DNA of 58,819 nt from positions 1 through 58,819 of the forward strand of contig NZ_AAYC01000020.1 in NCBI RefSeq assembly GCF_000169455.1, in the 5' to 3' direction. The notes beneath the pieces are model-generated. The model had not been told where the DNA came from. It did not search any database and saw nothing but the letters and a program-made list of their open reading frames with translations. How positions within the stretch are numbered: the first letter of the stretch is position 1; every line of letters begins with the position of its first letter. Made by a program: the position numbers and the translations under genes. Source of the stretch: Roseobacter sp. SK209-2-6. GTDB lineage: Bacteria > Pseudomonadota > Alphaproteobacteria > Rhodobacterales > Rhodobacteraceae. Below, one piece after another: positions 1 through 58,819 of this stretch.

Positions 1-311
1 AGTTTGGCTAAACCTGCGAAAATTTCAGGCCGTGTTATGCTTGCGAAAATTGAGAAACCGGCGATCAGGAACCCTAAAATTGCAGTCGTAAGCGTAAAAC
101 CAATATCGGCGACTTGTCCCAATAGAGCTTTGAGCGCTGATGTTGGAAGTATACTCAGATCAAAGCAGTTATCCCCAACGGCTAATAGGCCAAAAAGCAC
201 AACCACCACAACGGGAACCACGAGGTTGGTGCGCGTTGAACCAACTTTCCGCGCTTTCCAGTATACCTCTCTTAGGCTCTTTTCCTTGGTAGCTCGCTTC
301 TGCCAGTCCAT
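1..311 (-). CDS. Membrane protein, N-terminal part (runs off window)
   Basis: The minus strand is open from an ATG at 311 to the window edge and gives 103 codons. The peptide starts with a basic stretch and then has two clear hydrophobic segments, at about residues 31-46 (a run of V and L) and 69-93 (ending in FSIFASI). This fits an inner-membrane protein with its N-terminus in the cytoplasm. The ATG follows the stop codon of the upstream 335-aa gene after one base, so the two are almost certainly co-translated as the end of the restriction-modification operon. I do not recognise the family. A small membrane effector in a defence operon is a reasonable guess but only inference. Confidence 0.7.
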   Translation of the reverse strand, partial: MDWQKRATKEKSLREVYWKARKVGSTRTNLVVPVVVVVLFGLLAVGDNCFDLSILPTSALKALLGQVADIGFTLTTAILGFLIAGFSIFASITRPEIFAGLAK

Positions 312-312
312 C

Positions 313-1320
313 TTACAACAAATTTCTCAGTTTTTTGACTTTCACAGCGTTGGCGTCAGCACTGGGAGCATTAATTGATCCCGCAGATCTCAACTGACTG
401 AACGTATCAACCAACCGCCTGACTAATGATCCTTTTTTCAGAGGAACGTTTTCAATCTCGGCGCTGAGCCTAAATTGTTCGTTGTTCCCAGATAGAGAAT
501 TCCCATTGGTGTCCAACCCCGAGACACTGACATCTTGATTACCCGACCCCGTGGCTTCTGTCACTGCCTCAATTGCGGCGGGGATGTCGAGGCCGTCGCC
601 GCTCGATGCCGTTACCTTCGTGCTTGTCGACCCAAGAGCATCAGAAAGCTCTCGGACCTGCCCAAGTATTTCGCCCGCATTAATGTCATCGTTCGGCTTA
701 ACGACCCGGAAATTGATTTTCTTTAGCTTTTCAAACCGGCGCATAAAAGTTGCGATGTCCGCCTTGCCCGTCAGAGGCACCACTTCCAAGGAAGGGCGCG
801 GATGCGCCTCGTACAGTGACTTCTTGGTGGGTGGTTCATCTTCTGCCCGTGTCTTTTCGTACTTCAGATCAATGGCCTCTTTGTGCCGCTGTCTCAGAAA
901 TTGCTGAGCCGTGACGCGGAATGCATTGATGTCGGGCGCATGAGGTGTCTCTGGGAAATAGATGAGCCGGTGATTGTTCAGCATCAATACAAAGAATGCT
1001 GACGGAGCTGACAGAAGGGAGGCTTCGTCGTGTACCAACCCTTTGCTATCATCAAATACTTGCGTTCGGGTCAGTTCCGTCTGTTTTACAAAGCGACCGG
1101 CCAACACCATGATCGGATCGTCGTTTTCCTCGGCAAGATCCATCAGCTCCACCTCATAGAAATGGTAATGGGTCTTTTTCCCATAGCTGCGGACATAGGT
1201 ATCTTTGGTGAAAGCTGGTACGACAATGCTCTTGGCGTAGTCGAGTAGAACTTTGTCGTCACCGAACCGGCAGATGAAATTGGCAAAGTGGCGTTGTGTT
1301 GTTTCATTCAAAATCCTCAA
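313..1320 (-). CDS. Unknown 335-aa protein of the R-M operon
   Basis: This open frame lies 73 bases downstream of the type ISP gene on the same strand and abuts the membrane-protein gene. The N-terminal two thirds looks globular, with a beta-rich stretch around the motif KKTHYHFYEVEL at about residues 48-59 and a conserved-looking hydrophobic core. Residues from about 215 on are rich in Ser, Gly, Asn and Ala, resembling a linker or surface-exposed tail, and the protein ends in a basic KVKKLRNLL. No nuclease, ATPase or methylase motif is visible and there are no membrane segments. I cannot name the family. Its fixed place between an R-M enzyme and a membrane protein suggests an accessory or sensor role, which is inference. 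Confidence 0.75.
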   Translation of the reverse strand: MRILNETTQRHFANFICRFGDDKVLLDYAKSIVVPAFTKDTYVRSYGKKTHYHFYEVELMDLAEENDDPIMVLAGRFVKQTELTRTQVFDDSKGLVHDEASLLSAPSAFFVLMLNNHRLIYFPETPHAPDINAFRVTAQQFLRQRHKEAIDLKYEKTRAEDEPPTKKSLYEAHPRPSLEVVPLTGKADIATFMRRFEKLKKINFRVVKPNDDINAGEILGQVRELSDALGSTSTKVTASSGDGLDIPAAIEAVTEATGSGNQDVSVSGLDTNGNSLSGNNEQFRLSAEIENVPLKKGSLVRRLVDTFSQLRSAGSINAPSADANAVKVKKLRNLL

Positions 1321-1393
1321 TCAATATCTAGTCCGGGCATCCGCTCACGATCTTCATCGTCTCAAGACTCACGGTGATCACGCGCTGGATAAT

Positions 1394-4300
1394 TCAGGGG
1401 TAGCGCGGGTTGCCGACTGTTTCGTTGGCGTAATCGTTGGCGTCGTTGACGATGCCGCTTTTCTTGTCGGTTTTGACGATCTGGCGTTCCATCACCCATT
1501 CGAGCGCGGGTTTGCCGTTGACGACGTAGTCATAGGCCTCAAGCGGGATGTTTTGGATGGTGATGTTGTCGTTATAGATCACGGTGGACAGGTCTTTTTC
1601 CTTGCCCTTACCGCCCCATTTCCACTTGTTCGTGTGCTTGACGCGGTAGAAGGCTTGCGCGTTGTCCTGCGCCTCGGGGATAAGGCGGTGGTCGCCTTCT
1701 TTGAACGTGACCATATAGGGATCGACGCTTTCAAAATTCACATGCAGATCGCCAAGAGCGCGACCCGCATCGCGGAAGGCAGCGAAGTCATCAAAGCTTT
1801 TCACCGCCGGAATGCGGGGGAGCTGTTTGGCGAGGTTGTTTTTGAACCGCTCGCGATACTCTGGGGAATGCAGCAGGCCATAAATGTAATAGAACAAGTC
1901 CTCCTTGCTGATCTCTTGGCCCGGATAGGCAGCTTGGAAATGCGCAAGCCCGTCATCAGTGATGGCATCGCGACGAGTCAGGCCGGTTTCAGAGTTGTCA
2001 GCAGCAAAGAGGCCATCATCTGGCTGGGTCTCATCGTAGAGATAGAGGGGAAAACATTGTGTTCCTCCGTCTGATTGAAGTTCGGGGATAGACCCAAGCA
2101 TCAATGCAAAACACCCTTCTTCAGGTGTTCGGTTCTTTACCATTATCACCCTGTTTGCAACTTTCCCGTTGGGGAAGATATGCGGCATCTGATAGCGCCG
2201 TTCGTTGAACTTTTTCGAATAGAACAGCCAAGTGCCCTCGAATGGGCGATAAACTGAGGGCACTACCTCCCCACTGTCCATCTCTTCTTTTTGCTTTTTC
2301 ACGACACCAGCGAACAGCGCATCACTCCAACTGATCATTTTGGGGTCGTAATCGGCCAGTTTCCTGACCGTTTTCAGGTCTTCTCCGGCCAAACGATCAA
2401 TTTCTGAATTATAGAAACTGATCATTCGCGACATGTTCTTGTCGAGCTTTGTTCTGGAGGCATTGAACGCCCAAGAATCTCGCTGCGTTTTCACACCACT
2501 AGAATAGTTGGCAAAAACGACGGGTTCTTGGTTTGATTTGTCTTTGCTCCCAATCTCAATGAACTTGTCAAAGCTGCGATCTACTTGATCCAGCCAATCG
2601 TTGTTTTCGTCGGGCGTGATTGTTTTCCAACCTTTGGCACTCGTGATCCCATCAACGGACCGGAAATCACGCACAATCGACAGCTTTTGTTTTTGATCGA
2701 GGTAATCGCCGATGTCGTGGAAATGGATGCGACCATGCTCAGTTGCATCCGGGTTCTTGACGAATACTGAAATTGCAATCGGTGCGCGACTGCCTGAGCC
2801 GAATATCTTGCCACCTTCTTTGCGCGACTTCTCGCCAGACGTTCTCTGATTGCCTCGCAGGTGGAACACGTAAAGATCGCTGAATTCTTCGGCTAGGCAT
2901 TTGCGCAGCCCATCCGCTGCGTTACCTTCTACCCATCCTGCGTTGGAGACATAGGCCATGACACCAGCATCGCCGATGCGGTCACTCGCCCACCGGATTG
3001 CGCGAATATAGCTGTCATAAAGCGAATTCTTGTTGGTCGCCGTTGACTCCGCAGCATAAGTGTCGCGGATTTTCTCATCCAGTTGCGCATAGCCAATATT
3101 GGCAGCGTTGTCGTTGGCGCTGTTCTGACCAGCCGAATAGGGCGGGTTGCCGATGATCACGCGGATATCCAGTTCTTTCTGCCGTGTCCGGCGTTCTGAG
3201 TTGTCCGGCAGAAGATTGGCGATCATATCGCGTTCCTGCTCGTACATCTGGAACGTATCGGTCAGCAGGATGCCCTTGAACGGCTCATAGGGGGCGTCAT
3301 CGCTCAACGCGCCTTGCGCCAACTCGTGATAAACCGTTTCGATATTCACGGCGGCGATATAGTAGGCGAGCAGCACGATCTCGTTGGCGTGAATTTCGTG
3401 CTTGTATTTATGCTCTAGCTCTTCGGGCGAAATCAGCCCCGATTGCAGCAGGCGAGTGATGAAAGTGCCCGTGCCGGTGAAGGGGTCGAGGATATGCACG
3501 CCTTTTGATCCAAGCGTCTGGCCGAACTGCGATTTCAGAACGTCATTGACAGAGTGGAGGATGAAATCCACGACCTCAACCGGGGTATAGACGATGCCGA
3601 GCCGTTGGGTCAGCACGGGGAACGCGCCCTTAAAAAAGCTATCGTAGAGTTTCAGGATCAGCTCTTGCCGCCCATGAGCAGTGACAACATCGGCAGCACG
3701 GCGTTCAACGCTGGCATAGAACTTGGCAAGGCTATCGCTTTCCTTGGCCAGATTGTGTTCATGAAGCTGCCCCAGCACAATCTCCATCGCGCGGGAGACC
3801 GGATTTTCCTTAGTGAATTCGCTGCTTTTGAACAGGGCATCAAAAACGGGTTTGGTGATGAGGTGCTGGGCCAGCATCTCAATCGCTTCAGCCTCGGATA
3901 TTTCGGGGTTCAGGTCGTCCTGAAGTTCCTCGACAAAGGCAAGGAAAGCCGTGCGCTCCGGCCCGTCCTGCGCCACGATTGCCGTGATGCGGGTGATATG
4001 GGTCTGGGCGATTTCGGCAATGTCTTTGGCCCATTTGTCCCAGTATTCTCGGGTGCCGCATTTTTCCACGATCTTGGCCATGATGGCACGGGTGAATTCA
4101 TCAAAGACAAACGCGCCCTGCTGGCCGCTGTCGTCATTGGTGCGGCGTTCCGGGGCATCATCGCCAATGCCCGCGCCGGTGCGTTCGGCCTTGGTCTTGT
4201 TGGTGTCGAAATCATCGACAACAGCGGTCAGCTCTTTTAGCTCGCTCTCTGATGAGATGCTGACCAGCTCCACCTTGTCGCTGATGTCTTCACCAAGATC

Positions 4301-6205
4301 AGCCTGATTGATCCGCGCATCCAGCCGCTCATCATGGGCGCGAAGAGCGTTGAGGATCTGCCAAACCACCTTGTAGCGTTCGTTGTCATTGAGCGCATCT
4401 TCGGGCTTAGTATTTGGCGGGATGGCGACCGGCAGGATGACATAGCCCAGCTTTTTACCCTCGGCCCGACGCATGACGCGACCGACGGATTGCACCACGT
4501 CGATTTGGCTTTTGCGCGGGTGCATGAACATGATCGCATCCAGTGCCGGGACATCGACGCCTTCGGAGAGCACCTTGGCGTTGGTCAGGATGCGGCAAGT
4601 GTCATCGCCCGCATCGGCCTTGAGCCAGTTCAGCATTTCATCGCGTGTGCTGGCGTTGAAGGTGCCGTCGACGTGGCGAACTTCGGTATGCAGATGGCGA
4701 TTGTCGTCAATCAACTCATTGCCGATGTATTCATCGACCACTTGGGTAAATTCTTCTTCGATGATCGTGGATTTCTTAATGCTCTGGCAAAAAGCCAATG
4801 CGCGTTTCATTGGTCGAGGGTCAAACTCCAGATCAGCGGCCAGATCGGTTTTGGTTAGCGCCTTGTAGCAGCCGATGATCTTGGTGGCGTCATCCAGCGT
4901 CAGCTCCGGCCCATCCTTGAGGCGGTTCTGGATGGTCTGGGAAATCAACCCCTCATCAACCGCGAGCACGACAACCTTGTAATCGGTCAGCAGCTCGTTC
5001 TCGACCGCCCAGCCAAAGCCGCGGTGGAACAGGTCCTTGCCGAACTTCTCCTCGTCATCCATCGAGGCCAGCTTTGCATCGTGATCGTCAGCCTTGCGTT
5101 TGGCTGTGTCCGCGAAAATCCGTGGTGTGGCCGTCATGTAGAGGCGCTTTTTTGCGGCCACAAATTCATTGTCATGAATGCGGACAAAATTGCTGTCGTC
5201 TTCGTCTTTCAGAGTAACGCCGGTGGTCCGGTGTGCCTCGTCACAAATCACCAGATCAAATTCAGGCAGGCCGTGCTGTTTCTGGGCGCGGGTCAGCACG
5301 TCGATGGAGTGATAAGTTGAAAACACCACTGTCATCTGGTCCGCAGGTGCATCTGTAACCTGACGCGCGATTTTCTCTGGATCAGTTGTGGCTGGGAAAG
5401 CCAGATCATGCACATTCAGATCAAGGCTATCGGCATCGGCCCTGCGCCCGACCTTGGTATCTGAACACGCCGAGAAGGCGGTGAACTCTTCCTGACAGTC
5501 GTTCTTCCATTCACGCACGGTCTGGGACATCAGCGCCAGAGATGGGACCATGAATAAAACGCGTTTGCCTTGTCCGGCCAAAGTCTCGGCAATGCGCAGG
5601 CCGGTGAAGGTCTTACCGGTGCCGCAAGCCATGATGAGCTTACCGCGATCTGCTGTTTCAAAACCGCTGGCGACGGCATTCAACGCATCGCGCTGGTGAT
5701 CCCGAAGTGTTTTTTTGGCAGCAAGGCTGATCGTGCCAGTGCGCACAAATTGCGACCAGTCAATTCGGCTAGCCTCCAGCTCATTGATGCCGATGCGGTT
5801 CCATTCCTTGGATAGCTTATCCAGCGTTTCCTTGGCGTTGCGCCCAAACTCTTTGTGCGTGGTGTCGGCAATGACCAGTCGTGTGAACAGATCGTTAGAT
5901 GCCGCAGAGATGAAGCTATCGATATCCGGCTTTTGAATGCTGTGGTCGGGTGCATAGAACTTGCACTGAATCGCGGCATAGCCAGAACCGTCTGCCAGTG
6001 TCGCTACCAGATCAATACCGGTGTCCGCATTGCTCCACCCTTGAGCACCTGCCCAATCAGCAAACGTAATAACCTTGCTATAGAATTGCTTTTGGGTATC
6101 GTCGTTCTCAAGGAAAACGCGCACCAGCTTTTCAAAGTAATCGCCTTTTTCACGCTCGGTGCGGGCAGCTTGTCGATAGGTGTTTAAAATTTCTTGTAGC
6201 TGCAT
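1394..6205 (-). CDS. Type ISP single-polypeptide restriction-modification enzyme
   Basis: This 1603-aa protein combines all activities of an R-M system, as in the LlaGI/LlaBIII family, and the length is usual for that family. An Mrr-like nuclease comes first (D65 of GID, then Q80-x-K82 in QCKFY). An SF2 helicase/translocase follows, with Walker A ACGTGKT at about 193-199, DEAH at 322-325, MTATPR and QSVGRVMRR. A gamma-type N6-adenine methyltransferase follows, with motif I DPFTGTG near residue 905 and NPPY near 1020. The rest, to the C-terminus, should be the target-recognition domain. Such enzymes methylate one strand of an asymmetric site and cut after translocating head-to-head. All catalytic motifs look intact. 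The gene follows an XRE regulator by about 100 bases and probably starts a three-gene transcript. Confidence 0.93.
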   Translation of the reverse strand: MQLQEILNTYRQAARTEREKGDYFEKLVRVFLENDDTQKQFYSKVITFADWAGAQGWSNADTGIDLVATLADGSGYAAIQCKFYAPDHSIQKPDIDSFISAASNDLFTRLVIADTTHKEFGRNAKETLDKLSKEWNRIGINELEASRIDWSQFVRTGTISLAAKKTLRDHQRDALNAVASGFETADRGKLIMACGTGKTFTGLRIAETLAGQGKRVLFMVPSLALMSQTVREWKNDCQEEFTAFSACSDTKVGRRADADSLDLNVHDLAFPATTDPEKIARQVTDAPADQMTVVFSTYHSIDVLTRAQKQHGLPEFDLVICDEAHRTTGVTLKDEDDSNFVRIHDNEFVAAKKRLYMTATPRIFADTAKRKADDHDAKLASMDDEEKFGKDLFHRGFGWAVENELLTDYKVVVLAVDEGLISQTIQNRLKDGPELTLDDATKIIGCYKALTKTDLAADLEFDPRPMKRALAFCQSIKKSTIIEEEFTQVVDEYIGNELIDDNRHLHTEVRHVDGTFNASTRDEMLNWLKADAGDDTCRILTNAKVLSEGVDVPALDAIMFMHPRKSQIDVVQSVGRVMRRAEGKKLGYVILPVAIPPNTKPEDALNDNERYKVVWQILNALRAHDERLDARINQADLGEDISDKVELVSISSESELKELTAVVDDFDTNKTKAERTGAGIGDDAPERRTNDDSGQQGAFVFDEFTRAIMAKIVEKCGTREYWDKWAKDIAEIAQTHITRITAIVAQDGPERTAFLAFVEELQDDLNPEISEAEAIEMLAQHLITKPVFDALFKSSEFTKENPVSRAMEIVLGQLHEHNLAKESDSLAKFYASVERRAADVVTAHGRQELILKLYDSFFKGAFPVLTQRLGIVYTPVEVVDFILHSVNDVLKSQFGQTLGSKGVHILDPFTGTGTFITRLLQSGLISPEELEHKYKHEIHANEIVLLAYYIAAVNIETVYHELAQGALSDDAPYEPFKGILLTDTFQMYEQERDMIANLLPDNSERRTRQKELDIRVIIGNPPYSAGQNSANDNAANIGYAQLDEKIRDTYAAESTATNKNSLYDSYIRAIRWASDRIGDAGVMAYVSNAGWVEGNAADGLRKCLAEEFSDLYVFHLRGNQRTSGEKSRKEGGKIFGSGSRAPIAISVFVKNPDATEHGRIHFHDIGDYLDQKQKLSIVRDFRSVDGITSAKGWKTITPDENNDWLDQVDRSFDKFIEIGSKDKSNQEPVVFANYSSGVKTQRDSWAFNASRTKLDKNMSRMISFYNSEIDRLAGEDLKTVRKLADYDPKMISWSDALFAGVVKKQKEEMDSGEVVPSVYRPFEGTWLFYSKKFNERRYQMPHIFPNGKVANRVIMVKNRTPEEGCFALMLGSIPELQSDGGTQCFPLYLYDETQPDDGLFAADNSETGLTRRDAITDDGLAHFQAAYPGQEISKEDLFYYIYGLLHSPEYRERFKNNLAKQLPRIPAVKSFDDFAAFRDAGRALGDLHVNFESVDPYMVTFKEGDHRLIPEAQDNAQAFYRVKHTNKWKWGGKGKEKDLSTVIYNDNITIQNIPLEAYDYVVNGKPALEWVMERQIVKTDKKSGIVNDANDYANETVGNPRYP

Positions 6206-6309
6206 TGCGTAACGGCCTCAAATAACGTCTTTTTTTGTGCGGTGGGAATCGAAACCCTACCGCTTATATTTCTAGCGGCTCAGCCCCACTCGATCCACTA
6301 CAGATTGTG

Positions 6310-6558
6310 TCAGGTCGCAAACTCCGCATGTTGGACAGCCTCCAGCACATCAATGGCATTGCAACCGATGGCGTGGACAACATGCACGAACTCGACCACC
6401 TCGATCTTGCGTTCACCATTTTCATATTTAGCGACGAAGGATTGAGGGCGATCCAGCCGATGAGCCAGTTCTGTCTGCGTCAGATTTGCGGCTAGGCGCG
6501 CGTTCTTAAGTGCGGCCATCAGGGCCAAATGCCCGGGGCTGCGTAAGGTTCTTCCCAT
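6310..6558 (-). CDS. XRE-family regulator (controller-like)
   Basis: This 82-aa protein is a single helix-turn-helix domain of the Cro/C1 type. The segment around NLTQTELAHRLDRPQSFVAK (about residues 28-47) matches helices 2 and 3, followed by YENGERKIEV. It lies directly upstream of the restriction-modification gene in the same orientation, the classic place of a controller (C) protein that times restriction against methylation. Inverted repeats immediately upstream of its start (6569-6612) would be its operator. The start ATG at 6558 is the only plausible one. A general repressor of the island is the alternative. Confidence 0.85.
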   Translation of the reverse strand: MGRTLRSPGHLALMAALKNARLAANLTQTELAHRLDRPQSFVAKYENGERKIEVVEFVHVVHAIGCNAIDVLEAVQHAEFAT

Positions 6559-6568
6559 AGTGTGAACT

Positions 6569-6612
6569 CCGAATAAATCCGGAATTCGGATAATCCTGAT
6601 TGCGGATTATCC
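6569..6612. promoter_or_regulatory. Inverted-repeat operator upstream of the XRE gene
   Basis: Two dyads lie between the XRE start and the divergent zinc-ribbon gene. The first is CCGAAT (6569-6574) and ATTCGG (6584-6589). The second is a perfect 9-bp repeat, GGATAATCC (6588-6596) and GGATTATCC (6604-6612), with a 7-base spacer. Two adjacent dyads are typical of C-protein or phage-like repressor operators. Binding by the neighbouring XRE protein is inferred from position. Confidence 0.6.
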
Positions 6613-6661
6613 CATTTTGGGTTATTGCTTTAGCACTTTGACACTAACTCGAGTTTTCCCA

Positions 6662-6955
6662 ATGCCCCATTGCCCCCACTGTATGACCGATCTTCACGCG
6701 GAAGCGACCACCTGCGCGGCTTGCGGGGCGCAGAAGGGGATCTTGGCTCCGGGTTGGACCGCAGATCGTTATGCTTTGCGGACGTGGCCACTGCTGGTCG
6801 TTGCCGGAATGCTTGGTTTTGGCGTGTTTATTGTCGCGGCCATGGGATCGGGCGTCGGCGCATTGCTTTTGTCGATCCCGACAGTGTTTGTCGCTGGGCT
6901 GGCATGGGTGACTCGCTATCTCATCCCGAAACTCCCAGAAAAGTGGTACCGATGA
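6662..6955 (+). CDS. Zinc-ribbon membrane protein
   Basis: From the ATG at 6662 this gives 97 aa. The N-terminus is a zinc ribbon with two CxxC pairs (CPHC at residues 4-7 and CAAC after a short loop). Two hydrophobic stretches follow (WPLLVVAGMLGFGVFIVAAM and a second ending in AGLAWVTRYLI), so it is a small membrane protein with a cytosolic zinc finger. I prefer this start over one 15 codons upstream because the zinc knuckle then sits at the N-terminus, the usual layout. It is the first gene of a cluster in which each stop overlaps the next start. Function unknown. Confidence 0.7.
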   Translation: MPHCPHCMTDLHAEATTCAACGAQKGILAPGWTADRYALRTWPLLVVAGMLGFGVFIVAAMGSGVGALLLSIPTVFVAGLAWVTRYLIPKLPEKWYR

Positions 6956-7359
6956 TGCTGGACGATCCGAAAGGCGTTGAGCGCCGAATGCGTGAACTGG
7001 TTAAGCCAATCTTGCACCCAAGTTGGCTGGAATTTGAACCTACACCGCAATCCATCGCAGATCATGAATGCTGGGCTGAAATGCTGGAGATTCTGATCGA
7101 CATCCTCGAAGATGCCCAGATTGGCTTACGGCGTCAGCTGGTGCCAGCGGATGTGGTGGAGGATTGGTCAACGCCACGCAAGCTGTTGTCGCCGGAAAAT
7201 GAGGCTTCGTTTGATCTGTCGGTCAATCCCGAAGGCGGGCTGAACATCATTGCCCGGATCGAGGACAAGTCCTTCGTCGAACATGGGTTGAGCGTCGAAG
7301 GTGTCACGACGCTGATTTACACCTTCACCAATCTGCGCATGGCGAGTCCCTACAGATGA
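6952..7359 (+). CDS. Conserved-looking hypothetical protein, 135 aa
   Basis: Translation most likely starts at the ATG at 6952, which overlaps the previous stop (ATGATG). A longer frame exists upstream but would run across the zinc-ribbon gene. The protein is soluble and acidic, with no signal peptide or membrane segment, and a Trp- and Glu-rich helical part around residues 30-60. No known motif is visible. Its stop overlaps the next ATG (ATGA), so it is translationally coupled to the RHH gene. No function can be assigned. Confidence 0.65.
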   Translation: MMLDDPKGVERRMRELVKPILHPSWLEFEPTPQSIADHECWAEMLEILIDILEDAQIGLRRQLVPADVVEDWSTPRKLLSPENEASFDLSVNPEGGLNIIARIEDKSFVEHGLSVEGVTTLIYTFTNLRMASPYR

Positions 7360-7523
7360 ACGACAAGCCCGCCCTGAAACACACTTCGTTTTACATCAGC
7401 CATGAGGGTCATAAATCCCTGCGGATCGAAGCCCTGAAACGGGGGTTAACCATGAGCCAGTTGATCATTCAGGCGCTGTCGCAGGCTGGCGTGGTTATTC
7501 CAGCAGAGGACTTGAAAACATGA
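7356..7523 (+). CDS. Small ribbon-helix-helix protein, 55 aa
   Basis: A 55-codon gene fits exactly between its neighbours, overlapping both by ATGA. The peptide has a short beta strand (TSFYIS, residues 11-16) followed by two helices with the typical pattern KSLRIEALKRGLTMSQLI, as in the RHH/CopG fold. Such proteins bind DNA as dimers and often repress their own operon. Here it could control the cluster or act as an antitoxin, but no toxin is recognisable beside it. Confidence rests on the fold pattern plus the exact overlaps. Confidence 0.65.
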   Translation: MNDKPALKHTSFYISHEGHKSLRIEALKRGLTMSQLIIQALSQAGVVIPAEDLKT

Positions 7524-8023
7524 AATGTATTTTGACAGCCGCACTGTTGGCAATGACAACACCATCATTTGCCGAGGGCTGGTATTTCGAAGCATCGCTT
7601 GAGGGTGGTGCAGAGTTCTGGACCTACACCAATGAAACCGGCGACGTCAGCCCACGCCGGGTGCGCGGCAATGAAATCTGGATCACCCGCACCGATGAAG
7701 TGAACGACCTTGGCCCCGGTGGGGCCTGCGACTTCAACAATTGCAGCGTGTCCGTGATGCTGGGTGGAACTGACGCAAAGGCCGGGCAACAAGTTCAGGT
7801 CACGTTCTCAAACGGTGAAGTGCTGGATTTCCCGGCGCGGGGTGGCGAGATTCTATTTGATAATTTCTCAACGACAGGCATGGGCGCGACAAACATATTT
7901 GTTGCCAATATCCGCGCGGCGGAATGGGTTGAAATCAGTTTTAATGGGCGCAGCCATCGGTTCAGCCTTGCCGGATCAGCCAAGGCGCTGGATGCGATCC
8001 AGCCCTATCTGGCGGGGCAATAG
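7520..8023 (+). CDS. Secreted/periplasmic protein, 167 aa
   Basis: The N-terminus is a clear Sec signal peptide (a single Lys, then ILTAALLAMTTPSFA, with cleavage after the AFA-like site near residue 18). The mature part is beta-rich, with a pair of cysteines in ACDFNNCS around residues 70-76 that may form a disulfide in the periplasm. The pattern resembles small invasion-associated-locus-B-like periplasmic proteins, but similarity is too weak to name it. Its ATG overlaps the RHH stop, so it is the last gene of the coupled cluster. Confidence 0.7.
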   Translation: MKCILTAALLAMTTPSFAEGWYFEASLEGGAEFWTYTNETGDVSPRRVRGNEIWITRTDEVNDLGPGGACDFNNCSVSVMLGGTDAKAGQQVQVTFSNGEVLDFPARGGEILFDNFSTTGMGATNIFVANIRAAEWVEISFNGRSHRFSLAGSAKALDAIQPYLAGQ

Positions 8024-8027
8024 TGCG

Positions 8028-8045
8028 ATAGTGCTAACGCACTAT
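8028..8045. repeat. Perfect inverted repeat before the phosphoesterase gene
   Basis: ATAGTGC (8028-8034) and GCACTAT (8039-8045) are separated by TAAC. The repeat sits 4 bases after one stop and 20 bases before the next start. It could be an operator or a weak terminator. No T-tract follows, which favours a protein-binding site. Confidence 0.4.
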
Positions 8046-8065
8046 AACGTGAATGGTAGCGAGAT

Positions 8066-8872
8066 ATGGCACGGTTTCTGGTCTGGAGCGACCTGCACGA
8101 CGAATTCTGGGATGGCTTTGATCTTCCTGACCTGTCCGCCCCGGTGGATGGAGTTCTGATTGCTGGCGATACCCACACCAAAGGGCGGCATCTGGACATA
8201 CCGGCGCAGGCCGCGCGGAAATACCAGTGCCCTGTGGTGGTGATCTGGGGCAATCATGAGGCTTACGGTTCGGTCTGGTCGGAATTATTGGCGGATGAAC
8301 AACGCCAGCTGGTTGAGTTGCGTGATGAGGGGTTGGATATCCGGGTACTGCATGGCGCAGCGACTGAAATCGCAGGTGTCCGCATTATTGGCGCAACGCT
8401 CTGGACCGATCTGCAACTCTATCCCAGTTACGATCATCTGGCTCGGATGCTAGTCTCCGCCGGTATGCAGGATTACCGCACCATTCGGACTGCACCGGAT
8501 AAGGCTTTCACTATCACCGACATGCTGGTGCTGCACATGCGGGACAAGGCGGCGATTTTTGACGCTCTGGCCGCTCGTTATGACGGCCCAACGCTCGTCG
8601 TGACCCACCACCTGCCAGTACGTCAGCTCATTGCCCCGTGGCGCACAATTGGTAGCGAACAAAAGCGGGCGATGAATAACGGTTTTGCCTGTCACCTGTG
8701 GGACGAGATCAAAATCCATGACATTCACACATGGATCTGGGGCCATTCCCACGAAGGTGAAAGCTGGATCGGGCAAGGCAATCACGGCCCAATCCGTTTT
8801 GTGACGAACCAGCGCGGCTATCCCGGTGAAGGTGCTGAGTTTGATCCAGCTTTCGTTATCGAGGTGGGGTAG
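8066..8872 (+). CDS. Calcineurin-like metallophosphoesterase
   Basis: All signature motifs of the dinuclear metallophosphoesterase superfamily are present in order: SDLHDE (residues 8-13), GDTHTKG (34-40), GNHEAY (61-66), THHLP and GHSHEG near the C-terminus. It should hydrolyse a phosphomono- or diester using two metal ions in the cytoplasm. The substrate cannot be told from sequence. The 268-aa length is normal for single-domain family members. It follows the secreted-protein gene by 42 bases with an inverted repeat in between, so it may or may not be part of that transcript. Confidence 0.88.
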   Translation: MARFLVWSDLHDEFWDGFDLPDLSAPVDGVLIAGDTHTKGRHLDIPAQAARKYQCPVVVIWGNHEAYGSVWSELLADEQRQLVELRDEGLDIRVLHGAATEIAGVRIIGATLWTDLQLYPSYDHLARMLVSAGMQDYRTIRTAPDKAFTITDMLVLHMRDKAAIFDALAARYDGPTLVVTHHLPVRQLIAPWRTIGSEQKRAMNNGFACHLWDEIKIHDIHTWIWGHSHEGESWIGQGNHGPIRFVTNQRGYPGEGAEFDPAFVIEVG

Positions 8873-9037
8873 TGCTATGGCGGGGCATAGATATGGACTG
8901 ACAGATAGTTTGACGCGGAGACGCAGATTTTATCGAAACCAGCCGTACGCGGCGCCACTATCGAATAGGGAAGACGCGGAAAAAGTGAACTTTCGCTGCG
9001 GCCGCGCGAATGCCCGGTTCCCGATTTTCGAAGAAGC

Positions 9038-9721
9038 TCAACCAACAGAAAATAGTTGCTCAAATTCTTTGGCTCCATTTGCCGAGAACGAAACCACGCG
9101 CGTTTTTTGATCGCGTCTGGCCCAAGACAGATCTTCAAACCGGCTAAGGAGAGCGCGGCCAAGACTCCCCGCCAGATGTGATCTGCGCTCGCTCAAATCC
9201 AAACATTCTCGGCAAAGAGGTGATTTGTTTTTGCGTAAATCCGTCAGATCAATTCCGAGGTCTGTCACAAAAGCTTGGCCGGAACGCGTTAGATTTAGAT
9301 CGTCGCCGTCGAGGATCAGATGGCTCTGCGCGATCAGGCTGTCGAACATCTGCGTGCCCATATCACCCGCAAGATGATTGTAGCAGACGCGTGCCCGTCG
9401 CAACTCAGCATCTTTCGGTCCGGTGCGCTTGCGCAGATGTCCTGATCCTGCGGCCAAACCCATCAAACCTTCCAGAACATGCGCAACTTCGTCGTTGGCG
9501 AGAGAAAAATACTTGTGCCGCCCCTGTTTACGAGGTCGCAGCAGACCGCCTTCATCGAGCTTGGACAGATGGGAGCTGGCTGTCTGGATGGTGACGCCCG
9601 CTTCCTCTGCCAATTCGCTCACGGTCAGGGCTTTCCCGCTCATCAGTGCGGTCAGCATATTGGCACGGGCAGGATCACCGATCAGAGCGGCGACATGAGC
9701 GATATCAGGACCTTCTTTCAT
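9038..9721 (-). CDS. ArsR-family transcriptional regulator
   Basis: The preferred start is the ATG at 9721 (227 aa, MKEGPDIAHVAALIG). An upstream start adds 19 residues without family support. Residues 5-85 form the winged helix, with IGDPARANMLTALM and TVSELAEEAGVTIQTASSHL as the recognition helix. The C-terminal half contains CRECLDLSERRSHL, with two cysteines and a histidine that could bind metal or sense redox state. It is divergent from the NIPSNAP/ABM/LysE genes and probably represses them from the 74-base intergenic region. The ligand is not evident. Confidence 0.85.
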   Translation of the reverse strand: MKEGPDIAHVAALIGDPARANMLTALMSGKALTVSELAEEAGVTIQTASSHLSKLDEGGLLRPRKQGRHKYFSLANDEVAHVLEGLMGLAAGSGHLRKRTGPKDAELRRARVCYNHLAGDMGTQMFDSLIAQSHLILDGDDLNLTRSGQAFVTDLGIDLTDLRKNKSPLCRECLDLSERRSHLAGSLGRALLSRFEDLSWARRDQKTRVVSFSANGAKEFEQLFSVG

Positions 9722-9795
9722 AGTTCGACCATAATCGAAGCATCTGTTTGCTGCAATCCGGTAGACCGTAGAAAACACATTGAGAGGATTCCACC

Positions 9796-10120
9796 ATGTT
9801 GACCTGTATCATTCGCTACCAAATCGACCCAACCAAGAAGGCACAGTTTGAAGAATATTCCCGCAATTGGGGCCTAGCGATCCCGCGATGTGGCGCGGAC
9901 CTGATCGGCTATTACGCCCCCCCATGAAGGGTCATCGACGCTGGCTTACGGCATCTATAATGTGGAAAGCCTTGCCGACTATGAAGCCTATCGGGCGCGC
10001 CTATCTGCGGATCCGTTGGGCCGTGAGAACTATGAGTTCGCCCAGAAAGAGAAGTTTCTGCTCCGCGAGGATCGGACATGGCTCAAGCTCGCGTCAGCCC
10101 CACACGGACGTGGCGCATGA
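9796..10120 (+). pseudogene. NIPSNAP-family gene with frameshift in a C7 tract
   Basis: The frame starts at ATG 9796 (MLTCIIRYQIDPTKKAQFEE) and is typical of NIPSNAP-family small dimeric proteins. At 9917-9923 there is a run of seven C, after which the frame hits TGA at 9925. Reading six C instead restores a full-length NIPSNAP protein (HEGSSTLAYGIYNVES and on) that ends at the TGA at 10118-10120, overlapping the next ATG. The gene is therefore either recently broken, slippage-variable, or affected by a base-call error. It leads the operon divergent from ArsR. Confidence 0.8.
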
Positions 10121-10461
10121 TCGCGGTGATTTTCGAAGTCGAACCAGCAGAGGGGCGCAAGGGTGATTATCTCGACATCGCCGCCGAGATGAGACCGATG
10201 CTGAATGAGATCGAGGGGTTCATCTCGGTCGAACGGTTTCAGAGCCTTACCGATCCGCGCAAGGTACTCTCCTTGTCGTTTTTCGAAGACGAGGACGCGA
10301 TTGCACGCTGGCGCACTCTGAGCGCGCATCGCGGAGCGCAGACGAAAGGGAGAAGCGGCGTATTCGACGACTATCGGCTGCGCATCGCGAGCGTCATCCG
10401 CGACTACGGCATGTTTGATCGCGCGCAAGCCCCAAAAGACAGCAAAAAGGCCCACTCATGA
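10117..10461 (+). CDS. Antibiotic biosynthesis monooxygenase (ABM) domain protein
   Basis: From the ATG at 10117 the product is 114 aa with the ferredoxin-like ABM fold: IAVIFEVEPAEG at the start, then DYLDIAAEMRPMLNEIEGFI and the RFQSLTDPRKVLSLSFFED strand pair. Family members act as small dimeric monooxygenases or heme-degrading enzymes, and many have unknown substrates. The start overlaps the end of the NIPSNAP frame and the stop overlaps the LysE start, so all three are translationally coupled. NIPSNAP plus ABM beside an exporter suggests handling of a small reactive metabolite, which is inference. Confidence 0.8.
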   Translation: MIAVIFEVEPAEGRKGDYLDIAAEMRPMLNEIEGFISVERFQSLTDPRKVLSLSFFEDEDAIARWRTLSAHRGAQTKGRSGVFDDYRLRIASVIRDYGMFDRAQAPKDSKKAHS

Positions 10462-11075
10462 TTTCACTTGTTTTGACAGCGTGGGCTGCCCTCGCCACGG
10501 CGGCGATTTCGCCCGGCCCAAACCTCGTTGCTGTTGCATCGCGTGGCCTTGGTTCGGGCAGAAACTCTGCACTGATTGTTGCGGCGGGCTTAGCCTGTGG
10601 CGCGTTTCTATGGTCATTTCTAACAGCCGTAGGGCTTGGAACTTTATTTGAGGCTTATCCGGCCCTTCTGCGCATCATGGGCCTATTCGGTGGAGCATAT
10701 CTTCTGAGGCTTGGCTTCAAAGGATGGCGTGCTGCGCTAACCGGAAAAGGCGGACAGATCGCGCCCATCAAGGGGCGCGGGGTGTGGCAGGACTTTTTAC
10801 ATGGCCTGACCGTCACATCGACCAACCCCAAGGTTGCTCTACTTTGGGCATCGCTTTCTACGTTCGTCGGGCCTGCGATCACCGATTGGCCACTTCTTTT
10901 GATGTTCACAACAGGGTCGGCAATCATCATCTTTGCAATCTATGGAACATATGGCTGGTTGTTCTCCACAGGCCGCGCACGAGGTCTTTATCAGCAATTC
11001 CAAAGGACCAGTGAAGCGCTCTTTGGCAGTTTGTTTGGAGGACTCGGCATATTCATGATGAACAGAGCACTATAG
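10458..11075 (+). CDS. LysE/RhtB-family exporter
   Basis: This 205-aa inner-membrane protein has about six hydrophobic helices and the family signature near the N-terminus (ATAAISPGPNLVAVASRGL, residues 13-31). The second half carries the usual FLHGLTVTSTNPKVALLW motif. The family exports amino acids or small amphipathic compounds by proton exchange. It is translationally coupled to the ABM gene (ATGA overlap) and likely exports the product or the toxic substrate handled by its neighbours, under ArsR control. Confidence 0.87.
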   Translation: MISLVLTAWAALATAAISPGPNLVAVASRGLGSGRNSALIVAAGLACGAFLWSFLTAVGLGTLFEAYPALLRIMGLFGGAYLLRLGFKGWRAALTGKGGQIAPIKGRGVWQDFLHGLTVTSTNPKVALLWASLSTFVGPAITDWPLLLMFTTGSAIIIFAIYGTYGWLFSTGRARGLYQQFQRTSEALFGSLFGGLGIFMMNRAL

Positions 11076-11334
11076 TAACCAGACCTTCGTACGCGCTGCA
11101 GCATCCGGCAAAATTGGCTCGCGGTCAGAATTCGCCGCACTCTGGCCGAAGGGCCGCTTCTCTTGAAGGGCTCGGAGGCGCTGCCAGAAAAAGACGATCT
11201 ATGTGGCCATAGGGGACAAACAATGTGGACACTTAGTATAGAGGCAACGTGATACTGCCCACCAGAAACCCCACAATCGCTCGATACTTGGCGTCTCGCT
11301 CATGTGGATTTTCCGGCTATCGCTACATGCCAAG

Positions 11335-11376
11335 CCCCACCTGACATCGCCCCTCACAAGGCAGGGGATGGTGGGG
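11335..11376. terminator. GC-rich hairpin, possible terminator
   Basis: CCCCACC pairs with a downstream GGTGGGG, and inside it CAT/CCCCT pairs with AGGGG/ATG. This forms a long imperfect stem, followed on the plus strand by TTTGATAGGAGTTTTT. It could end transcription from the LysE operon, although it lies about 260 bases past the stop codon. Confidence 0.4.
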
Positions 11377-11530
11377 TTTGATAGGAGTTTTTACCCATAA
11401 ATTATGCCCGATCACGACACCAAGACGCCATCATACCAATACGTTTTTACGTTAAATCACCCACACATTTTCGGCGAATTCCAGCCCCGCAGGGCGCACA
11501 CTTAAGCGGAGCGCTCCGACGCAGGCGGAT

Positions 11531-11552
11531 AAGTGGTAGTGCGTTACCACTT
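11531..11552. repeat. 8-bp inverted repeat downstream of the mob-like gene
   Basis: AAGTGGTA (11531-11538) and TACCACTT (11545-11552) flank GTGCGT. The repeat is 40 bases beyond the 3' end of the MobV-like gene. It may be a terminator stem or a relaxase/replication recognition site. There is no strong T-tract. Confidence 0.4.
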
Positions 11553-11592
11553 AAAAGTGGGAATAAAGTAGGTCACTTTAGGTCATCGTAGA

Positions 11593-12927
11593 TCAATGCG
11601 TGAAATTGGCCCCGCGTTCTGCCAGCCGCCGATAAACAGGTTCCGCCGCCCGCAGCTCTTCTGCTTCACGTTCCGCCAGCATTTCCAGATCCACAAGTTC
11701 GTCGGACCCCAAACACAATCGCGCAGTCGCGGCATCCCAATTATGCCCGCCGTCTTGACGTGCCCAATGGTGTAGCAGATGCGGCTTCACGGCCTCAACT
11801 ATGCGCTGCAACAACCGGAGCATCAGGTCCGAAATACGTTGGATTACCTCCAGCCCCACGCCGTCTTTTGCAGCTTCCTCGGCTAATGCTCCGGCAACGT
11901 ATCGGTCAGGATCAGGTTCAGAATTGCGCAACTCGTGGAGCAATGTTCTTTGGTTGGGAAACAGATAGTTCTCTTTTTCAGATTTGAGTGCCGATTGATG
12001 CATCTCGGCGACCATACGATGCAGATCATATGCTTGGCGTAGCTCATCGCTCAGATCATCCAAAAGAAGACCGTGATACGGGCCAGTTGCCGCTTTGGCC
12101 CACAAGAGCAGCGCAGCGCTGGCCGCTTTGGCTTCAGCTTCCGCACGCGTGATAGCATCCTGTTTTTCAGTCTCCAAATCGGCCATTGCTGCAGTATGTT
12201 CAGCCCGGTGTTTGTCACCTTCGGCACGCAGCACATCGGCATGGATGTGTTTGCGTTGGGTCTGCTCCCGGCTAGTGCCGCGTTGAATGCGCAGATCCAT
12301 TCGCTCACGACACCAATCATTCCAACTGGTTTGCATGGCCTGCCCAGAGGTTTTGGCGTTGAGAGACTTGCGCAATTCTTCCTTGGCCATGCGGGTGGAA
12401 ATGGTCAGCACCTCCTTGGTCGCCGCCTTTTTCCGGGTTTTCCGACGTTGCATCCGGGTTGGAACAACCAACACATCGACATTGCCACTGCCTTGTTCAT
12501 CTAGATCAAACCGGGTGTGAATGACCGAACCTTCACCGGCCCAGCTTTCTGCCCAAGCTTTGGCCTCACGAAACAGCGTCTGGATGCGATCATTGTCTTC
12601 GGAATGCGGATTGCGGCCATCTTCCTCAAGCCATTCGCGCGACACGCCCACCAGCATGTGCAGTGCAAGCGACGCGCCACCACGCTCAACAGCACCGGTT
12701 TCTGCCTTGTGGCGTTTGAACGCATCCCAGATGTCACAACCACCGCTGTTGACGCCAGATCCGATCTTAGACCATGCCAACGGGTCCAATTCACGGATGC
12801 GGCGCAGCAAGGCCGTCTTATCCAGCCGTTTGGCATGGGCCTCAATGCCGCCCATGCTGCTCTTGCCGGTAGAGCCAGATTTGACATTTGCCGCGCGGAC
12901 GAAGGATTTGAACGAAGGTTCACTCAT
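11593..12927 (-). CDS. MobV/Pre-like plasmid recombination protein, degenerate motif
   Basis: The 444-aa product has the layout of Mob/Pre (MobV) relaxases: an N-terminal nicking domain to about residue 200 and a long helical, charged coiled-coil part (about 200-300). In MobV enzymes a signature of the form HxDExxPHxH supplies metal ligands. Here H137, D141 and D143-E144 are present, but the HxH pair is replaced by N149-V-D151. That suggests loss of nickase activity or a diverged metal site. The gene overlaps the upstream HTH gene by ATGA, forming a replication/mobilization pair as on small mobile elements. The family call is from motif layout only. Confidence 0.6.
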   Translation of the reverse strand: MSEPSFKSFVRAANVKSGSTGKSSMGGIEAHAKRLDKTALLRRIRELDPLAWSKIGSGVNSGGCDIWDAFKRHKAETGAVERGGASLALHMLVGVSREWLEEDGRNPHSEDNDRIQTLFREAKAWAESWAGEGSVIHTRFDLDEQGSGNVDVLVVPTRMQRRKTRKKAATKEVLTISTRMAKEELRKSLNAKTSGQAMQTSWNDWCRERMDLRIQRGTSREQTQRKHIHADVLRAEGDKHRAEHTAAMADLETEKQDAITRAEAEAKAASAALLLWAKAATGPYHGLLLDDLSDELRQAYDLHRMVAEMHQSALKSEKENYLFPNQRTLLHELRNSEPDPDRYVAGALAEEAAKDGVGLEVIQRISDLMLRLLQRIVEAVKPHLLHHWARQDGGHNWDAATARLCLGSDELVDLEMLAEREAEELRAAEPVYRRLAERGANFTH

Positions 12928-13721
12928 GCCGCAACTCCAATACCTGAGGCGGATTCAGCTTGGATCGCTTGCAGTATTTTCGAAGGCACATCGCGCCCAG
13001 ACAATCGGTAAATCTGAGAAATCTGGAGCAACCAACCCGAACTGCCACGCGGTTCCGGCCAATTTCCGGGCAAAAGATAGCAACGCCTACCTTGTTCATC
13101 AACGACTTGATCAAACATGCGATCCAACCGTTCAAGCCCGACAGATTGCAAACGCTCGTCCCATTCTCGCTCGAAAACACCGCCACCTCCGGGGACGTAT
13201 TTGAGCGCAATGCGGGATTGCCTTTCATCAGGCAAATCCCGCGTTCGCGCCTGTTTTTTCTTTGTTTTTTCTTTATCTTTTATTGGTGGGCATTTTTGTC
13301 CGGGTTGCGGGGACATTTCTGTCTGGGTTGGTGGACAAGAATGTCCGCCTTCACGCCCACGAAGGTGGACAATTTTGTCCGTCTTTCCAGTCTCTTCTTT
13401 TTCACGTAAATCTTGAGCTGCCTGATGCGATGTTTTGGAAGGCACGTATTCGGTGGACTGCTTTTGACCATTCCCGCGCCTGATCTCGAACCACTTGCCA
13501 TCGAGTTCTTTGATCAGACGCTGGATGGTCTTTTCACTCTTCAGCCCCAGATCTTCGCAAACCGTCGCGTGTGATGGCCATGCTTTGCCATAATTGTCGT
13601 TGTATCGAACCACAGCAAGGTATGTAGCGAACTGCACCGCACGGGCGCTGAGCGATGTATCAGCCAGCAACAGGCGCAACCACTGGAGTTGAATTTCTTT
13701 GAAGGGGCGTAAATTATTCAT
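12924..13721 (-). CDS. HTH replication-initiator-like protein
   Basis: The start is the ATG at 13721, preceded by a GGGGG Shine-Dalgarno stretch. An upstream frame adds 14 unsupported residues. The 265-aa product begins with a winged helix-turn-helix of the type found in phage and plasmid replication proteins (LSARAVQFATYLAVVRYND, then WPSHATVCEDLGLKSEKTIQ). A middle part carries repeated Cys-Pro-Pro units (HSCPP, QKCPP) encoded by DNA repeats, followed by a basic linker. The C-terminal part (about 180-250) is globular. It is coupled to the MobV-like gene. A role in replication initiation is inferred from domain type and the iteron-like repeats inside the gene. Confidence 0.6.
   Translation of the reverse strand: MNNLRPFKEIQLQWLRLLLADTSLSARAVQFATYLAVVRYNDNYGKAWPSHATVCEDLGLKSEKTIQRLIKELDGKWFEIRRGNGQKQSTEYVPSKTSHQAAQDLREKEETGKTDKIVHLRGREGGHSCPPTQTEMSPQPGQKCPPIKDKEKTKKKQARTRDLPDERQSRIALKYVPGGGGVFEREWDERLQSVGLERLDRMFDQVVDEQGRRCYLLPGNWPEPRGSSGWLLQISQIYRLSGRDVPSKILQAIQAESASGIGVAA
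13288..13380. repeat. Four GGACA-type dyads inside the HTH gene
   Basis: Four 14-bp units of the form GGACAnnnnTGTCC lie at 13288-13301, 13311-13324, 13333-13346 and 13367-13380. The first two have small deviations. Start-to-start spacing is 23, 22 and 34 bases, close to whole helical turns. They encode the Cys-Pro-Pro repeats of the protein. They look like iterons or operator sites for the HTH protein, much as some origins lie inside their initiator gene. Confidence 0.6.
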
Positions 13722-13825
13722 AGCACACCCCCAACAAAAATATTGTGGTATCAAGTTCACCAATAGTTCTTGATTTGTCTTGATACTTTTTTGAGATTAA
13801 GGTATTGTTTTTAAAAGAAACACTT

Positions 13826-13874
13826 CTGGATTGCAAATCCGTGTACACCGGTTCGATTCCGGTACTCGCCTCCA
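13826..13874 (+). other. tRNA-Cys 3' fragment (integration site)
   Basis: The 49 bases match the 3' two thirds of a tRNA-Cys: anticodon arm with GCA (GGATTGCAAATCC), variable region, T-arm (CCGGTTCGATTCCGG) and acceptor strand ending in CCA. The D-arm and 5' acceptor strand are absent upstream, so it is not a functional tRNA. It lies about 90 bases before a tyrosine-integrase gene. Its last bases recur at 25506-25524, which marks it as an att site. Confidence 0.8.
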
Positions 13875-13876
13875 TT
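13858..13876 (+). repeat. 19-bp direct repeat, att copy 1
   Basis: TCCGGTACTCGCCTCCATT occurs here, at the end of the tRNA-Cys fragment, and again at 25506-25524. The bases on each side differ between copies. The pair brackets 11.6 kb starting with an integrase gene, as expected for attL and attR. Confidence 0.75.
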
Positions 13877-13962
13877 GATCTCCAAAACGCAGACAGATAA
13901 GAAACAAAAGGGGTTTTCCCTTTGCAAGACCTTATCTTGGACCCTACTTTGGAACCTACTGC

Positions 13963-15159
13963 GTGCGAGGAAATGTGTATTACCATCCTTCAAAACTTGT
14001 CTGCCTTAAGGCCAAGGGAGATGTTTGGTACGTTCAGGTCACCAAACCCACTGAGCTTCAAGTTAAGAACAACAAGCAAGTTCGGCGTTCGACCGGTACC
14101 ACAGACAAAAAAGAAGCAGAACGCAGGCAGCACCGGATCACCGAGGAAATCTATGCCTTCTTCGATGCGGAGATCGACCTTTTGACCCCACAGCCACCGG
14201 TGAAGATCGTGTATTCTTCGGAGCCACCGGACCCGCTGTACCAATTTCGCCCAAAACCAATTATCCCAAAGGCAGACGCCTCCCTGCGCCTTTCGCGAAT
14301 TTGGCCGAAGTACATTGAAGGCCGAAACTGGAGACGGGAAAAAACAAAGAATGGCATAAAAAGCCACCTCAAGGAATTCCTCTCGGTAGTTGGCGATCTT
14401 CAAGTGGACCAAATCAAGAAGAAGCACGGCTACCAGTACGCTCGCTTTCTCGACCAAACTGGTTATTCCAACAGTACCGTTGGAACACGCGTCCGAGCGG
14501 TTGGTTCAATGCTCACATGGTGCGAAGAGCACGACATTATTGAAAACCACACGCTCCGAAATTTGAACCTTAAAGACTATGGTTACCCCGGGCGGCCTTG
14601 GAAGCCCTTTCCCGCAGAAGACCTGCAATCCATTTTTTCGCAGGAACTCCCACAACAGGAACGCTTGTGTTTATCATTGCTAGCAATAACCGGAGCACGA
14701 TTAGATGAGATAGCGCTCCTACGTTGGTCACAGGTGAAATCTACAAACGGTATCAAGTATCTCGACTTAACCGAGGCAATAGTCAAAACCCCCGGCTCCA
14801 ACCGCCTAGTTCCGTTGCACAAAAACTTCGCAATGCCCGAAGCTTCCGAAGGACGGATTTTCGATTACCCTGAAGGCCAAGACGGCAAATCGCAGAACAA
14901 TGCGTCGCGAGATATGATGCCCTTCATTCGTTCAGCCGTGGGCGATGATGACCGCAAAGCTTTACATTCCTTTAGGGGAACACTCAAAGACATGTTGAGA
15001 AACGCGGGCGTGTCCAAGGAACTAAATGACTTCTTCACGGGACATAGCTCCGGCGACGTTGCTGGCGACTACGGGGAAGGTCATAGCCTAGCAAAACGAT
15101 TTGAGGCAATCAACAAGGTAGACATAGAATTCCTTGGCCCTGAACTTCTAAGCAATTAA
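13963..15159 (+). CDS. Tyrosine recombinase / integrase
   Basis: The 398-aa protein carries a complete catalytic domain: Arg I in TGARLDEIALLRW, the HxxR box in HSFRGTLKDML, the second His in TGHSSGDVAGDYG, and the nucleophile Tyr in the same motif. The N-terminal half has a basic arm-binding region and a core-binding helical domain (about 110-215). The start is a GTG at 13963 (MRGNVYYHPS). No in-frame ATG suits. It lies next to the tRNA-Cys fragment, so it most likely drives integration of the 13.86-25.52 kb element at a tRNA-Cys 3' end. Confidence 0.9.
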   Translation: MRGNVYYHPSKLVCLKAKGDVWYVQVTKPTELQVKNNKQVRRSTGTTDKKEAERRQHRITEEIYAFFDAEIDLLTPQPPVKIVYSSEPPDPLYQFRPKPIIPKADASLRLSRIWPKYIEGRNWRREKTKNGIKSHLKEFLSVVGDLQVDQIKKKHGYQYARFLDQTGYSNSTVGTRVRAVGSMLTWCEEHDIIENHTLRNLNLKDYGYPGRPWKPFPAEDLQSIFSQELPQQERLCLSLLAITGARLDEIALLRWSQVKSTNGIKYLDLTEAIVKTPGSNRLVPLHKNFAMPEASEGRIFDYPEGQDGKSQNNASRDMMPFIRSAVGDDDRKALHSFRGTLKDMLRNAGVSKELNDFFTGHSSGDVAGDYGEGHSLAKRFEAINKVDIEFLGPELLSN

Positions 15160-15253
15160 CGCTGGAAAGGAACTTACATGCCTGTCACGTGCACTTTATT
15201 GGCGACCCCGGCAGGGTAGTCATCCCTATTGAAAACAAAAGGAAAAGCCCAAG

Positions 15254-15304
15254 GTGTGTCGGCTGGGCCGCAAACAAGCCCGTGGGGCCGGACCAGCAAC
15301 ACAC
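15254..15304 (+). repeat. Structured intergenic stem
   Basis: GTGTG and GCTGG in the 5' part pair with CCAGC and CACAC in the 3' part, with a GC-rich centre that contains further GGGCC/GGCCG pairing. It lies between the 3' ends of the integrase and the DUF5655 gene, which converge here. It could be a bidirectional terminator or a structured RNA; there is no T-tract. Confidence 0.4.
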
Positions 15305-15377
15305 TCATGAGGGGCTAAAACAAATTTCATACTAAGGATGAGCTACCAATCGAGAACTCATCTTCATCAGTCAAAGC

Positions 15378-16301
15378 TCAAGCATTGTGATAGCTACTCT
15401 CCACCAGAGGCATAGCCTTTGCAAGATCATCATCGGATCGAATGACCACCTCTAAGTCACCGGTGCCAAAATGCCCGATCTTCCTTACATCACGCGTAAA
15501 GCCCGGTTCCAGTGCCACCTCATCAGGATTGACCTTCAGGTAAACCAATAACTTCCGATCTTGTGGTTTGACTTCGACGCAAGCAAAGTTCTTGATGCGA
15601 CGGAACGCAAAGTAGTTCTTAAGCGTTTTCTCTTGCACATCATCACCCAAGTTACCGAGGAAGTCCTTCAGCGCATGAAAGCGGTCTGTCAGGTCCTGAT
15701 CAGCCTTTTCTAGGTATTCACTAACCGTAGTGTACTTTGTGCTTTCCTTGACCTTGGATGATGGTTGCGAAGACCGAACTACAACCGGCGGCGCGACAGA
15801 AACCGAGTTGATCTGTTCAAGTAGAAGCAGGTCATCGTCAAACTTAATGTAGCGGACCAGTTCAATGTTCCGCTGCATCTGTTTAATCGCGTGCTCATCA
15901 AATTTGTTAAAACCACCGGCGATGCAAATGAGGCGAGGTGATGACCATTCAACGGATCGAGCCGCTTCTTCACCCAATCGCTTGAGTACCAGCATCTCAA
16001 AGTCTCCACGATGCGTCACCAGCCAATCAAGATAGAACAGCCCTTGATTGATGACGTTGGCATTCGCGGAACGTTTATACTCAATAATGACCGGACAGTT
16101 GTTCTCATCTATACCAAGCGTGTCCATGCGGCCGCCATGATCGCGATCCGTCACAAATTCCGACGCCAAGAAACGAACACCCAGAAGTGTTTCCAGATTA
16201 AACTCGATAAGTGACTGAAGGGATTTCTCCAGCGCGACGGACTGGCCAGTTACTTCATTCGCCCCGCTCTCTCCCAATTTATACAGCTTGATGTCACTCA
16301 T
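15378..16301 (-). CDS. NucS-like PD-(D/E)XK nuclease with DUF5655-type tail
   Basis: The preferred start is the ATG at 16301 (307 aa, MSDIKLYKLG). A GTG at 16313 is also possible. Residues 20-100 match the endonuclease NucS/DUF91-like core, with catalytic D60 in GGRMDTLGID and E74-x-K76 in VIIEYKRS. The C-terminal part (about 190-305) is the DUF5655-type domain ending near LVESSYHNA, of unknown function. The gene begins within a few bases of the end of the type III Res gene, so it is the third gene of the mod-res-nuclease operon. A role as an accessory DNA nuclease is likely, though its substrate is unknown. Confidence 0.85.
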   Translation of the reverse strand: MSDIKLYKLGESGANEVTGQSVALEKSLQSLIEFNLETLLGVRFLASEFVTDRDHGGRMDTLGIDENNCPVIIEYKRSANANVINQGLFYLDWLVTHRGDFEMLVLKRLGEEAARSVEWSSPRLICIAGGFNKFDEHAIKQMQRNIELVRYIKFDDDLLLLEQINSVSVAPPVVVRSSQPSSKVKESTKYTTVSEYLEKADQDLTDRFHALKDFLGNLGDDVQEKTLKNYFAFRRIKNFACVEVKPQDRKLLVYLKVNPDEVALEPGFTRDVRKIGHFGTGDLEVVIRSDDDLAKAMPLVESSYHNA

Positions 16302-16312
16302 CTGAAATTCCA

Positions 16313-18982
16313 CTAAATTCCGGTTTCAATAGTCTTCTTGATTATTTCAAAATTACGATCCGTTGGCATACAGAAGAGGCATTTCCCATCGGATGCTTCT
16401 GCCCAAACCGCACCGATTTGCCGCTTAGTTTCCTCGCCTTCGTACAGGTGCTTGCCCTTGTACTCGACCACCAAGATACGACCGTCTTTCAGCATTGCGA
16501 CGAAGTCAGGGTAGAACTTGTCTTTGGGCAATTGCAGCCAAAACGATCCATTCTTCCTCTCTACATTCCTGATCCAATAGGCGACCTCATCCATGTTGTC
16601 CAAATACGCGGCACAGTCGAATTCTTCGCCGCTAGGCTTCAGGTCACCAATGATCGACGTATAGTGCTTGTTGAACTTTGTCGCACCGGAATAAGGCTGA
16701 TTATAAGGATAGTTGTTCTCGTCAAAAATAATTGAGAAATCAGAACTCATGGCAAACTGACTCGCGTTAGTCGCGAAGAGCGCGTTGTAGTTGCCGTTCT
16801 GCCGTTCTGCCCTCAGGTCCGAAATCAATGCCTTCAGGTGAGTTCGAAGATCATACTTGTTCCGAGCCAATTCATCCAGGGTGAGACCCTGTTCCATCAG
16901 CTTATTGATCGCTTCGGAAAGAAATTTCACCGCACTGGATTTGGTGATGTCATCGTGCCGAATACCACGGTCCAGCCAGTTCACCAGTCGCGGCAATGTC
17001 CACGCTTGCTCTTGAACCACGGCGGCGAGTTGCCCTTGCAGACGTTGTGCGAAACTAATCTGAACCTGCCCCTCATCCGTTACGTCGATATTGCCGGTCT
17101 CGGACCTGTCAACGATACGGAAGCGTTTCAGAATGTCACTGGGATCGCACTCATCCAGCCGCCACGGTAAATCCAAGAAATGCTCTTGGGAAAACAGTTC
17201 CAAAGTGCCCTGCTTGTTGAAACCAAGTAGTGGCACAATGAACGGGGGCTTGTCTTCCTGTTCCGCAGCGGAGGTTTGATAGTTGTTCGTTTTCGCATAC
17301 AGTTTATCGACAACCTTGGATGCGCTGGGCGCTGCACCCAACACCAAATGCAGGTGATTCCGGGCTTCCTTAGTCATCGGCCCTTTGTAACTCAGCGAAT
17401 TCTTCTGCGGATCAAAAGTCACCCGTGTTTTAACCGAAGGTGGAAGCTTAGCGATGGCCTCTTCCACCTGCACCCTAGTAATCTCTTCAGGCGCTATCGG
17501 ATCAGATTCGTGATCTTGCTCCTCAACGATCCCTGAATTCAGCAATGTCGGTTGTTGCTGCACCAGTGACGCCACTTCAGCCCGGTTAAAGCCCGATCCT
17601 TCCACCAAACCGTCCTTAAGTCTGTTGGCGGTATCGTTGAACGAGTTCGATGCAACATACGCATATGCTTCGTTCAATACCGGTCGCTGCTTCAACGTCG
17701 CCTTCGGCATCCGCAATACACGCCCAAGGATTTGCTCAATGGCGGTCGCAGACGACTGTTCTGCCACAGAACAAAGCACATAGGCAAAGGGGCAGTCCCA
17801 TCCCTCTTTCAGCTTCTGCACGGTGATGATGAACCGCACGTTGCAGTTGCGATCCGCGATGTCCTTGATCGCGTCCAAATCTTTGCGCGGCCCCGAGTGC
17901 ACCGCGATCTGATCCTCTGGGATTTTCTGATCGGTCTTCAGGTACTCTTCCAGCACATCATAGGTGATCCTATGTGGATCGTTTTTGCTGGCGGCTTGCG
18001 CTTGGAACAAAATGATTGGACGAATGTACTCGCCGGTTTGGCCTTCTTCTGCCAGTGCGGACTTCTCCAGCGCCTTTTGACAATCCAACGCCATACCGAC
18101 CGTCTTGCGCCATTCACGATCCGTGGTCAGCTTGATCGGCATCTTGATCATCTGCTCTGCCTTCAATTCCGCTGCGGACACCGAGTACAGTACATTGGAC
18201 GCATGTTCGCCCTTGGCCGGGTCGTGTTTGACCTGCGGTGTTGCCGTCAGTTCTAGAATCAATGACGGATCAAACCGGGACAGCGTATCGAATGACAGCG
18301 CAGTGCGGGCGTTGTGGGCTTCATCCACGATCACCATAGGACGATGCAGCTTCAATACGTTGGCCAGTGACGCAATCGGACGCTCTGTGCCCTCTGCCTT
18401 CTCCAGCCGCGCTCTCTGAGGCTCTGAGAGGCCCGAAAAGTGGCTCATAAGGGCACCAGCGTCATGATAGACCTTCAAGCCCTCCCTATCCTCGTCTCCG
18501 TTGGGCTTTTCACGGCGGAACGATTGGATAGTAGACACAATCACACAAGCCCCGCCTTCGGCATCGGCACGCGACATTGCCAATGCTTCGTCTTTGGTCA
18601 GGATTGAGATATTTGGACCAAAGTCCTTGGCTAATGCGGCGCGGTATGGGTGGTTCAAGTTCTTCAGCGCCGCGACGGTTTGATCCAAAATCGCCGATGA
18701 GGGAACCAGCCAAAGCACCATGGGGTTGGAGGACTGCAGATACTCATTCGCCGCAATACCCACAGCGTGGGCAGCCATCACGGTTTTGCCACCACCGGTG
18801 GGAATGCGAAGACAAACATAGGGCGTCCCGTCGGCCACCAAAGGTGCGGCACGAAACGGGTTCTTGGTGATGCGGTAAAACGCGGTATCGGCATCATCGG
18901 ATGCGCAGTAGTTCAGATATTCCTGGAACTTCTCAAGCGCCGCAGATTGATATTCTTTCAGTTCGAAATTCACAGCCGCCAT
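16313..18982 (-). CDS. Type III restriction endonuclease subunit Res
   Basis: This 889-aa protein has an SF2 helicase core: Walker A IPTGGGKTV (60-68), DEAH in VIVDEAHNA near residue 219, LTATP, and QILGRVLRM as motif VI. A PD-(D/E)XK nuclease lies at the C-terminus (PDFVAMLKDGRILVVEYKGK, from about 828). This is the standard layout of type III Res proteins, which translocate or diffuse along DNA with Mod and cut about 25 bp from one of two inversely oriented sites. It starts one base after the mod stop codon, showing coupling. All key motifs look intact. Confidence 0.93.
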   Translation of the reverse strand: MAAVNFELKEYQSAALEKFQEYLNYCASDDADTAFYRITKNPFRAAPLVADGTPYVCLRIPTGGGKTVMAAHAVGIAANEYLQSSNPMVLWLVPSSAILDQTVAALKNLNHPYRAALAKDFGPNISILTKDEALAMSRADAEGGACVIVSTIQSFRREKPNGDEDREGLKVYHDAGALMSHFSGLSEPQRARLEKAEGTERPIASLANVLKLHRPMVIVDEAHNARTALSFDTLSRFDPSLILELTATPQVKHDPAKGEHASNVLYSVSAAELKAEQMIKMPIKLTTDREWRKTVGMALDCQKALEKSALAEEGQTGEYIRPIILFQAQAASKNDPHRITYDVLEEYLKTDQKIPEDQIAVHSGPRKDLDAIKDIADRNCNVRFIITVQKLKEGWDCPFAYVLCSVAEQSSATAIEQILGRVLRMPKATLKQRPVLNEAYAYVASNSFNDTANRLKDGLVEGSGFNRAEVASLVQQQPTLLNSGIVEEQDHESDPIAPEEITRVQVEEAIAKLPPSVKTRVTFDPQKNSLSYKGPMTKEARNHLHLVLGAAPSASKVVDKLYAKTNNYQTSAAEQEDKPPFIVPLLGFNKQGTLELFSQEHFLDLPWRLDECDPSDILKRFRIVDRSETGNIDVTDEGQVQISFAQRLQGQLAAVVQEQAWTLPRLVNWLDRGIRHDDITKSSAVKFLSEAINKLMEQGLTLDELARNKYDLRTHLKALISDLRAERQNGNYNALFATNASQFAMSSDFSIIFDENNYPYNQPYSGATKFNKHYTSIIGDLKPSGEEFDCAAYLDNMDEVAYWIRNVERKNGSFWLQLPKDKFYPDFVAMLKDGRILVVEYKGKHLYEGEETKRQIGAVWAEASDGKCLFCMPTDRNFEIIKKTIETGI

Positions 18983-18983
18983 C

Positions 18984-20618
18984 TCACGCCCCCTGAATCG
19001 AATAGGGGATTTGTTTAAACACGATCCCTTCGGTCTTCAGCCGGTCCGCTGAGACCGTGCAACCTTCGGCATAGACTACTCGTTCGCCTTCGAACCCCTC
19101 CGGGGTGTCAGGTAGGGAGGCGAGCATATCCGGGGTAAGCACATTGCCAGCTTCTTCGCGGGCAAATCCCTGTTCCGGTTCGGAATAGAGCAGATAGACA
19201 ATCTGCTCACCGTGTTGACCAACCAGCGGGGTAGAACCATCCACCCGCTGCGGGATCGGTGCACCGGTTTCGCTAAAGAACACATGTGCAGCAAGGTCAG
19301 AGAAAGACACTGCACCGTCAATATCACCAAATTCGTCAAACAGCGGTGTGCCAAGCCGACAATACCGGAAACCACCACCAAGACCTTCGACCGGTTTGCT
19401 GACATCTCCACCCTTGTGATAACCGTTGATCACACGACGCAAACGTTCCCCCGTAGTATCTGGGGCAATCTTTTCATCCATTTCCACGAGAATGAATTGC
19501 CGGTTGCCACCATCCTGCTTGTTCATGTCCAAAACGGCATGACCAGTGGTGCCTGACCCTGCGAAGGAATCCATGACTATGTCTCCGGGATTGGTAGCAA
19601 TTTGCAAAATTCTGCGGATCAAGCGCTTTGGCTTTGGCGTAGAAAAAAGGGTTTCGCGGTTAGCCTCATGGAATATGCTACCAACTTCTTGTTTAGCTTC
19701 TTGGTTATGGCCAACTTCAGAGTGCATCCAAAGCGAGTTTGGGATCACACCTTGAGCCACCTCACTAAGAAACCTTTTCAACCGAGGGAAGTTGTTGCCC
19801 TTTGTTCCCCACCAAATTCGGTTGTCGGCATCTAGTTTCTCAAAATTCTCTTTTGATACCGTCCAATAACGCCCAGCCGGTGGCCCTTCAATCTCTCGGC
19901 CCGACGGCGTCCTCAGTGGGTACACCCCTAGACTGTAAGGATTGCGAGCCGAAAGATCACTAGAAGTCCACGGCCCTCTTGGGTCAGAATCTGGGTTTTT
20001 ATACCGGCTATCCTCTCCCTCGCCGCGCTCAAGCAAATTTAGCTCTAGTGCTTTAATGTTGCGAGCAAAACACACTATGTGTTCATGGGTATCTGAAATG
20101 AACTTGGCGGTGTTGTTGCGTCCAAATACCTTCTGCCAAGCGATGCTGCTCACGTAAGCGGTAGGACCAAAAATCTCATTCATAAGCAAAATTAAATGAT
20201 GCAGTTCATTGTCATCAATGCTTATGAAAATCACTCCATCTTCTCGGAGAAACTCCCGAAGAAGGCGCAGCCTTGGGTACATCATACACAGCCATTTGTC
20301 ATGACGGGATAAGTCGTCGGCCTGTGCTCCAACAATCTTACCTAGCCACTGCTTGATTCGCGCAGAATTCACATTGTCGTTGTAGACCCAGTTCTCGTTC
20401 CCGGTGTTGTACGGCGGGTCGATGTATATGCATTTCACCTTGCCTGCATAGTACGGAAGCAGCGCTTTAAGGGCTTCAAGGTTATCTCCCTGGACCAGAA
20501 GGTTGCCGCTGTCAGCATCCCCGGCGGATAGTTCACTGTCGCAATGCACCAGTCGATACGGGACTTCACGATGGTGGTTCACGACGGCATTTTTGCCGAT
20601 CCAGTTCAACTCAGGCAT
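18984..20618 (-). CDS. Type III DNA methyltransferase subunit Mod
   Basis: The 544-aa protein is a beta-class N6-adenine methyltransferase. The catalytic DPPYNTG is at residues 67-73 and the AdoMet-binding motif I (DSFAGSGTTGHAV) comes later, near 350, the order typical of Mod. The central region between them (about 150-330) is the target recognition domain. Mod alone methylates one strand of an asymmetric site and gives specificity to the Res complex. No phase-variable repeat tract is evident in the gene. It is the first gene of the mod-res-DUF5655 operon. Confidence 0.93.
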   Translation of the reverse strand: MPELNWIGKNAVVNHHREVPYRLVHCDSELSAGDADSGNLLVQGDNLEALKALLPYYAGKVKCIYIDPPYNTGNENWVYNDNVNSARIKQWLGKIVGAQADDLSRHDKWLCMMYPRLRLLREFLREDGVIFISIDDNELHHLILLMNEIFGPTAYVSSIAWQKVFGRNNTAKFISDTHEHIVCFARNIKALELNLLERGEGEDSRYKNPDSDPRGPWTSSDLSARNPYSLGVYPLRTPSGREIEGPPAGRYWTVSKENFEKLDADNRIWWGTKGNNFPRLKRFLSEVAQGVIPNSLWMHSEVGHNQEAKQEVGSIFHEANRETLFSTPKPKRLIRRILQIATNPGDIVMDSFAGSGTTGHAVLDMNKQDGGNRQFILVEMDEKIAPDTTGERLRRVINGYHKGGDVSKPVEGLGGGFRYCRLGTPLFDEFGDIDGAVSFSDLAAHVFFSETGAPIPQRVDGSTPLVGQHGEQIVYLLYSEPEQGFAREEAGNVLTPDMLASLPDTPEGFEGERVVYAEGCTVSADRLKTEGIVFKQIPYSIQGA

Positions 20619-20737
20619 GTGCGGGTCTTTCCTGCTCGCCCTGTATGGGCTTCAAAATCTTTGCACTACACCTAGCCGCTTAACCACGTAACTTGCAACG
20701 TACGGATCGCGGATTGCACCATGGGAATGGCCAAACC

Positions 20738-20905
20738 TCACTGGACCGTGTCATTGCATTCCTCCTCTTCAAAAACGTCCATCCAATACTGGCTGATCGC
20801 ATCTGAAAGGATTGCCCCGACAAAACGCTGCTCGACTTCGCGTAGTTCACGCAGCTTGTCCAACGCTTCCTCTTCAATCCCGCGAAACGATGTCTTCTTT
20901 CTCAT
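20738..20905 (-). CDS. Small helical protein upstream of mod, 55 aa
   Basis: The ATG at 20905 has a strong GGAGGA site 7 bases upstream, which decides this start over one five codons earlier. The 55-aa product is very acidic at its end (DVFEEEECNDTVQ) and helical (EEEALDKLRELREVEQRFVGAILSD split over two helices), with a basic start MRKKTSF. It resembles small RHH or Phd-like regulators but no fold is certain. It precedes mod by about 120 bases on the same strand and could regulate the R-M operon. Confidence 0.55.
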   Translation of the reverse strand: MRKKTSFRGIEEEALDKLRELREVEQRFVGAILSDAISQYWMDVFEEEECNDTVQ

Positions 20906-20921
20906 GAAAATGTCCTCCATC

Positions 20922-21007
20922 GGTATTTAGCAGGTGGGATCATTGTCCTGCGCAGGTTCGACTGACTGAGAACCTGCGTGGGTCATACAACTGTCCGACT
21001 AAATACC
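20922..21007. repeat. Concentric double palindrome next to HUH-like gene
   Basis: An inner perfect repeat, CGCAGGTTC (20951-20959) and GAACCTGCG (20970-20978), sits exactly inside an outer perfect repeat, GGTATTTAG (20922-20930) and CTAAATACC (20999-21007). Both share the same centre (20964.5). The arms between them pair only partly. It lies between divergent genes, one a candidate HUH endonuclease, so it could be a replication or transfer origin, or a compound operator. Confidence 0.65.
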
Positions 21008-21031
21008 TGTCGCACCAAGAAAGGCGACAGG

Positions 21032-22156
21032 ATGAGGGGATTACACAGAACACGGCTGAACAGCCGGTTGGCCAATACAATGAACATGGATGGCAAACGG
21101 AAAGCCGAGCGAGACATACTTCGCACCATGCCTGAGTTCGAAGCATGGGTCGCAAAACTAGATGCCTGCAAACCATCACGCCCCTGCAATCTACCCATGT
21201 GTGATCACTGCGCCGGTGGTGGGTCAGAGAATACCCACCTCGGGCAAGACAGCAAAAACTACACCAACAGGAACACGGGTCGCGGTGCTAAGACCAACTA
21301 TCGCAACCGTGGGGGCGACTGGCTTCTTGCGCCTTTTATGGAGTTCGATACGGACAATCTCCATGCCTTCACCATCAACTTCCGGATTTGCACCAAGGAC
21401 TTTGATCCCAAACTGACCAAGGCATCAGTTCAGCGTGAGTTTCGCTACTTCTTGGATCAGCACATGCCCGACGCAATCGTTCGCATAACACTGGATGTCG
21501 CAGTCTGCACTGGCCCGAAGTCACGGTTGGGCTATCCAGAACGACACGTGAACCCCGACATCAAAGATGGCGATTTCTGGATGAAGTTTCATGGCCACGG
21601 AATCATTTGGCATCCACTGTTGGGCAAGCATGACATCGCGAAACGAATGCGTGGTTTCTACCCAGGGTCTAACCGGGTTGCATTCTCCAAGCGGTACGAC
21701 TTGGACAACACAGCCGACGGCTTTGAGGTAGGGGGACTGAAGGGATGGGGCGAATATGCGGCCATGGAGAAAACGGAACTGGCGTTACCTGATGGTGATC
21801 AAGAAAATGACAACGTGGCGGCGTTCCAGCATCTCGCTCGCCTTCGTCTAACATGGCCCCGTCAATCACGGCGAATCACATACGGAACCTACAAAGACCG
21901 AGGACAACGAAACCAAACTCGTAAAGGTATAACCACGGCAACTTCTGTGGACGTGGATGACGCAGACTGTCTTCGCGACGTCTCAGGCAGTAAATGCACT
22001 TATGCGGCCCCATCTGATGATCATTATTTCATTTCTATCTTTATTGGTAACGGTGGACTGTTTCGAAATCCGACCAAGGATATAGAAATAAGGGGCCTCG
22101 TCGATCCGCTTCTGTCACACCTAGCTGCACCGCTTAACGTCCGCAAACCACCCTAA
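21032..22156 (+). CDS. Candidate HUH-endonuclease / Rep-like protein
   Basis: The start is taken as the ATG at 21032 (374 aa). An in-frame GTG at 20978 would begin inside the palindrome. A cysteine cluster (C46, C52, C57, C60 in CKPSRPCNLPMCDHC) looks like a zinc finger. A hydrophobic strand HAFTINFRI (111-119) precedes HGH at 187-189 in KFHGHGIIWHP, which matches the HUH motif. Y242 in GWGEYAAMEK, with K247, is a plausible nicking tyrosine. This order (zinc finger, motif 1, HUH, Tyr) is that of rolling-circle Rep proteins. The family is inferred from motif order only. It faces the nested palindrome, its likely target. Confidence 0.5.
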   Translation: MRGLHRTRLNSRLANTMNMDGKRKAERDILRTMPEFEAWVAKLDACKPSRPCNLPMCDHCAGGGSENTHLGQDSKNYTNRNTGRGAKTNYRNRGGDWLLAPFMEFDTDNLHAFTINFRICTKDFDPKLTKASVQREFRYFLDQHMPDAIVRITLDVAVCTGPKSRLGYPERHVNPDIKDGDFWMKFHGHGIIWHPLLGKHDIAKRMRGFYPGSNRVAFSKRYDLDNTADGFEVGGLKGWGEYAAMEKTELALPDGDQENDNVAAFQHLARLRLTWPRQSRRITYGTYKDRGQRNQTRKGITTATSVDVDDADCLRDVSGSKCTYAAPSDDHYFISIFIGNGGLFRNPTKDIEIRGLVDPLLSHLAAPLNVRKPP

Positions 22157-22214
22157 TCAACGGACCAGTTTTCCGCTCTGCCCCTAAATAGGATTGAGTG
22201 AGAAAGGAAAACCG

Positions 22215-22385
22215 ATGAGAAAAGTGTCCAAAACCGGATTGCTGTCGAAAATGACACCAAACGTTGCTGATCGAATAGCGAAACTACAGCGTGATTTGAA
22301 CACCCATGAAGATGAGCTTCACTTGGTTTTAACTGAAGCACTGACCGGAGCACCTCGACACAAACACGTTACGCAGGCAGCCTGA
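22215..22385 (+). CDS. Small hypothetical protein, 56 aa
   Basis: The ATG at 22215 has AAAGGA 7 bases upstream. The peptide (MRKVSKTGLLSKMTPNVADR and on) is basic at the N-terminus and then helical, ending in HKHVTQAA. It follows the Rep-like gene by 58 bases on the same strand. It may be a small DNA-binding accessory of that gene. No family recognised. Confidence 0.45.
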   Translation: MRKVSKTGLLSKMTPNVADRIAKLQRDLNTHEDELHLVLTEALTGAPRHKHVTQAA

Positions 22386-22505
22386 TTTCGTACCAACGGA
22401 GGCGGTGTCAGTAAGAGTGGGCAGCAAGCCTTTGCTGATCTAACCGCGTCACGCTACGGATGCCGCCGGATGATCAACGAGATCGCAACCGAAAACAAAA
22501 TTTGT

Positions 22506-23060
22506 TCATCGACTGCTTGCAGGAATGGTTCGGTACAAAGTTGGGACAGAAACTCCGAACGCAGACGCAATTTCGGCGGCGGGAACGTCCTTGGCGAACA
22601 TCTCTTTGGCCGATGCGATCTGAACTTGATTCATCTTCTTGGGGCGACCACCCAAACGGCCGCGCTTCCTTGCTGCTTTCAACCCAATATTGGTGCGCTC
22701 GATAAGGAGGTCCCTCTCCATCTGTGAACAGGCCGCCATGACCGTGAACAGCATCCGCCCCGCTGGCGTGGTTGTATCAATGGTCTCGGTCAACGACATG
22801 AAGCCGATTCCGCGCTCTTCGAAGTCTGCAACGATTTGGATGAGATGCTGAACTGACCGTGCTACCCGGCTCAAGCTAAGGCAAACGAAGGTATCGCCAG
22901 TGCGACAGTAGCTCAGGGCTTCTTCCAGTACAGGCCGATCCGCTTTGGCCCCAGACGCGACCTCTTCGAATATGCGATCACAGCCAGCATCTCGTAGGCG
23001 ATCGATCTGCCCATCCAAGTTCTGGCCACCTGTTGAAACCCTCGCGTATCCGATCCGCAT
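22506..23060 (-). CDS. Serine recombinase (resolvase/invertase type)
   Basis: This is a 184-aa small serine recombinase. The nucleophile is S9 in GYARVSTGGQ. The domain has LSRVARS (residues about 61-67), the long E-helix QMERDLLIERTNIGLKAAR, and a C-terminal helix-turn-helix in AEIASAFGVSVPTLYR. It is of the Tn3-resolvase/Hin length and probably resolves multimers or inverts a segment of the element. The upstream intergenic region has a repeated CGAGAAT (23119-23138) that may be part of its res site. Confidence 0.9.
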   Translation of the reverse strand: MRIGYARVSTGGQNLDGQIDRLRDAGCDRIFEEVASGAKADRPVLEEALSYCRTGDTFVCLSLSRVARSVQHLIQIVADFEERGIGFMSLTETIDTTTPAGRMLFTVMAACSQMERDLLIERTNIGLKAARKRGRLGGRPKKMNQVQIASAKEMFAKDVPAAEIASAFGVSVPTLYRTIPASSR

Positions 23061-23468
23061 TGCACCTCCATCGATTCTTAAAACTCATCACTAAGATACC
23101 ATGTGACAAATCAAGTTACGAGAATGAGTTTCGAGAATCGTTAAGTTCTTTGATTTCAGTGTTTTGACTAATGCGGTTTCGAGAGGCATGAACGACCGTT
23201 TTTGATAAGATCGCTGGGAGCACATTGTCAGAAAACTCGTGAGGCATTGGGATTGTCTCACATGAATACGAATATCGATCCTTTAGATTTGGACGCGCCA
23301 CTTCTGTCCGCCGCAAGATACGCGCCCCGCATGACACTACACCATGGCAAGCGGGGAAAGCGGGTTTTCAACACGTGTCGATTGGCCTAACAATGCAAAA
23401 AAGATCAACACTTGGCTCCGACTTACACGCTAGTGACACAGAGCATTTAACTGTAGGCTCCACAGAAT
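23061..23468. other. Intergenic region with possible res site
   Basis: No convincing gene lies in these 408 bases between the divergent resolvase and the unknown pair. CGAGAAT occurs at 23119-23125 and 23132-23138, 13 bases apart, close to the resolvase start, as in res or operator sites. The region is visibly A+T-rich near the resolvase start and could hold both divergent promoters. Confidence 0.4.
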
Positions 23469-24200
23469 ATGACAACACCAGAAACCGCCGAAGAGAAGAC
23501 CAAGGACTTCATCGTGCAAACGGTTCAGGACCACTGGGACAGAACGCGGAAAGTCTGCATGCTCAGTACTCTTGGCTTTGAGTTGAAGAAAAACGTTCCC
23601 GAGAGCACAGAGGTTCTAGGAGAAGGACTGCGCGAGTATCTACGCCAAAACTATCTTGTTCACGTAGTTCAGTTTCCAAACGTATTTCAAAAAATTGGTG
23701 CGGTTCCGCTCTCGGTTAGTGTGCCAGATGATCCAAGCTCACTCTTCAAATCCCCAAGCAAAATCGCTTCCGCTGAGAAACTACCAATCTACAATCAAGA
23801 ATTTTGGAATAGCTTTTTCCGAGAAATTGAAGTCGGCAAGGTGCGCGTCGTCAACTTAAAATCCGATGGCGAGATGGACATTCTAGACACTGAAAACGAA
23901 AAAGTTACAAAGAGCGAAGCAACTTACATAATCACTCACGACGATTTAACAGCAGTTGACCAAGACGCATCTGGCGCTGAAAAAGTCATAGCTACCAATA
24001 GTGCCATCGAAGAATGGCTCAGGAAAAACAGCGCCGACAGAAAACTGTTCCTTCGCCCTCAAAAAGGCAGCCGGAATTCTGGCAAGACTGAAGGACGTTT
24101 GTCCTCTCTGATTGATGCGTTCGATGGGATGCCCGAGAGTGACCTCGCCCGCATCAACATTCCACTTGACATTTTAATGAGAATTGCCAAGCAGCAGTGA
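23469..24200 (+). CDS. Unknown protein A of a coupled pair, 243 aa
   Basis: The start at ATG 23469 gives MTTPETAEEKTKDFI. The product is soluble, helical at the N-terminus, with a predicted mixed alpha/beta core around residues 60-160 and a Ser/Lys/Gly-rich linker (KGSRNSGKTEGR) before a C-terminal helix. I see no nuclease, ATPase, HTH or membrane motif. The stop overlaps the start of the next gene, so the two are translationally coupled. The DNA is visibly A+T-richer than neighbouring genes, which suggests separate transfer. Position between a resolvase and an att site within a defence-rich element makes a defence role plausible, as inference. Confidence 0.7.
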   Translation: MTTPETAEEKTKDFIVQTVQDHWDRTRKVCMLSTLGFELKKNVPESTEVLGEGLREYLRQNYLVHVVQFPNVFQKIGAVPLSVSVPDDPSSLFKSPSKIASAEKLPIYNQEFWNSFFREIEVGKVRVVNLKSDGEMDILDTENEKVTKSEATYIITHDDLTAVDQDASGAEKVIATNSAIEEWLRKNSADRKLFLRPQKGSRNSGKTEGRLSSLIDAFDGMPESDLARINIPLDILMRIAKQQ

Positions 24201-25051
24201 CCACAGAGCATTTCATTATTTTTGTTGGCGCTGGTCCTGCGCTGTCTTCTGAACTTACGAAAATTCAAAAACGTGTTCAGGGTGCGACGGTGATTTGCCC
24301 CGCAATGGGAAAGAAGAAAACCGGTGTCAACGCGATTTCGGTAGCTAAGGCCCTTGAGGGTCTGCACCAAGAACTCTCCGATGGCAGAAGCTGTGAGGAA
24401 ACCGCAAGAATGACTGTGTGGTTTTATGAACCGCAAGAGCCTGGCGAGTTCGAGACTGTTTGGTCCAAATTCGGTCACAGTGCGTGGGTTGAAGTGGTGC
24501 CAAGGGAATATGTCGACAAAGTACTGCAAACACGAGAATTCATTGAAAAACGCATCAACGGCATTTTGCCACTGCTACACACTGTTTCTGGAGCAACGTA
24601 TGCGCAGAGAAAATCCGCCCCGCTAACGATACCCCTTAGAAACTTCAAATCGAAGCTGACAAAGGATTTGAAAAAATATTGGTACAACGAGCTAAACGAA
24701 GCTCAATTAAAGAAAAAAATTAAGTCCTTCAAGCATCGATATTTCGAGCTAAAAAGCAATGAACATGAGGGATTCGTCGATGAGGGGTCGCTTGTTTTTA
24801 GCCCCGCGAAAGATGAAGCACTGCATGGAATCGCACACCCCACTGGAGCAACTGCTAAAAGCTTTGCCTGCGGGCGATTTAGATACGGTGTTGCGCTATT
24901 TCCGGGGTTTCACTTTGAAGTTTCGGCCACAAAATCACCAACCATCCAGCGCGAGCTTCGTGACAGCGATGGGAGCACTCGGTTGATAAAGAGCGAAAAT
25001 CGTACTTACATCAACATTTTCCCAAACGACCACCTATTACCTAAGAAATAA
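24197..25051 (+). CDS. Unknown protein B of a coupled pair, 284 aa
   Basis: Translation probably starts at GTG 24197 (GTGA, overlapping the stop of protein A). The N-terminus HFIIFVGAGPALSSELTKIQ looks like a strand followed by a glycine-rich turn, as in Rossmann-type or nucleotide-binding folds, but no full motif is present. Residues about 140-200 are Lys-rich helices. The C-terminal 80 residues (about 205-284) look like a conserved beta-rich domain with several His and Phe (HGIAHPTG, ALFPGFHFEV). No family is recognised. It likely works with protein A, as a two-protein system, which is inference from coupling. Confidence 0.7.
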   Translation: MTTEHFIIFVGAGPALSSELTKIQKRVQGATVICPAMGKKKTGVNAISVAKALEGLHQELSDGRSCEETARMTVWFYEPQEPGEFETVWSKFGHSAWVEVVPREYVDKVLQTREFIEKRINGILPLLHTVSGATYAQRKSAPLTIPLRNFKSKLTKDLKKYWYNELNEAQLKKKIKSFKHRYFELKSNEHEGFVDEGSLVFSPAKDEALHGIAHPTGATAKSFACGRFRYGVALFPGFHFEVSATKSPTIQRELRDSDGSTRLIKSENRTYINIFPNDHLLPKK

Positions 25052-25681
25052 GCTAGAGGTAATGTACTTACCCCTAGCTTGAATTTCGTCTGAGTTTTCG
25101 CCACGGATTCAGTTACTCGGTAACTGATCGCCGGGTGCGGCTACACAGCCTTTTGATCATGACTGGCGCGACACCTTTGCGGTCCCCTCTAACACGACTA
25201 ACTCAGTAGTTACGGTTATGAGCTTCCCACCGGACAAGGCACTCACAATGTATAGCCTTTATCCTAACAAACTGTCAAACAATCAGTATTGCCCCCGTCA
25301 ACACCGCGCCAAACTTCTGTTGCCCCGAACAGTCCGCAGCTTGCGCGTCCTAGCATCTTACATCCAACAAGACCGGCATCATTTGTTTAGAACATATAGA
25401 ACGACCCCACACTTCTGGTGACACTCAAAATTACGGACACTACAACCGACACTAAGATCAATAATTTTATATTAAAAAACAAATATATAGAAAAATCCAC
25501 TGGAGTCCGGTACTCGCCTCCATTTAATTTCAATGACTTACATCTCATTTATACTCTTCAAGGTGTTCTGGTTTACAGGCCGGTTTACACAATCACCTCC
25601 AAATGCCAGCTTGATCGAAGGACCTGACCCGGATTCAGGCAACTAATTTGCGATCATGATCAGTTCAAAACTGGAGGCGTT
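25052..25681. other. Gene-poor A+T-rich stretch holding att copy 2
   Basis: These 630 bases contain no convincing coding frame. They are A+T-rich around 25440-25500. The 19-bp att repeat lies at 25506-25524. The rest may be remnants of the element end. Confidence 0.5.
25506..25524 (+). repeat. 19-bp direct repeat, att copy 2
   Basis: This is identical to the tRNA-Cys 3' end at 13858-13876, including CCA and two more T. Upstream bases do not continue the tRNA, so this is a bare att core at the far end of the element. Confidence 0.75.
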
Positions 25682-26506
25682 GTGCCGGATTTTTCTTCTG
25701 AAGATTTGCTTGGAATCGGCTTCATTGAAGTCGGAGAATGGACCACCGTTGAGGATGAGCTTTCCTACCAAATTCCCTCCGATACCGAGCGTGTCGTCCA
25801 AGCATTGATGAGGGAACCAAATGCTCTGTATGCTTTCCTGCAGAACGAAAACATCCTCTATATTGGCAAGACAACCCGGAGCCTTCACAAACGATTTCAA
25901 GGCTATCGTCGTCCAGGAAAGCGCCAACGCACCAACATCAGGTGTAACAATAAAATAAAACAGCTACTTGCCAGGGGACTGTCAGTTCGAATTCTTGGGT
26001 TTGTCCCAATCACCCATTTTCGCTACGGCGATTTTGAAATCAATCTCGCGGCAGGATTAGAGGATTCTCTTATCAGAACGATCAATCCACCATGGAATGG
26101 CGGCGACCGGGGTGGGGCAATTTCCGAGACCGAGGAACGCGAAGCTGCCGAAGAACATCCACCTGCGGTAACGCCAACTCATACGAGAAGCCCAAAAGGC
26201 AGCGGCCGCTTTCCATTCACGTTGGCGAGAACCTATTTCACGAAAGGAATTGTCAATGTCGGCGTCGAGGCAAGCGAACACCTTGGTGATGACGGTGAAC
26301 CCATCCTGGTGAAATTCAGCGATGCGTGGAAAGATGTGGGGTCACGCATCAATCGAACCGCCAACAGGTCTGGTGGCGTCCGAATTGTTGGAAACAACCG
26401 GGCAATTGCGCAATGGTTTCAGCGTCATTTCAACGAAAGTGACACCATTTCGTTCGAAGTGATTGATGCAAATACTATCCTCTTCCATGAGAACTCGAGA
26501 ACTTAG
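25682..26506 (+). CDS. GIY-YIG nuclease
   Basis: The start is GTG 25682 (274 aa). The GIY-YIG core has NALYAF (47-52), ILYIGKT (58-64), a basic helix with R71 in HKRFQGY, and the metal-binding Glu at about 127 in GLEDSLIRTINPPWN. The NPPWN end is common in restriction-type GIY-YIG enzymes. The C-terminal part (about 180-274) is a separate domain, perhaps DNA-binding. It could be a restriction or homing-type nuclease, with no methylase beside it. The DUF3883 gene follows by 68 bases on the same strand. Confidence 0.8.
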   Translation: MPDFSSEDLLGIGFIEVGEWTTVEDELSYQIPSDTERVVQALMREPNALYAFLQNENILYIGKTTRSLHKRFQGYRRPGKRQRTNIRCNNKIKQLLARGLSVRILGFVPITHFRYGDFEINLAAGLEDSLIRTINPPWNGGDRGGAISETEEREAAEEHPPAVTPTHTRSPKGSGRFPFTLARTYFTKGIVNVGVEASEHLGDDGEPILVKFSDAWKDVGSRINRTANRSGGVRIVGNNRAIAQWFQRHFNESDTISFEVIDANTILFHENSRT

Positions 26507-26574
26507 TCTGTAGGACATCACAATCTGCCGACAAAGAGGATGACATATGCACGCCTTCTGCATAGCCTGGCTCC

Positions 26575-27405
26575 ATGAGCGGTGAGGAATGGTCAGATCT
26601 GGAAAACGATGCCATCGTGGCAGACTACTTTTCCATGCTTTCTGATGAGTTGGGGGGCAACAGATACAACAAGGCAGCCCATAACCGCGCATTGCAGGAG
26701 TTGATCGGTCGATCCAAAGGCTCGATTGAATTCAAACATCAGAACATCTCGGCCGTCCTCAAGGGCTTGGGTGAAACCTGGATCAATGGCTATAAACCCG
26801 CCTTCAATTTCCAGATGTCTCTGGTGGATGCAGTAGCCCGGCATCTGCAGCAGCGCGGAGAGTGGATTGCCAGAAAACCCACCGCTGCAACTGGATTGTC
26901 GGAGGCTCCTGGTACAATCTGGATCAGCACACCGCCGACTATGCAGAACACACCGCCCCCTGATGAGCTGGAGCAAATGCAAGCTGTCGCGCGGAGATTC
27001 GATGTCGCTGGGCGGGATGAGAGGAACAGGTCTCTGGGCAAGGCTGGCGAAGAGCGTGTTCTGCATCATGAACGCGCGATACTGAACAGTGCGGGCCGAC
27101 AAGACCTCGCCAAAAAGGTGCGATGGGTCAGCCAGGAAGATGGTGATGGCGCCGGGTACGACATTTCGAGCTTTACGCCCGAAGGGAGCGCTCGCCTGAT
27201 CGAAGTGAAGACGACCAACGGCTGGGAACGCACGCCGTTTCATGTCTCCAGAAATGAGTTGGCGGTCGCAGAAAACAACCGCGACAGCTGGACCCTATTC
27301 AGGCTCTGGAATTTCTCACGGGAACCGAGGGCGTTCGAATTGAGTCCTCCCCTTGATGCACATGTCGAATTGACCGCCACGAGCTTCCAGGCAAGCTTTC
27401 ATTGA
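26575..27405 (+). CDS. DUF3883-type nuclease-like protein
   Basis: The 276-aa product has an N-terminal domain typical of this family (WSDLENDAIVADYFSMLSDE, residues 6-25) and a C-terminal PD-(D/E)XK-like nuclease with E160, D196 in GYDISSF and E210-x-K212 in RLIEVKTT. DUF3883 proteins are found in restriction and other defence loci. The GIY-YIG gene upstream lies in the same orientation, so the two may form an operon. The target is unknown. The gene is followed at 27418 by the converging integrase. Confidence 0.8.
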   Translation: MSGEEWSDLENDAIVADYFSMLSDELGGNRYNKAAHNRALQELIGRSKGSIEFKHQNISAVLKGLGETWINGYKPAFNFQMSLVDAVARHLQQRGEWIARKPTAATGLSEAPGTIWISTPPTMQNTPPPDELEQMQAVARRFDVAGRDERNRSLGKAGEERVLHHERAILNSAGRQDLAKKVRWVSQEDGDGAGYDISSFTPEGSARLIEVKTTNGWERTPFHVSRNELAVAENNRDSWTLFRLWNFSREPRAFELSPPLDAHVELTATSFQASFH

Positions 27406-27417
27406 ACAAACCCAAAA

Positions 27418-28539
27418 TCAGCCTGCGATTCCTGATTTCTTCCTTGCTTCTGCAAGCTTGCGCAGAACCTCATCCGACTTTTCAGGAACCAAGGCCACAT
27501 ACTTTTCGATGATGTTCGATGCGTGGCGAAGCCCCCACCCCATGGTGATAGCAATCTCCTCCAAAGAGCACCCCGCACGCAGAAGCTCGGTCGCTGCCGT
27601 TCCACGCATATCGTAAAGGTGGAGCTCATCCCGGATCGAATATTTGGCTGGATCATCTTTGGCCAGAGCGTTCACCCGGTTCCTGAGATCCCGCACAATG
27701 CCGGATGCACGTTCCGGCTGCAGCCTATGCCCCTCCAGCGAAACCACCAGGTATTCCTGGCCTTTCGGCGTGTTGTCGATCAGCTCGGCCAACGCCGGCG
27801 TCACCGGAATTGCTACTGGATTACCCGTCTTCGTCCGCTTGAAGAACAGGCGCCGACCTTTGGGGGTTCTTTGAACATGCTCCCGCTTCAGCAAGCCAAT
27901 ATCCTGAGGGGTAAGCCCTCCTTCGGAAGCCGCAACAACGATGCGTGTCTCCCGCTCATTGGCAACATCCTTGAGCGCTTGAATTTCTTCCGGCAGCCAA
28001 ACCAAATGCGCTCGCTTCGATTTATAGATGCGCGCAATATCCATATGGAAATGCGTTACGATCGAAGTGTCCTCAGCCTTTGCCCAATTCAGCAGCCTGG
28101 TCACAATGCTGGTCGCGTAGTCATATTGTCGTGGCGAATGCGACCATTGATCTTTCCATGTACGAATTTCGGACAACGCCTCCTTCTCTTCGAACATCAT
28201 GATCGGGTCTGGCCCAAATTCCTCCTCCAATGAGTCCAGGTATTTTTCGTAGTCATCCTTGGTTCGTGGTGCGAGAATCTTGAAATGCGCCGAGTTCTTA
28301 TACCGGCGGATTACAGCTGAAGTGGCATTCCTGCTTTCAGGCTGAGACGCTTCATTCATCGATCCGGGCTTGGACTTCGAGATATAGGCCTCCAGGTATT
28401 CCTGGGAACCGACTTTAATCCCCGAGGCGCTGTTCCAGAATTGCGGTCCACCTCGATAAACGTAATGATAGGTACGAACTTCCCCACTTGAGAGCTTCTT
28501 TTTAGGCCGGTGAATTCCGGTAAGCTTAACGTGCGACAC
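27418..28539 (-). CDS. Tyrosine recombinase with altered active site
   Basis: The 373-aa protein has the tyrosine-recombinase fold, with core-binding domain (about 70-160) and catalytic C-terminal domain. The Arg I box reads GGLTPQDIGLL where T stands for the usual Arg. Box II reads YDMRGTAATELL with Tyr for the first His. The final Tyr is present in IIEKYV. Two of the conserved residues therefore differ, so activity may be lost or altered. The start overlaps the 99-aa upstream gene by 14 bases. It sits beside a mobilization block and is the likely integrase of that element, or a decayed remnant. Confidence 0.75.
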   Translation of the reverse strand: MSHVKLTGIHRPKKKLSSGEVRTYHYVYRGGPQFWNSASGIKVGSQEYLEAYISKSKPGSMNEASQPESRNATSAVIRRYKNSAHFKILAPRTKDDYEKYLDSLEEEFGPDPIMMFEEKEALSEIRTWKDQWSHSPRQYDYATSIVTRLLNWAKAEDTSIVTHFHMDIARIYKSKRAHLVWLPEEIQALKDVANERETRIVVAASEGGLTPQDIGLLKREHVQRTPKGRRLFFKRTKTGNPVAIPVTPALAELIDNTPKGQEYLVVSLEGHRLQPERASGIVRDLRNRVNALAKDDPAKYSIRDELHLYDMRGTAATELLRAGCSLEEIAITMGWGLRHASNIIEKYVALVPEKSDEVLRKLAEARKKSGIAG

Positions 28540-28825
28540 GACGAGCCCTCCTTTGTTCCACGAGACTTACGGGCTCGGCATTCGCCGTGTGCTCATTGGC
28601 TTTCGTCTCCTGAAGCCCCTGAATCTGGTCCAACCTAAGTCGAACCAGTTTCGGGTCGAAATGGGATTTGCGTCCGGGTACAGGGGTGATCCCATATTCA
28701 TGACACCAATTCCGGAACCCATCACAAACGCCCGCATAACCTGCGGCGATGGCGAGCTCATGACTTGAAACAAAGCTAATAGAGGCCAAGATTTGCTCTT
28801 TTCTGGCCTGTACAGGAATGTTCAT
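28526..28825 (-). CDS. Small basic protein upstream of integrase, 99 aa
   Basis: This 99-aa product overlaps the integrase start by 14 bases on the same strand. The N-terminal part has helical features of a winged-helix or excisionase-like fold (SSHELAIAAGYAGVCDGFRN, about residues 20-39), followed by a basic tail (EQRRARRVAR). The position before an integrase suggests a recombination directionality factor. This is inference; no exact family recognised. Confidence 0.6.
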   Translation of the reverse strand: MNIPVQARKEQILASISFVSSHELAIAAGYAGVCDGFRNWCHEYGITPVPGRKSHFDPKLVRLRLDQIQGLQETKANEHTANAEPVSLVEQRRARRVAR

Positions 28826-28911
28826 TATTCAACCTTATTTTTGCACCGCGCCCATCAGCGGCAGCCGGAAAATTGGGTCGATGTAAATTTCACAAAGAAA
28901 GTTTGTTTGTA

Positions 28912-28972
28912 GGTTTGAATCCACAGCTGTCGGCGACTGGACGAGCTACTTGGGGAAGTAAAAATTCAAACC
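28912..28972. repeat. 9-bp inverted repeat around an intergenic region
   Basis: GGTTTGAAT (28912-28920) pairs with ATTCAAACC (28964-28972), separated by 43 bases. It lies between the 99-aa gene and the 3' end of the next gene. Possible att, operator or terminator; no further support. Confidence 0.35.
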
Positions 28973-29379
28973 TGTGAAAGCAGGTGGTCCGCTTCACGGA
29001 TCGCTGCGATCTTGTCGTCGAGTGATCGTTTCGCATTGCGAAATTGACGCCACCGCCAAGCGAGATTGATCAGATCGATGGCTTTGACATCGAAAATGTG
29101 CTCCGTCTCGACATCGCTTTCGAGAGCGCGGTCGCCGAGACCTTCCCGATATCCATTCGTGAACCGCCGGATTTGATCCCCGATGAGATCGATACGCTCT
29201 TCATCCATTTCTTCGAGGCCATGTCGCTCCCCGAGGCTGTGCAACAGCTCCAAAACGAATGGCTTGATCGTGCCCTGGGGTACGAGGCCGACTTCCCGCC
29301 ATTCTTGCGCCAGAAGGCGGCCATGACGAATGGCCTTCAGGGCAATCTCATGCGTCTCGCGTACCGTTTGTTCATCCAT
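28966..29379 (-). CDS. Unknown helical protein, 137 aa
   Basis: The start is the ATG at 29379, preceded by GGAGGG at a good distance. An upstream frame exists but lacks a site. The product (MDEQTVRETHEIALKAIRHG and on) is all-helical, with no membrane segment, and charged. Its last part (about 110-137) is a helix rich in basic residues. A dyad at 29399-29419 lies 20 bases upstream and may bind this or another regulator. Family unknown; probably a regulatory or accessory protein of the mobilizable element. Confidence 0.6.
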   Translation of the reverse strand: MDEQTVRETHEIALKAIRHGRLLAQEWREVGLVPQGTIKPFVLELLHSLGERHGLEEMDEERIDLIGDQIRRFTNGYREGLGDRALESDVETEHIFDVKAIDLINLAWRWRQFRNAKRSLDDKIAAIREADHLLSQV

Positions 29380-29943
29380 GTTGAACCCTCCATTGGGTGA
29401 GATCGCACCATGCGATCTCTCAAGACGCTGGCAGGGGAGGTTGCTGCCAGCGGGTGCCGTGTTCATCCCGGCTTCGAGGCGCTTGGCGTCTGCTCTTCAC
29501 GCTCTCAACCCGATGAGCGGGAAAGCAGATGCCGAGCACGAGACAGTCGTATTCATGAAAACCCCATTGGGCTGTCATTCTGATCAGGAAAATCCTGATC
29601 GGTTGCCGGAGGCACGGGCCTCTCTCAAAACATCACCAGATCCCACAGCGTTTCTATGGGTTTCTTAGGGTTTCACGCTTCTACCCTCCGAATGTTCTTG
29701 TATTTCAGTGACTTGGATGCGCCGCAGATCAGGAATTGCGGCGATCTTTCCCGTTGTTGCGGATTTCTCCACGGCAATCTGCAGAATTCACTCCAAGATT
29801 TGCGGAAACCTTCCACAAAAATGCGGCTGCTATCGTGAACACTGCGGCGCCACCCGGGAAAGATGCGGGTCCGAATTCGATTTCCGCGGAATTCGGTCCG
29901 GACCCATCTCCTTCGAACCGAAACCGGTCCAAGGAGATTTCTC
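29380..29943. other. 564-base intergenic region with several dyads
   Basis: Between divergent genes lie several dyads: GAGATCGCA / TGCGATCTC (29399-29419), GCTGGCAG / CTGCCAGC (29427-29451), and an imperfect repeat of GGTCCGAATTC with GAATTCGGTCC (29868-29899). The density suggests a control or origin region of the mobile element. No convincing coding frame is present. Confidence 0.5.
29399..29419. promoter_or_regulatory. Perfect 9-bp dyad upstream of 137-aa gene
   Basis: GAGATCGCA (29399-29407) and TGCGATCTC (29411-29419) are separated by three bases, 20 bases before the start of the minus-strand gene. It is a likely operator. Confidence 0.5.
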
Positions 29944-30831
29944 ATGACCCATAAATATATTGTCCTTGCTGCAGTTGTGGGCAAACTGGAAACCCTCAAC
30001 CTCGGCGCCAATGCGCTGAAGTTGGCGCATGGCATGTTGCTGCATGCCGACCTCGCCGTGAATGGTGAGACCAATGCTTTATGGAGAGCCATGAACACGC
30101 CTGCGCTGGTTCGCGCCAGCTTTCTGCGCGAAGAGCTTGGCTGGGCAAGCCAGAAAGGCAACCGCCCCCTCAGGACAGCTGTGGCCGACTCTGGGCTGAG
30201 ACAGGTTCTCAAGAACATCGCAGTGACGTCCAACGGCCGGGGCGTAATGCGTGAATTTCACCAACGCTTCATCGAGACCGCCACCGTTAAGAACTTCGAT
30301 CCTGTGAACCGCAAAAGCAAATACGCCCTCATGGACACTGCTTGTGTCGGGCAATGTCGAACGCGAGAAGATCTTCTGCTGCTCACCCGGGTGTCTATGC
30401 ATCGAAGGCAGGATTTTCCAAAATTTGAGCTCGCGGGTGTCGGCAGGCAGGAGCAGATTCCCATGGCAAAGAAGAAAACACTCCGATTGCAGGGTTCCCA
30501 GCAAGCTTCCGCTGATGGCGGGAAAACCGAACCCGATAGCGCCCGCTGGGCAAGTTCCCGGGACAAATGGCTCCAGGCGGCCAGAAAAGCTTCAAAGATG
30601 ACGGGAGACACGTTGCTGTTCCGGGTCATTGAAGGGATCGCAGACCCTGGCGTGATGAAAGTGGAAGTGTTGATCTCGAATTCCGACACGAATTGGGACC
30701 CGGATGTCTTCTTCAAATCAGGCGGCGGTCGTCGTCTCATCCTGGTCACTGACAAGGGGCACCGGAATTTGTCATCTGTAGAAGCCAAGGCAAGAGCGGC
30801 AGGAGAAGAAGTTCCCGGGCAACAGTCCTGA
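29944..30831 (+). CDS. Unknown 295-aa protein of the mobilizable element
   Basis: The start is the ATG at 29944, with AAGGAG 7 bases upstream. Residues 1-150 form one soluble domain (MTHKYIVLAAVVGKLETLNL and on); a low-complexity, charged linker (about 175-200, AKKKTLRLQGSQQASADGG) leads to a second, beta-rich domain (about 205-280). It might have arisen by fusion of two proteins. There is no recognisable catalytic motif. It lies upstream of the KfrA-like gene on the same strand. Confidence 0.6.
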   Translation: MTHKYIVLAAVVGKLETLNLGANALKLAHGMLLHADLAVNGETNALWRAMNTPALVRASFLREELGWASQKGNRPLRTAVADSGLRQVLKNIAVTSNGRGVMREFHQRFIETATVKNFDPVNRKSKYALMDTACVGQCRTREDLLLLTRVSMHRRQDFPKFELAGVGRQEQIPMAKKKTLRLQGSQQASADGGKTEPDSARWASSRDKWLQAARKASKMTGDTLLFRVIEGIADPGVMKVEVLISNSDTNWDPDVFFKSGGGRRLILVTDKGHRNLSSVEAKARAAGEEVPGQQS

Positions 30832-30972
30832 ATTCTTGTTTCGGCTCCGGGCAATGCCCTGGGGCCGAGTATCGATCATGATTTTGACAAACCGACTTAC
30901 CTGACCTTCCGACTTACCGATTTACCTAATTGCCGGCTTACAAACCTGACCAACTTATTGATTTACTTGGCG

Positions 30973-31027
30973 AACTTTCCGGACAAACAAACTTCTGAAC
31001 TTTCCCGAAAAAAGTTTGGAAAGTTTG
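30973..31027. promoter_or_regulatory. Repeat cluster upstream of the KfrA-like gene
   Basis: AACTTTCC occurs at 30973-30980 and 30998-31005, with the inverse GGAAAGTT at 31018-31025. CAAACTT (30988-30994) and AAGTTTG (31012-31018) form another dyad. A run of degenerate ACTTACC-like units precedes it (30895-30970). KfrA proteins bind repeats upstream of their own gene, so this is a likely operator. Confidence 0.5.
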
Positions 31028-31089
31028 TTTTTCGGTTTCGGCAGACGGACCCACCTCCCTCCTGCATCCAATGATGAAAGGAGAATCCG

Positions 31090-31713
31090 ATGCGCAAAGC
31101 AATCTTCAGCGAGGAAGATATCATCAAGGCTGGCCAGGCCCTGGAAAAGAAATTGGGCCGTCCGGTTTCGGCCTGGGAGGTGTTCAAGGAAATGGGGCAG
31201 CGTGGCAAGCTCTCGCGCTTCCAGGAGGTTTGGGAGGCCCATGCAGCAGACAAATCCGCCGAAGCTGTCCAAGTAACTGTGCTCCCGACCGACGTTGAAA
31301 CCCGCCTGGAAACGGCGTTGACGGCGTTTCGGGATGAATTCACCAGCGTTCTCGGCGGCATCGTGCGTGAACTGCAGGAAGAACACCTGCGCCAGACCGA
31401 TTTGGCGCGGCGAGATCACATGAACCAGGAGCCTGTCTTGCTGAACAAGGTCGAGGCCATGTCTGGCGAGTTGGAATTCATGAGAAACAGGGTCAAAGAA
31501 CTGGAAAAGGAAGCCGAAGAGGTTACCGCTGCGGAGGCCCCTTCCGACGCACCCGCTGAACCTTCGGCTCCAGCAAAGGCTCCGGTTGCGGCCGCGAAGG
31601 CGGCACCCAAATCTCCAAATCGACCGGTGAAGAATAGCCAGGTGAAGAAGACGTCTCGTCCGGCTCCCCCGAAGCCCAAGCCAACGCAGCAGCAAGCTCG
31701 GGCCCAAGCCTGA
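31090..31713 (+). CDS. KfrA-like plasmid DNA-binding protein
   Basis: The 207-aa product has an N-terminal helix-turn-helix like KfrA (FSEEDIIKAGQALEKKLG, then VSAWEVFKEMG, residues 6-37), a long helical region (about 60-150) as expected for its coiled coil, and an Ala/Pro/Lys-rich tail (about 150-207). KfrA proteins bind their own promoter and help plasmid stability. The start is ATG 31090, with AAGGAG upstream. Its 3' end overlaps the converging relaxase gene by 191 bases, where both products are low-complexity. Confidence 0.75.
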   Translation: MRKAIFSEEDIIKAGQALEKKLGRPVSAWEVFKEMGQRGKLSRFQEVWEAHAADKSAEAVQVTVLPTDVETRLETALTAFRDEFTSVLGGIVRELQEEHLRQTDLARRDHMNQEPVLLNKVEAMSGELEFMRNRVKELEKEAEEVTAAEAPSDAPAEPSAPAKAPVAAAKAAPKSPNRPVKNSQVKKTSRPAPPKPKPTQQQARAQA

Positions 31714-32737
31714 GGCTGTCGAATTGATTGGCGGCTGCAACAGCGGCCTCGGCCTCCTCAGCCGTCTTGACCCCTCGAAGTCGGCGCTTTTCAGCGTCGG
31801 CTTTTTCTTTGCGTTCAGCTTCTCTCTCCGAAGCTATTCGGGCAGCCTCTTCTCGGGCCTCTTCACGGCATCTGGCCCTCTCGACCTCCCAAGCTTCCCA
31901 AAGTGTATTGTTGCTCTCGCGCTGAGCCCGACGGCGCTTACCGGCGGGGGTATCATCTTCTCCTGTCTCAGCCAGCCGCTTGCGGGAGCGGGCGTGCAGC
32001 TTCGGACCCATATGCTCTTGGGCCTGGAGGCCGTGCGGGGCGTCACCGGCAGCGGCCATTGCGTCATAGGAACGCAGGTCTATCCGGACATGGGAGCCAA
32101 TCTCCTTGAGCAGTGCATTTGTACGTTTTTCCCACTCTCGTCGCATCTCCAGGAATTCCTGTGGGCCGGTGCTCGATCCATCAAGGATCCGGGTTTTCCC
32201 ACCGAATTTGCCAGTTTCAGGGCAAACCTCTCGTGTGGTGAGAAGCATGTGGACATGGAAATTGAGATTGGTCTGCTTCGGATCGAACAGTGCCTCGAGA
32301 TACTCATCCCATCCCAAGCCCAACTGCCCCTTTTCATGAAGCTTCTGGGTCTTCTCATCAAGAAATCTCGGCGCATGGATGTCAGCTTGCACGGCCACGC
32401 CGTAACGATCCCGCAGCCAGAGGCTGTACCCACGAACAAGGCGGATCTGCATGTCGACCGGTAGGTCGGCGGGCAGGCCAGGCCGCAGTTCCCGCGCCAC
32501 CCTGGCGTTTCCCTTCTTCTCGGCAAACTCGGCGGCATTCCAAAGCTCCTCCTCGGTGCCGGACCAGTTGATGAGTTCATGCGAAAGAAGCCCCGCCTTT
32601 TTTCCAGCCCGGTACCGGCGGCCGACGCGCTCATCACGGTAGCTGGTGCGCGCGATATAAGCCGCCGTTTTGACGGAAGATTTCCCGTCATCCCTGGTGT
32701 GGTTTATGATTTTGAAGAAACTCGCCGGATGCAACAT
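31523..32737 (-). CDS. MobA/MobL-family relaxase
   Basis: The start is taken at the ATG at 32737 (404 aa, MLHPASFFKII), because the conserved relaxase begins there. The upstream 45 residues are unsupported. N-terminal Tyr candidates (Y27 in TAAYIARTSY, Y33) and the metal-binding HxH at 161-163 in NLNFHVHMLL define the MobA/MobL relaxase domain, to about residue 230. The rest is charged and helical (about 270-350), then a Pro/Ser-rich tail. It would nick oriT and carry the strand during conjugative mobilization. Converges on the KfrA-like gene with 191-bp overlap; divergent from MobC-like gene. Confidence 0.85.
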   Translation of the reverse strand: MLHPASFFKIINHTRDDGKSSVKTAAYIARTSYRDERVGRRYRAGKKAGLLSHELINWSGTEEELWNAAEFAEKKGNARVARELRPGLPADLPVDMQIRLVRGYSLWLRDRYGVAVQADIHAPRFLDEKTQKLHEKGQLGLGWDEYLEALFDPKQTNLNFHVHMLLTTREVCPETGKFGGKTRILDGSSTGPQEFLEMRREWEKRTNALLKEIGSHVRIDLRSYDAMAAAGDAPHGLQAQEHMGPKLHARSRKRLAETGEDDTPAGKRRRAQRESNNTLWEAWEVERARCREEAREEAARIASEREAERKEKADAEKRRLRGVKTAEEAEAAVAAANQFDSLRLGPELAAALAWASGEPDETSSSPGYSSPVDLEIWVPPSRPQPEPLLEPKVQRVRRKGPPQR

Positions 32738-32821
32738 GGGAGAGAGATGGTTCCCGGAACCGATCTCCGCTCCCCAAAAGCCCGCGGCAGGCGCGCTGCA
32801 AACTTGGTTTGCGTAAATGCG

Positions 32822-32843
32822 CGCACGCACATGTACGCGTGCG
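32822..32843. promoter_or_regulatory. Palindrome between divergent mob genes, oriT candidate
   Basis: CGCACGC (32822-32828) and GCGTGCG (32837-32843) flank ACATGTAC. The site sits between the relaxase start and the mobC-like start, where oriT lies in many mobilizable elements. Candidate oriT or relaxosome-binding site only. Confidence 0.4.
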
Positions 32844-32946
32844 AAGGGGCGCTCCGAGAGGCGGCCTGGCAAAGCTCTTAATTTTTTCAGGAGCGATCTA
32901 TGCCCACCGGCCTCATTTCCTCTTCGAAAGGAAAAAGGAGACCATC

Positions 32947-33201
32947 ATGTCGTATGCGAAGCAGCTGGAGAAATTGGAAAGGGAGAATGCCCAGGCAAAA
33001 GCCAGGGTGAAAGATCTGGGAGCACGGCGCAGAAAACTCATGAGGAAGGCCGACGCGCGCCGGAAGATCCTCTATGGCGTTGCCGTCCTTGCCCTGCTCA
33101 AGGACCTGCCTGAGGCAAAGAGACTGGCTACGTTGGAGCGCCTGCATGCCAGGATCACAGTGAAGAGGGATCGGGATTTTCTTGGGCTTCCAGACCTTTA
33201 A
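32947..33201 (+). CDS. MobC-like small mobilization protein
   Basis: The ATG at 32947 is preceded by AAAGGAGACC. The 84-aa product starts MSYAKQLEKLERENAQAKAR, a charged coiled coil, followed by a basic region (RRRKLMRKADARRK, about 27-40) and a helical C-terminus. Such small basic coiled-coil proteins beside MobA/L act in relaxosome assembly. Divergent from the relaxase gene. The call comes from context plus composition. Confidence 0.6.
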   Translation: MSYAKQLEKLERENAQAKARVKDLGARRRKLMRKADARRKILYGVAVLALLKDLPEAKRLATLERLHARITVKRDRDFLGLPDL

Positions 33202-33250
33202 TTGGAATGGCTTCTCCGAGTACGTTGGTTGACGTCATTCAGGTGTTGTC

Positions 33251-33282
33251 TGATCTTCCACCACTCCAGTGGTGGAGGATCA
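33251..33282. repeat. 32-bp near-perfect palindrome resembling IS3 ends
   Basis: TGATCTTCCACCACT is followed by CC and then AGTGGTGGAGGATCA, with one mismatch between the arms. It begins and ends with TGATC/GATCA. On the minus strand its first 25 bases match 20 of 25 positions of the end of the IS3 copy at 38432. It lies between converging genes and could serve as a terminator, or be a TIR-TIR remnant of the same IS. Confidence 0.6.
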
Positions 33283-33298
33283 CGAGTTGAGACCACCA

Positions 33299-36200
33299 TT
33301 AACATCGTTCCACCAAATCGATGAGGCGCAGATAGCGATAGTCCGAGGTTAAAGAAGGTTCAGAGTCAGCGATCAGGGCAAGAATCTTTGACAGCTCATA
33401 CGGGAGGCGAGATAGGACGTGTGGCGTGACCCGGTGCATCAAATCCAGTGTCTCTACCGGGAAACGTGTGGTGATCGGCTCCGCTTCACTGATCTCACGG
33501 GTGAACCGGTAAAACGGATGGTCATCCGTTTCTACGGGCACCAAGAACTTCTTCACCGCATCGTAGACGGTTGGGTAATTTTTTCCAGTGTCATCAAGCA
33601 TACCGATCCAAGCTCTCACAGACTCGGCAGTCCGGTACTTGCGCTCTCTGGGCCAGTCTTCATTGACAAAGGGGACCACGTGTTTGACCCAACCGTCCTC
33701 GTTTCCCTGCCCCACACGTCCCAACCAGAAAATGAATCGATTCCGTGAATTGTCGGACATTGCCCGGAGAACAGATCGCATCTCGGCCTTGGTAAGACCG
33801 CCTGGTTCATCTGGATGAAACACCCGCATGAAACCCATCCATTGGGCGGCCACCTTTGAGAGGTCACGGTCCCATGAGAATTCTTCGACCCATGGAAACA
33901 GATTGAGCATCAGGGGCTTAATGGTTTCAGTCAGCGGAGGAAAGGGAACCCGCCCACTGTGAAGGAAGCCGTTCCAAGCTGGTTCCGAAGCTGGATGATC
34001 GAATTCCAGCAGCGGAATGAGGCGCTCCAGGGTCCAATTGGGATCGATGTACATCAACCAATTCAGCTTGCTTGTCGCTATCGACACGGCGTGATCTGAG
34101 CCTTCGCCCGGCACTGCCAAGAGGCGCTCCAAGCGGGACTTGATGTGGCCGGGAACTAAGGAACCAGCTTCCTGCTTCTCGCCTGGTACGGCGTGAAACA
34201 GAGCCCCAGCGCACATTCCAAGCGGGCCATTGATTGCATGGCCATATGTGCGTCTGGATCGTTCGATAACCTCTCCGCCCAAGAGGACCTCGCCAAGACC
34301 GCTCTCGGCCGCATCTTCTCCACCGCTCTGGATGCCATCAACAACATGGTCGAAAACGATCCAGCCAAGGCCATCGTCGAACTCAAGCACCTCGACCAGG
34401 TTCTGTTCCAGCCACCGACCCAATGTATGACGGAGTTCGGTAACGATTGGGTGCGGGAGGCGAGCAAGGCGATGCAGAAAGACCCTTCTGAGCCTGGGAG
34501 AGATGTCTGCGGGCAACTCGTTGATCATTGCTGACCAGAATGCCTGTGGGAAGTCACCGGCTCTTCCGGCAATGGTTAAGGCCGACAGGGCCTTCCGGGG
34601 ATTTTCCCGTACCAGGCCCGTGAAGGGGCGGCGCTCGGTGAAACTTCCGAAGTCGCGCTTCAGGTCTTCTTTTGCCCTTGCGACGACCTCGTTGACTGGG
34701 ATGTCAATGACGGCGTCGGGTGCTTCGTCCGTTCCGACCCAGCCCACGTGAGAACCCGATATCATCACCGTCGAAGTTGCCCTACCATCATTCCAATCTG
34801 GAATCCCCGCTATCATTTCCGACAACCGCGACGCGGAAGTATCGGGAAGGTCGCACCCATTCAATTGAAGGTAACGGCCATATCTGGCAGCAATCCGATC
34901 ACGGAATGCCGAGTATTCTTCCTCTGACCAGTGATCCATCCGTTCGGGGCCAGCCAGGATGCGGTCAGCCAGGGCTTCCTTACTCTCGTCCGAGAACTCT
35001 TCCCACCGATCTACCAGGGCGAAGAGAAGTTCACGCACTACGTCGGTGTCCCAGAGTGTGGCTTGATCGAATGTGGAAATGATTCCGGCGGCGTCGTTCG
35101 CATTGAACAAGCCTGGTTTCGACAACGCATAGAGCTTTAGCTTGCGAAAGAAGTATTCGTCGCCTTCGTCCCAGAGCATCGCATGGGCCGTTGCCCGTCT
35201 CGGATCAAGAACCACGAACCTGTCAAAAAGTTTGATGAACAGGAGAAATGGTTCAGCAGAATCATGGTAATGCTCACCACCGTCCGTTTCCCGGTCCGGG
35301 TAACATGTAGGCGTGGTAAAGTAGGACACATTAAGGTCGGATAGTATCCCAGCCGCTGTGGTGAGTTGATTTTCCAGAAGACCCAGAACAGCAGGCAGGG
35401 CCTCATCCGGCACCACGAGGTCCTCGTTGTGTCGCTCAAGATACTTGACCTCGAATCGAGTGATCTCGTCGATACGAAGTTCACCCCACTCCGATGTGGG
35501 CGGCTTGTTTTCATGCAGGCCCATGGGGCGTTTGATATCTAAGCATGGTTGGGTCGCTTGATGGAAGTCACGCAGAACGCTGGGGGCCCAACCCTCTTCG
35601 GCGATGCGCTTCTTCAGATCATACCAACGCCCGTTCCACCGACGGTTCCGAGGATCACGGTGGTGCTCCAGTATCAGATTCCAGACCTGTCGGCCGTTAC
35701 CGTCAACTTCTTTCACCTGGTCGAGGTGCCAAGCAATGTGATCGATGAGGCGAGGATGCAGGCCAAGTTGACGAGCCGCCCACCAAGCGATCACGGGCGC
35801 TTGGAATGACTTTCCGATCCATCGGACGAGATGCCACAACCGGGTTGGCATCGCCTCATGACCCTCTACCTGGCGACCTCCCAGGCGGTGAAACTCGGGC
35901 GGGTTGTCGTCGCCACTCCGCCATTCGAGCAGGTTATCGTTTCTTGTTCCCCGTCTGAAATCTTCATCGCTGATCGGACCAAGATCATCATCGAGGCCAT
36001 ATGCCTGTACGGGATCGAATTCCTCGGCATCCTCTCCGTATCCGCTGCTCTTCTTGGCATTGCGGACAAATGCATCGAGAACGCAAACCCACTCCGGGTG
36101 TGGTGATGGTTCGGCGTCGGCAAACGCCTTGGCTCCCGGAACAGAACGTAGGACATGGGCGACCTGCCCACGCTCGTGAGGTGACATCTCCTTCGGGTCA

Positions 36201-37108
36201 CGTTCCGCAGAAGTGATGACCCGGCTCCGCCAAGCACGTGGGTCGTCGGCCCGGTCAGCCCAGGCTTCCATCGTCCGCCATAGATGGTCATGATCTTGAT
36301 AGGCGATGGCGGTTACGCCCCGATCTCGCCACTTGGCTTCGATCTCCTCCGGCTCGCCTCGGTCGAAGGCGTAGAGTCGAGTTCGGTCGAACTGGCCATC
36401 ATGGTTGAGCCCTTGAAGGAGGTATTTCACCGGCGGGTCTTCGGCCTGATACCCTACAAGAACGACTGTGTATCGTTCCAGAAGGCCACTGATGAACTTT
36501 GTGGCCCACGCCTCGGATAGATACGCTCTTCCAAAGTCTGCACTGCTCAGCACATAGGGGTGTTGGGTTGCGCTTTGCGCAACAAGTCGCCCGTGAAGAT
36601 AAGTAATGCCATCAATTGGTGATCCAAATGCCAGGTTAGGGAATGCCGGGGGAATATGGACCGGCGTACTACCCGCTTCGTCGCCAAGTTCGAACAGGTG
36701 ATCGAAGTTCGTCGTCACGATCTGAGGGGCGCCACTTTGGTTCGACGATATCCGCTTCACCAGGCCGTGTTCACGACCGATGGTTTCTGCTGTCGATGGT
36801 ACCAGCAATCTTTCGGTCACCAGCGCGTTGACGTCATCCCGACCATACTCCTGGTGCAGAAGGTTGAATATTTGGTCGAGGGGAACATTTGCTGCTGTTG
36901 GATCGGTTCGCCAGAGGTCGAATGCCTTCATGATCTCTGATCCTTCTGGCGGATCGAAGAAGTCGATGACATGCTTCGTGAGTCCGAGAAACGTTGGCAT
37001 CCCCGAATTGAACGACACTCCGGCACCGCAGAGAAACACGACCCGACCAGCGTCGCAACGCTCCAGGAGCTCATCAGGAATGGAAGGGCCGTCAGAAAAA
37101 AATCTCAT
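33299..37108 (-). CDS. SIR2-domain antiphage-type protein, 1269 aa
   Basis: The N-terminus is a SIR2-like NADase domain: VVFLCGAGVS (about 23-32), VTTNFDHLFE (131-140), YLHGRLV (170-176) and VGYQAEDPP (218-226). The N of TTN and H172 correspond to the catalytic Asn and His of this fold. The remaining 1000 residues are mostly helical, with several Trp-rich segments, and likely include a DUF4020-type C-terminal region. This is the layout of defence-associated sirtuins, in which phage sensing triggers NAD+ depletion. The C-terminal assignment is from memory and not tested. No toxin-antitoxin partner is adjacent. The upstream flank is cut by an IS3 copy. Confidence 0.8.
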   Translation of the reverse strand: MRFFSDGPSIPDELLERCDAGRVVFLCGAGVSFNSGMPTFLGLTKHVIDFFDPPEGSEIMKAFDLWRTDPTAANVPLDQIFNLLHQEYGRDDVNALVTERLLVPSTAETIGREHGLVKRISSNQSGAPQIVTTNFDHLFELGDEAGSTPVHIPPAFPNLAFGSPIDGITYLHGRLVAQSATQHPYVLSSADFGRAYLSEAWATKFISGLLERYTVVLVGYQAEDPPVKYLLQGLNHDGQFDRTRLYAFDRGEPEEIEAKWRDRGVTAIAYQDHDHLWRTMEAWADRADDPRAWRSRVITSAERDPKEMSPHERGQVAHVLRSVPGAKAFADAEPSPHPEWVCVLDAFVRNAKKSSGYGEDAEEFDPVQAYGLDDDLGPISDEDFRRGTRNDNLLEWRSGDDNPPEFHRLGGRQVEGHEAMPTRLWHLVRWIGKSFQAPVIAWWAARQLGLHPRLIDHIAWHLDQVKEVDGNGRQVWNLILEHHRDPRNRRWNGRWYDLKKRIAEEGWAPSVLRDFHQATQPCLDIKRPMGLHENKPPTSEWGELRIDEITRFEVKYLERHNEDLVVPDEALPAVLGLLENQLTTAAGILSDLNVSYFTTPTCYPDRETDGGEHYHDSAEPFLLFIKLFDRFVVLDPRRATAHAMLWDEGDEYFFRKLKLYALSKPGLFNANDAAGIISTFDQATLWDTDVVRELLFALVDRWEEFSDESKEALADRILAGPERMDHWSEEEYSAFRDRIAARYGRYLQLNGCDLPDTSASRLSEMIAGIPDWNDGRATSTVMISGSHVGWVGTDEAPDAVIDIPVNEVVARAKEDLKRDFGSFTERRPFTGLVRENPRKALSALTIAGRAGDFPQAFWSAMINELPADISPRLRRVFLHRLARLPHPIVTELRHTLGRWLEQNLVEVLEFDDGLGWIVFDHVVDGIQSGGEDAAESGLGEVLLGGEVIERSRRTYGHAINGPLGMCAGALFHAVPGEKQEAGSLVPGHIKSRLERLLAVPGEGSDHAVSIATSKLNWLMYIDPNWTLERLIPLLEFDHPASEPAWNGFLHSGRVPFPPLTETIKPLMLNLFPWVEEFSWDRDLSKVAAQWMGFMRVFHPDEPGGLTKAEMRSVLRAMSDNSRNRFIFWLGRVGQGNEDGWVKHVVPFVNEDWPRERKYRTAESVRAWIGMLDDTGKNYPTVYDAVKKFLVPVETDDHPFYRFTREISEAEPITTRFPVETLDLMHRVTPHVLSRLPYELSKILALIADSEPSLTSDYRYLRLIDLVERC

Positions 37109-37249
37109 GTTGAAAGTTCAGCAATCGTAACCAGCTATTTCAGTCTGAGCATGACGAAGTACTTTGTACAACAAAAGTTGCTTGGTCTCTGGTGTATTTC
37201 AGAACAAATCAATTTTGATCAGCCCCATCGAAGTGGTCCAGTGTGAGTG

Positions 37250-38065
37250 TTAGTGCATGATCGGCCTGGTTTCCACCGGAACGATGGCTTCCGGAGCCGG
37301 TGGGCGATAGCCCAGAGCACTATGCGGCCGTTTTGTGTTGTAGTGATTTCTCCATTGTTCAATCAGGATCTGGGCTTCACGCAGGCTGTAAAATACCTCT
37401 CCATTCAGCAGCTCGTCTCTGAAGCGCGCGTTGAAGCTTTCACAGTATCCGTTCTCCCAAGGTGATCCTGGTTCAATGTAGGCCGTTTGGGCACCGACCG
37501 CTGCGATCCAATCTCGAACGGCCTGAGCAATGAACTCTGGGCCATTATCTGATCTGATGAAAGCAGGAACGCCACGCAGGATGAAAAGATCTGTCAGCGC
37601 GTCAATAACTTCTGCCGAGTTCAAGCGCCTCTTCACCCGGATCGCCAGGCATTCCCGGCTGTGTTCATCCAGAATGTTCAGTGTCCGGAACGCTTTCCCG
37701 TCATCCGTTCGATGGTGCACGAAGTCATAGGACCAGACATGGTCACGATATTCGGGCCGGAGTCGAACACACGACCCGTCGTTCAGCCAGAGCCGTCCTT
37801 TCTTCGGTTGTTTCATTGGAACTTTCAGCCCCTCACGCCGCCATAGGCGCTCAACACGTTTGTCGTTGATTTGCCAGCCGGCGTCTCTCAGAAGAGCCGC
37901 TATCCGACGGTAACCGTATCGACCATATTGGCGTGTCAGTTCGATCATGTCAGACACCAACCGGTCTTCGTCAGCACGTCCAACAGGCACCCGCCTCTGT
38001 GTGGAACGGTGCTGTCCCAGAACACGGCAGGCGCGACGCTCTGAGACGTGGAACTGGCGTCGCAC
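37250..38065 (-). CDS. IS3 transposase OrfB (DDE integrase domain)
   Basis: The 271-aa frame carries the IS3-type rve domain: the first Asp in HVWSYDFVHHRTDDGK, the second in FIRSDNGPEF, and the Glu in ENGYCESFNARF. A helical HTH_21-like part precedes it (YGRYGYRRIAALLRDAGW). In the IS3 family it is made as OrfAB after a -1 frameshift near the end of orfA, so the frame extends upstream of this ATG. All catalytic residues are present; likely active. Confidence 0.9.
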   Translation of the reverse strand: MRRQFHVSERRACRVLGQHRSTQRRVPVGRADEDRLVSDMIELTRQYGRYGYRRIAALLRDAGWQINDKRVERLWRREGLKVPMKQPKKGRLWLNDGSCVRLRPEYRDHVWSYDFVHHRTDDGKAFRTLNILDEHSRECLAIRVKRRLNSAEVIDALTDLFILRGVPAFIRSDNGPEFIAQAVRDWIAAVGAQTAYIEPGSPWENGYCESFNARFRDELLNGEVFYSLREAQILIEQWRNHYNTKRPHSALGYRPPAPEAIVPVETRPIMH

Positions 38066-38097
38066 ATGATCAATGCAGTTACGGCGGCGCGAGGGGC

Positions 38098-38376
38098 TCA
38101 GAAGTTTCCCCGTGCAGCTTCCGACAGAATGAGCTTGTCCAATGTCAGATCAGAAACTGCCCAACGCAGCCGGTCATTCTCCTTCTGAAGTCGCTTTAGT
38201 TCCTTCAGTTGGTCGGTTCCCATACCGCCATATTGCTTGCGCCAGCGATAGAAGGTTTGTTCTGTAATCTGCACCTGTCGAATGGCGTCTACGCGCGGCA
38301 TCCCTTGGCCGCAAAGCACCTCAACCTGCCGTAACTTCGTGACAATCTCTTCGGGCTTGTGTCGCTTGATTCCCAT
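38098..38376 (-). CDS. IS3 transposase OrfA (helix-turn-helix)
   Basis: The 92-aa product has an HTH (KPEEIVTKLRQVEVLCGQGM and FYRWRKQYGG) and a leucine-zipper-like helix (LKELKRLQKENDRLRWAV), the standard OrfA of IS407-like elements. It overlaps the frameshift window into orfB and binds the IS ends. Start ATG 38376 follows a GGAGG-like site. Confidence 0.9.
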   Translation of the reverse strand: MGIKRHKPEEIVTKLRQVEVLCGQGMPRVDAIRQVQITEQTFYRWRKQYGGMGTDQLKELKRLQKENDRLRWAVSDLTLDKLILSEAARGNF

Positions 38377-38432
38377 ATCTGATCCTCCGTTTCCTAACTA
38401 TACGGGCGGATCACTTCAGTGGGGGAGGATCA

Positions 38433-39083
38433 CTCTTTGTGGGCATGAAACTTGGCAAACGAGCCAAGAAGAACGAGATCAGGCGCAAACCCTTCACACC
38501 CGAACAGACCCAGCGCATTCTAACCGAGTTGACCGAAAACCCCTCTGGCCTTGTTCGAAGAGAAAGCCACAAGTGGGGTATGCTATTGGCCATGTTCACC
38601 GGGGCACGATTGAACGAAGTTTGCCAACTGAACATTGCCGATGTTCGCCACAAAGACAACATATGGTTTCTCGACATCACAGATGAGGGCGACGACAACA
38701 AGAAACTGAAAACAGAAGCCGGACGTCGCAAGGTCCCGGTCCACTCAGAACTGATACGTTTCGGTTTTCTTGAGTTTGTTCAAAGTCGCAGTAAGGGCAA
38801 GCGACTGTTCCCAGACTTCAATCACAATGCGAATGGTGGTTATGAGCGCAGTCTGGGCCGCTGGTGCAATGAACGGTTCTTACCCGAACTGGGAATTAAG
38901 GAGCCGGGTATCGTGTTTCACTGCTTCCGACACACAATCGTAACAAGGCTTAGCCAAGCCGATGTGCCGGAACCAATTGTCCAATGCATTGTCGGCCACG
39001 CCCGGTCAGGCGTGACCCAGGAGGTGTATATGCGTGAAGGCTATAAACTGAGCCAACTCAAGACAGCGATTGACGAGTTTTGA
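38433..39083 (+). pseudogene. Tyrosine integrase truncated by IS3
   Basis: This frame, open from the IS edge to a TGA at 39083, encodes the catalytic C-terminal domain of a tyrosine recombinase: Arg I in FTGARLNEVCQL, HxxR in FHCFRHTIVTRL, the second His in VGHARSGVTQ and Tyr in EVYMREG. The core-binding and arm domains are missing, cut away at the IS boundary. The internal ATG at 38439 is not a natural start. The missing N-terminal half is not found on the other side of the IS, so IS-linked deletion is likely. Confidence 0.85.
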
Positions 39084-39602
39084 CCGTAGGATATTCAGGA
39101 GATTACAGGATAGGCCTTCGAAAACACTATTGGCAACGATGCGCAGGAAGCGGACTTTGCAAAGTCGAGGCCGCCGAACCCCACCTATGGCTCGAGCGGC
39201 CCTGATCGGAGGTTCAGACCGACTGCAGGGTACGTCCGGTCTAAGCCCTAAAGCTGCATCCCCTCATCGTGCCATCGACGTGTTAGGTGTCCGTCCGGTG
39301 AACCCAGCCTAATCAGAGCTCTAGAGGGGCACTAAGCTGAATTCGCAGCGTAGCAGGTGCCACTGGGGCTGTTCCGGCGCACCTGCATGGGACAATCACT
39401 CCTCCAAGAGCCTCCTTGCTTTCTAAGGTGTCGGGGGTATTCGGAGCGTTAGATCGTTGGGTCCATTTTGCGCAATTTTTTTTCCACTGCTGTACGGGTC
39501 GTGCAGTATCAGCTTGCGAATGATCGAGATTTCACCCATGCAACCTTTGGGCGATTCTGATCTTCGTTGAAGTGTTATTTTGATTTCTCGAAAGGTGCCA
39601 AA
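39084..39602. other. Gene-free stretch after truncated integrase
   Basis: No supported gene. An open frame at 39070-39312 lacks coding character and a ribosome site. Nothing recognisable. Confidence 0.4.
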
Positions 39603-39896
39603 ATGAAAAAACTTACTCTTGCCCTAGCCGCGGTAGCCGGATTTTCTTCTTCTGCCTACGCTGAAGGTGATAAAAGATGCGACGGTTTGAGTGGTTGGTA
39701 TGGCGCAAGCGGCATTGTCGTGGGCGAGGATGGGAAGACCGTCAACGTATTCAACACGGATCATCCGAACGCTTACGGCACTTGTGAGGGGACTTCGCTC
39801 AAAGTGAATTTCCCTTGGGACCGTGTAATCAGCGCTACATTTAATGGCAGCGAGATCAAATGGGACAACGGCACAACCTGGGTGAAGCAGCAATAG
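39603..39896 (+). CDS. Small secreted protein, 97 aa
   Basis: The ATG at 39603 follows AAAGGTG. It encodes a Sec signal peptide (MKKLTLALAAVAGFSSSAYA, cleavage after residue 20) and a 77-residue mature part with a cysteine pair (C25 and C60 or so) and several Trp and Gly, beta-rich. No known family. It is a periplasmic or exported protein of unknown role and is monocistronic. Confidence 0.65.
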   Translation: MKKLTLALAAVAGFSSSAYAEGDKRCDGLSGWYGASGIVVGEDGKTVNVFNTDHPNAYGTCEGTSLKVNFPWDRVISATFNGSEIKWDNGTTWVKQQ

Positions 39897-40064
39897 CCAG
39901 CGCTTGACTGCGGGTCAGTTTCTGAGTCATGCACGCATCATGGGGTGATTAGCTAGATTTAGAGGCTGACCCTTTTTGGTTGAGGTTTTGAGAAATCTTC
40001 CCATTACATCTTGAGAGGTGAACGTGATGATCCGCAGCCTGGTAACGCCGGGCTTTTGCATTGG

Positions 40065-40107
40065 TGCGGGGTAGAGCAGAGGTAGTTCGTCTGGCTCATA
40101 ACGTAAC
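40065..40107 (+). other. tRNA-fMet-like 5' fragment
   Basis: TGCGGGGTAGAGCAG, then GGTAGTTCGTC and GGCTCATAAC, matches the acceptor, D-arm and CAT anticodon arm of an initiator tRNA, but the 3' part is missing. It is a degenerate pseudo-tRNA, perhaps left by an integration event. Confidence 0.5.
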
Positions 40108-40169
40108 CGTCCGGTGAAGGTGCTCTGGCACAGTTCCTGTGCTGCCTTCTACGCTGCAATAGCTGCAAA

Positions 40170-40300
40170 GCTGCCATGGCGCGAGTTCGTTCAGGCGAGT
40201 GATTTTAAGATCCGCGATCTGAGCCAAAACCCAGGTGAGCCAAGCCTGTGGATCTACGCCGTTCATCTTGGCGGATTCGATCAGGGTAGGTTGCTCGTTG
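40170..40300 (-). pseudogene. IS66 transposase C-terminal remnant
   Basis: On the minus strand the frame reads [20 protein letters not shown] then [18 protein letters not shown], the conserved C-terminal domain of IS66 TnpC. The rest of the gene is absent. It marks an old IS66 insertion. Confidence 0.7.
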
Positions 40301-40350
40301 CTTGAATGGTTGCGTCTGGCTAGGGTGGGACTTCCCCGTAAGGAGCGAAA

Positions 40351-40746
40351 TTGTTGAAGTTCGGTTTTATTGTCTTTGTGTTAGTTGCTGCAACTAGCGT
40401 TGCAGCCGGTACTCTGACTATTAGAGATGCGGATACAATTGTGATCGATGGTACTCCTGTCAGATTGAATGGTGCTGATGCCCCTGAACTGCAAACCAGA
40501 GCTGGGAAGTCGGCGCGGCGCTGGATGGTAAACTTCCTCGCGGGCAAATCTGTAAGTTGTGATCTCAATGGAGAACGGACCTATGACCGCTGGGTTGGGG
40601 TCTGCTATGCGGACGGACAAGACATAGGCGCAGCGGTGATTGCTGCGGGTCATACATTGGACTGCATGCGTTACTCGGATGGACGCTACAAACACCTAGA
40701 GACACCAGCAGCAAGGGCACGGCTCCACCGTGCGAGATACTGCTGA
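40351..40746 (+). CDS. Thermonuclease (SNase)-like secreted protein
   Basis: No ATG suits. The TTG at 40351 is preceded by AAGGAG, five bases upstream, and gives 131 aa. A signal peptide ([20 protein letters not shown]) leads to an SNase-like core: D26-A-D28 in [12 protein letters not shown]38 and E46 in [10 protein letters not shown], and R80 in ERTYDRW, which correspond to the metal and catalytic positions (Asp, Arg, Glu, Arg). The domain is shorter than usual (about 110 residues mature). It probably cuts nucleic acids in the periplasm or outside the cell. Confidence 0.75.
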
Positions 40747-40877
40747 CCTCTGGCAAAGGAGCCGAGCGGCGGTAGTGCTGACAGAGCTACCCTTGGCCGC
40801 AGATGCAGCCGCCAAATGTCATCGAACTCGAGAGATGCGGACAAAGTGTGCGTTGGCACGGCAGTGCATATATCCGC

Positions 40878-41333
40878 CTACTTGGCCCTATGCACGGATG
40901 AATCCTCGTCCTGAAGGGCTGCTATTGTTCTGCGCATGTCATCCAAGAATCTTTGCCTCTCGCTGTCTGTGAATCCAGACAGCGCTTTTTTATTCGTTTC
41001 CATCGCCGCCATGTAAGCCCGGTCGCGAATGGAACGCGCCTTTTCGGTAAGATGTATTGTGCGCGCCCTGGCGTCTGCCGGGTGTTCCTTGCGAACAATC
41101 AGGCCGTCCCGTTCCATCCTTGCCAGCGTATTTGCCAGCGTTGCCTGTTCGATATCGAGAAGGGCGAGGAGTTCTTTCTGTGTCAGGCCATCTTTCTTCC
41201 ACAGCGCCAAGAGCACCGGGAACTGGCCGGGTACGATCCCAAGCGGGGCGATCCGCTTGCGAAGCCCGTCAGCAAAAAGCCGGGCCATGTGGTTCACGAG
41301 ATATCCTGCGGAGGTCATGCGATCAAATTCCAT
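40878..41333 (-). CDS. MarR-family transcriptional regulator
   Basis: The 151-aa protein has the MarR winged helix: LTQKELLALLDIEQATLANT (about residues 50-69) as recognition region, then RMERDGLIVRKEHPADARAR, the wing. The ends are helices for dimerization. It is divergent from the EF-hand/cytochrome b561 operon, and two dyads lie between (41344-41387). It should respond to a small ligand or oxidant. An ATG five codons further in (41318) is an alternative start. Confidence 0.88.
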   Translation of the reverse strand: MEFDRMTSAGYLVNHMARLFADGLRKRIAPLGIVPGQFPVLLALWKKDGLTQKELLALLDIEQATLANTLARMERDGLIVRKEHPADARARTIHLTEKARSIRDRAYMAAMETNKKALSGFTDSERQRFLDDMRRTIAALQDEDSSVHRAK

Positions 41334-41343
41334 GGCTCACATG

Positions 41344-41387
41344 TAGCATTGCATCGCATGCTATGTACTAATATATAGCTTGCTATA
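41344..41387. promoter_or_regulatory. Two dyads between MarR and its target operon
   Basis: TAGCAT (41344-41349) and ATGCTA (41358-41363) are separated by 8 bases. TATAGC (41374-41379) and GCTATA (41382-41387) are separated by 2. Both lie in the divergent promoter region and are likely MarR operators. Confidence 0.6.
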
Positions 41388-41412
41388 CAATGCGAATCAG
41401 GAGGAAACTAAA

Positions 41413-41919
41413 ATGAAGTCACTGGCGACAATATCCATTCTGGCTTTGGCTCTCTCCGGTCCTGAACTGGCGCAGTCGGATGACATGACACCAGGGCGCG
41501 CGCTCGCTGAACTGGTTTACGGTTCAATGGAAGATGACCCCTCGGGTGCCGTCGACATGGGGGAATTCGTCAACTTCGGCCGGGACATCTTCGTCTCAAT
41601 GGACGCTGATGAAAGCGGCTCGATCGATGCACAGGAATTCACCGATTGGGACTTCGGCTTCAACTTCATCGTCGAAGACAGCGGACAGCAGCGAGCATAC
41701 GAGGCTGCACAAAAGATCCTCTTCGCGATCTGGGATCATGACGCAGACGGCGAGATCGAACGCCGCGAGTATCATAAGTCAATGCTCTGGGATTTCCGGC
41801 GCGCGGATGTCGATGACGACGCTTTCCTGACGCAGGATGAATTCTTGCGCGGCTACGTGGTCAATGTCGCCTACCGCGCCGCCATCACCGGGCAGTTGTC
41901 AAGTTTGCTCAGGAAATGA
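41413..41919 (+). CDS. Secreted EF-hand calcium-binding protein
   Basis: The ATG at 41413 follows AGGAGG. A signal peptide (ISILALALSGPELAQS, about residues 7-22) leads to a mature protein with EF-hand loops at 64-75 (DADESGSIDAQE), 108-119 (DHDADGEIERRE) and 132-143 (DVDDDAFLTQDE), and a weaker one near 41-52. It should bind calcium in the periplasm. It is the first gene of the operon with cytochrome b561, so it might sense calcium or support a membrane redox complex. Spacing to the next gene is 10 bases. Confidence 0.85.
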   Translation: MKSLATISILALALSGPELAQSDDMTPGRALAELVYGSMEDDPSGAVDMGEFVNFGRDIFVSMDADESGSIDAQEFTDWDFGFNFIVEDSGQQRAYEAAQKILFAIWDHDADGEIERREYHKSMLWDFRRADVDDDAFLTQDEFLRGYVVNVAYRAAITGQLSSLLRK

Positions 41920-41929
41920 GGTTGGCTCC

Positions 41930-42466
41930 ATGAAAAGTACATCATCAAAATACGGTTCGGTAGCAGTCGCTAGTCATTGGGTGAGCGCCATCCTCATCTT
42001 TGCCTTGCTTGGCTCCGGGTTTCGGGCGGCCTCACTTGACGAGAGCGCCGCCAAAGAGGCGATCCTGATGATCCATGCGCCATTGGGCGGCGCAATTGTT
42101 CTGCTAACGCTTCTTCGCTTGTTCTGGTGGTGGCGTGTGGATCAGAAACCAGAACCGGGGACAGCTGACCCAGCTTGGCAGATCTTTGTCGCAAAAGCGG
42201 TCCACGTGCTCTTCTACTTTGCGATCCTGGGAATGGGGGCTAGCGGTATCGGTCTGTTTGCGCTGTCCGGTGCGGGCGATGTTGTGTTCGGAGCAGGGTC
42301 AGGCCCTCTTCCCGATTTCGCGGATTATGCACCCCGTATGCCGCATGGGCTTGGTGCACGTCTGATGATGGCACTTCTTGCACTTCATGCAGGCGCGGCG
42401 CTCTACCATCACTTCATTAAGAAGGACGGGCTGCTTTGGCGCATGTGGTTCGGATCGAAAGGTTAG
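41930..42466 (+). CDS. Cytochrome b561-type membrane protein
   Basis: The preferred start is ATG 41930 (178 aa), with GAGG upstream. Four hydrophobic helices with histidines at H16, H49, H92 and H153 fit the two heme b ligand pairs of bacterial cytochrome b561 (YodB/CybB). It would move electrons across or along the inner membrane, often from quinol. In this operon it may work with the reductase-like protein encoded at 42993. Confidence 0.85.
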   Translation: MKSTSSKYGSVAVASHWVSAILIFALLGSGFRAASLDESAAKEAILMIHAPLGGAIVLLTLLRLFWWWRVDQKPEPGTADPAWQIFVAKAVHVLFYFAILGMGASGIGLFALSGAGDVVFGAGSGPLPDFADYAPRMPHGLGARLMMALLALHAGAALYHHFIKKDGLLWRMWFGSKG

Positions 42467-42471
42467 AGGGT

Positions 42472-42918
42472 ATGATCAAGACCATCTTCAACATTCTCGC
42501 TATCTGTGGAGCGGCCGGGTTCTCGGGGGTCATGCTGAGCATTGGCGTCACGCTTGGTGGGTATTGGCAAAGCCTTGCACCCGACGAGTTCCTGAACTGG
42601 TTCGCCAAAAACAACCAGTTCGTGTCCAAGGCAATCCCGCTGATCGTCCTTCCGACACTGATCGGGATTGTCGGATCGGTCTGGTTCTCCTGGGGCAACG
42701 CGGACCTCAAATACTGGTTAGCAAGCGCCCTCTGCCTGCTGGTTGTGATTGTGCTGACCTTTGCTTTTTTTGTGCCGGCAAACACCGCATTTGCCGACGG
42801 GACATTGGGAGCGACGGAGGCCGCCGCCAAATTGAATCAGTGGCTCACCATCCACAACGTCAGGATCGGGTTCGCCATGATCGCTGCCATTCTCGGATGC
42901 CTTGCGATCCAGGCGTGA
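42472..42918 (+). CDS. DUF1772-like membrane protein
   Basis: The 148-aa product has four hydrophobic helices (about 4-27, 50-71, 80-101, 127-146) and the pattern NQWLTIHNVR before the last helix, seen in DUF1772/anthrone-oxygenase-like proteins. The ATG at 42472 follows the cytochrome stop by 5 bases. Function in the redox operon unknown. Confidence 0.75.
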   Translation: MIKTIFNILAICGAAGFSGVMLSIGVTLGGYWQSLAPDEFLNWFAKNNQFVSKAIPLIVLPTLIGIVGSVWFSWGNADLKYWLASALCLLVVIVLTFAFFVPANTAFADGTLGATEAAAKLNQWLTIHNVRIGFAMIAAILGCLAIQA

Positions 42919-42992
42919 GCGACCACCGCCAACGAAAATATCATCGAAACGGCTTTCTGCCGCGGCAGTGCCGGTCACGAAAGGACCAAAAC

Positions 42993-44141
42993 ATGAAAAC
43001 GCGCATCCATGCGATCGCGGGCGGAATTGGCCTGCTCATGATCCTCACATTCTGGACCTCGACAATCCTCTCGGAACTGTTCGGTTCCCATGACACCATC
43101 GCGATGGTGAAGGAGCTTATCCTCTACGGCATGTTCATACTGGTTCCAGCCATGGCCATTGTCGGCGCTTCCGGGGCTTCGCTTGGTGCGGGCCGGTCAG
43201 CCCAATTGGTTTCCGCCAAGAAAAAACGGATGCCGATCATCGCAGCCAACGGGTTGCTAATTCTTCTGCCAATGGCCTTCGTCCTTGAATCCAAGGCCTC
43301 TGCGGGCACGTTTGATGCCCGGTTTTATGTTCTGCAGGTCGTCGAACTTATCGCCGGGGCGACGAATATCACCCTGATGGCCATGAATGCCCGGGATGGG
43401 GTTCGGCTCACGGGCCGGAGCAAACCGCCAGCTCAGGTGAAACTGTTGGGCCGAGAGATTGTTGCGAAGGACACCATCGCTGTTCGCATAGCCAAGCCAA
43501 CTGGGTTCACCTACGAGCCGGGCCAGGCGCTCCGCCTGACGATTCCGTCTGGACGCGACAAACAGGTTGGCGGCACCTCTCGCGTGCTCTCTATCGCCAG
43601 CGCGCCGCACGAAGAAAACCTCACCATTGTGACGCGACTGCGTGACAGTGCGTTCAAACAGACGATGAATACCATGCCGGAAGGGGCAGACCTGCAATTG
43701 TCCGGGCCATTGGGCAGCTTTGTTCTTCATGATGATCCGACCCGTCCGGCCGTATTCCTTGCAGGCGGTATCGGCATCACTCCATTCTTGTCGATGATCC
43801 GCCACGCAACACACACTAGCCTGCCGCACGAGATGACGCTGTTCTATTCAAACCGAACGCGTGAGGATGCCGCGATGCTGGACGAGTTGCAGGACATTGC
43901 CGTATCCAATCCGAATTTCAACTTGATTGCAGCAATGACAGGTATTCAGGAGGGCGGGACCTGGTCTGGTGAGACGGGCCGCATCGACGCGGCAATGCTG
44001 ACCCGGCACCTGACGGGCCTCAAAGGATCAATCTACTATCTCGTGGGACCGAGATCGTTTGTCTCTGCTATGCGAGAGGAGCTTGTCGCAGCAGGCATCG
44101 AGAAGAACGACATGCGGTTTGAACAGTTCACTGGCTATTGA
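42993..44141 (+). CDS. Membrane-anchored FAD/NAD(P) oxidoreductase
   Basis: From ATG 42993 (AAAGGA upstream) the 382-aa product has four hydrophobic N-terminal segments (about 5-28, 40-64, 77-95, 105-129). A ferredoxin-NADP reductase module follows: flavin-binding RVLSIAS near residue 191, GGIGITPFLSM (about 253-263) for the nucleotide, and YLVGPRSFV (about 350-358). It should pass electrons from NAD(P)H to a membrane partner, presumably the cytochrome b561. This is the last gene of the MarR-controlled operon; the combination with an EF-hand protein is unusual. Confidence 0.85.
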   Translation: MKTRIHAIAGGIGLLMILTFWTSTILSELFGSHDTIAMVKELILYGMFILVPAMAIVGASGASLGAGRSAQLVSAKKKRMPIIAANGLLILLPMAFVLESKASAGTFDARFYVLQVVELIAGATNITLMAMNARDGVRLTGRSKPPAQVKLLGREIVAKDTIAVRIAKPTGFTYEPGQALRLTIPSGRDKQVGGTSRVLSIASAPHEENLTIVTRLRDSAFKQTMNTMPEGADLQLSGPLGSFVLHDDPTRPAVFLAGGIGITPFLSMIRHATHTSLPHEMTLFYSNRTREDAAMLDELQDIAVSNPNFNLIAAMTGIQEGGTWSGETGRIDAAMLTRHLTGLKGSIYYLVGPRSFVSAMREELVAAGIEKNDMRFEQFTGY

Positions 44142-44560
44142 AGGGTGTGAGGTGAAGGTTTCGACCATAGGCCACCATCGCGTCAGCGCACACTCATCCT
44201 GGTTTTTGGTCCCCTAGCTGACATTAGTGATCCGCGCGCTGCATCCGGTGCTTTGGGCTCAAAGCAGACTTGCGGCGCCGCGGTAGCGCGGTTGCACCGA
44301 AGCCGCCCCAGATCTCGGCTGCCAAATGGCGCCAGCCAGCCCAAAACGGTCATCGACAGAAACTGCCTTGTTATCAATGCCGCAGTTGCGAGATTTACTG
44401 GCCTGCTTCCCGAAATCGGTCATTGAAGCACCCGGGTGTGGGATCGCCAGGGGCATGTTGAATGTTGGGTTTGTTGAACCTCGTCGCCATCCTTGCTCTG
44501 GCTACAGATTGCCTTTGCGCCTTTTTCAAAGTGAAGCGTCGATCCAATCAGTCGATCCAA
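44142..44560. other. Gene-free stretch before truncated fragment
   Basis: These 419 bases contain only overlapping short frames with no ribosome sites or recognisable products. They lie between the redox operon and the truncated acidic gene fragment. Nothing is seen that can be named. Confidence 0.4.
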
Positions 44561-44773
44561 TCAATAGTAGTTTTGCCAAAAATCGTCGAAATCCTCATCG
44601 TGGTCGTCGTTGTCCGGTGCGAGATGCGCTCCATCGGCCTGAATCGCGAGATCAATTGCTTGGTCGATACCTTGCTCATGTTCGTCCAGCGCAGGTTGCA
44701 GTTGTTGCTCCGGCTGTTGTTCCTGTTCTTGCTGCTGTTCCAGTGCGAAGTCCGCTGCGGTGAGACGCCACCC
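44561..44773 (-). pseudogene. 3' fragment of an acidic, Gln-rich protein cut by IS3
   Basis: From the left IS edge leftwards the minus strand reads GWRLTAADFALEQQQEQEQQ, then an acidic helix and the end DDHDEDFDDFWQNYY with TAA/TGA stop at 44561. The coding look (no stops, strong composition) suggests the C-terminus of a larger gene whose 5' part was removed on IS insertion or deletion. Family not recognised. Confidence 0.5.
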
Positions 44774-44829
44774 TGAGCCTCCCCAACTGAACTGGTCCAC
44801 CGCTACGTTTAGGAACCGGAGGACCAAGA

Positions 44830-45114
44830 ATGGCAAACAAGCGACCAAAGCCCGAAGAGATTGTCTCGAAGTTGCGGCAGGTTGAAGTTCTGATGGGGCA
44901 AGGCATGCGCCGTCTGGACGCGATCAGACAGATCGGCGTTGTCGAACAGACCTATTATCGCTGGCGCAAGCAATACGGCGGAATGGGCGTAGATCAACTG
45001 AAGGAACTGAAGCGTCTTCAGAAGGAGAACGACCGGTTGAGGCGAGCTGTGTCTGACCTGACGCTCGACAAGCTGATCTTTAGGGAAGCTGCGAAGGGAG
45101 TGATGGCCGTCTAG
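44830..45114 (+). CDS. IS3 OrfA, copy 2
   Basis: This 94-aa frame is homologous to orfA of copy 1 (KPEEIVSKLRQVEVLMGQGM, FYRWRKQYGG-like YYRWRKQYGG, LKELKRLQKENDRLRRAV). It is intact. A perfect hairpin (GAATTGATCC / GGATCAATTC, 45115-45137) follows directly after its stop and could stimulate the -1 frameshift into orfB. Confidence 0.85.
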   Translation: MANKRPKPEEIVSKLRQVEVLMGQGMRRLDAIRQIGVVEQTYYRWRKQYGGMGVDQLKELKRLQKENDRLRRAVSDLTLDKLIFREAAKGVMAV

Positions 45115-45387
45115 GAATTGATCCTGTGGATCAATTCAGGCCCGAACGGGCGGAGCCCCTGAGCCCCGCTCGTCTTCGTGCTTGCATCGACCATGTCCGC
45201 AGCCAGTTCAAAGTGTCTGAGCGCAGGGCCTGCCGCACTCTGGGTCAGCATCGAACGACGCAGCGCAAGGTGCCCCAAGGCCGGGCCGATGAAGAGCGTC
45301 TGACCGACGACATCATCGAACTGGCCGACCAATAGGGGCGCTATGGCTACCGCATGGTCACTGGCCTGCTGACCAACGCAGGCTGGC

Positions 45388-45429
45388 CCCCTCTCGGCAG
45401 ATCGCTTCGCAATTGCCTGCCGGGCAATG
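45388..45429 (+). repeat. Palindromic insertion element, copy 1 (about 41 bp)
   Basis: It starts CCCCTCTCGG and ends TGCCGGGCAATG, with a 20-base centre. Comparison with the intact IS3 copy and normal IS3 reading (GWHV-NHKRVERI type) shows a net gain of 41 bases at this site. The second copy at 45839 has the same start, the same end and the same length. Confidence 0.75.
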
Positions 45430-45838
45430 TGTGAACCACAAGCGGGTCGAGCGTATCTGGCGGCGTGAAGGGCAGAAGGTTCCAGCTAAGCAACCGAAGA
45501 AGGGGCGGCTCTGGCTGAATGACGGATCATGCGTGCGGCTGCGGCCGGAATATCAGAACCATGTCTGGTCCTATGACTTCGTTCATTGCCGGACAGATGA
45601 CGGGAAGGCGTTCCGGACGCTGAACATCATTGATGAGCACAGCCGGGAATGCCTGGCGATCAAGGTGAAGCGAAAGCTGAACTCTGTAGACGTGATTGAT
45701 GCCCTGACGGATCTGTTCATCCTGCGTGGGGCGCCAGCCTTCATCCGGTCAGACAACGGTCCTGAGTTTGTGGCTCAAGCTGCCCGGAACTGGATTGCGG
45801 CCGTGGGTGCCAAGACCACCTATATCGAGCCTGGCTCA

Positions 45839-45880
45839 CCCCTCTCGGGACATCGCCATGCGATGCCCTGCCGGGCAGTG
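45839..45880 (+). repeat. Palindromic insertion element, copy 2 (about 41 bp)
   Basis: Starts CCCCTCTCGG, ends TGCCGGGCAGTG, with centre GACATCGCCATGCGATGCCC, itself a hairpin (CATCGC / GCGATG). It interrupts the conserved SPWENGYCESFN box between SP and WE. Net gain is 41 bases, equal to copy 1. Confidence 0.75.
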
Positions 45881-46126
45881 CATGGGAGAACGGATACTGC
45901 GAAAGCTTCAATGGCCGGTTCCGGGACGAGCTGCTCAACGGGGAGATTTTCTATACCCTGCGTGAAGCCCAGATCCTGATCGAAGAATGGAGGAAACACT
46001 ACAACACCAAACGGCCACACAGTGCATTGGGCTATCGCCCGCCAGCGCCAGAGGCAATCATCCCGATGAAAAGCAGGCCAATCATCCACTAACAATCAAC
46101 TTGGACCAGTCAGATGAGGCTGCTCA

Positions 46127-46383
46127 ATCCCATTGCCCCCTTCGACCAAGTTTATCGAACCGCTTTCGATTTCCTCGGAAACCCCAGTAAATTATCGGCT
46201 TCTGAGCGTTTTGAGGACAAGCGAGCGGTGCTGAAATTGGTCTTTGCGGAGAGGTTACCCTATACCCGAAATGAGGGTTATCGAACCGCTCAAACCTCCT
46301 TTCCTTTCAAGACCTTGGAGGACTTTCGCCTGGGAAAGTTTGAAATGGTGCCCCCACACGGACTCGAACCGCGGACCTACTGA
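46127..46383 (+). pseudogene. Large serine recombinase C-terminal remnant
   Basis: From the right IS edge the frame reads AFDFLGNPSKLSASERFEDK, then RAVLKLVFAERLPYTRNEGY and RTAQTSFPFKTLEDF, the typical C-terminal tail of alphaproteobacterial large serine recombinases. The catalytic and DNA-binding domains are gone. The frame continues through the antisense strand of tRNA-Thr (EMVPPHGLEPRTY), which is how such tails end when the recombinase is integrated at that tRNA. IS copy 2 likely removed the rest. Confidence 0.75.
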
Positions 46384-46421
46384 TTACAAATCAGTTGCTC
46401 TACCAGCTGAGCTATAGGGGC
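46346..46421 (-). tRNA. tRNA-Thr (TGT anticodon)
   Basis: The minus strand folds into a complete tRNA of 76 nt: acceptor GCCCCTA with TGGGGGC, D-arm GCTCAGCTGGTAGAGC, anticodon arm CTGATTTGTAATCAG with TGT, T-arm CCGCGGTTCGAGTCCGTG and encoded CCA. TGT reads Thr ACA codons. It forms the right boundary of the accessory region; a serine-recombinase tail abuts its 3' end. Confidence 0.95.
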
Positions 46422-46600
46422 CTTGGCGCCGGAATTATCCGCATTGATCCCAACGTTCAAGTGCCAAAAACAATGGGAGTGAAAAAAATTTGTTAGGCAC
46501 AGTTCAGAGAACCTGAACACCCTCTTCTGCACTGATTTGACCTACCTTCTGCGGCAGAGTAAGCCTATCTCTAGATAAAGCGGTCAAAAGCAGGGTACAG

Positions 46601-47476
46601 ATGCAGGTCATTTTTCATTGTGGTGTACATGACACGGAAGAAGACCGTTTGCTGACAACCCTTCAGCGCAACGAGAAGCGTTTTCGCCCGGTTGGAACGG
46701 TTGTACCGGATCCCGAAAAGTACCGCGGTTTGTTGCGCGAGGGTATTGCTGCACTTGAGAGTAACAAAGCCGAGCCTGAAACGGCTGAGACCCTGTGGCG
46801 AAGCATTCTGAACAAGAAACAAGCCAACCGGGTGATCCTGTCCAACCCGCATTTCTTTGGCTCTCGCCGCCGGGCGGTTGAACCCAATGAGTTCTACCCG
46901 GAGGCAGAAGGACGACTGGCGGCCCTGACAGAGCTATTTCCAGAGGATCAGATCCAGCTCTTCATCGCTTTGCGCAACCCCGCCAGCCTGCTTCCGGTCC
47001 TGGTCCAGCAAGCCAATCCGCAACGGCAGCGTGAAATTTTAGCAGAAGTCGATCCCTATGAGTTACAATGGTCGAGTTTGCTGAACCGTCTGCGGAGCAT
47101 CGCACCGCAGGTCGCGATTACCGCCTGGTGCTTTGAGGATATGCCTCTCATTTGGGGACAGATCATTCGAGAAATGTCAGGCCTGGGTGAGAATGACAGA
47201 TTAGAGGGCGGCATGGATCTGCTTGCCACCATCATGACCAAAGAAGGGATGCAGCGTCTTCGGCACTATCTAGGTCAGCACCCGGACATGGATGAAAGCC
47301 AACGCCGCCGCGTTGTGACTGCTTTTCTCGACAAATTCGCCCGTGACGAAGAAATCGAGGAGGAAATCGACCTGCCGGGATGGACCGACGAGATGGTTGA
47401 TTACCTTAGCCAGCAGTATGAAGAGGACATTCGCCTTGTTGAACACATTCCGGGTGTAACCTTTATTGCCGCCTAA
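46601..47476 (+). CDS. Conserved hypothetical protein, 291 aa
   Basis: The first gene to the right of tRNA-Thr. The N-terminus MQVIFHCGVHDTEEDRLLTT resembles the start of sulfotransferase-like folds (strand, His/Gly turn, helix), but the PAPS-binding Lys-Thr pattern is absent. The remainder is helical, ending EDIRLVEHIPGVTFIAA. Such proteins occur widely in Rhodobacteraceae, as I recall, without assigned function. It is a soluble, cytoplasmic protein. Confidence 0.75.
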   Translation: MQVIFHCGVHDTEEDRLLTTLQRNEKRFRPVGTVVPDPEKYRGLLREGIAALESNKAEPETAETLWRSILNKKQANRVILSNPHFFGSRRRAVEPNEFYPEAEGRLAALTELFPEDQIQLFIALRNPASLLPVLVQQANPQRQREILAEVDPYELQWSSLLNRLRSIAPQVAITAWCFEDMPLIWGQIIREMSGLGENDRLEGGMDLLATIMTKEGMQRLRHYLGQHPDMDESQRRRVVTAFLDKFARDEEIEEEIDLPGWTDEMVDYLSQQYEEDIRLVEHIPGVTFIAA

Positions 47477-47526
47477 TCAGAACAGCAGGATCTTAAATGC
47501 GCCCTCTTCAAAAAGAAGGCCTTCGC

Positions 47527-47955
47527 CTAGTTGCCGATAGGCTGGCCCAATCGGTTCACCGTTAGGCTCTCCCCAGTCTGATCATCATAGACGATCTCAA
47601 TCCGCACGCTTTCGATCGATTTGAGAGGATACCTGCGGTAGGGGTCACCATCCCCTTCCAGAATACCATTGGGTGCCGCTTGATCCAAATGGCACGGGGG
47701 TAAGGGCCAGACCTCTGGATCTGCGCCATTTATTCCGATGCGAATTTCATTCAACCCACATCGCCAAGCCCAAAGATGGGTAACGTAAAGTAGATCCTGC
47801 CCATTGAACTCGCGCACGGAAATCCAATTGGCTTTGGTCACTGCCAGAATAGGCTTTACCTCTGCGGCAGTGGTAAACTGTGCGGCCTGAAGTGTTCCGG
47901 TAAGAAGGGGTGCTGCAACAAGGGCCGCGCAAAAGGCTGTCGTGATCTGTTTCAC
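47527..47955 (-). CDS. Secreted protein, 142 aa
   Basis: It has a Sec signal peptide (MKQITTAFCAALVAAPLLTG, cleavage near LQA at about 24) and a mature, beta-rich part with two cysteines (C66 and C88), probably disulfide-bonded. No family recognised. It converges on the 291-aa gene; a short pair of GAAGGCCTTC-like stems lies at 47513-47523. Confidence 0.7.
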   Translation of the reverse strand: MKQITTAFCAALVAAPLLTGTLQAAQFTTAAEVKPILAVTKANWISVREFNGQDLLYVTHLWAWRCGLNEIRIGINGADPEVWPLPPCHLDQAAPNGILEGDGDPYRRYPLKSIESVRIEIVYDDQTGESLTVNRLGQPIGN

Positions 47956-48109
47956 TCTAAAATCTCCGTCTACTGATACAATGGTGCCAGCTGCGCCGGT
48001 GAATTCAGCGTGCCAGCAGATTTACTTTTGACCCGGCGACCCCGGGCATATAGGTCATAAGACACCCAAGATGCAGCTGCCCGCAAGAGGCAGCAGACAG
48101 GAAAAAGAG

Positions 48110-49099
48110 ATGGTGCAGCAGTCTTTTAACGTCATGATCATCGGACAGGTCGGTCGGCTTCAATATGAAGCGCTCCTCTTTGCCGCCTCCCTGCGCCAGG
48201 CCTCACCCAATTTCAAAGGCCGCCTGTTTATCGCCGTTCCACAGGCAAATGCGGCCTGGAGCAAGGACCCGAGCATTCGCAATAGCAACATTCTGGAAGC
48301 CCTGGAACGTTTGGGCGCAGAGATCCTGCCCTTTGAGAATGAGGTTTTTGGCGAAAGCTATCCCAATGGCAATAAGATCGAAGCACTGAAGGCCCTACCC
48401 AAAGGGGAGCCCTTTGTCTTTTTCGACAGTGATACGCTGATCACGGGTGAGTTACAGGATGTCCCCTTTGACTTTACCCGCCCCTCTGCTTCGCTGCGGC
48501 GCGAAGGAACCTGGCCCAAGCCAACCCTCTATGGCCCCGGATATGCCGAGATTTGGCAAGCGCTTTACAACCGGTTTGACCTGGACTTTGACAGTTCCCT
48601 CGACCTGAGCCAGCCAGAGGAGTACTGGCAACGCTTTCTCTATTTCAACGCAGGTTTCTTCTACGGAAGTTGCCCACATCTCTTTGGTGAACGGTTTTTG
48701 TCCTATGCAAAATCCGTTCGGGATGATCCCCTGCCAGAACTGATCGGACAAACGCTGGACCCCTGGCTCGATCAAGTGGTTCTGCCCCTTGTCATCCACT
48801 CCTTTGGAGGTGGGCGCGATGCGCTGCCTGCTGGCTATCTGGACGGTGAGACCAGCTGCCATTATCGCCTCTTCCCCCTGCTCTACGCCCGCGAGAGCGA
48901 CCGCGTGGTTGACCTATTACATGAGATCACATCCCCGAACTGGTTGAAGAAAATTCTGAAGACCTATGAGCCGATCAAACGCATGATCTACCAGGGGCGC
49001 GGTGACAAGGTTCGAGCACTCTTTGATCGTGACCATCTTCCGCGCAGGGAACAGGCCATCCGCAACAAAATCAAATCCGAGGGTTTTTGGATCCGCTAG
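48110..49099 (+). CDS. Glycosyltransferase-like protein
   Basis: The ATG at 48110 (AAAGAG upstream) gives 329 aa. An upstream in-frame start adds 13 residues. The fold resembles GT-A enzymes: an N-terminal strand/helix (NVMIIGQVGRLQYEALLFAA) and FVFFDSDTLITG (about 117-128) with a DxD motif for the metal and nucleotide sugar. The rest includes Trp/Tyr-rich stretches (FNAGFFYGS, about 184-192). The sugar donor and acceptor are unknown. It stands alone, in a region of roseobacter-type core genes. Confidence 0.65.
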   Translation: MVQQSFNVMIIGQVGRLQYEALLFAASLRQASPNFKGRLFIAVPQANAAWSKDPSIRNSNILEALERLGAEILPFENEVFGESYPNGNKIEALKALPKGEPFVFFDSDTLITGELQDVPFDFTRPSASLRREGTWPKPTLYGPGYAEIWQALYNRFDLDFDSSLDLSQPEEYWQRFLYFNAGFFYGSCPHLFGERFLSYAKSVRDDPLPELIGQTLDPWLDQVVLPLVIHSFGGGRDALPAGYLDGETSCHYRLFPLLYARESDRVVDLLHEITSPNWLKKILKTYEPIKRMIYQGRGDKVRALFDRDHLPRREQAIRNKIKSEGFWIR

Positions 49100-49287
49100 G
49101 CGTTCTCCTTCGGCTTTGCTACGCTTTGACGCAGCTGCGCTCTATTCGCTGAAGGTTCAAACGGAAAACTGTCCCCCAAGCCGAAAAAAAGCGAACCAAA
49201 TGTTCTGAACATCTTCCTCCTGCGTTGTGTCATCAGACGTGCTGTCCTACACATTTTGCAAAGCAATTTCACAGGGAGACAGTGACG

Positions 49288-50580
49288 ATGAGCGAAGCCC
49301 CCACCTACGGTTTTGACACTCTGCAAATTCACGCAGGCGCCCGGCCTGATCCGGCGACAGGTGCGCGCCAGACGCCAATTTATCAAAGCACCGCCTATGT
49401 GTTCCGCGATGCTGACCACGCGGCGGCCCTCTTCAACCTGCAAGAGGTCGGCTATATCTATTCCCGCCTGACCAACCCAACGGTTGCCGTTTTGCAGGAA
49501 CGTCTTGCGACCCTCGAAGGTGGCGTAGGCGCGGTCTGCTGTTCCTCGGGTCATGCGGCACAGATCATGGCGCTTTTCCCTCTGATGGGACCGGGGTGCA
49601 ATGTCGTGGCCTCAACCCGCCTTTATGGCGGCACGGTTACCCAGTTCAGCCAGACCATTAAGCGCTTTGGCTGGTCGGCGAAATTTGTCGATACGGATGA
49701 TCTCGAAGCGGTCGCCGCTGCAATTGACGAAAACACCCGCGCGATCTTCTGCGAATCCATCGCCAACCCCGGAGGCTATGTGACCGATATCGCAGCCCTG
49801 GCAAAGGTTTCGGATGCGGCGGGCATTCCGCTGATCGTCGACAATACTTCGGCCACCCCCTACCTCTGCAATCCAATTGCGCAGGGTGCGACCCTGGTTG
49901 TGCATTCCACCACCAAATACCTGACCGGCAATGGTACTGTCACCGGCGGCGTGGTGATCGACTCCGGGAAATTTGACTGGTCCGCGAATGACAAGTTCCC
50001 TTCCCTCTCAGCACCCGAGCCAGCCTATCACGGCCTGAAATTCCATGAGACCTTTGGCGCTCTGGCCTATACCTTCCACGGTATTGCCATTGGTTTGCGT
50101 GATCTCGGCATGACCATGAACCCGCAGGCCGCGCATTACACCTTGATGGGAGTTGAGACGCTCTCACTGCGTATGCAACGCCATTGCGAAAATGCAGTAA
50201 CAGTGGCCAATTGGCTCGAGCAGGATGACCGGGTCGACTATGTGACCTATGCCGGTCTCGAAAGCTCCCCTTACAATGAGCGCGCCAAGGCCTGCTACCC
50301 AAAGGGCACCGGTGGTCTCTTCACCTTTGCTGTTAAAGGCGGCTACGAATCCTGTGTTAAGTTGGTAGATTCACTAGAGATTTTCAGCCATGTGGCCAAT
50401 CTTGGCGACACCCGTTCGCTGATCATCCATTCCGCTTCGACCACCCACCGGCAGTTGACACCGGAACAGCAGGAAGCCGCTGGTGCCGGACCCAATGTGG
50501 TACGTGTTTCGATCGGGATCGAAGATCCTGCCGACCTGATCGCGGATCTGGATCAGGCCCTGGCAAAAGCCTGCGGCTGA
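49288..50580 (+). CDS. metY: O-acetylhomoserine aminocarboxypropyltransferase
   Basis: From ATG 49288 (AGGGAG upstream) the product is 430 aa, the family length. It is a PLP enzyme of the Cys/Met metabolism family: TPIYQSTAYVF near the start, the PLP-ring contact in GYIYSRLTNPTV, and the internal aldimine Lys K210 in HSTTKYLTGNG. It makes homocysteine (or methionine) from O-acetylhomoserine and sulfide (or methanethiol). No SAM-responsive riboswitch could be found upstream. A strong terminator follows. Confidence 0.93.
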   Translation: MSEAPTYGFDTLQIHAGARPDPATGARQTPIYQSTAYVFRDADHAAALFNLQEVGYIYSRLTNPTVAVLQERLATLEGGVGAVCCSSGHAAQIMALFPLMGPGCNVVASTRLYGGTVTQFSQTIKRFGWSAKFVDTDDLEAVAAAIDENTRAIFCESIANPGGYVTDIAALAKVSDAAGIPLIVDNTSATPYLCNPIAQGATLVVHSTTKYLTGNGTVTGGVVIDSGKFDWSANDKFPSLSAPEPAYHGLKFHETFGALAYTFHGIAIGLRDLGMTMNPQAAHYTLMGVETLSLRMQRHCENAVTVANWLEQDDRVDYVTYAGLESSPYNERAKACYPKGTGGLFTFAVKGGYESCVKLVDSLEIFSHVANLGDTRSLIIHSASTTHRQLTPEQQEAAGAGPNVVRVSIGIEDPADLIADLDQALAKACG

Positions 50581-50603
50581 CCCAAAACACCAGATGCAAA
50601 AGT

Positions 50604-50633
50604 GAACAGGCCGGGCAAATGCCCGGCCTGTTC
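50604..50633 (+). terminator. Intrinsic terminator-like hairpin after metY
   Basis: GAACAGGCCGGGCA and TGCCCGGCCTGTTC form a perfect 14-bp stem with a two-base loop, followed by ATTTCGAAAAAC. It lies 23 bases past the metY stop and can also serve the converging SIMPL gene. Confidence 0.8.
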
Positions 50634-50671
50634 ATTTCGAAAAACACGTTTCATCTATGCCAACTCCGGAC

Positions 50672-51385
50672 TTACTCGGGCTCAATCAGGTCAAACACCA
50701 CCTGCACAGAGTAAGAGAACTCCAGTTCTCCCGCTTCGACGGGCATCGCACTGCTGCGCATCATCTCCATTGCCATGGCAGGGCGGCCCCCCCCAGCCCC
50801 GTGATCCGTGATGAGGCGCACGGGCCCAAGTTCCAGCCCCGCCGCCGTGGCAAGATCCACCGCTTTTTTGAAGGCATCTTCCATCGCACGATTGCGCAAT
50901 TGCTCATCAAGGGCGCTTTGATCTGAAACCGAAAAGCGTAGTCCCTGAAACTGGTTGGCGCCAGCTTGCAAGACATGATCCAGAACCCCGCCCAGACGAT
51001 CCAGATCGCGCACCCGGAGCATCAAGGTGTTTGAGGCAGAGAAGCCCGTGATACGCCGGTCTCCTCCGCTGTCATAGGACCCCGATTTCGACCAGATAGG
51101 ATTGAGAGAAATCTGGCTGGTCTGCAAATCTCCCCCTTCGATGCCCAGAGCTCTCAGCGCTGAGATCACCTCTGTCATGTCACTTGAGACCTGCCGCATG
51201 GCCAGGCTCGCCTCTTCTGCATGATGCGTCACACCCAGCGAGATGACCGCTTGATCAGGCGCGATCTCGATCTGGCCCTGTCCGGTCACCGTCACCTCAC
51301 GGCGCAGAGGCTCATCTGCAGCAGCCAAAGGCCCGGCCATCAGGCCTGCCGCCAGAACAGCCGCCAAAAATGTCTTTGTTTTCAT
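50672..51385 (-). CDS. SIMPL-domain periplasmic protein
   Basis: The ATG at 51385 has AAGGAG upstream, so the 237-aa product starts MKTKTFLAAVLAAGLMAGPL, a signal peptide (cleavage near AAA at about 23). The mature part is the SIMPL (YggE-like) fold, with REVTVTGQGQIEIAPDQAVI and the later SGSYDSGGDRRITGFSASNT. SIMPL proteins act in the periplasm or outer membrane, and YggE reduces oxidative stress in E. coli. Monocistronic. Confidence 0.88.
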   Translation of the reverse strand: MKTKTFLAAVLAAGLMAGPLAAADEPLRREVTVTGQGQIEIAPDQAVISLGVTHHAEEASLAMRQVSSDMTEVISALRALGIEGGDLQTSQISLNPIWSKSGSYDSGGDRRITGFSASNTLMLRVRDLDRLGGVLDHVLQAGANQFQGLRFSVSDQSALDEQLRNRAMEDAFKKAVDLATAAGLELGPVRLITDHGAGGGRPAMAMEMMRSSAMPVEAGELEFSYSVQVVFDLIEPE

Positions 51386-51561
51386 AAAACAGACTCCTTT
51401 TGATCTTTTCAGCATGTGGCATGCAATTTCTTGCCGGCAAGGGGAAAGCCCCGTCTTTTCCTTCCCCTCGGCGGAGTCCTGCTTTATGATCCGTCGCAAT
51501 AGCCTGAAAATGGACTCGTCGCGGTCCGGGCAACGATGATTTTGGATGGTTTGACCGCAAT

Positions 51562-54030
51562 ATGAAACCGGGCTTTGCACTTTCTCTTTCCGCAGAAGGT
51601 ATTGTTCTGCTGCACCGCGCTGCCGGAGGCTGGCGCAATGTCGGGCAGGTTCCTCTGGAAGCGGCCGATCTCCCCAGTGATCTTGCGGCGTTGAAAGCCA
51701 AAGGGGAAGCTCTGGAGCCTGGCGGGACCTGCAAACTGATCATCCCAAATGATCAAATTCGTTATCTCAGCATCGATACCAACGGGGCTAGTGCATCAAC
51801 TTGCCGCGACATGGCACGACAGGCTTTGGAAGGGGCTACCCCCTATCCGGTGGATGAGCTGGCCTTTGACCTCTCTGAGGATGGCAACCAGACACATATT
51901 GCAGCTGTCGCGCTGGAAACCCTTACCGAAGCCGAGAGCTTTGCGGTGAGCAATGGCTTTACTCCGGCCTCCTTTGTTGCCGCACCCGGTGATATGGGCT
52001 TTTTGGGAGAACCCTTCTTTGGTCCTACCGCTGCTATTGGCACCACGCTTGTTGAAGCGGATGGCATTGCGGTTGTCGATATTGGACCTGCCGAGATCCC
52101 AGTTCCTGCCGCACCCGCCACCAAGTCCGCGGACAAAGTTGACCCGCCTAAAGAAAGCGTCAACGCAGAAAAAGGCAATGCCTCTGGCACAGCGGAAGAG
52201 GCAGGAGCTGACGAGGCCGACGATCTACCCATAGCGGGCTTTAGCAGCCGCAGACGTCGCCCAGCCGCAGACGCGGGTGAAAAATCTGGCGCCGCGCCGA
52301 GCCTGCAAGGCGTGCGCAAGACCACTCCGGAAGTGACCAGCTCCGCCGCAACGCCTGCGGTCAAAACACCTGCTGGATCTAACAAAACACCGGTGGGCCC
52401 GGCCAGCAAACCCACGCCCCCCTCGACTCCATCGAAAAAAGCGCCCGCTCCGAACCCTGGCAAAGGGTCTTCGGCAGTGGCACCACCACCGGTAACGCCC
52501 CCTGCGGCTGTTAGCGCTTCCCCCCCCAACATGGCCGCAAGTGTTGCTGTTGTTGCCAAAGCTGCAGATGGCGTGGCTCCTTCAGCTACCATTGCGATTG
52601 AGGACCCCACACAGCTTGAACACAAAGCCCAACGGGGCAAGCCCCGTTTCCTCGGGCTGTTCCTGACAGCAGCGCTCTTACTCTTTATGGCGGTGATTGC
52701 GGCATTTGCGCTCTTTTCTCCAACCGGCTTTTTCTCTTCGCCCGAGCCGGGTCAACAGAGTCAACCAGAGCAGGTAGAAACCCTGCCCGCCCAAGAGACA
52801 GATGGTGAAGAGATCCTCGAAAACGATCCTGCGGAATTGCCCAATGCGATTTCTCCGCAAGAGGATATAGAGATCGGGATTGCGCCACAGGTCAGCGCTC
52901 TGCCGGATCAGCCAGATCCAGGCATTTCAGAGCTGGCCGAGCAGGCGCAACCGGAGACTGCCCCGGACCCGGATTCCCAGTCAAGCACGGATCAAGCCGT
53001 GCTTGATGCGTTAGTGGACCCGGAAAATGACCTGTTTTTGGAAGACAGCCTTGAAGAGGCCGAAACAGCCGCCGAAGCCTTTGCGGCTTTGGATCAGGCT
53101 GCTCGCTATGCGGCCACAGGAATTTGGTCAGAAGCGCCAACCATGGAGGACGCCCCTGCCCTGGTCGATTTGGACAACATCTATGTTGCATCAATCGACA
53201 ATGCCAATCTGTCGCAGGATGCAGTGGCCCTGCCCGCATCGGATGGGTTTGACCCTGACGCGGCCCCTGGGGTGCAAAGTTCACCGGCGGCGGCGGGCAA
53301 TGCCTTTGAGCTGGACGAACGCGGCTTGGTAATCGCAACGCCCGAAGGCACGCTCAATCCCGATGGTGTTCTCGTCTACCTTGGACGGCCAGAGGTGGTC
53401 CCTCCCCCAACGCCAGAGCGTGCAGATCCGGCAACGGTAGCTGAAGAAGCAGAGGCAGAACGCCTTGCAGTGCTGTCCAAACTGCGGCCGCGCCTGCGCC
53501 CTGGCGACCTCATCGAACGTGCGGAACGTGCGCAACTGGGCGGGCTTAGCCGTGAAGAACTGTCCAAAGTGCGCCCAAAGCTGCGCCCCCAGAGTTTGAA
53601 AACAGAAGAGCAAGAAAACCAACCGGTGAGCGCCCTTGCCGTCACCACATCCGCATCACCCCGAGCACGTCCCGCCAACTTTGCCAATCTGGTTGATCGC
53701 GCGACCCGTCAACAGGCCAATTCCGCAACCGCCGCTGCTGCAGTTGCCACCGTTGCGCCTGCCACCGTAACACCTTCGATCCCCAGCTCTGCCTCTGTGG
53801 CACGCCAGGCCACCTTGAACAACGCCATCAACCTGCGCCGCCTCAACTTGATTGGTGTCTATGGCAATCCTTCAAATCGAAGCGCCTTGATCCGCATGCC
53901 AAGCGGGCGCTTCCGCAAGGTACAGGTCGGCGACCGGCTTGACGGCGGCAAGGTTATTGCGATTAGCGAAACTCAGCTTCGCTATGAAAAACGCGGTAAA
54001 AGCACCACGTTGAAGATGCCGGGGGGCTAA
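51562..54030 (+). CDS. PilM-like/TM/PilP-like fusion protein, 822 aa
   Basis: The product has an N-terminal domain (about 1-170) that looks like a PilM/GspL-type actin-like fold (LSLSAEGIVLLHRAAGGW). A long Pro/Ala/Lys-rich disordered part follows (about 175-330), then one transmembrane helix (FLGLFLTAALLLFMAVIAAF, about 362-381), an acidic periplasmic linker, and a C-terminal PilP/GspC-like domain (LIGVYGNPSNRSALIRMPSG, about 764-783). RPRLRP and RPKLRP repeats occur at about 637-675. A bridge from cytoplasm to periplasm is implied. No other pilus genes lie nearby. Divergent from SIMPL. Confidence 0.65.
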   Translation: MKPGFALSLSAEGIVLLHRAAGGWRNVGQVPLEAADLPSDLAALKAKGEALEPGGTCKLIIPNDQIRYLSIDTNGASASTCRDMARQALEGATPYPVDELAFDLSEDGNQTHIAAVALETLTEAESFAVSNGFTPASFVAAPGDMGFLGEPFFGPTAAIGTTLVEADGIAVVDIGPAEIPVPAAPATKSADKVDPPKESVNAEKGNASGTAEEAGADEADDLPIAGFSSRRRRPAADAGEKSGAAPSLQGVRKTTPEVTSSAATPAVKTPAGSNKTPVGPASKPTPPSTPSKKAPAPNPGKGSSAVAPPPVTPPAAVSASPPNMAASVAVVAKAADGVAPSATIAIEDPTQLEHKAQRGKPRFLGLFLTAALLLFMAVIAAFALFSPTGFFSSPEPGQQSQPEQVETLPAQETDGEEILENDPAELPNAISPQEDIEIGIAPQVSALPDQPDPGISELAEQAQPETAPDPDSQSSTDQAVLDALVDPENDLFLEDSLEEAETAAEAFAALDQAARYAATGIWSEAPTMEDAPALVDLDNIYVASIDNANLSQDAVALPASDGFDPDAAPGVQSSPAAAGNAFELDERGLVIATPEGTLNPDGVLVYLGRPEVVPPPTPERADPATVAEEAEAERLAVLSKLRPRLRPGDLIERAERAQLGGLSREELSKVRPKLRPQSLKTEEQENQPVSALAVTTSASPRARPANFANLVDRATRQQANSATAAAAVATVAPATVTPSIPSSASVARQATLNNAINLRRLNLIGVYGNPSNRSALIRMPSGRFRKVQVGDRLDGGKVIAISETQLRYEKRGKSTTLKMPGG

Positions 54031-54078
54031 ATAGCAGGGCATTCGCCCGCGCTTTGCCACCTAAGCTAGCAAGATCAA

Positions 54079-54104
54079 AAAAGCGGGGCATCGGCCCCGC
54101 TTTT
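54079..54104. terminator. Bidirectional terminator between fusion gene and hpd
   Basis: AAAAGCGGGGC (54079-54089) pairs with GCCCCGCTTTT (54094-54104), with ATCG loop, an A-tract before and a T-tract after. It serves both converging genes. Confidence 0.85.
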
Positions 54105-54124
54105 GTTTTTGCACTGATGTGCAC

Positions 54125-55225
54125 TCATTCCGCGGCGGTGATTTCTCCGTTGGCGATCTGTTCACGCTCAATCGATTCAAAAAGCGCCTTGAAGTTGCCT
54201 TCGCCAAACCCGTCGTCGCCTTTGCGCTGGATGAACTCAAAGAAAATCGGGCCAATCACGGTTTTTGAAAAGATCTGCAGCAGGATCTTTGTTTCGCCAC
54301 CGTCCACAACGCCTTCACCATCTATCAGGATGCCATGTTTCATCATCCGATCCAGTGGCTCTTCGTGGCCCACAACGCGCTCGTGGCTCATATCATAATA
54401 GGAAGCCGGAGGCGCGGGCATATACTGGATACCGCGATCCGAAATCTCATCAGTAGCTTCGTAGATATCCTCGCTTCCGACAGCGATATGCTGGATCCCC
54501 TCGCCCTTATACTTTTTCAGATAAGAAACGATCTGTCCGGTCTCACCGCGGTCTTCATTGATCGGAATCCGAATCCGGCCACAGGGTGAGGTCAAGGCAC
54601 GGCTCAGAAGACCGGTGAATTTACCCTCGATATCGAAAAACCTAATCTCCTTGAAGTTGAACAGCTCTCCGTAAAACTTGAACCACTTATCCATGTTCCC
54701 TTTGTAAACATTATGGGTGAGGTGATCGAGGTAGTAGAAGCCGACTCCCCGTGGCTTGGATTGCTTCAGCCATTCGAACTCTTCGTTGTAGGGCGAGGTG
54801 TCATAATACTGGTCAATGAAGTAAAGGAGCGAGCCTCCGATGCCCTTGATCGCGGGCACATCCATTGTCTTATCATCACCCTCATAAGGTTCTGCACCCT
54901 TGGCAACAGCATGTTCAAACGCCTTTTGGGCATCAACAACACGCCAGCCCATGGAAGGGGCGCAGGGGCCGTGTTCCGCTACAAAGCCAGCGGCAAAGCT
55001 GTTTGCCTCTGCATTGAGGATATAGGTGATATCCCCCTGCTGCCAAAGTTCGATACCCGGCTTACGTTTGTGCCGAGCCACCATTTCATAGCCCATCTGC
55101 GTAAACAGCACCCGCAGTTCATCCGGGTTTTGGCTGGAAAACTCAACAAATTCAAACCCATCCGTTCCAGCGGGGTTCTCTTCGCTGATCACTGATTTTG
55201 GTGCGTTATGGGGGAATGGTCCCAT
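54125..55225 (-). CDS. hpd: 4-hydroxyphenylpyruvate dioxygenase
   Basis: The 366-aa protein has the two vicinal-oxygen-chelate halves of HppD. Iron ligands fit the His in YLDHLTHNV, the His in IQHIAVGS and the Glu in FFEFIQRKGD; C-terminal FGEGNFKALFESIEREQ is typical. The enzyme converts 4-hydroxyphenylpyruvate to homogentisate in tyrosine catabolism in the cytoplasm. The start ATG 55225 has AGGAGG. It is divergent from an Lrp/AsnC gene, its likely regulator. Confidence 0.95.
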   Translation of the reverse strand: MGPFPHNAPKSVISEENPAGTDGFEFVEFSSQNPDELRVLFTQMGYEMVARHKRKPGIELWQQGDITYILNAEANSFAAGFVAEHGPCAPSMGWRVVDAQKAFEHAVAKGAEPYEGDDKTMDVPAIKGIGGSLLYFIDQYYDTSPYNEEFEWLKQSKPRGVGFYYLDHLTHNVYKGNMDKWFKFYGELFNFKEIRFFDIEGKFTGLLSRALTSPCGRIRIPINEDRGETGQIVSYLKKYKGEGIQHIAVGSEDIYEATDEISDRGIQYMPAPPASYYDMSHERVVGHEEPLDRMMKHGILIDGEGVVDGGETKILLQIFSKTVIGPIFFEFIQRKGDDGFGEGNFKALFESIEREQIANGEITAAE

Positions 55226-55277
55226 CCTGTAATCCTCCTTGGGGCACGGCAGAGCCCTGGGTGCTGTTCACATCCAG

Positions 55278-55313
55278 AATAACGCACATCAAATGCATGT
55301 TTTGCGCATTATT
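55278..55313. promoter_or_regulatory. 36-bp dyad between hpd and its regulator
   Basis: AATAACGCACATC on the left mirrors GCGCATTATT on the right, with ATGCAT exactly at the centre (55293-55298). Long A+T-rich dyads of this sort are typical Lrp/AsnC sites. It lies between the divergent starts. Confidence 0.55.
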
Positions 55314-55381
55314 TGACAGTTGCTCGCATATCTGCGCGTAATTTCCGCACCCTTTCCTGATTTACTGTAAGAAACACGCAC

Positions 55382-55837
55382 ATGCTTGACCCCACAGACA
55401 CCCGCCTTCTTGCAGCTCTGCAGAAGAATGCTCATCTAACCGCGCAGGAACTGGGGGATTTGCTTAATCTCTCACCCAGTCAGGCCGGAAGGCGTCGGCA
55501 GAGGCTGGAAGCGGATGGCTTCATCGAGGCCTATTGCGCCAGGCTGGATCCTCAAAAACTGGGCCTGGTTGTCCAGGGTTTCATCCAGGTGAACCTAAGC
55601 AGCCATGGCCCCGAACAATCCGCCAGCTTTGCCACCCTGGTGCGCAGCAATGCTGAAATCACCTCTGCCTGGACCATGACCGGAGAAGCAGATTATCTCT
55701 TGCGGATCTACTGCCGGGATCTGCAGGCATTGAACCGTCTGATCCATGAGGTCCTTTTGCCACATCCTGCTGTAGCAAGAGTACAGAGCCAGATCGTTAT
55801 GGCTCAATTAAAACGGGATGCACCCTTGCCGACTTAA
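55382..55837 (+). CDS. Lrp/AsnC-family regulator (likely of hpd)
   Basis: The 151-aa protein has an AsnC-type HTH (LTAQELGDLLNLSPSQAGRR, about residues 18-37) and the RAM ligand domain (VVQGFIQVNLSSHGP and AWTMTGEADYLLRI). It would regulate tyrosine catabolism with phenylalanine/tyrosine or hydroxyphenylpyruvate as ligand, as in HpdR-type systems. Divergent from hpd across the dyad at 55278. Confidence 0.88.
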   Translation: MLDPTDTRLLAALQKNAHLTAQELGDLLNLSPSQAGRRRQRLEADGFIEAYCARLDPQKLGLVVQGFIQVNLSSHGPEQSASFATLVRSNAEITSAWTMTGEADYLLRIYCRDLQALNRLIHEVLLPHPAVARVQSQIVMAQLKRDAPLPT

Positions 55838-55897
55838 CCAGAATAGAAGGTTTGTCGATTATCAAAAGCCTGCCCACTTTAGAAATGGAACACAGCA

Positions 55898-57118
55898 TTG
55901 TCTTTTGTTGATCGTCGCATCGAATCTCGCCCCTCGACTGGTGAAGCCCCTTTCGGCTTACATGAGGTGTTCTTTTCCCGCACGGATGAACGTGGTGTCA
56001 TCCAAGCCGGGAACTATGTCTTCAAGCGCGTTGCCAACTATGAATGGGAAGACCTGATAGGCGCGCCACATAAGGTTATTCGCCATCCAGAGATGCCACG
56101 CGGCGTATTCCAGCTATTTTGGGATACCCTAAAACGAGGGGAGAGCATTGGCGCCTATGTGAAAAACAAAGCAAAAGACGGTTTGTACTATTGGGTGTTT
56201 GCTGTAGTCGTTCCCTGCCGTGGCGGTTTCCTCTCTGCACGCATTCGCCCCAGCAGCGCCTTGTTTGAGGAAGTCAAACAAGCCTATGCAGAGCTACTCC
56301 AAGCGGAGCAAAACGGCGGGATCGATCCGGAAGAAAGCGCCGAACAATTGATGAACTGGATCTCGGAAAAAGGCTTTGAGAGCTATCATCAGTTTGCCGC
56401 ACATGCGCTGAGCTCTGAACTCATGGCGCGGGACGAGGGCCTGGGCAAGCCTAAGGATTTGAAGATCTCCGATCTGCACAAAATGCTGCGCAACTCGGAA
56501 ACCCTGGTGTCAGAGACGCGAGGCCTGATCAAAGATTTTGATGCAATGCACACGATACCGCATAACCTGCGAGTGATTGCTTCTCGTATCGAGCCCTCGG
56601 GGGGGCCGGTCACTGTTTTGTCCCAGAACTATGGCGCTATGTCGCGCGAGATGTCTGATTGGTTTGCCACCCATGTCATGGGGGAAAACAGCAATTTCAC
56701 AACTATCAAGATGGCAGTGAACAACAGCCTTTTTGTCGAAGGCATGGCCCGCATACTGACCGAATGCGAAGCACAACTGAAGAATGAACGCCGCAGTCTT
56801 GGCGATATCGACATGCCAGCCGAGCGAAAGATCCTGAGTAGTCTGGTGCAAAAGGAAACGAAACGCGCGCAGAAGAGCATGAAGGAGGTCGATCATGAGG
56901 CCGACCGCATCATGCGCGCCTGTCAGGTCATGCATCGCCAGTTTCTTGGCCTCAGCTCCACCCGAGTGCTGTGTAAGATTGAAAGCGCGCGCCTACCGGA
57001 ATCCGGTGAAACCCTATCTGACATCATTGATCAGCTTGGCATCTTCCAAGAGCGTATTTCCCAGCGCTTGGATAATATCAGCAAACTCAGCAATGAAATT
57101 CGGATGCTAGATCAGTAA
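55898..57118 (+). CDS. PAS-domain signalling protein
   Basis: The first in-frame start seen is TTG 55898 (406 aa), with no good ribosome site, so the start is uncertain. Residues about 20-120 form a PAS domain of the Aer type (NYVFKRVANYEWEDLIGAPH, then IRHPEMPRGVFQLFWDTLKR). The rest is helical (about 140-400), without HAMP or kinase motifs. It could bind flavin or heme and sense redox or oxygen. No chemotaxis operon nearby. It is a roseobacter-type protein, as far as I can recall. Confidence 0.75.
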   Translation: MSFVDRRIESRPSTGEAPFGLHEVFFSRTDERGVIQAGNYVFKRVANYEWEDLIGAPHKVIRHPEMPRGVFQLFWDTLKRGESIGAYVKNKAKDGLYYWVFAVVVPCRGGFLSARIRPSSALFEEVKQAYAELLQAEQNGGIDPEESAEQLMNWISEKGFESYHQFAAHALSSELMARDEGLGKPKDLKISDLHKMLRNSETLVSETRGLIKDFDAMHTIPHNLRVIASRIEPSGGPVTVLSQNYGAMSREMSDWFATHVMGENSNFTTIKMAVNNSLFVEGMARILTECEAQLKNERRSLGDIDMPAERKILSSLVQKETKRAQKSMKEVDHEADRIMRACQVMHRQFLGLSSTRVLCKIESARLPESGETLSDIIDQLGIFQERISQRLDNISKLSNEIRMLDQ

Positions 57119-57231
57119 GCGCCTATCAATCGCGCGGCCTACCCGTGCCGACATAGAACAAACATAAAATTGCGAGCCCTGGTTGCGGTAATACTGTTGC
57201 CAAGATTCCAAGGGCTTGCGATAGTTTTCCG

Positions 57232-58819
57232 ATGGAAACGTTTCTTTACCAGGCCTCGATTTACCTTGCAGCAGCAGTCATCGCCGTGCCCCTGGCCTCG
57301 CGCCTTGGGCTTGGCTCTGTCCTGGGCTATCTAGCTGCCGGTATCATCATCGGCCCGGTTTTGGGCCTGGTGGGGTCCGAAACTGCAGATCTGCAGCATT
57401 TTGCCGAATTCGGCGTTGTTATGATGCTGTTTCTCATCGGGCTCGAGCTCGATCCGCGCGCACTCTGGGCGATGCGGCACAAGCTGATTGGACTAGGCGG
57501 ACTGCAGGTTGTCCTCAGCACACTTGCGCTGATGGCCGCCGCCATGGCTGCGGGAGAGACGATCCAGGTCAGTCTTGCCATCGGTCTTGCGCTTTCGCTC
57601 TCTTCGACCGCGATTGTTTTGCAGACCCTTTCTGAAAAAGGGCTGATGCAGACTGGTGGCGGTCGCTCTTCCTTTTCGGTCCTGCTTACGCAGGACATTG
57701 CGGTCATCCCAATTCTGGCTTTCCTACCTCTATTAGCCAGCGGGGCTACGCCCCATATCAGCAATGATGGATCCATTGCGCGCAATGATGCTTCAGGCCA
57801 TGGCGCGGAGAGCCATCACGCTTTATCATTGGTCGAAGGGTTGCCTGGCTGGGCCGTCACCCTGACAACCATTGGCATGATCGCCGTGATCATTCTGGCG
57901 GGCTTCTATCTGACCCGTCCATTGTTCCGTTTTATTCACGCTGCCAACCTGCGTGAAATGTATACCGCCCTAGCCCTGCTGATTGTTGTCGGAATTTCCT
58001 TCCTGATGACTCTGGTTGGGCTTTCTCCGGCGCTTGGCGCCTTTCTTGCGGGCGTGGTTTTGGCCAACTCCGAGTTCCGCCATGAACTCGAAAGCGATCT
58101 CAACCCCTTCAAGGGGCTTTTGCTGGGGCTGTTTTTCATCACCGTTGGTGCCGGTATCAACTACCGCCTGTTCCTCGCCAGCCCTGGCGACCTGATTGGC
58201 CTTGCGCTGCTTGTGATCATTGCCAAGGGCGTAATCCTCTACTTCGTTGGTAAGGCCTTTGGACTAAAGGGGCGCAACCACTGGCTCTTCACGCTCAGCC
58301 TGGCGCAGGCGGGGGAGTTTGGTTTTGTTTTGCTGGCCTTCTCACGGCAGCAGAATGTAATCCCCGGCCCGCTGGCCGAAAAGCTTCTGCTGATCATTGC
58401 GCTTTCGATGCTGATCACACCTCTGCTGTTTATCATCTATGACCTGCTCTCGCACCGTATGGGAGGGGAAACACGGGTCGAACACGAACCGGATGAGATT
58501 GACGAGGAAGGGCCTGTGATCATCGCAGGCATCGGTCGCTTTGGTCAGATCGTCAACCGCCTGGTCCGTGCGAGTGGTTTCAAAACGATCCTGCTGGACA
58601 ACAATATGCGCGCCGTGCAGCTGATGCGGCGCTTTGGGGTCAAGAGTTTCCTGGGGGATCCAACCCGGCCAGAACTTCTGAAAGCCGCCGGAATTGCCAA
58701 AGCACGCGTGCTGGTGGTGGCACTGGATGATCCGGTCAACACCGTCAAGATGGTCGCCTATGTTAAACGCACCTACCCTCATGTTCACATCGTCGCCCGC
58801 GCCTATGACCGCAACCATG
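57232..58819 (+). CDS. Kef-type CPA2 cation/proton antiporter, partial
   Basis: The frame runs from ATG 57232 off the right edge (529 codons seen). It has about 12 hydrophobic helices: VLGYLAAGIIIGPVLGLV, FLIGLELDPRALWAMRHK, then the core SLSSTAIVLQTL and LTQDIAVIPIL, and later LGAFLAGVVLANSEFRHELE. After residue about 420 a TrkA-N-like NAD-binding domain begins (GPVIIAGIGRFGQIVNRLVR). It should exchange potassium or sodium for protons. The remaining C-terminus lies outside the window. Confidence 0.92.
   Translation, partial: METFLYQASIYLAAAVIAVPLASRLGLGSVLGYLAAGIIIGPVLGLVGSETADLQHFAEFGVVMMLFLIGLELDPRALWAMRHKLIGLGGLQVVLSTLALMAAAMAAGETIQVSLAIGLALSLSSTAIVLQTLSEKGLMQTGGGRSSFSVLLTQDIAVIPILAFLPLLASGATPHISNDGSIARNDASGHGAESHHALSLVEGLPGWAVTLTTIGMIAVIILAGFYLTRPLFRFIHAANLREMYTALALLIVVGISFLMTLVGLSPALGAFLAGVVLANSEFRHELESDLNPFKGLLLGLFFITVGAGINYRLFLASPGDLIGLALLVIIAKGVILYFVGKAFGLKGRNHWLFTLSLAQAGEFGFVLLAFSRQQNVIPGPLAEKLLLIIALSMLITPLLFIIYDLLSHRMGGETRVEHEPDEIDEEGPVIIAGIGRFGQIVNRLVRASGFKTILLDNNMRAVQLMRRFGVKSFLGDPTRPELLKAAGIAKARVLVVALDDPVNTVKMVAYVKRTYPHVHIVARAYDRNH

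Follow-up and report, generated by a model that had tools for sequence, protein, structure and literature searches.

The window, the whole 58,819-nt stretch of Roseobacter sp. SK209-2-6 DNA that was analysed, contains a broken insertion sequence (IS) whose transposase gene holds two inserts of 41 nt. Judging from sequence comparison, these inserts are members of a large family of tiny hairpin mobile elements in Rhodobacteraceae. We consider it probable (about 0.72) that the element is a non-autonomous mobile hairpin, moved in trans and living mainly in IS elements.

Very small mobile repeats that have no known enzyme are a standing puzzle, to which this family adds a bacterial case. Its assets are sharp borders, a covarying structure, wide occurrence across genomes and a marked bias to transposase genes. 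What moves small repeats, and whether they restrain transposons, becomes testable here in culturable marine bacteria. For annotators, a share of the 'broken' transposases in Rhodobacteraceae bears a recognisable insert.

Two inserts in one transposase gene

The relevant features of the window are the following.

37216-38432, minus strand: IS copy 1, an uninterrupted relative of IS copy 2 with an open orfB (37250-38065); it supplies the empty sites
44774-46126, plus strand: IS copy 2, IS3-type, with ends TGAGCCTCCCC...GGCTGCTCA; it bears elements 1 and 2, a TAG and a third palindromic insert
45100-45153, plus strand: third insert, 54 bp, another kind of palindromic repeat, in IS copy 2 where orfA meets orfB
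45389-45429, plus strand: element 1, 41 nt, core 45390-45426, in orfB of IS copy 2, sense; palindrome imperfect
45840-45880, plus strand: element 2, 41 nt, core 45841-45877, in orfB of IS copy 2, sense; clean hairpin

A preliminary description of this DNA had reported two extra pieces of equal net size in the orfB of IS copy 2. Both are present as described, in the form CCCCTCTCGG-N20-TGCCGGGCARTG at 45388-45429 and 45839-45880, and each amounts to 41 nt net when IS copy 2 is aligned to IS copy 1; the best placement of each is C+core+RTG, which gives the borders listed above. The pattern CCCCTCTCGGN{15,25}TGCCGGGCA has two matches within the window, against none in 100 shuffles. The interrupted orfB carries an rve domain, and element 2 enters it at ...EPGS^PWENG....

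We aligned IS copy 2 with its relatives in 40 distinct rows, counted by hand with near-identical copies kept in. Of these, 8 carry insert 1, 21 lack it, and in the other 11 its site is either not covered or cannot be aligned. For insert 2 there are 7 rows with the insert and 24 with an uninterrupted site, and 9 rows do not extend over it. Since the relatives are mostly uninterrupted at both sites, neither insert is ancestral to orfB, and the alternative considered earlier, an ancestral part of the transposase gene, is ruled out.

The centre of element 2 folds into a clean hairpin, as had been noticed (fold z -1.51 vs shuffles). That of element 1 is imperfect and alone folds no better than shuffles (z -0.30, single-strand fold): element 1 is a decayed example of the family.

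The genome has this IS with both inserts three times; the three copies are 98-99.5% identical, differ in their flanks and share the TAG in orfB (45333-45335). IS copy 1 may provide transposase in trans for IS copy 2. A diverged IS on contigs 23 and 24 (pieces 78-83% identical) has insert 2 at the identical site, together with a second element whose left side lies at the insert-1 site, the DNA to its right having been lost by deletion.

Anatomy of the element

Family counts are based on a list of 106 sites, of which 88 are distinct after sites with similar flanks were merged. Near-matches were admitted only if their stem score was 5 or higher, strict matches whatever their stem. Left out before counting were four strict matches that have no palindrome (L015, L016, L023 and L025), and also three matches with two mismatches that on visual inspection were not considered elements.

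The architecture is (C)CCTCTC, a variable inverted repeat, then TGCCGGGCARYG, over a length of about 34-47 bp (a core of 30-43 nt, plus about 4 for the full element). Its fixed parts are CCTCTC and TGCCGGGCA, the latter forming a small inverted repeat alone. Among the distinct sites, CCTCTC is preceded by C in 80/88 and by CC in 61/88, and RYG follows TGCCGGGCA in 71/88. The two ends, CCTCTC and GGGCARYG, do not form an inverted-repeat pair.

As many as 77 different centres occur among the 88 distinct sites. Their longest perfect stem averages 6.08 bp, vs 2.94 bp in shuffles, a mean that was reached by 0/200 shuffled sets. Across the 29 distinct cores of 37 nt, eight stem pairs are paired in 223 of 232 cells; pair 11:25, which occurs as GC, CG, TA or TG, is paired in 27/29 cores, vs 13.4 expected with independent arms. 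Compensation in these cores is strong at pairs 11:25, 12:24 and 13:23, and slight at 8:27. It is the pairing of the centre, not its sequence, that is conserved, with arms that covary.

A few element-like hairpins have GC-rich arms followed by a GG-rich tract (for example GGAGGTATTTGG after L061). They were seen at L061 (about 1543, minus strand), L076 (about 1491, minus strand), L235 and L259, at least two of them adjoining ordinary genes, and are possibly a separate spacer-borne subgroup.

Family size and distribution

The preliminary description had proposed a small, mobile palindromic repeat whose ends are equal and whose centre varies, and a search for further copies in this genome and in Rhodobacteraceae. 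The proposal is borne out by many copies, empty related sites and hits in other coding genes. The pattern CCTCTCGGN{15,30}TGCCGGGCA has 14 strict copies in the genome of Roseobacter sp. SK209-2-6. A strict pattern occurs in 90 of 394 Rhodobacteraceae genomes, a count that includes a few matches with no palindrome; one reversed-pattern match was noticed, in G167. A looser pattern gives 125 matches, vs 4 for the reversed pattern, summed over 10 related genomes picked because they hold copies of the element. In a class sample of 115 genomes, the strict pattern is found in the genome of SK209-2-6, not in the single other family member, and in 1/113 genomes of other families; the match there has no palindrome, its longest stem being 3.

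A scan of a contig collection, our second set, returned at least 118 matching stretches, 80 of which were analysed. Among the matches listed, 84 are strict; the stem reaches 5 bp or more in 56 of these, 4 bp in 8 and at most 3 bp in 20. The records of the 56 listed are titled Rhodobacterales, Rhodobacteraceae, their genera or other alphaproteobacteria, and include one Labrenzia and one Rhodospirillales bin, with the lone exception of L237 (stem 5, deltaproteobacterial bin).

Rfam returned only two weak matches, both far below cut-offs. A literature search, largely of papers outside subscription, found no earlier description of the 41-nt element; element strings searched as text in papers led to no description either, the papers examined being on unrelated subjects.

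Insertion sites and borders

For 38 of the 106 sites an uninterrupted relative is available among the loci. By the closest relative, the net insert is core+4 in 24 of them, core+3 in 10, core+5 in 3 and core+2 in 1. The borders of the insert are sharp, and at these 38 sites no target-site duplication is seen, unlike in MITEs. GAT or GAC is preferred to the right of RYG and C as the left neighbour, which gives a loose target of YC^GA.

The core+4 length is a multiple of three in 14/88 sites. Longest open frames make a poor frame test, as alternative frames stay open in GC-rich DNA. Relative to the transposase gene, 46 of the 71 assigned distinct sites are sense and 25 antisense (p 0.017).

Targeting of conserved or catalytic sites was considered and rejected. 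Peptides at the junctions suggested inserts beside Asp/Glu codons, in what we took to be catalytic Asp/Glu motifs, and a better control removed the effect. The first test of conservation put junctions at the 0.69 percentile (62 flank sides), or 0.71 vs same-motif positions (46 sides); it is biased, because its windows lie at segment ends, which local alignment reaches only where the end is conserved. The junction can be placed inside the open reading frame of a relative for 29 sites, with 5 sites that have no coverage left out. For such junctions, internal to intact relatives, conservation is 0.55 (p 0.27, 29 sites), and 0.62 vs same-motif positions (p 0.053, 26 sites), neither of which is significant. 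The earlier statement that the inserts lie within conserved coding boxes therefore stands for elements 1 and 2, not as a significant bias of the whole family.

Preference for transposase genes

A transposase-homologous flank lies within 900 nt at 89 of the 106 sites, across several IS types and in both orientations. We label these types, with names that in part go beyond the Pfam descriptions, as IS3, IS5 (several groups), IS110, IS21, IS66, IS481 and IS1182-like. As the seeds for this count were drawn from those same loci, we made a second test on the contig-collection set. There, among the matches listed, a transposase flank lies within 700 nt in 34 of the 56 sites with a stem of at least 5, and in 5/28 of the weaker-stem matches. 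The second set overlaps the discovery set at two loci, L224 and L253; with L224 set aside as a discovery locus, the listed share is 33/55. None of 40 random positions (20 contigs from nine other family genomes carrying elements) has such a flank, which gives a Fisher p of 2e-11 for 34/56 vs 0/40, the two samples coming from different genomes. Pfam on 20 pieces of unmatched second-set sites found transposase domains at L210, L262 and L285, and one below the cut-off at L206; these four are not counted in the 34/56. In G018 alone, a transposase flank was found at 23 of 26 merged sites. The majority of the sites examined are thus in transposase genes, which belong to several IS types and are hit in both orientations.

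At 17 of the 106 sites there is no transposase match, and Pfam on pieces of 16 of the 17 likewise finds none; in the second set, 22/56 sites among the matches listed are unmatched by transposase seeds. Some unmatched sites adjoin ordinary genes (L061, L076), L259 lies near an ornithine cyclodeaminase gene and L274 near a histidine kinase gene. At L070 (about 1524, in G014), the host gene of the element adjoins an HTH_3 gene, and we take this host gene, by motif, to be toxin-antitoxin-like.

Identical cores recur across IS types: one is shared by IS110 and IS3 relatives, another by IS5 and IS110, and in G018 one core is found both at an IS5-type site (L134) and at an IS3-type site (L145). IS copies bearing two or more elements also occur. 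In G024, six near-identical copies of an IS3 (L053-L057 and L059) each hold the same three elements, in both orientations; this IS has multiplied although it is broken. No clear target duplication accompanies the element-bearing IS copies, and the sole sign that they have transposed is that their flanks differ.

Proposed mechanism and alternatives

Sharp entry with no duplication, conserved pairing and the same cores across IS types together point to a hairpin moved by a trans-acting recombinase. Such an enzyme would recognise the hairpin, folded in single-stranded DNA, along with the fixed ends, and would insert it at a nick at YC^G; by analogy, we infer a single-stranded step in the movement of the element. 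A stem free in sequence with matched arms would follow if recognition were of pairing alone. Template switching between hairpin arms is established in general, and by copying changes from one arm to the other it would help to keep the arms matched. Element copies in host genes would be purged, while those in IS elements would persist and multiply, since the transposase of an intact relative would move the broken IS and transfer would occur between genomes. The element would then be a hyperparasite of insertion sequences, and by disrupting transposases it may tame the IS to the benefit of the host. No mobilising enzyme was found, and the Y1 transposase, the sole candidate family tested, does not track the element.

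The IS preference can reflect survival after the loss of host-gene hits, or real targeting, and the data fit both. Simple neutral insertion seems unlikely, because few spacer copies were recognised among the loci examined. A dedicated IS-targeting hairpin of ~40 bp would be a bacterial transposon-silencing device, if its mobilising machinery picked out transposase genes across unrelated IS families or if the host kept the hairpin for use against them; this we put forward tentatively, at well under an even chance. Slightly less likely, in our view, is that a host- or element-encoded system aims hairpins at transposase genes in order to silence the IS, so that location is not a by-product of survival. 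Active targeting of this sort would account for an IS share far above background (34/56 among the matches listed in the second set, 0/40 at random positions), for hits in several IS types and both orientations, for IS copies that hold two or more elements and for the 23/26 in G018; work on the SMR-A repeats of Haloquadratum reached much the same view, in the part of that report available to us (PMC3119063). Against it, no common target signal is seen beyond YC^GA, the bias to conserved codons is not significant with edge effects taken out, no gene is known to be linked to the element, and broken IS copies still multiply, which makes silencing incomplete.

Were the hairpin skipped in making the transposase, by programmed translational bypassing or RNA removal, the IS would stay active; the order of fixed shoulder, hairpin and fixed shoulder, the multiplication of element-bearing IS copies and the moderate sense excess (46 vs 25, p 0.017) would agree with this. 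Antisense insertion at 25 of the 71 assigned distinct sites, elements in both orientations in the six-copy IS of G024 and the TAG in orfB of all three copies of the window's IS make it very improbable. We give equally little weight to ancient insertions handed down within a small number of IS lineages, together with gene conversion and with no mobility of their own: diverged relatives do share sites, such as the SPW site in copies from G000, G005 and G007, but there are 88 distinct sites across several IS types, and identical cores turn up in IS elements of more than one type. Repeats of the REP kind, mobilised by a RAYT (Y1) transposase, would likewise be short hairpins in many copies with no target duplication. 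However, PF01797 is found in just 3 of 36 family genomes scanned, the strain's own included (a fragment in G000, then G018 and G026), whereas G001, G005, G007, G008, G013 and G024 bear elements and have no PF01797 match. One Y1 locus each from G000, G018 and G026 was checked and holds no element, and GTAG or CGTC occurs at the ends of 0/106 sites; this origin we regard as the least probable of all. The preferred reading remains the mobile hairpin moved in trans.

Comparison with known small repeats

The byps of yeast mitochondria are mobile hairpins with fixed shoulders that sit in coding genes, always in sense orientation, whereas the Rhodobacteraceae element occurs in both orientations (25/71 antisense) and breaks frames. 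REPs and REPINs are short hairpins, probably mobilised in trans, with a GTAG tag and a linked Y1 gene; in our family the GTAG tag is found at 0/106 sites, and no Y1 gene is linked in the loci examined. A likeness to Rickettsia palindromic elements had also been suggested. It holds in so far as both are palindromes in alphaproteobacterial coding genes, and fails on frame, orientation and the CGTC tag: the Rickettsia elements preserve the reading frame and host proteins tolerate them, while ours are mostly frame-shifting (core+4 a multiple of 3 in 14/88) and lie mostly in IS genes. RAYT-driven REPs, CGTC-REPs, in-frame palindromes of Rickettsia type and programmed bypassing are not supported as models for the family.

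In the accessible part of a study that covers REPs and REPINs with RAYT transposases, the CGTC tag is reported for the RPEs of R. conorii (PMC3733652); it is absent from the Rhodobacteraceae element, which occurs in both orientations. The CGTC REPs of alphaproteobacteria, RPE-4 and RPE-6 included, are presented there as short stem-loops with varied stems and no dedicated transposase, bearing the CGTC tag at one end and arranged mostly as head-to-head dimers (PMC3733652). Compared with that partial account, our element is likewise a short alphaproteobacterial stem-loop with a varied stem, but has no CGTC tag (0/106) and sits mostly in transposase genes.

The closest precedent is archaeal, the small mobile repeats of Haloquadratum. 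According to the portion of the report that we could consult, SMR-A and SMR-B of Haloquadratum walsbyi have no coding capacity, cause no target duplication and have no known mobiliser; they measure about 110 bp (one SMR-B 80 bp), have terminal inverted repeats and high identity within a type, and strongly prefer other mobile elements, for which a role against transposons was suggested (PMC3119063). For the most part, SMR-A is described there as inserting not into the transposase ORF but into palindromes, those of IS605-type elements and PATEs (PMC3119063). To the extent of that portion, the Rhodobacteraceae element resembles these repeats in its lack of coding capacity, of target duplication and of a known mobiliser, in its preference for mobile elements and in a possible role against transposons. 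It differs from them in its length of 34-47 bp, its one variable central hairpin and its lack of terminal inverted repeats, and from SMR-A in occupying the transposase genes of several IS types.

Other palindromic inserts and a second hot spot

About 20 nt downstream of the insert-1 site, a second hot spot (AAGCGC^GTCGAG) is seen in IS3 copies of G018. The loci concerned are L145 (about 1518, minus strand), L103 (about 1639) and L154 (about 1498), and L145 has elements at both places.

The third insert of IS copy 2 (45100-45153) had been overlooked in the preliminary description. Its palindrome is perfect (GGAATTGATCC..GGATCAATTC), and similar ones occur elsewhere, three in G055 and one in G002 (loci L103, L106 and L174-L177), with arms that are changed but mostly matching and a tail like CGAACGGGCGGAGCCC. 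By their letters, this insert and its relatives in G055 and G002 represent a second kind of dispersed palindromic repeat.
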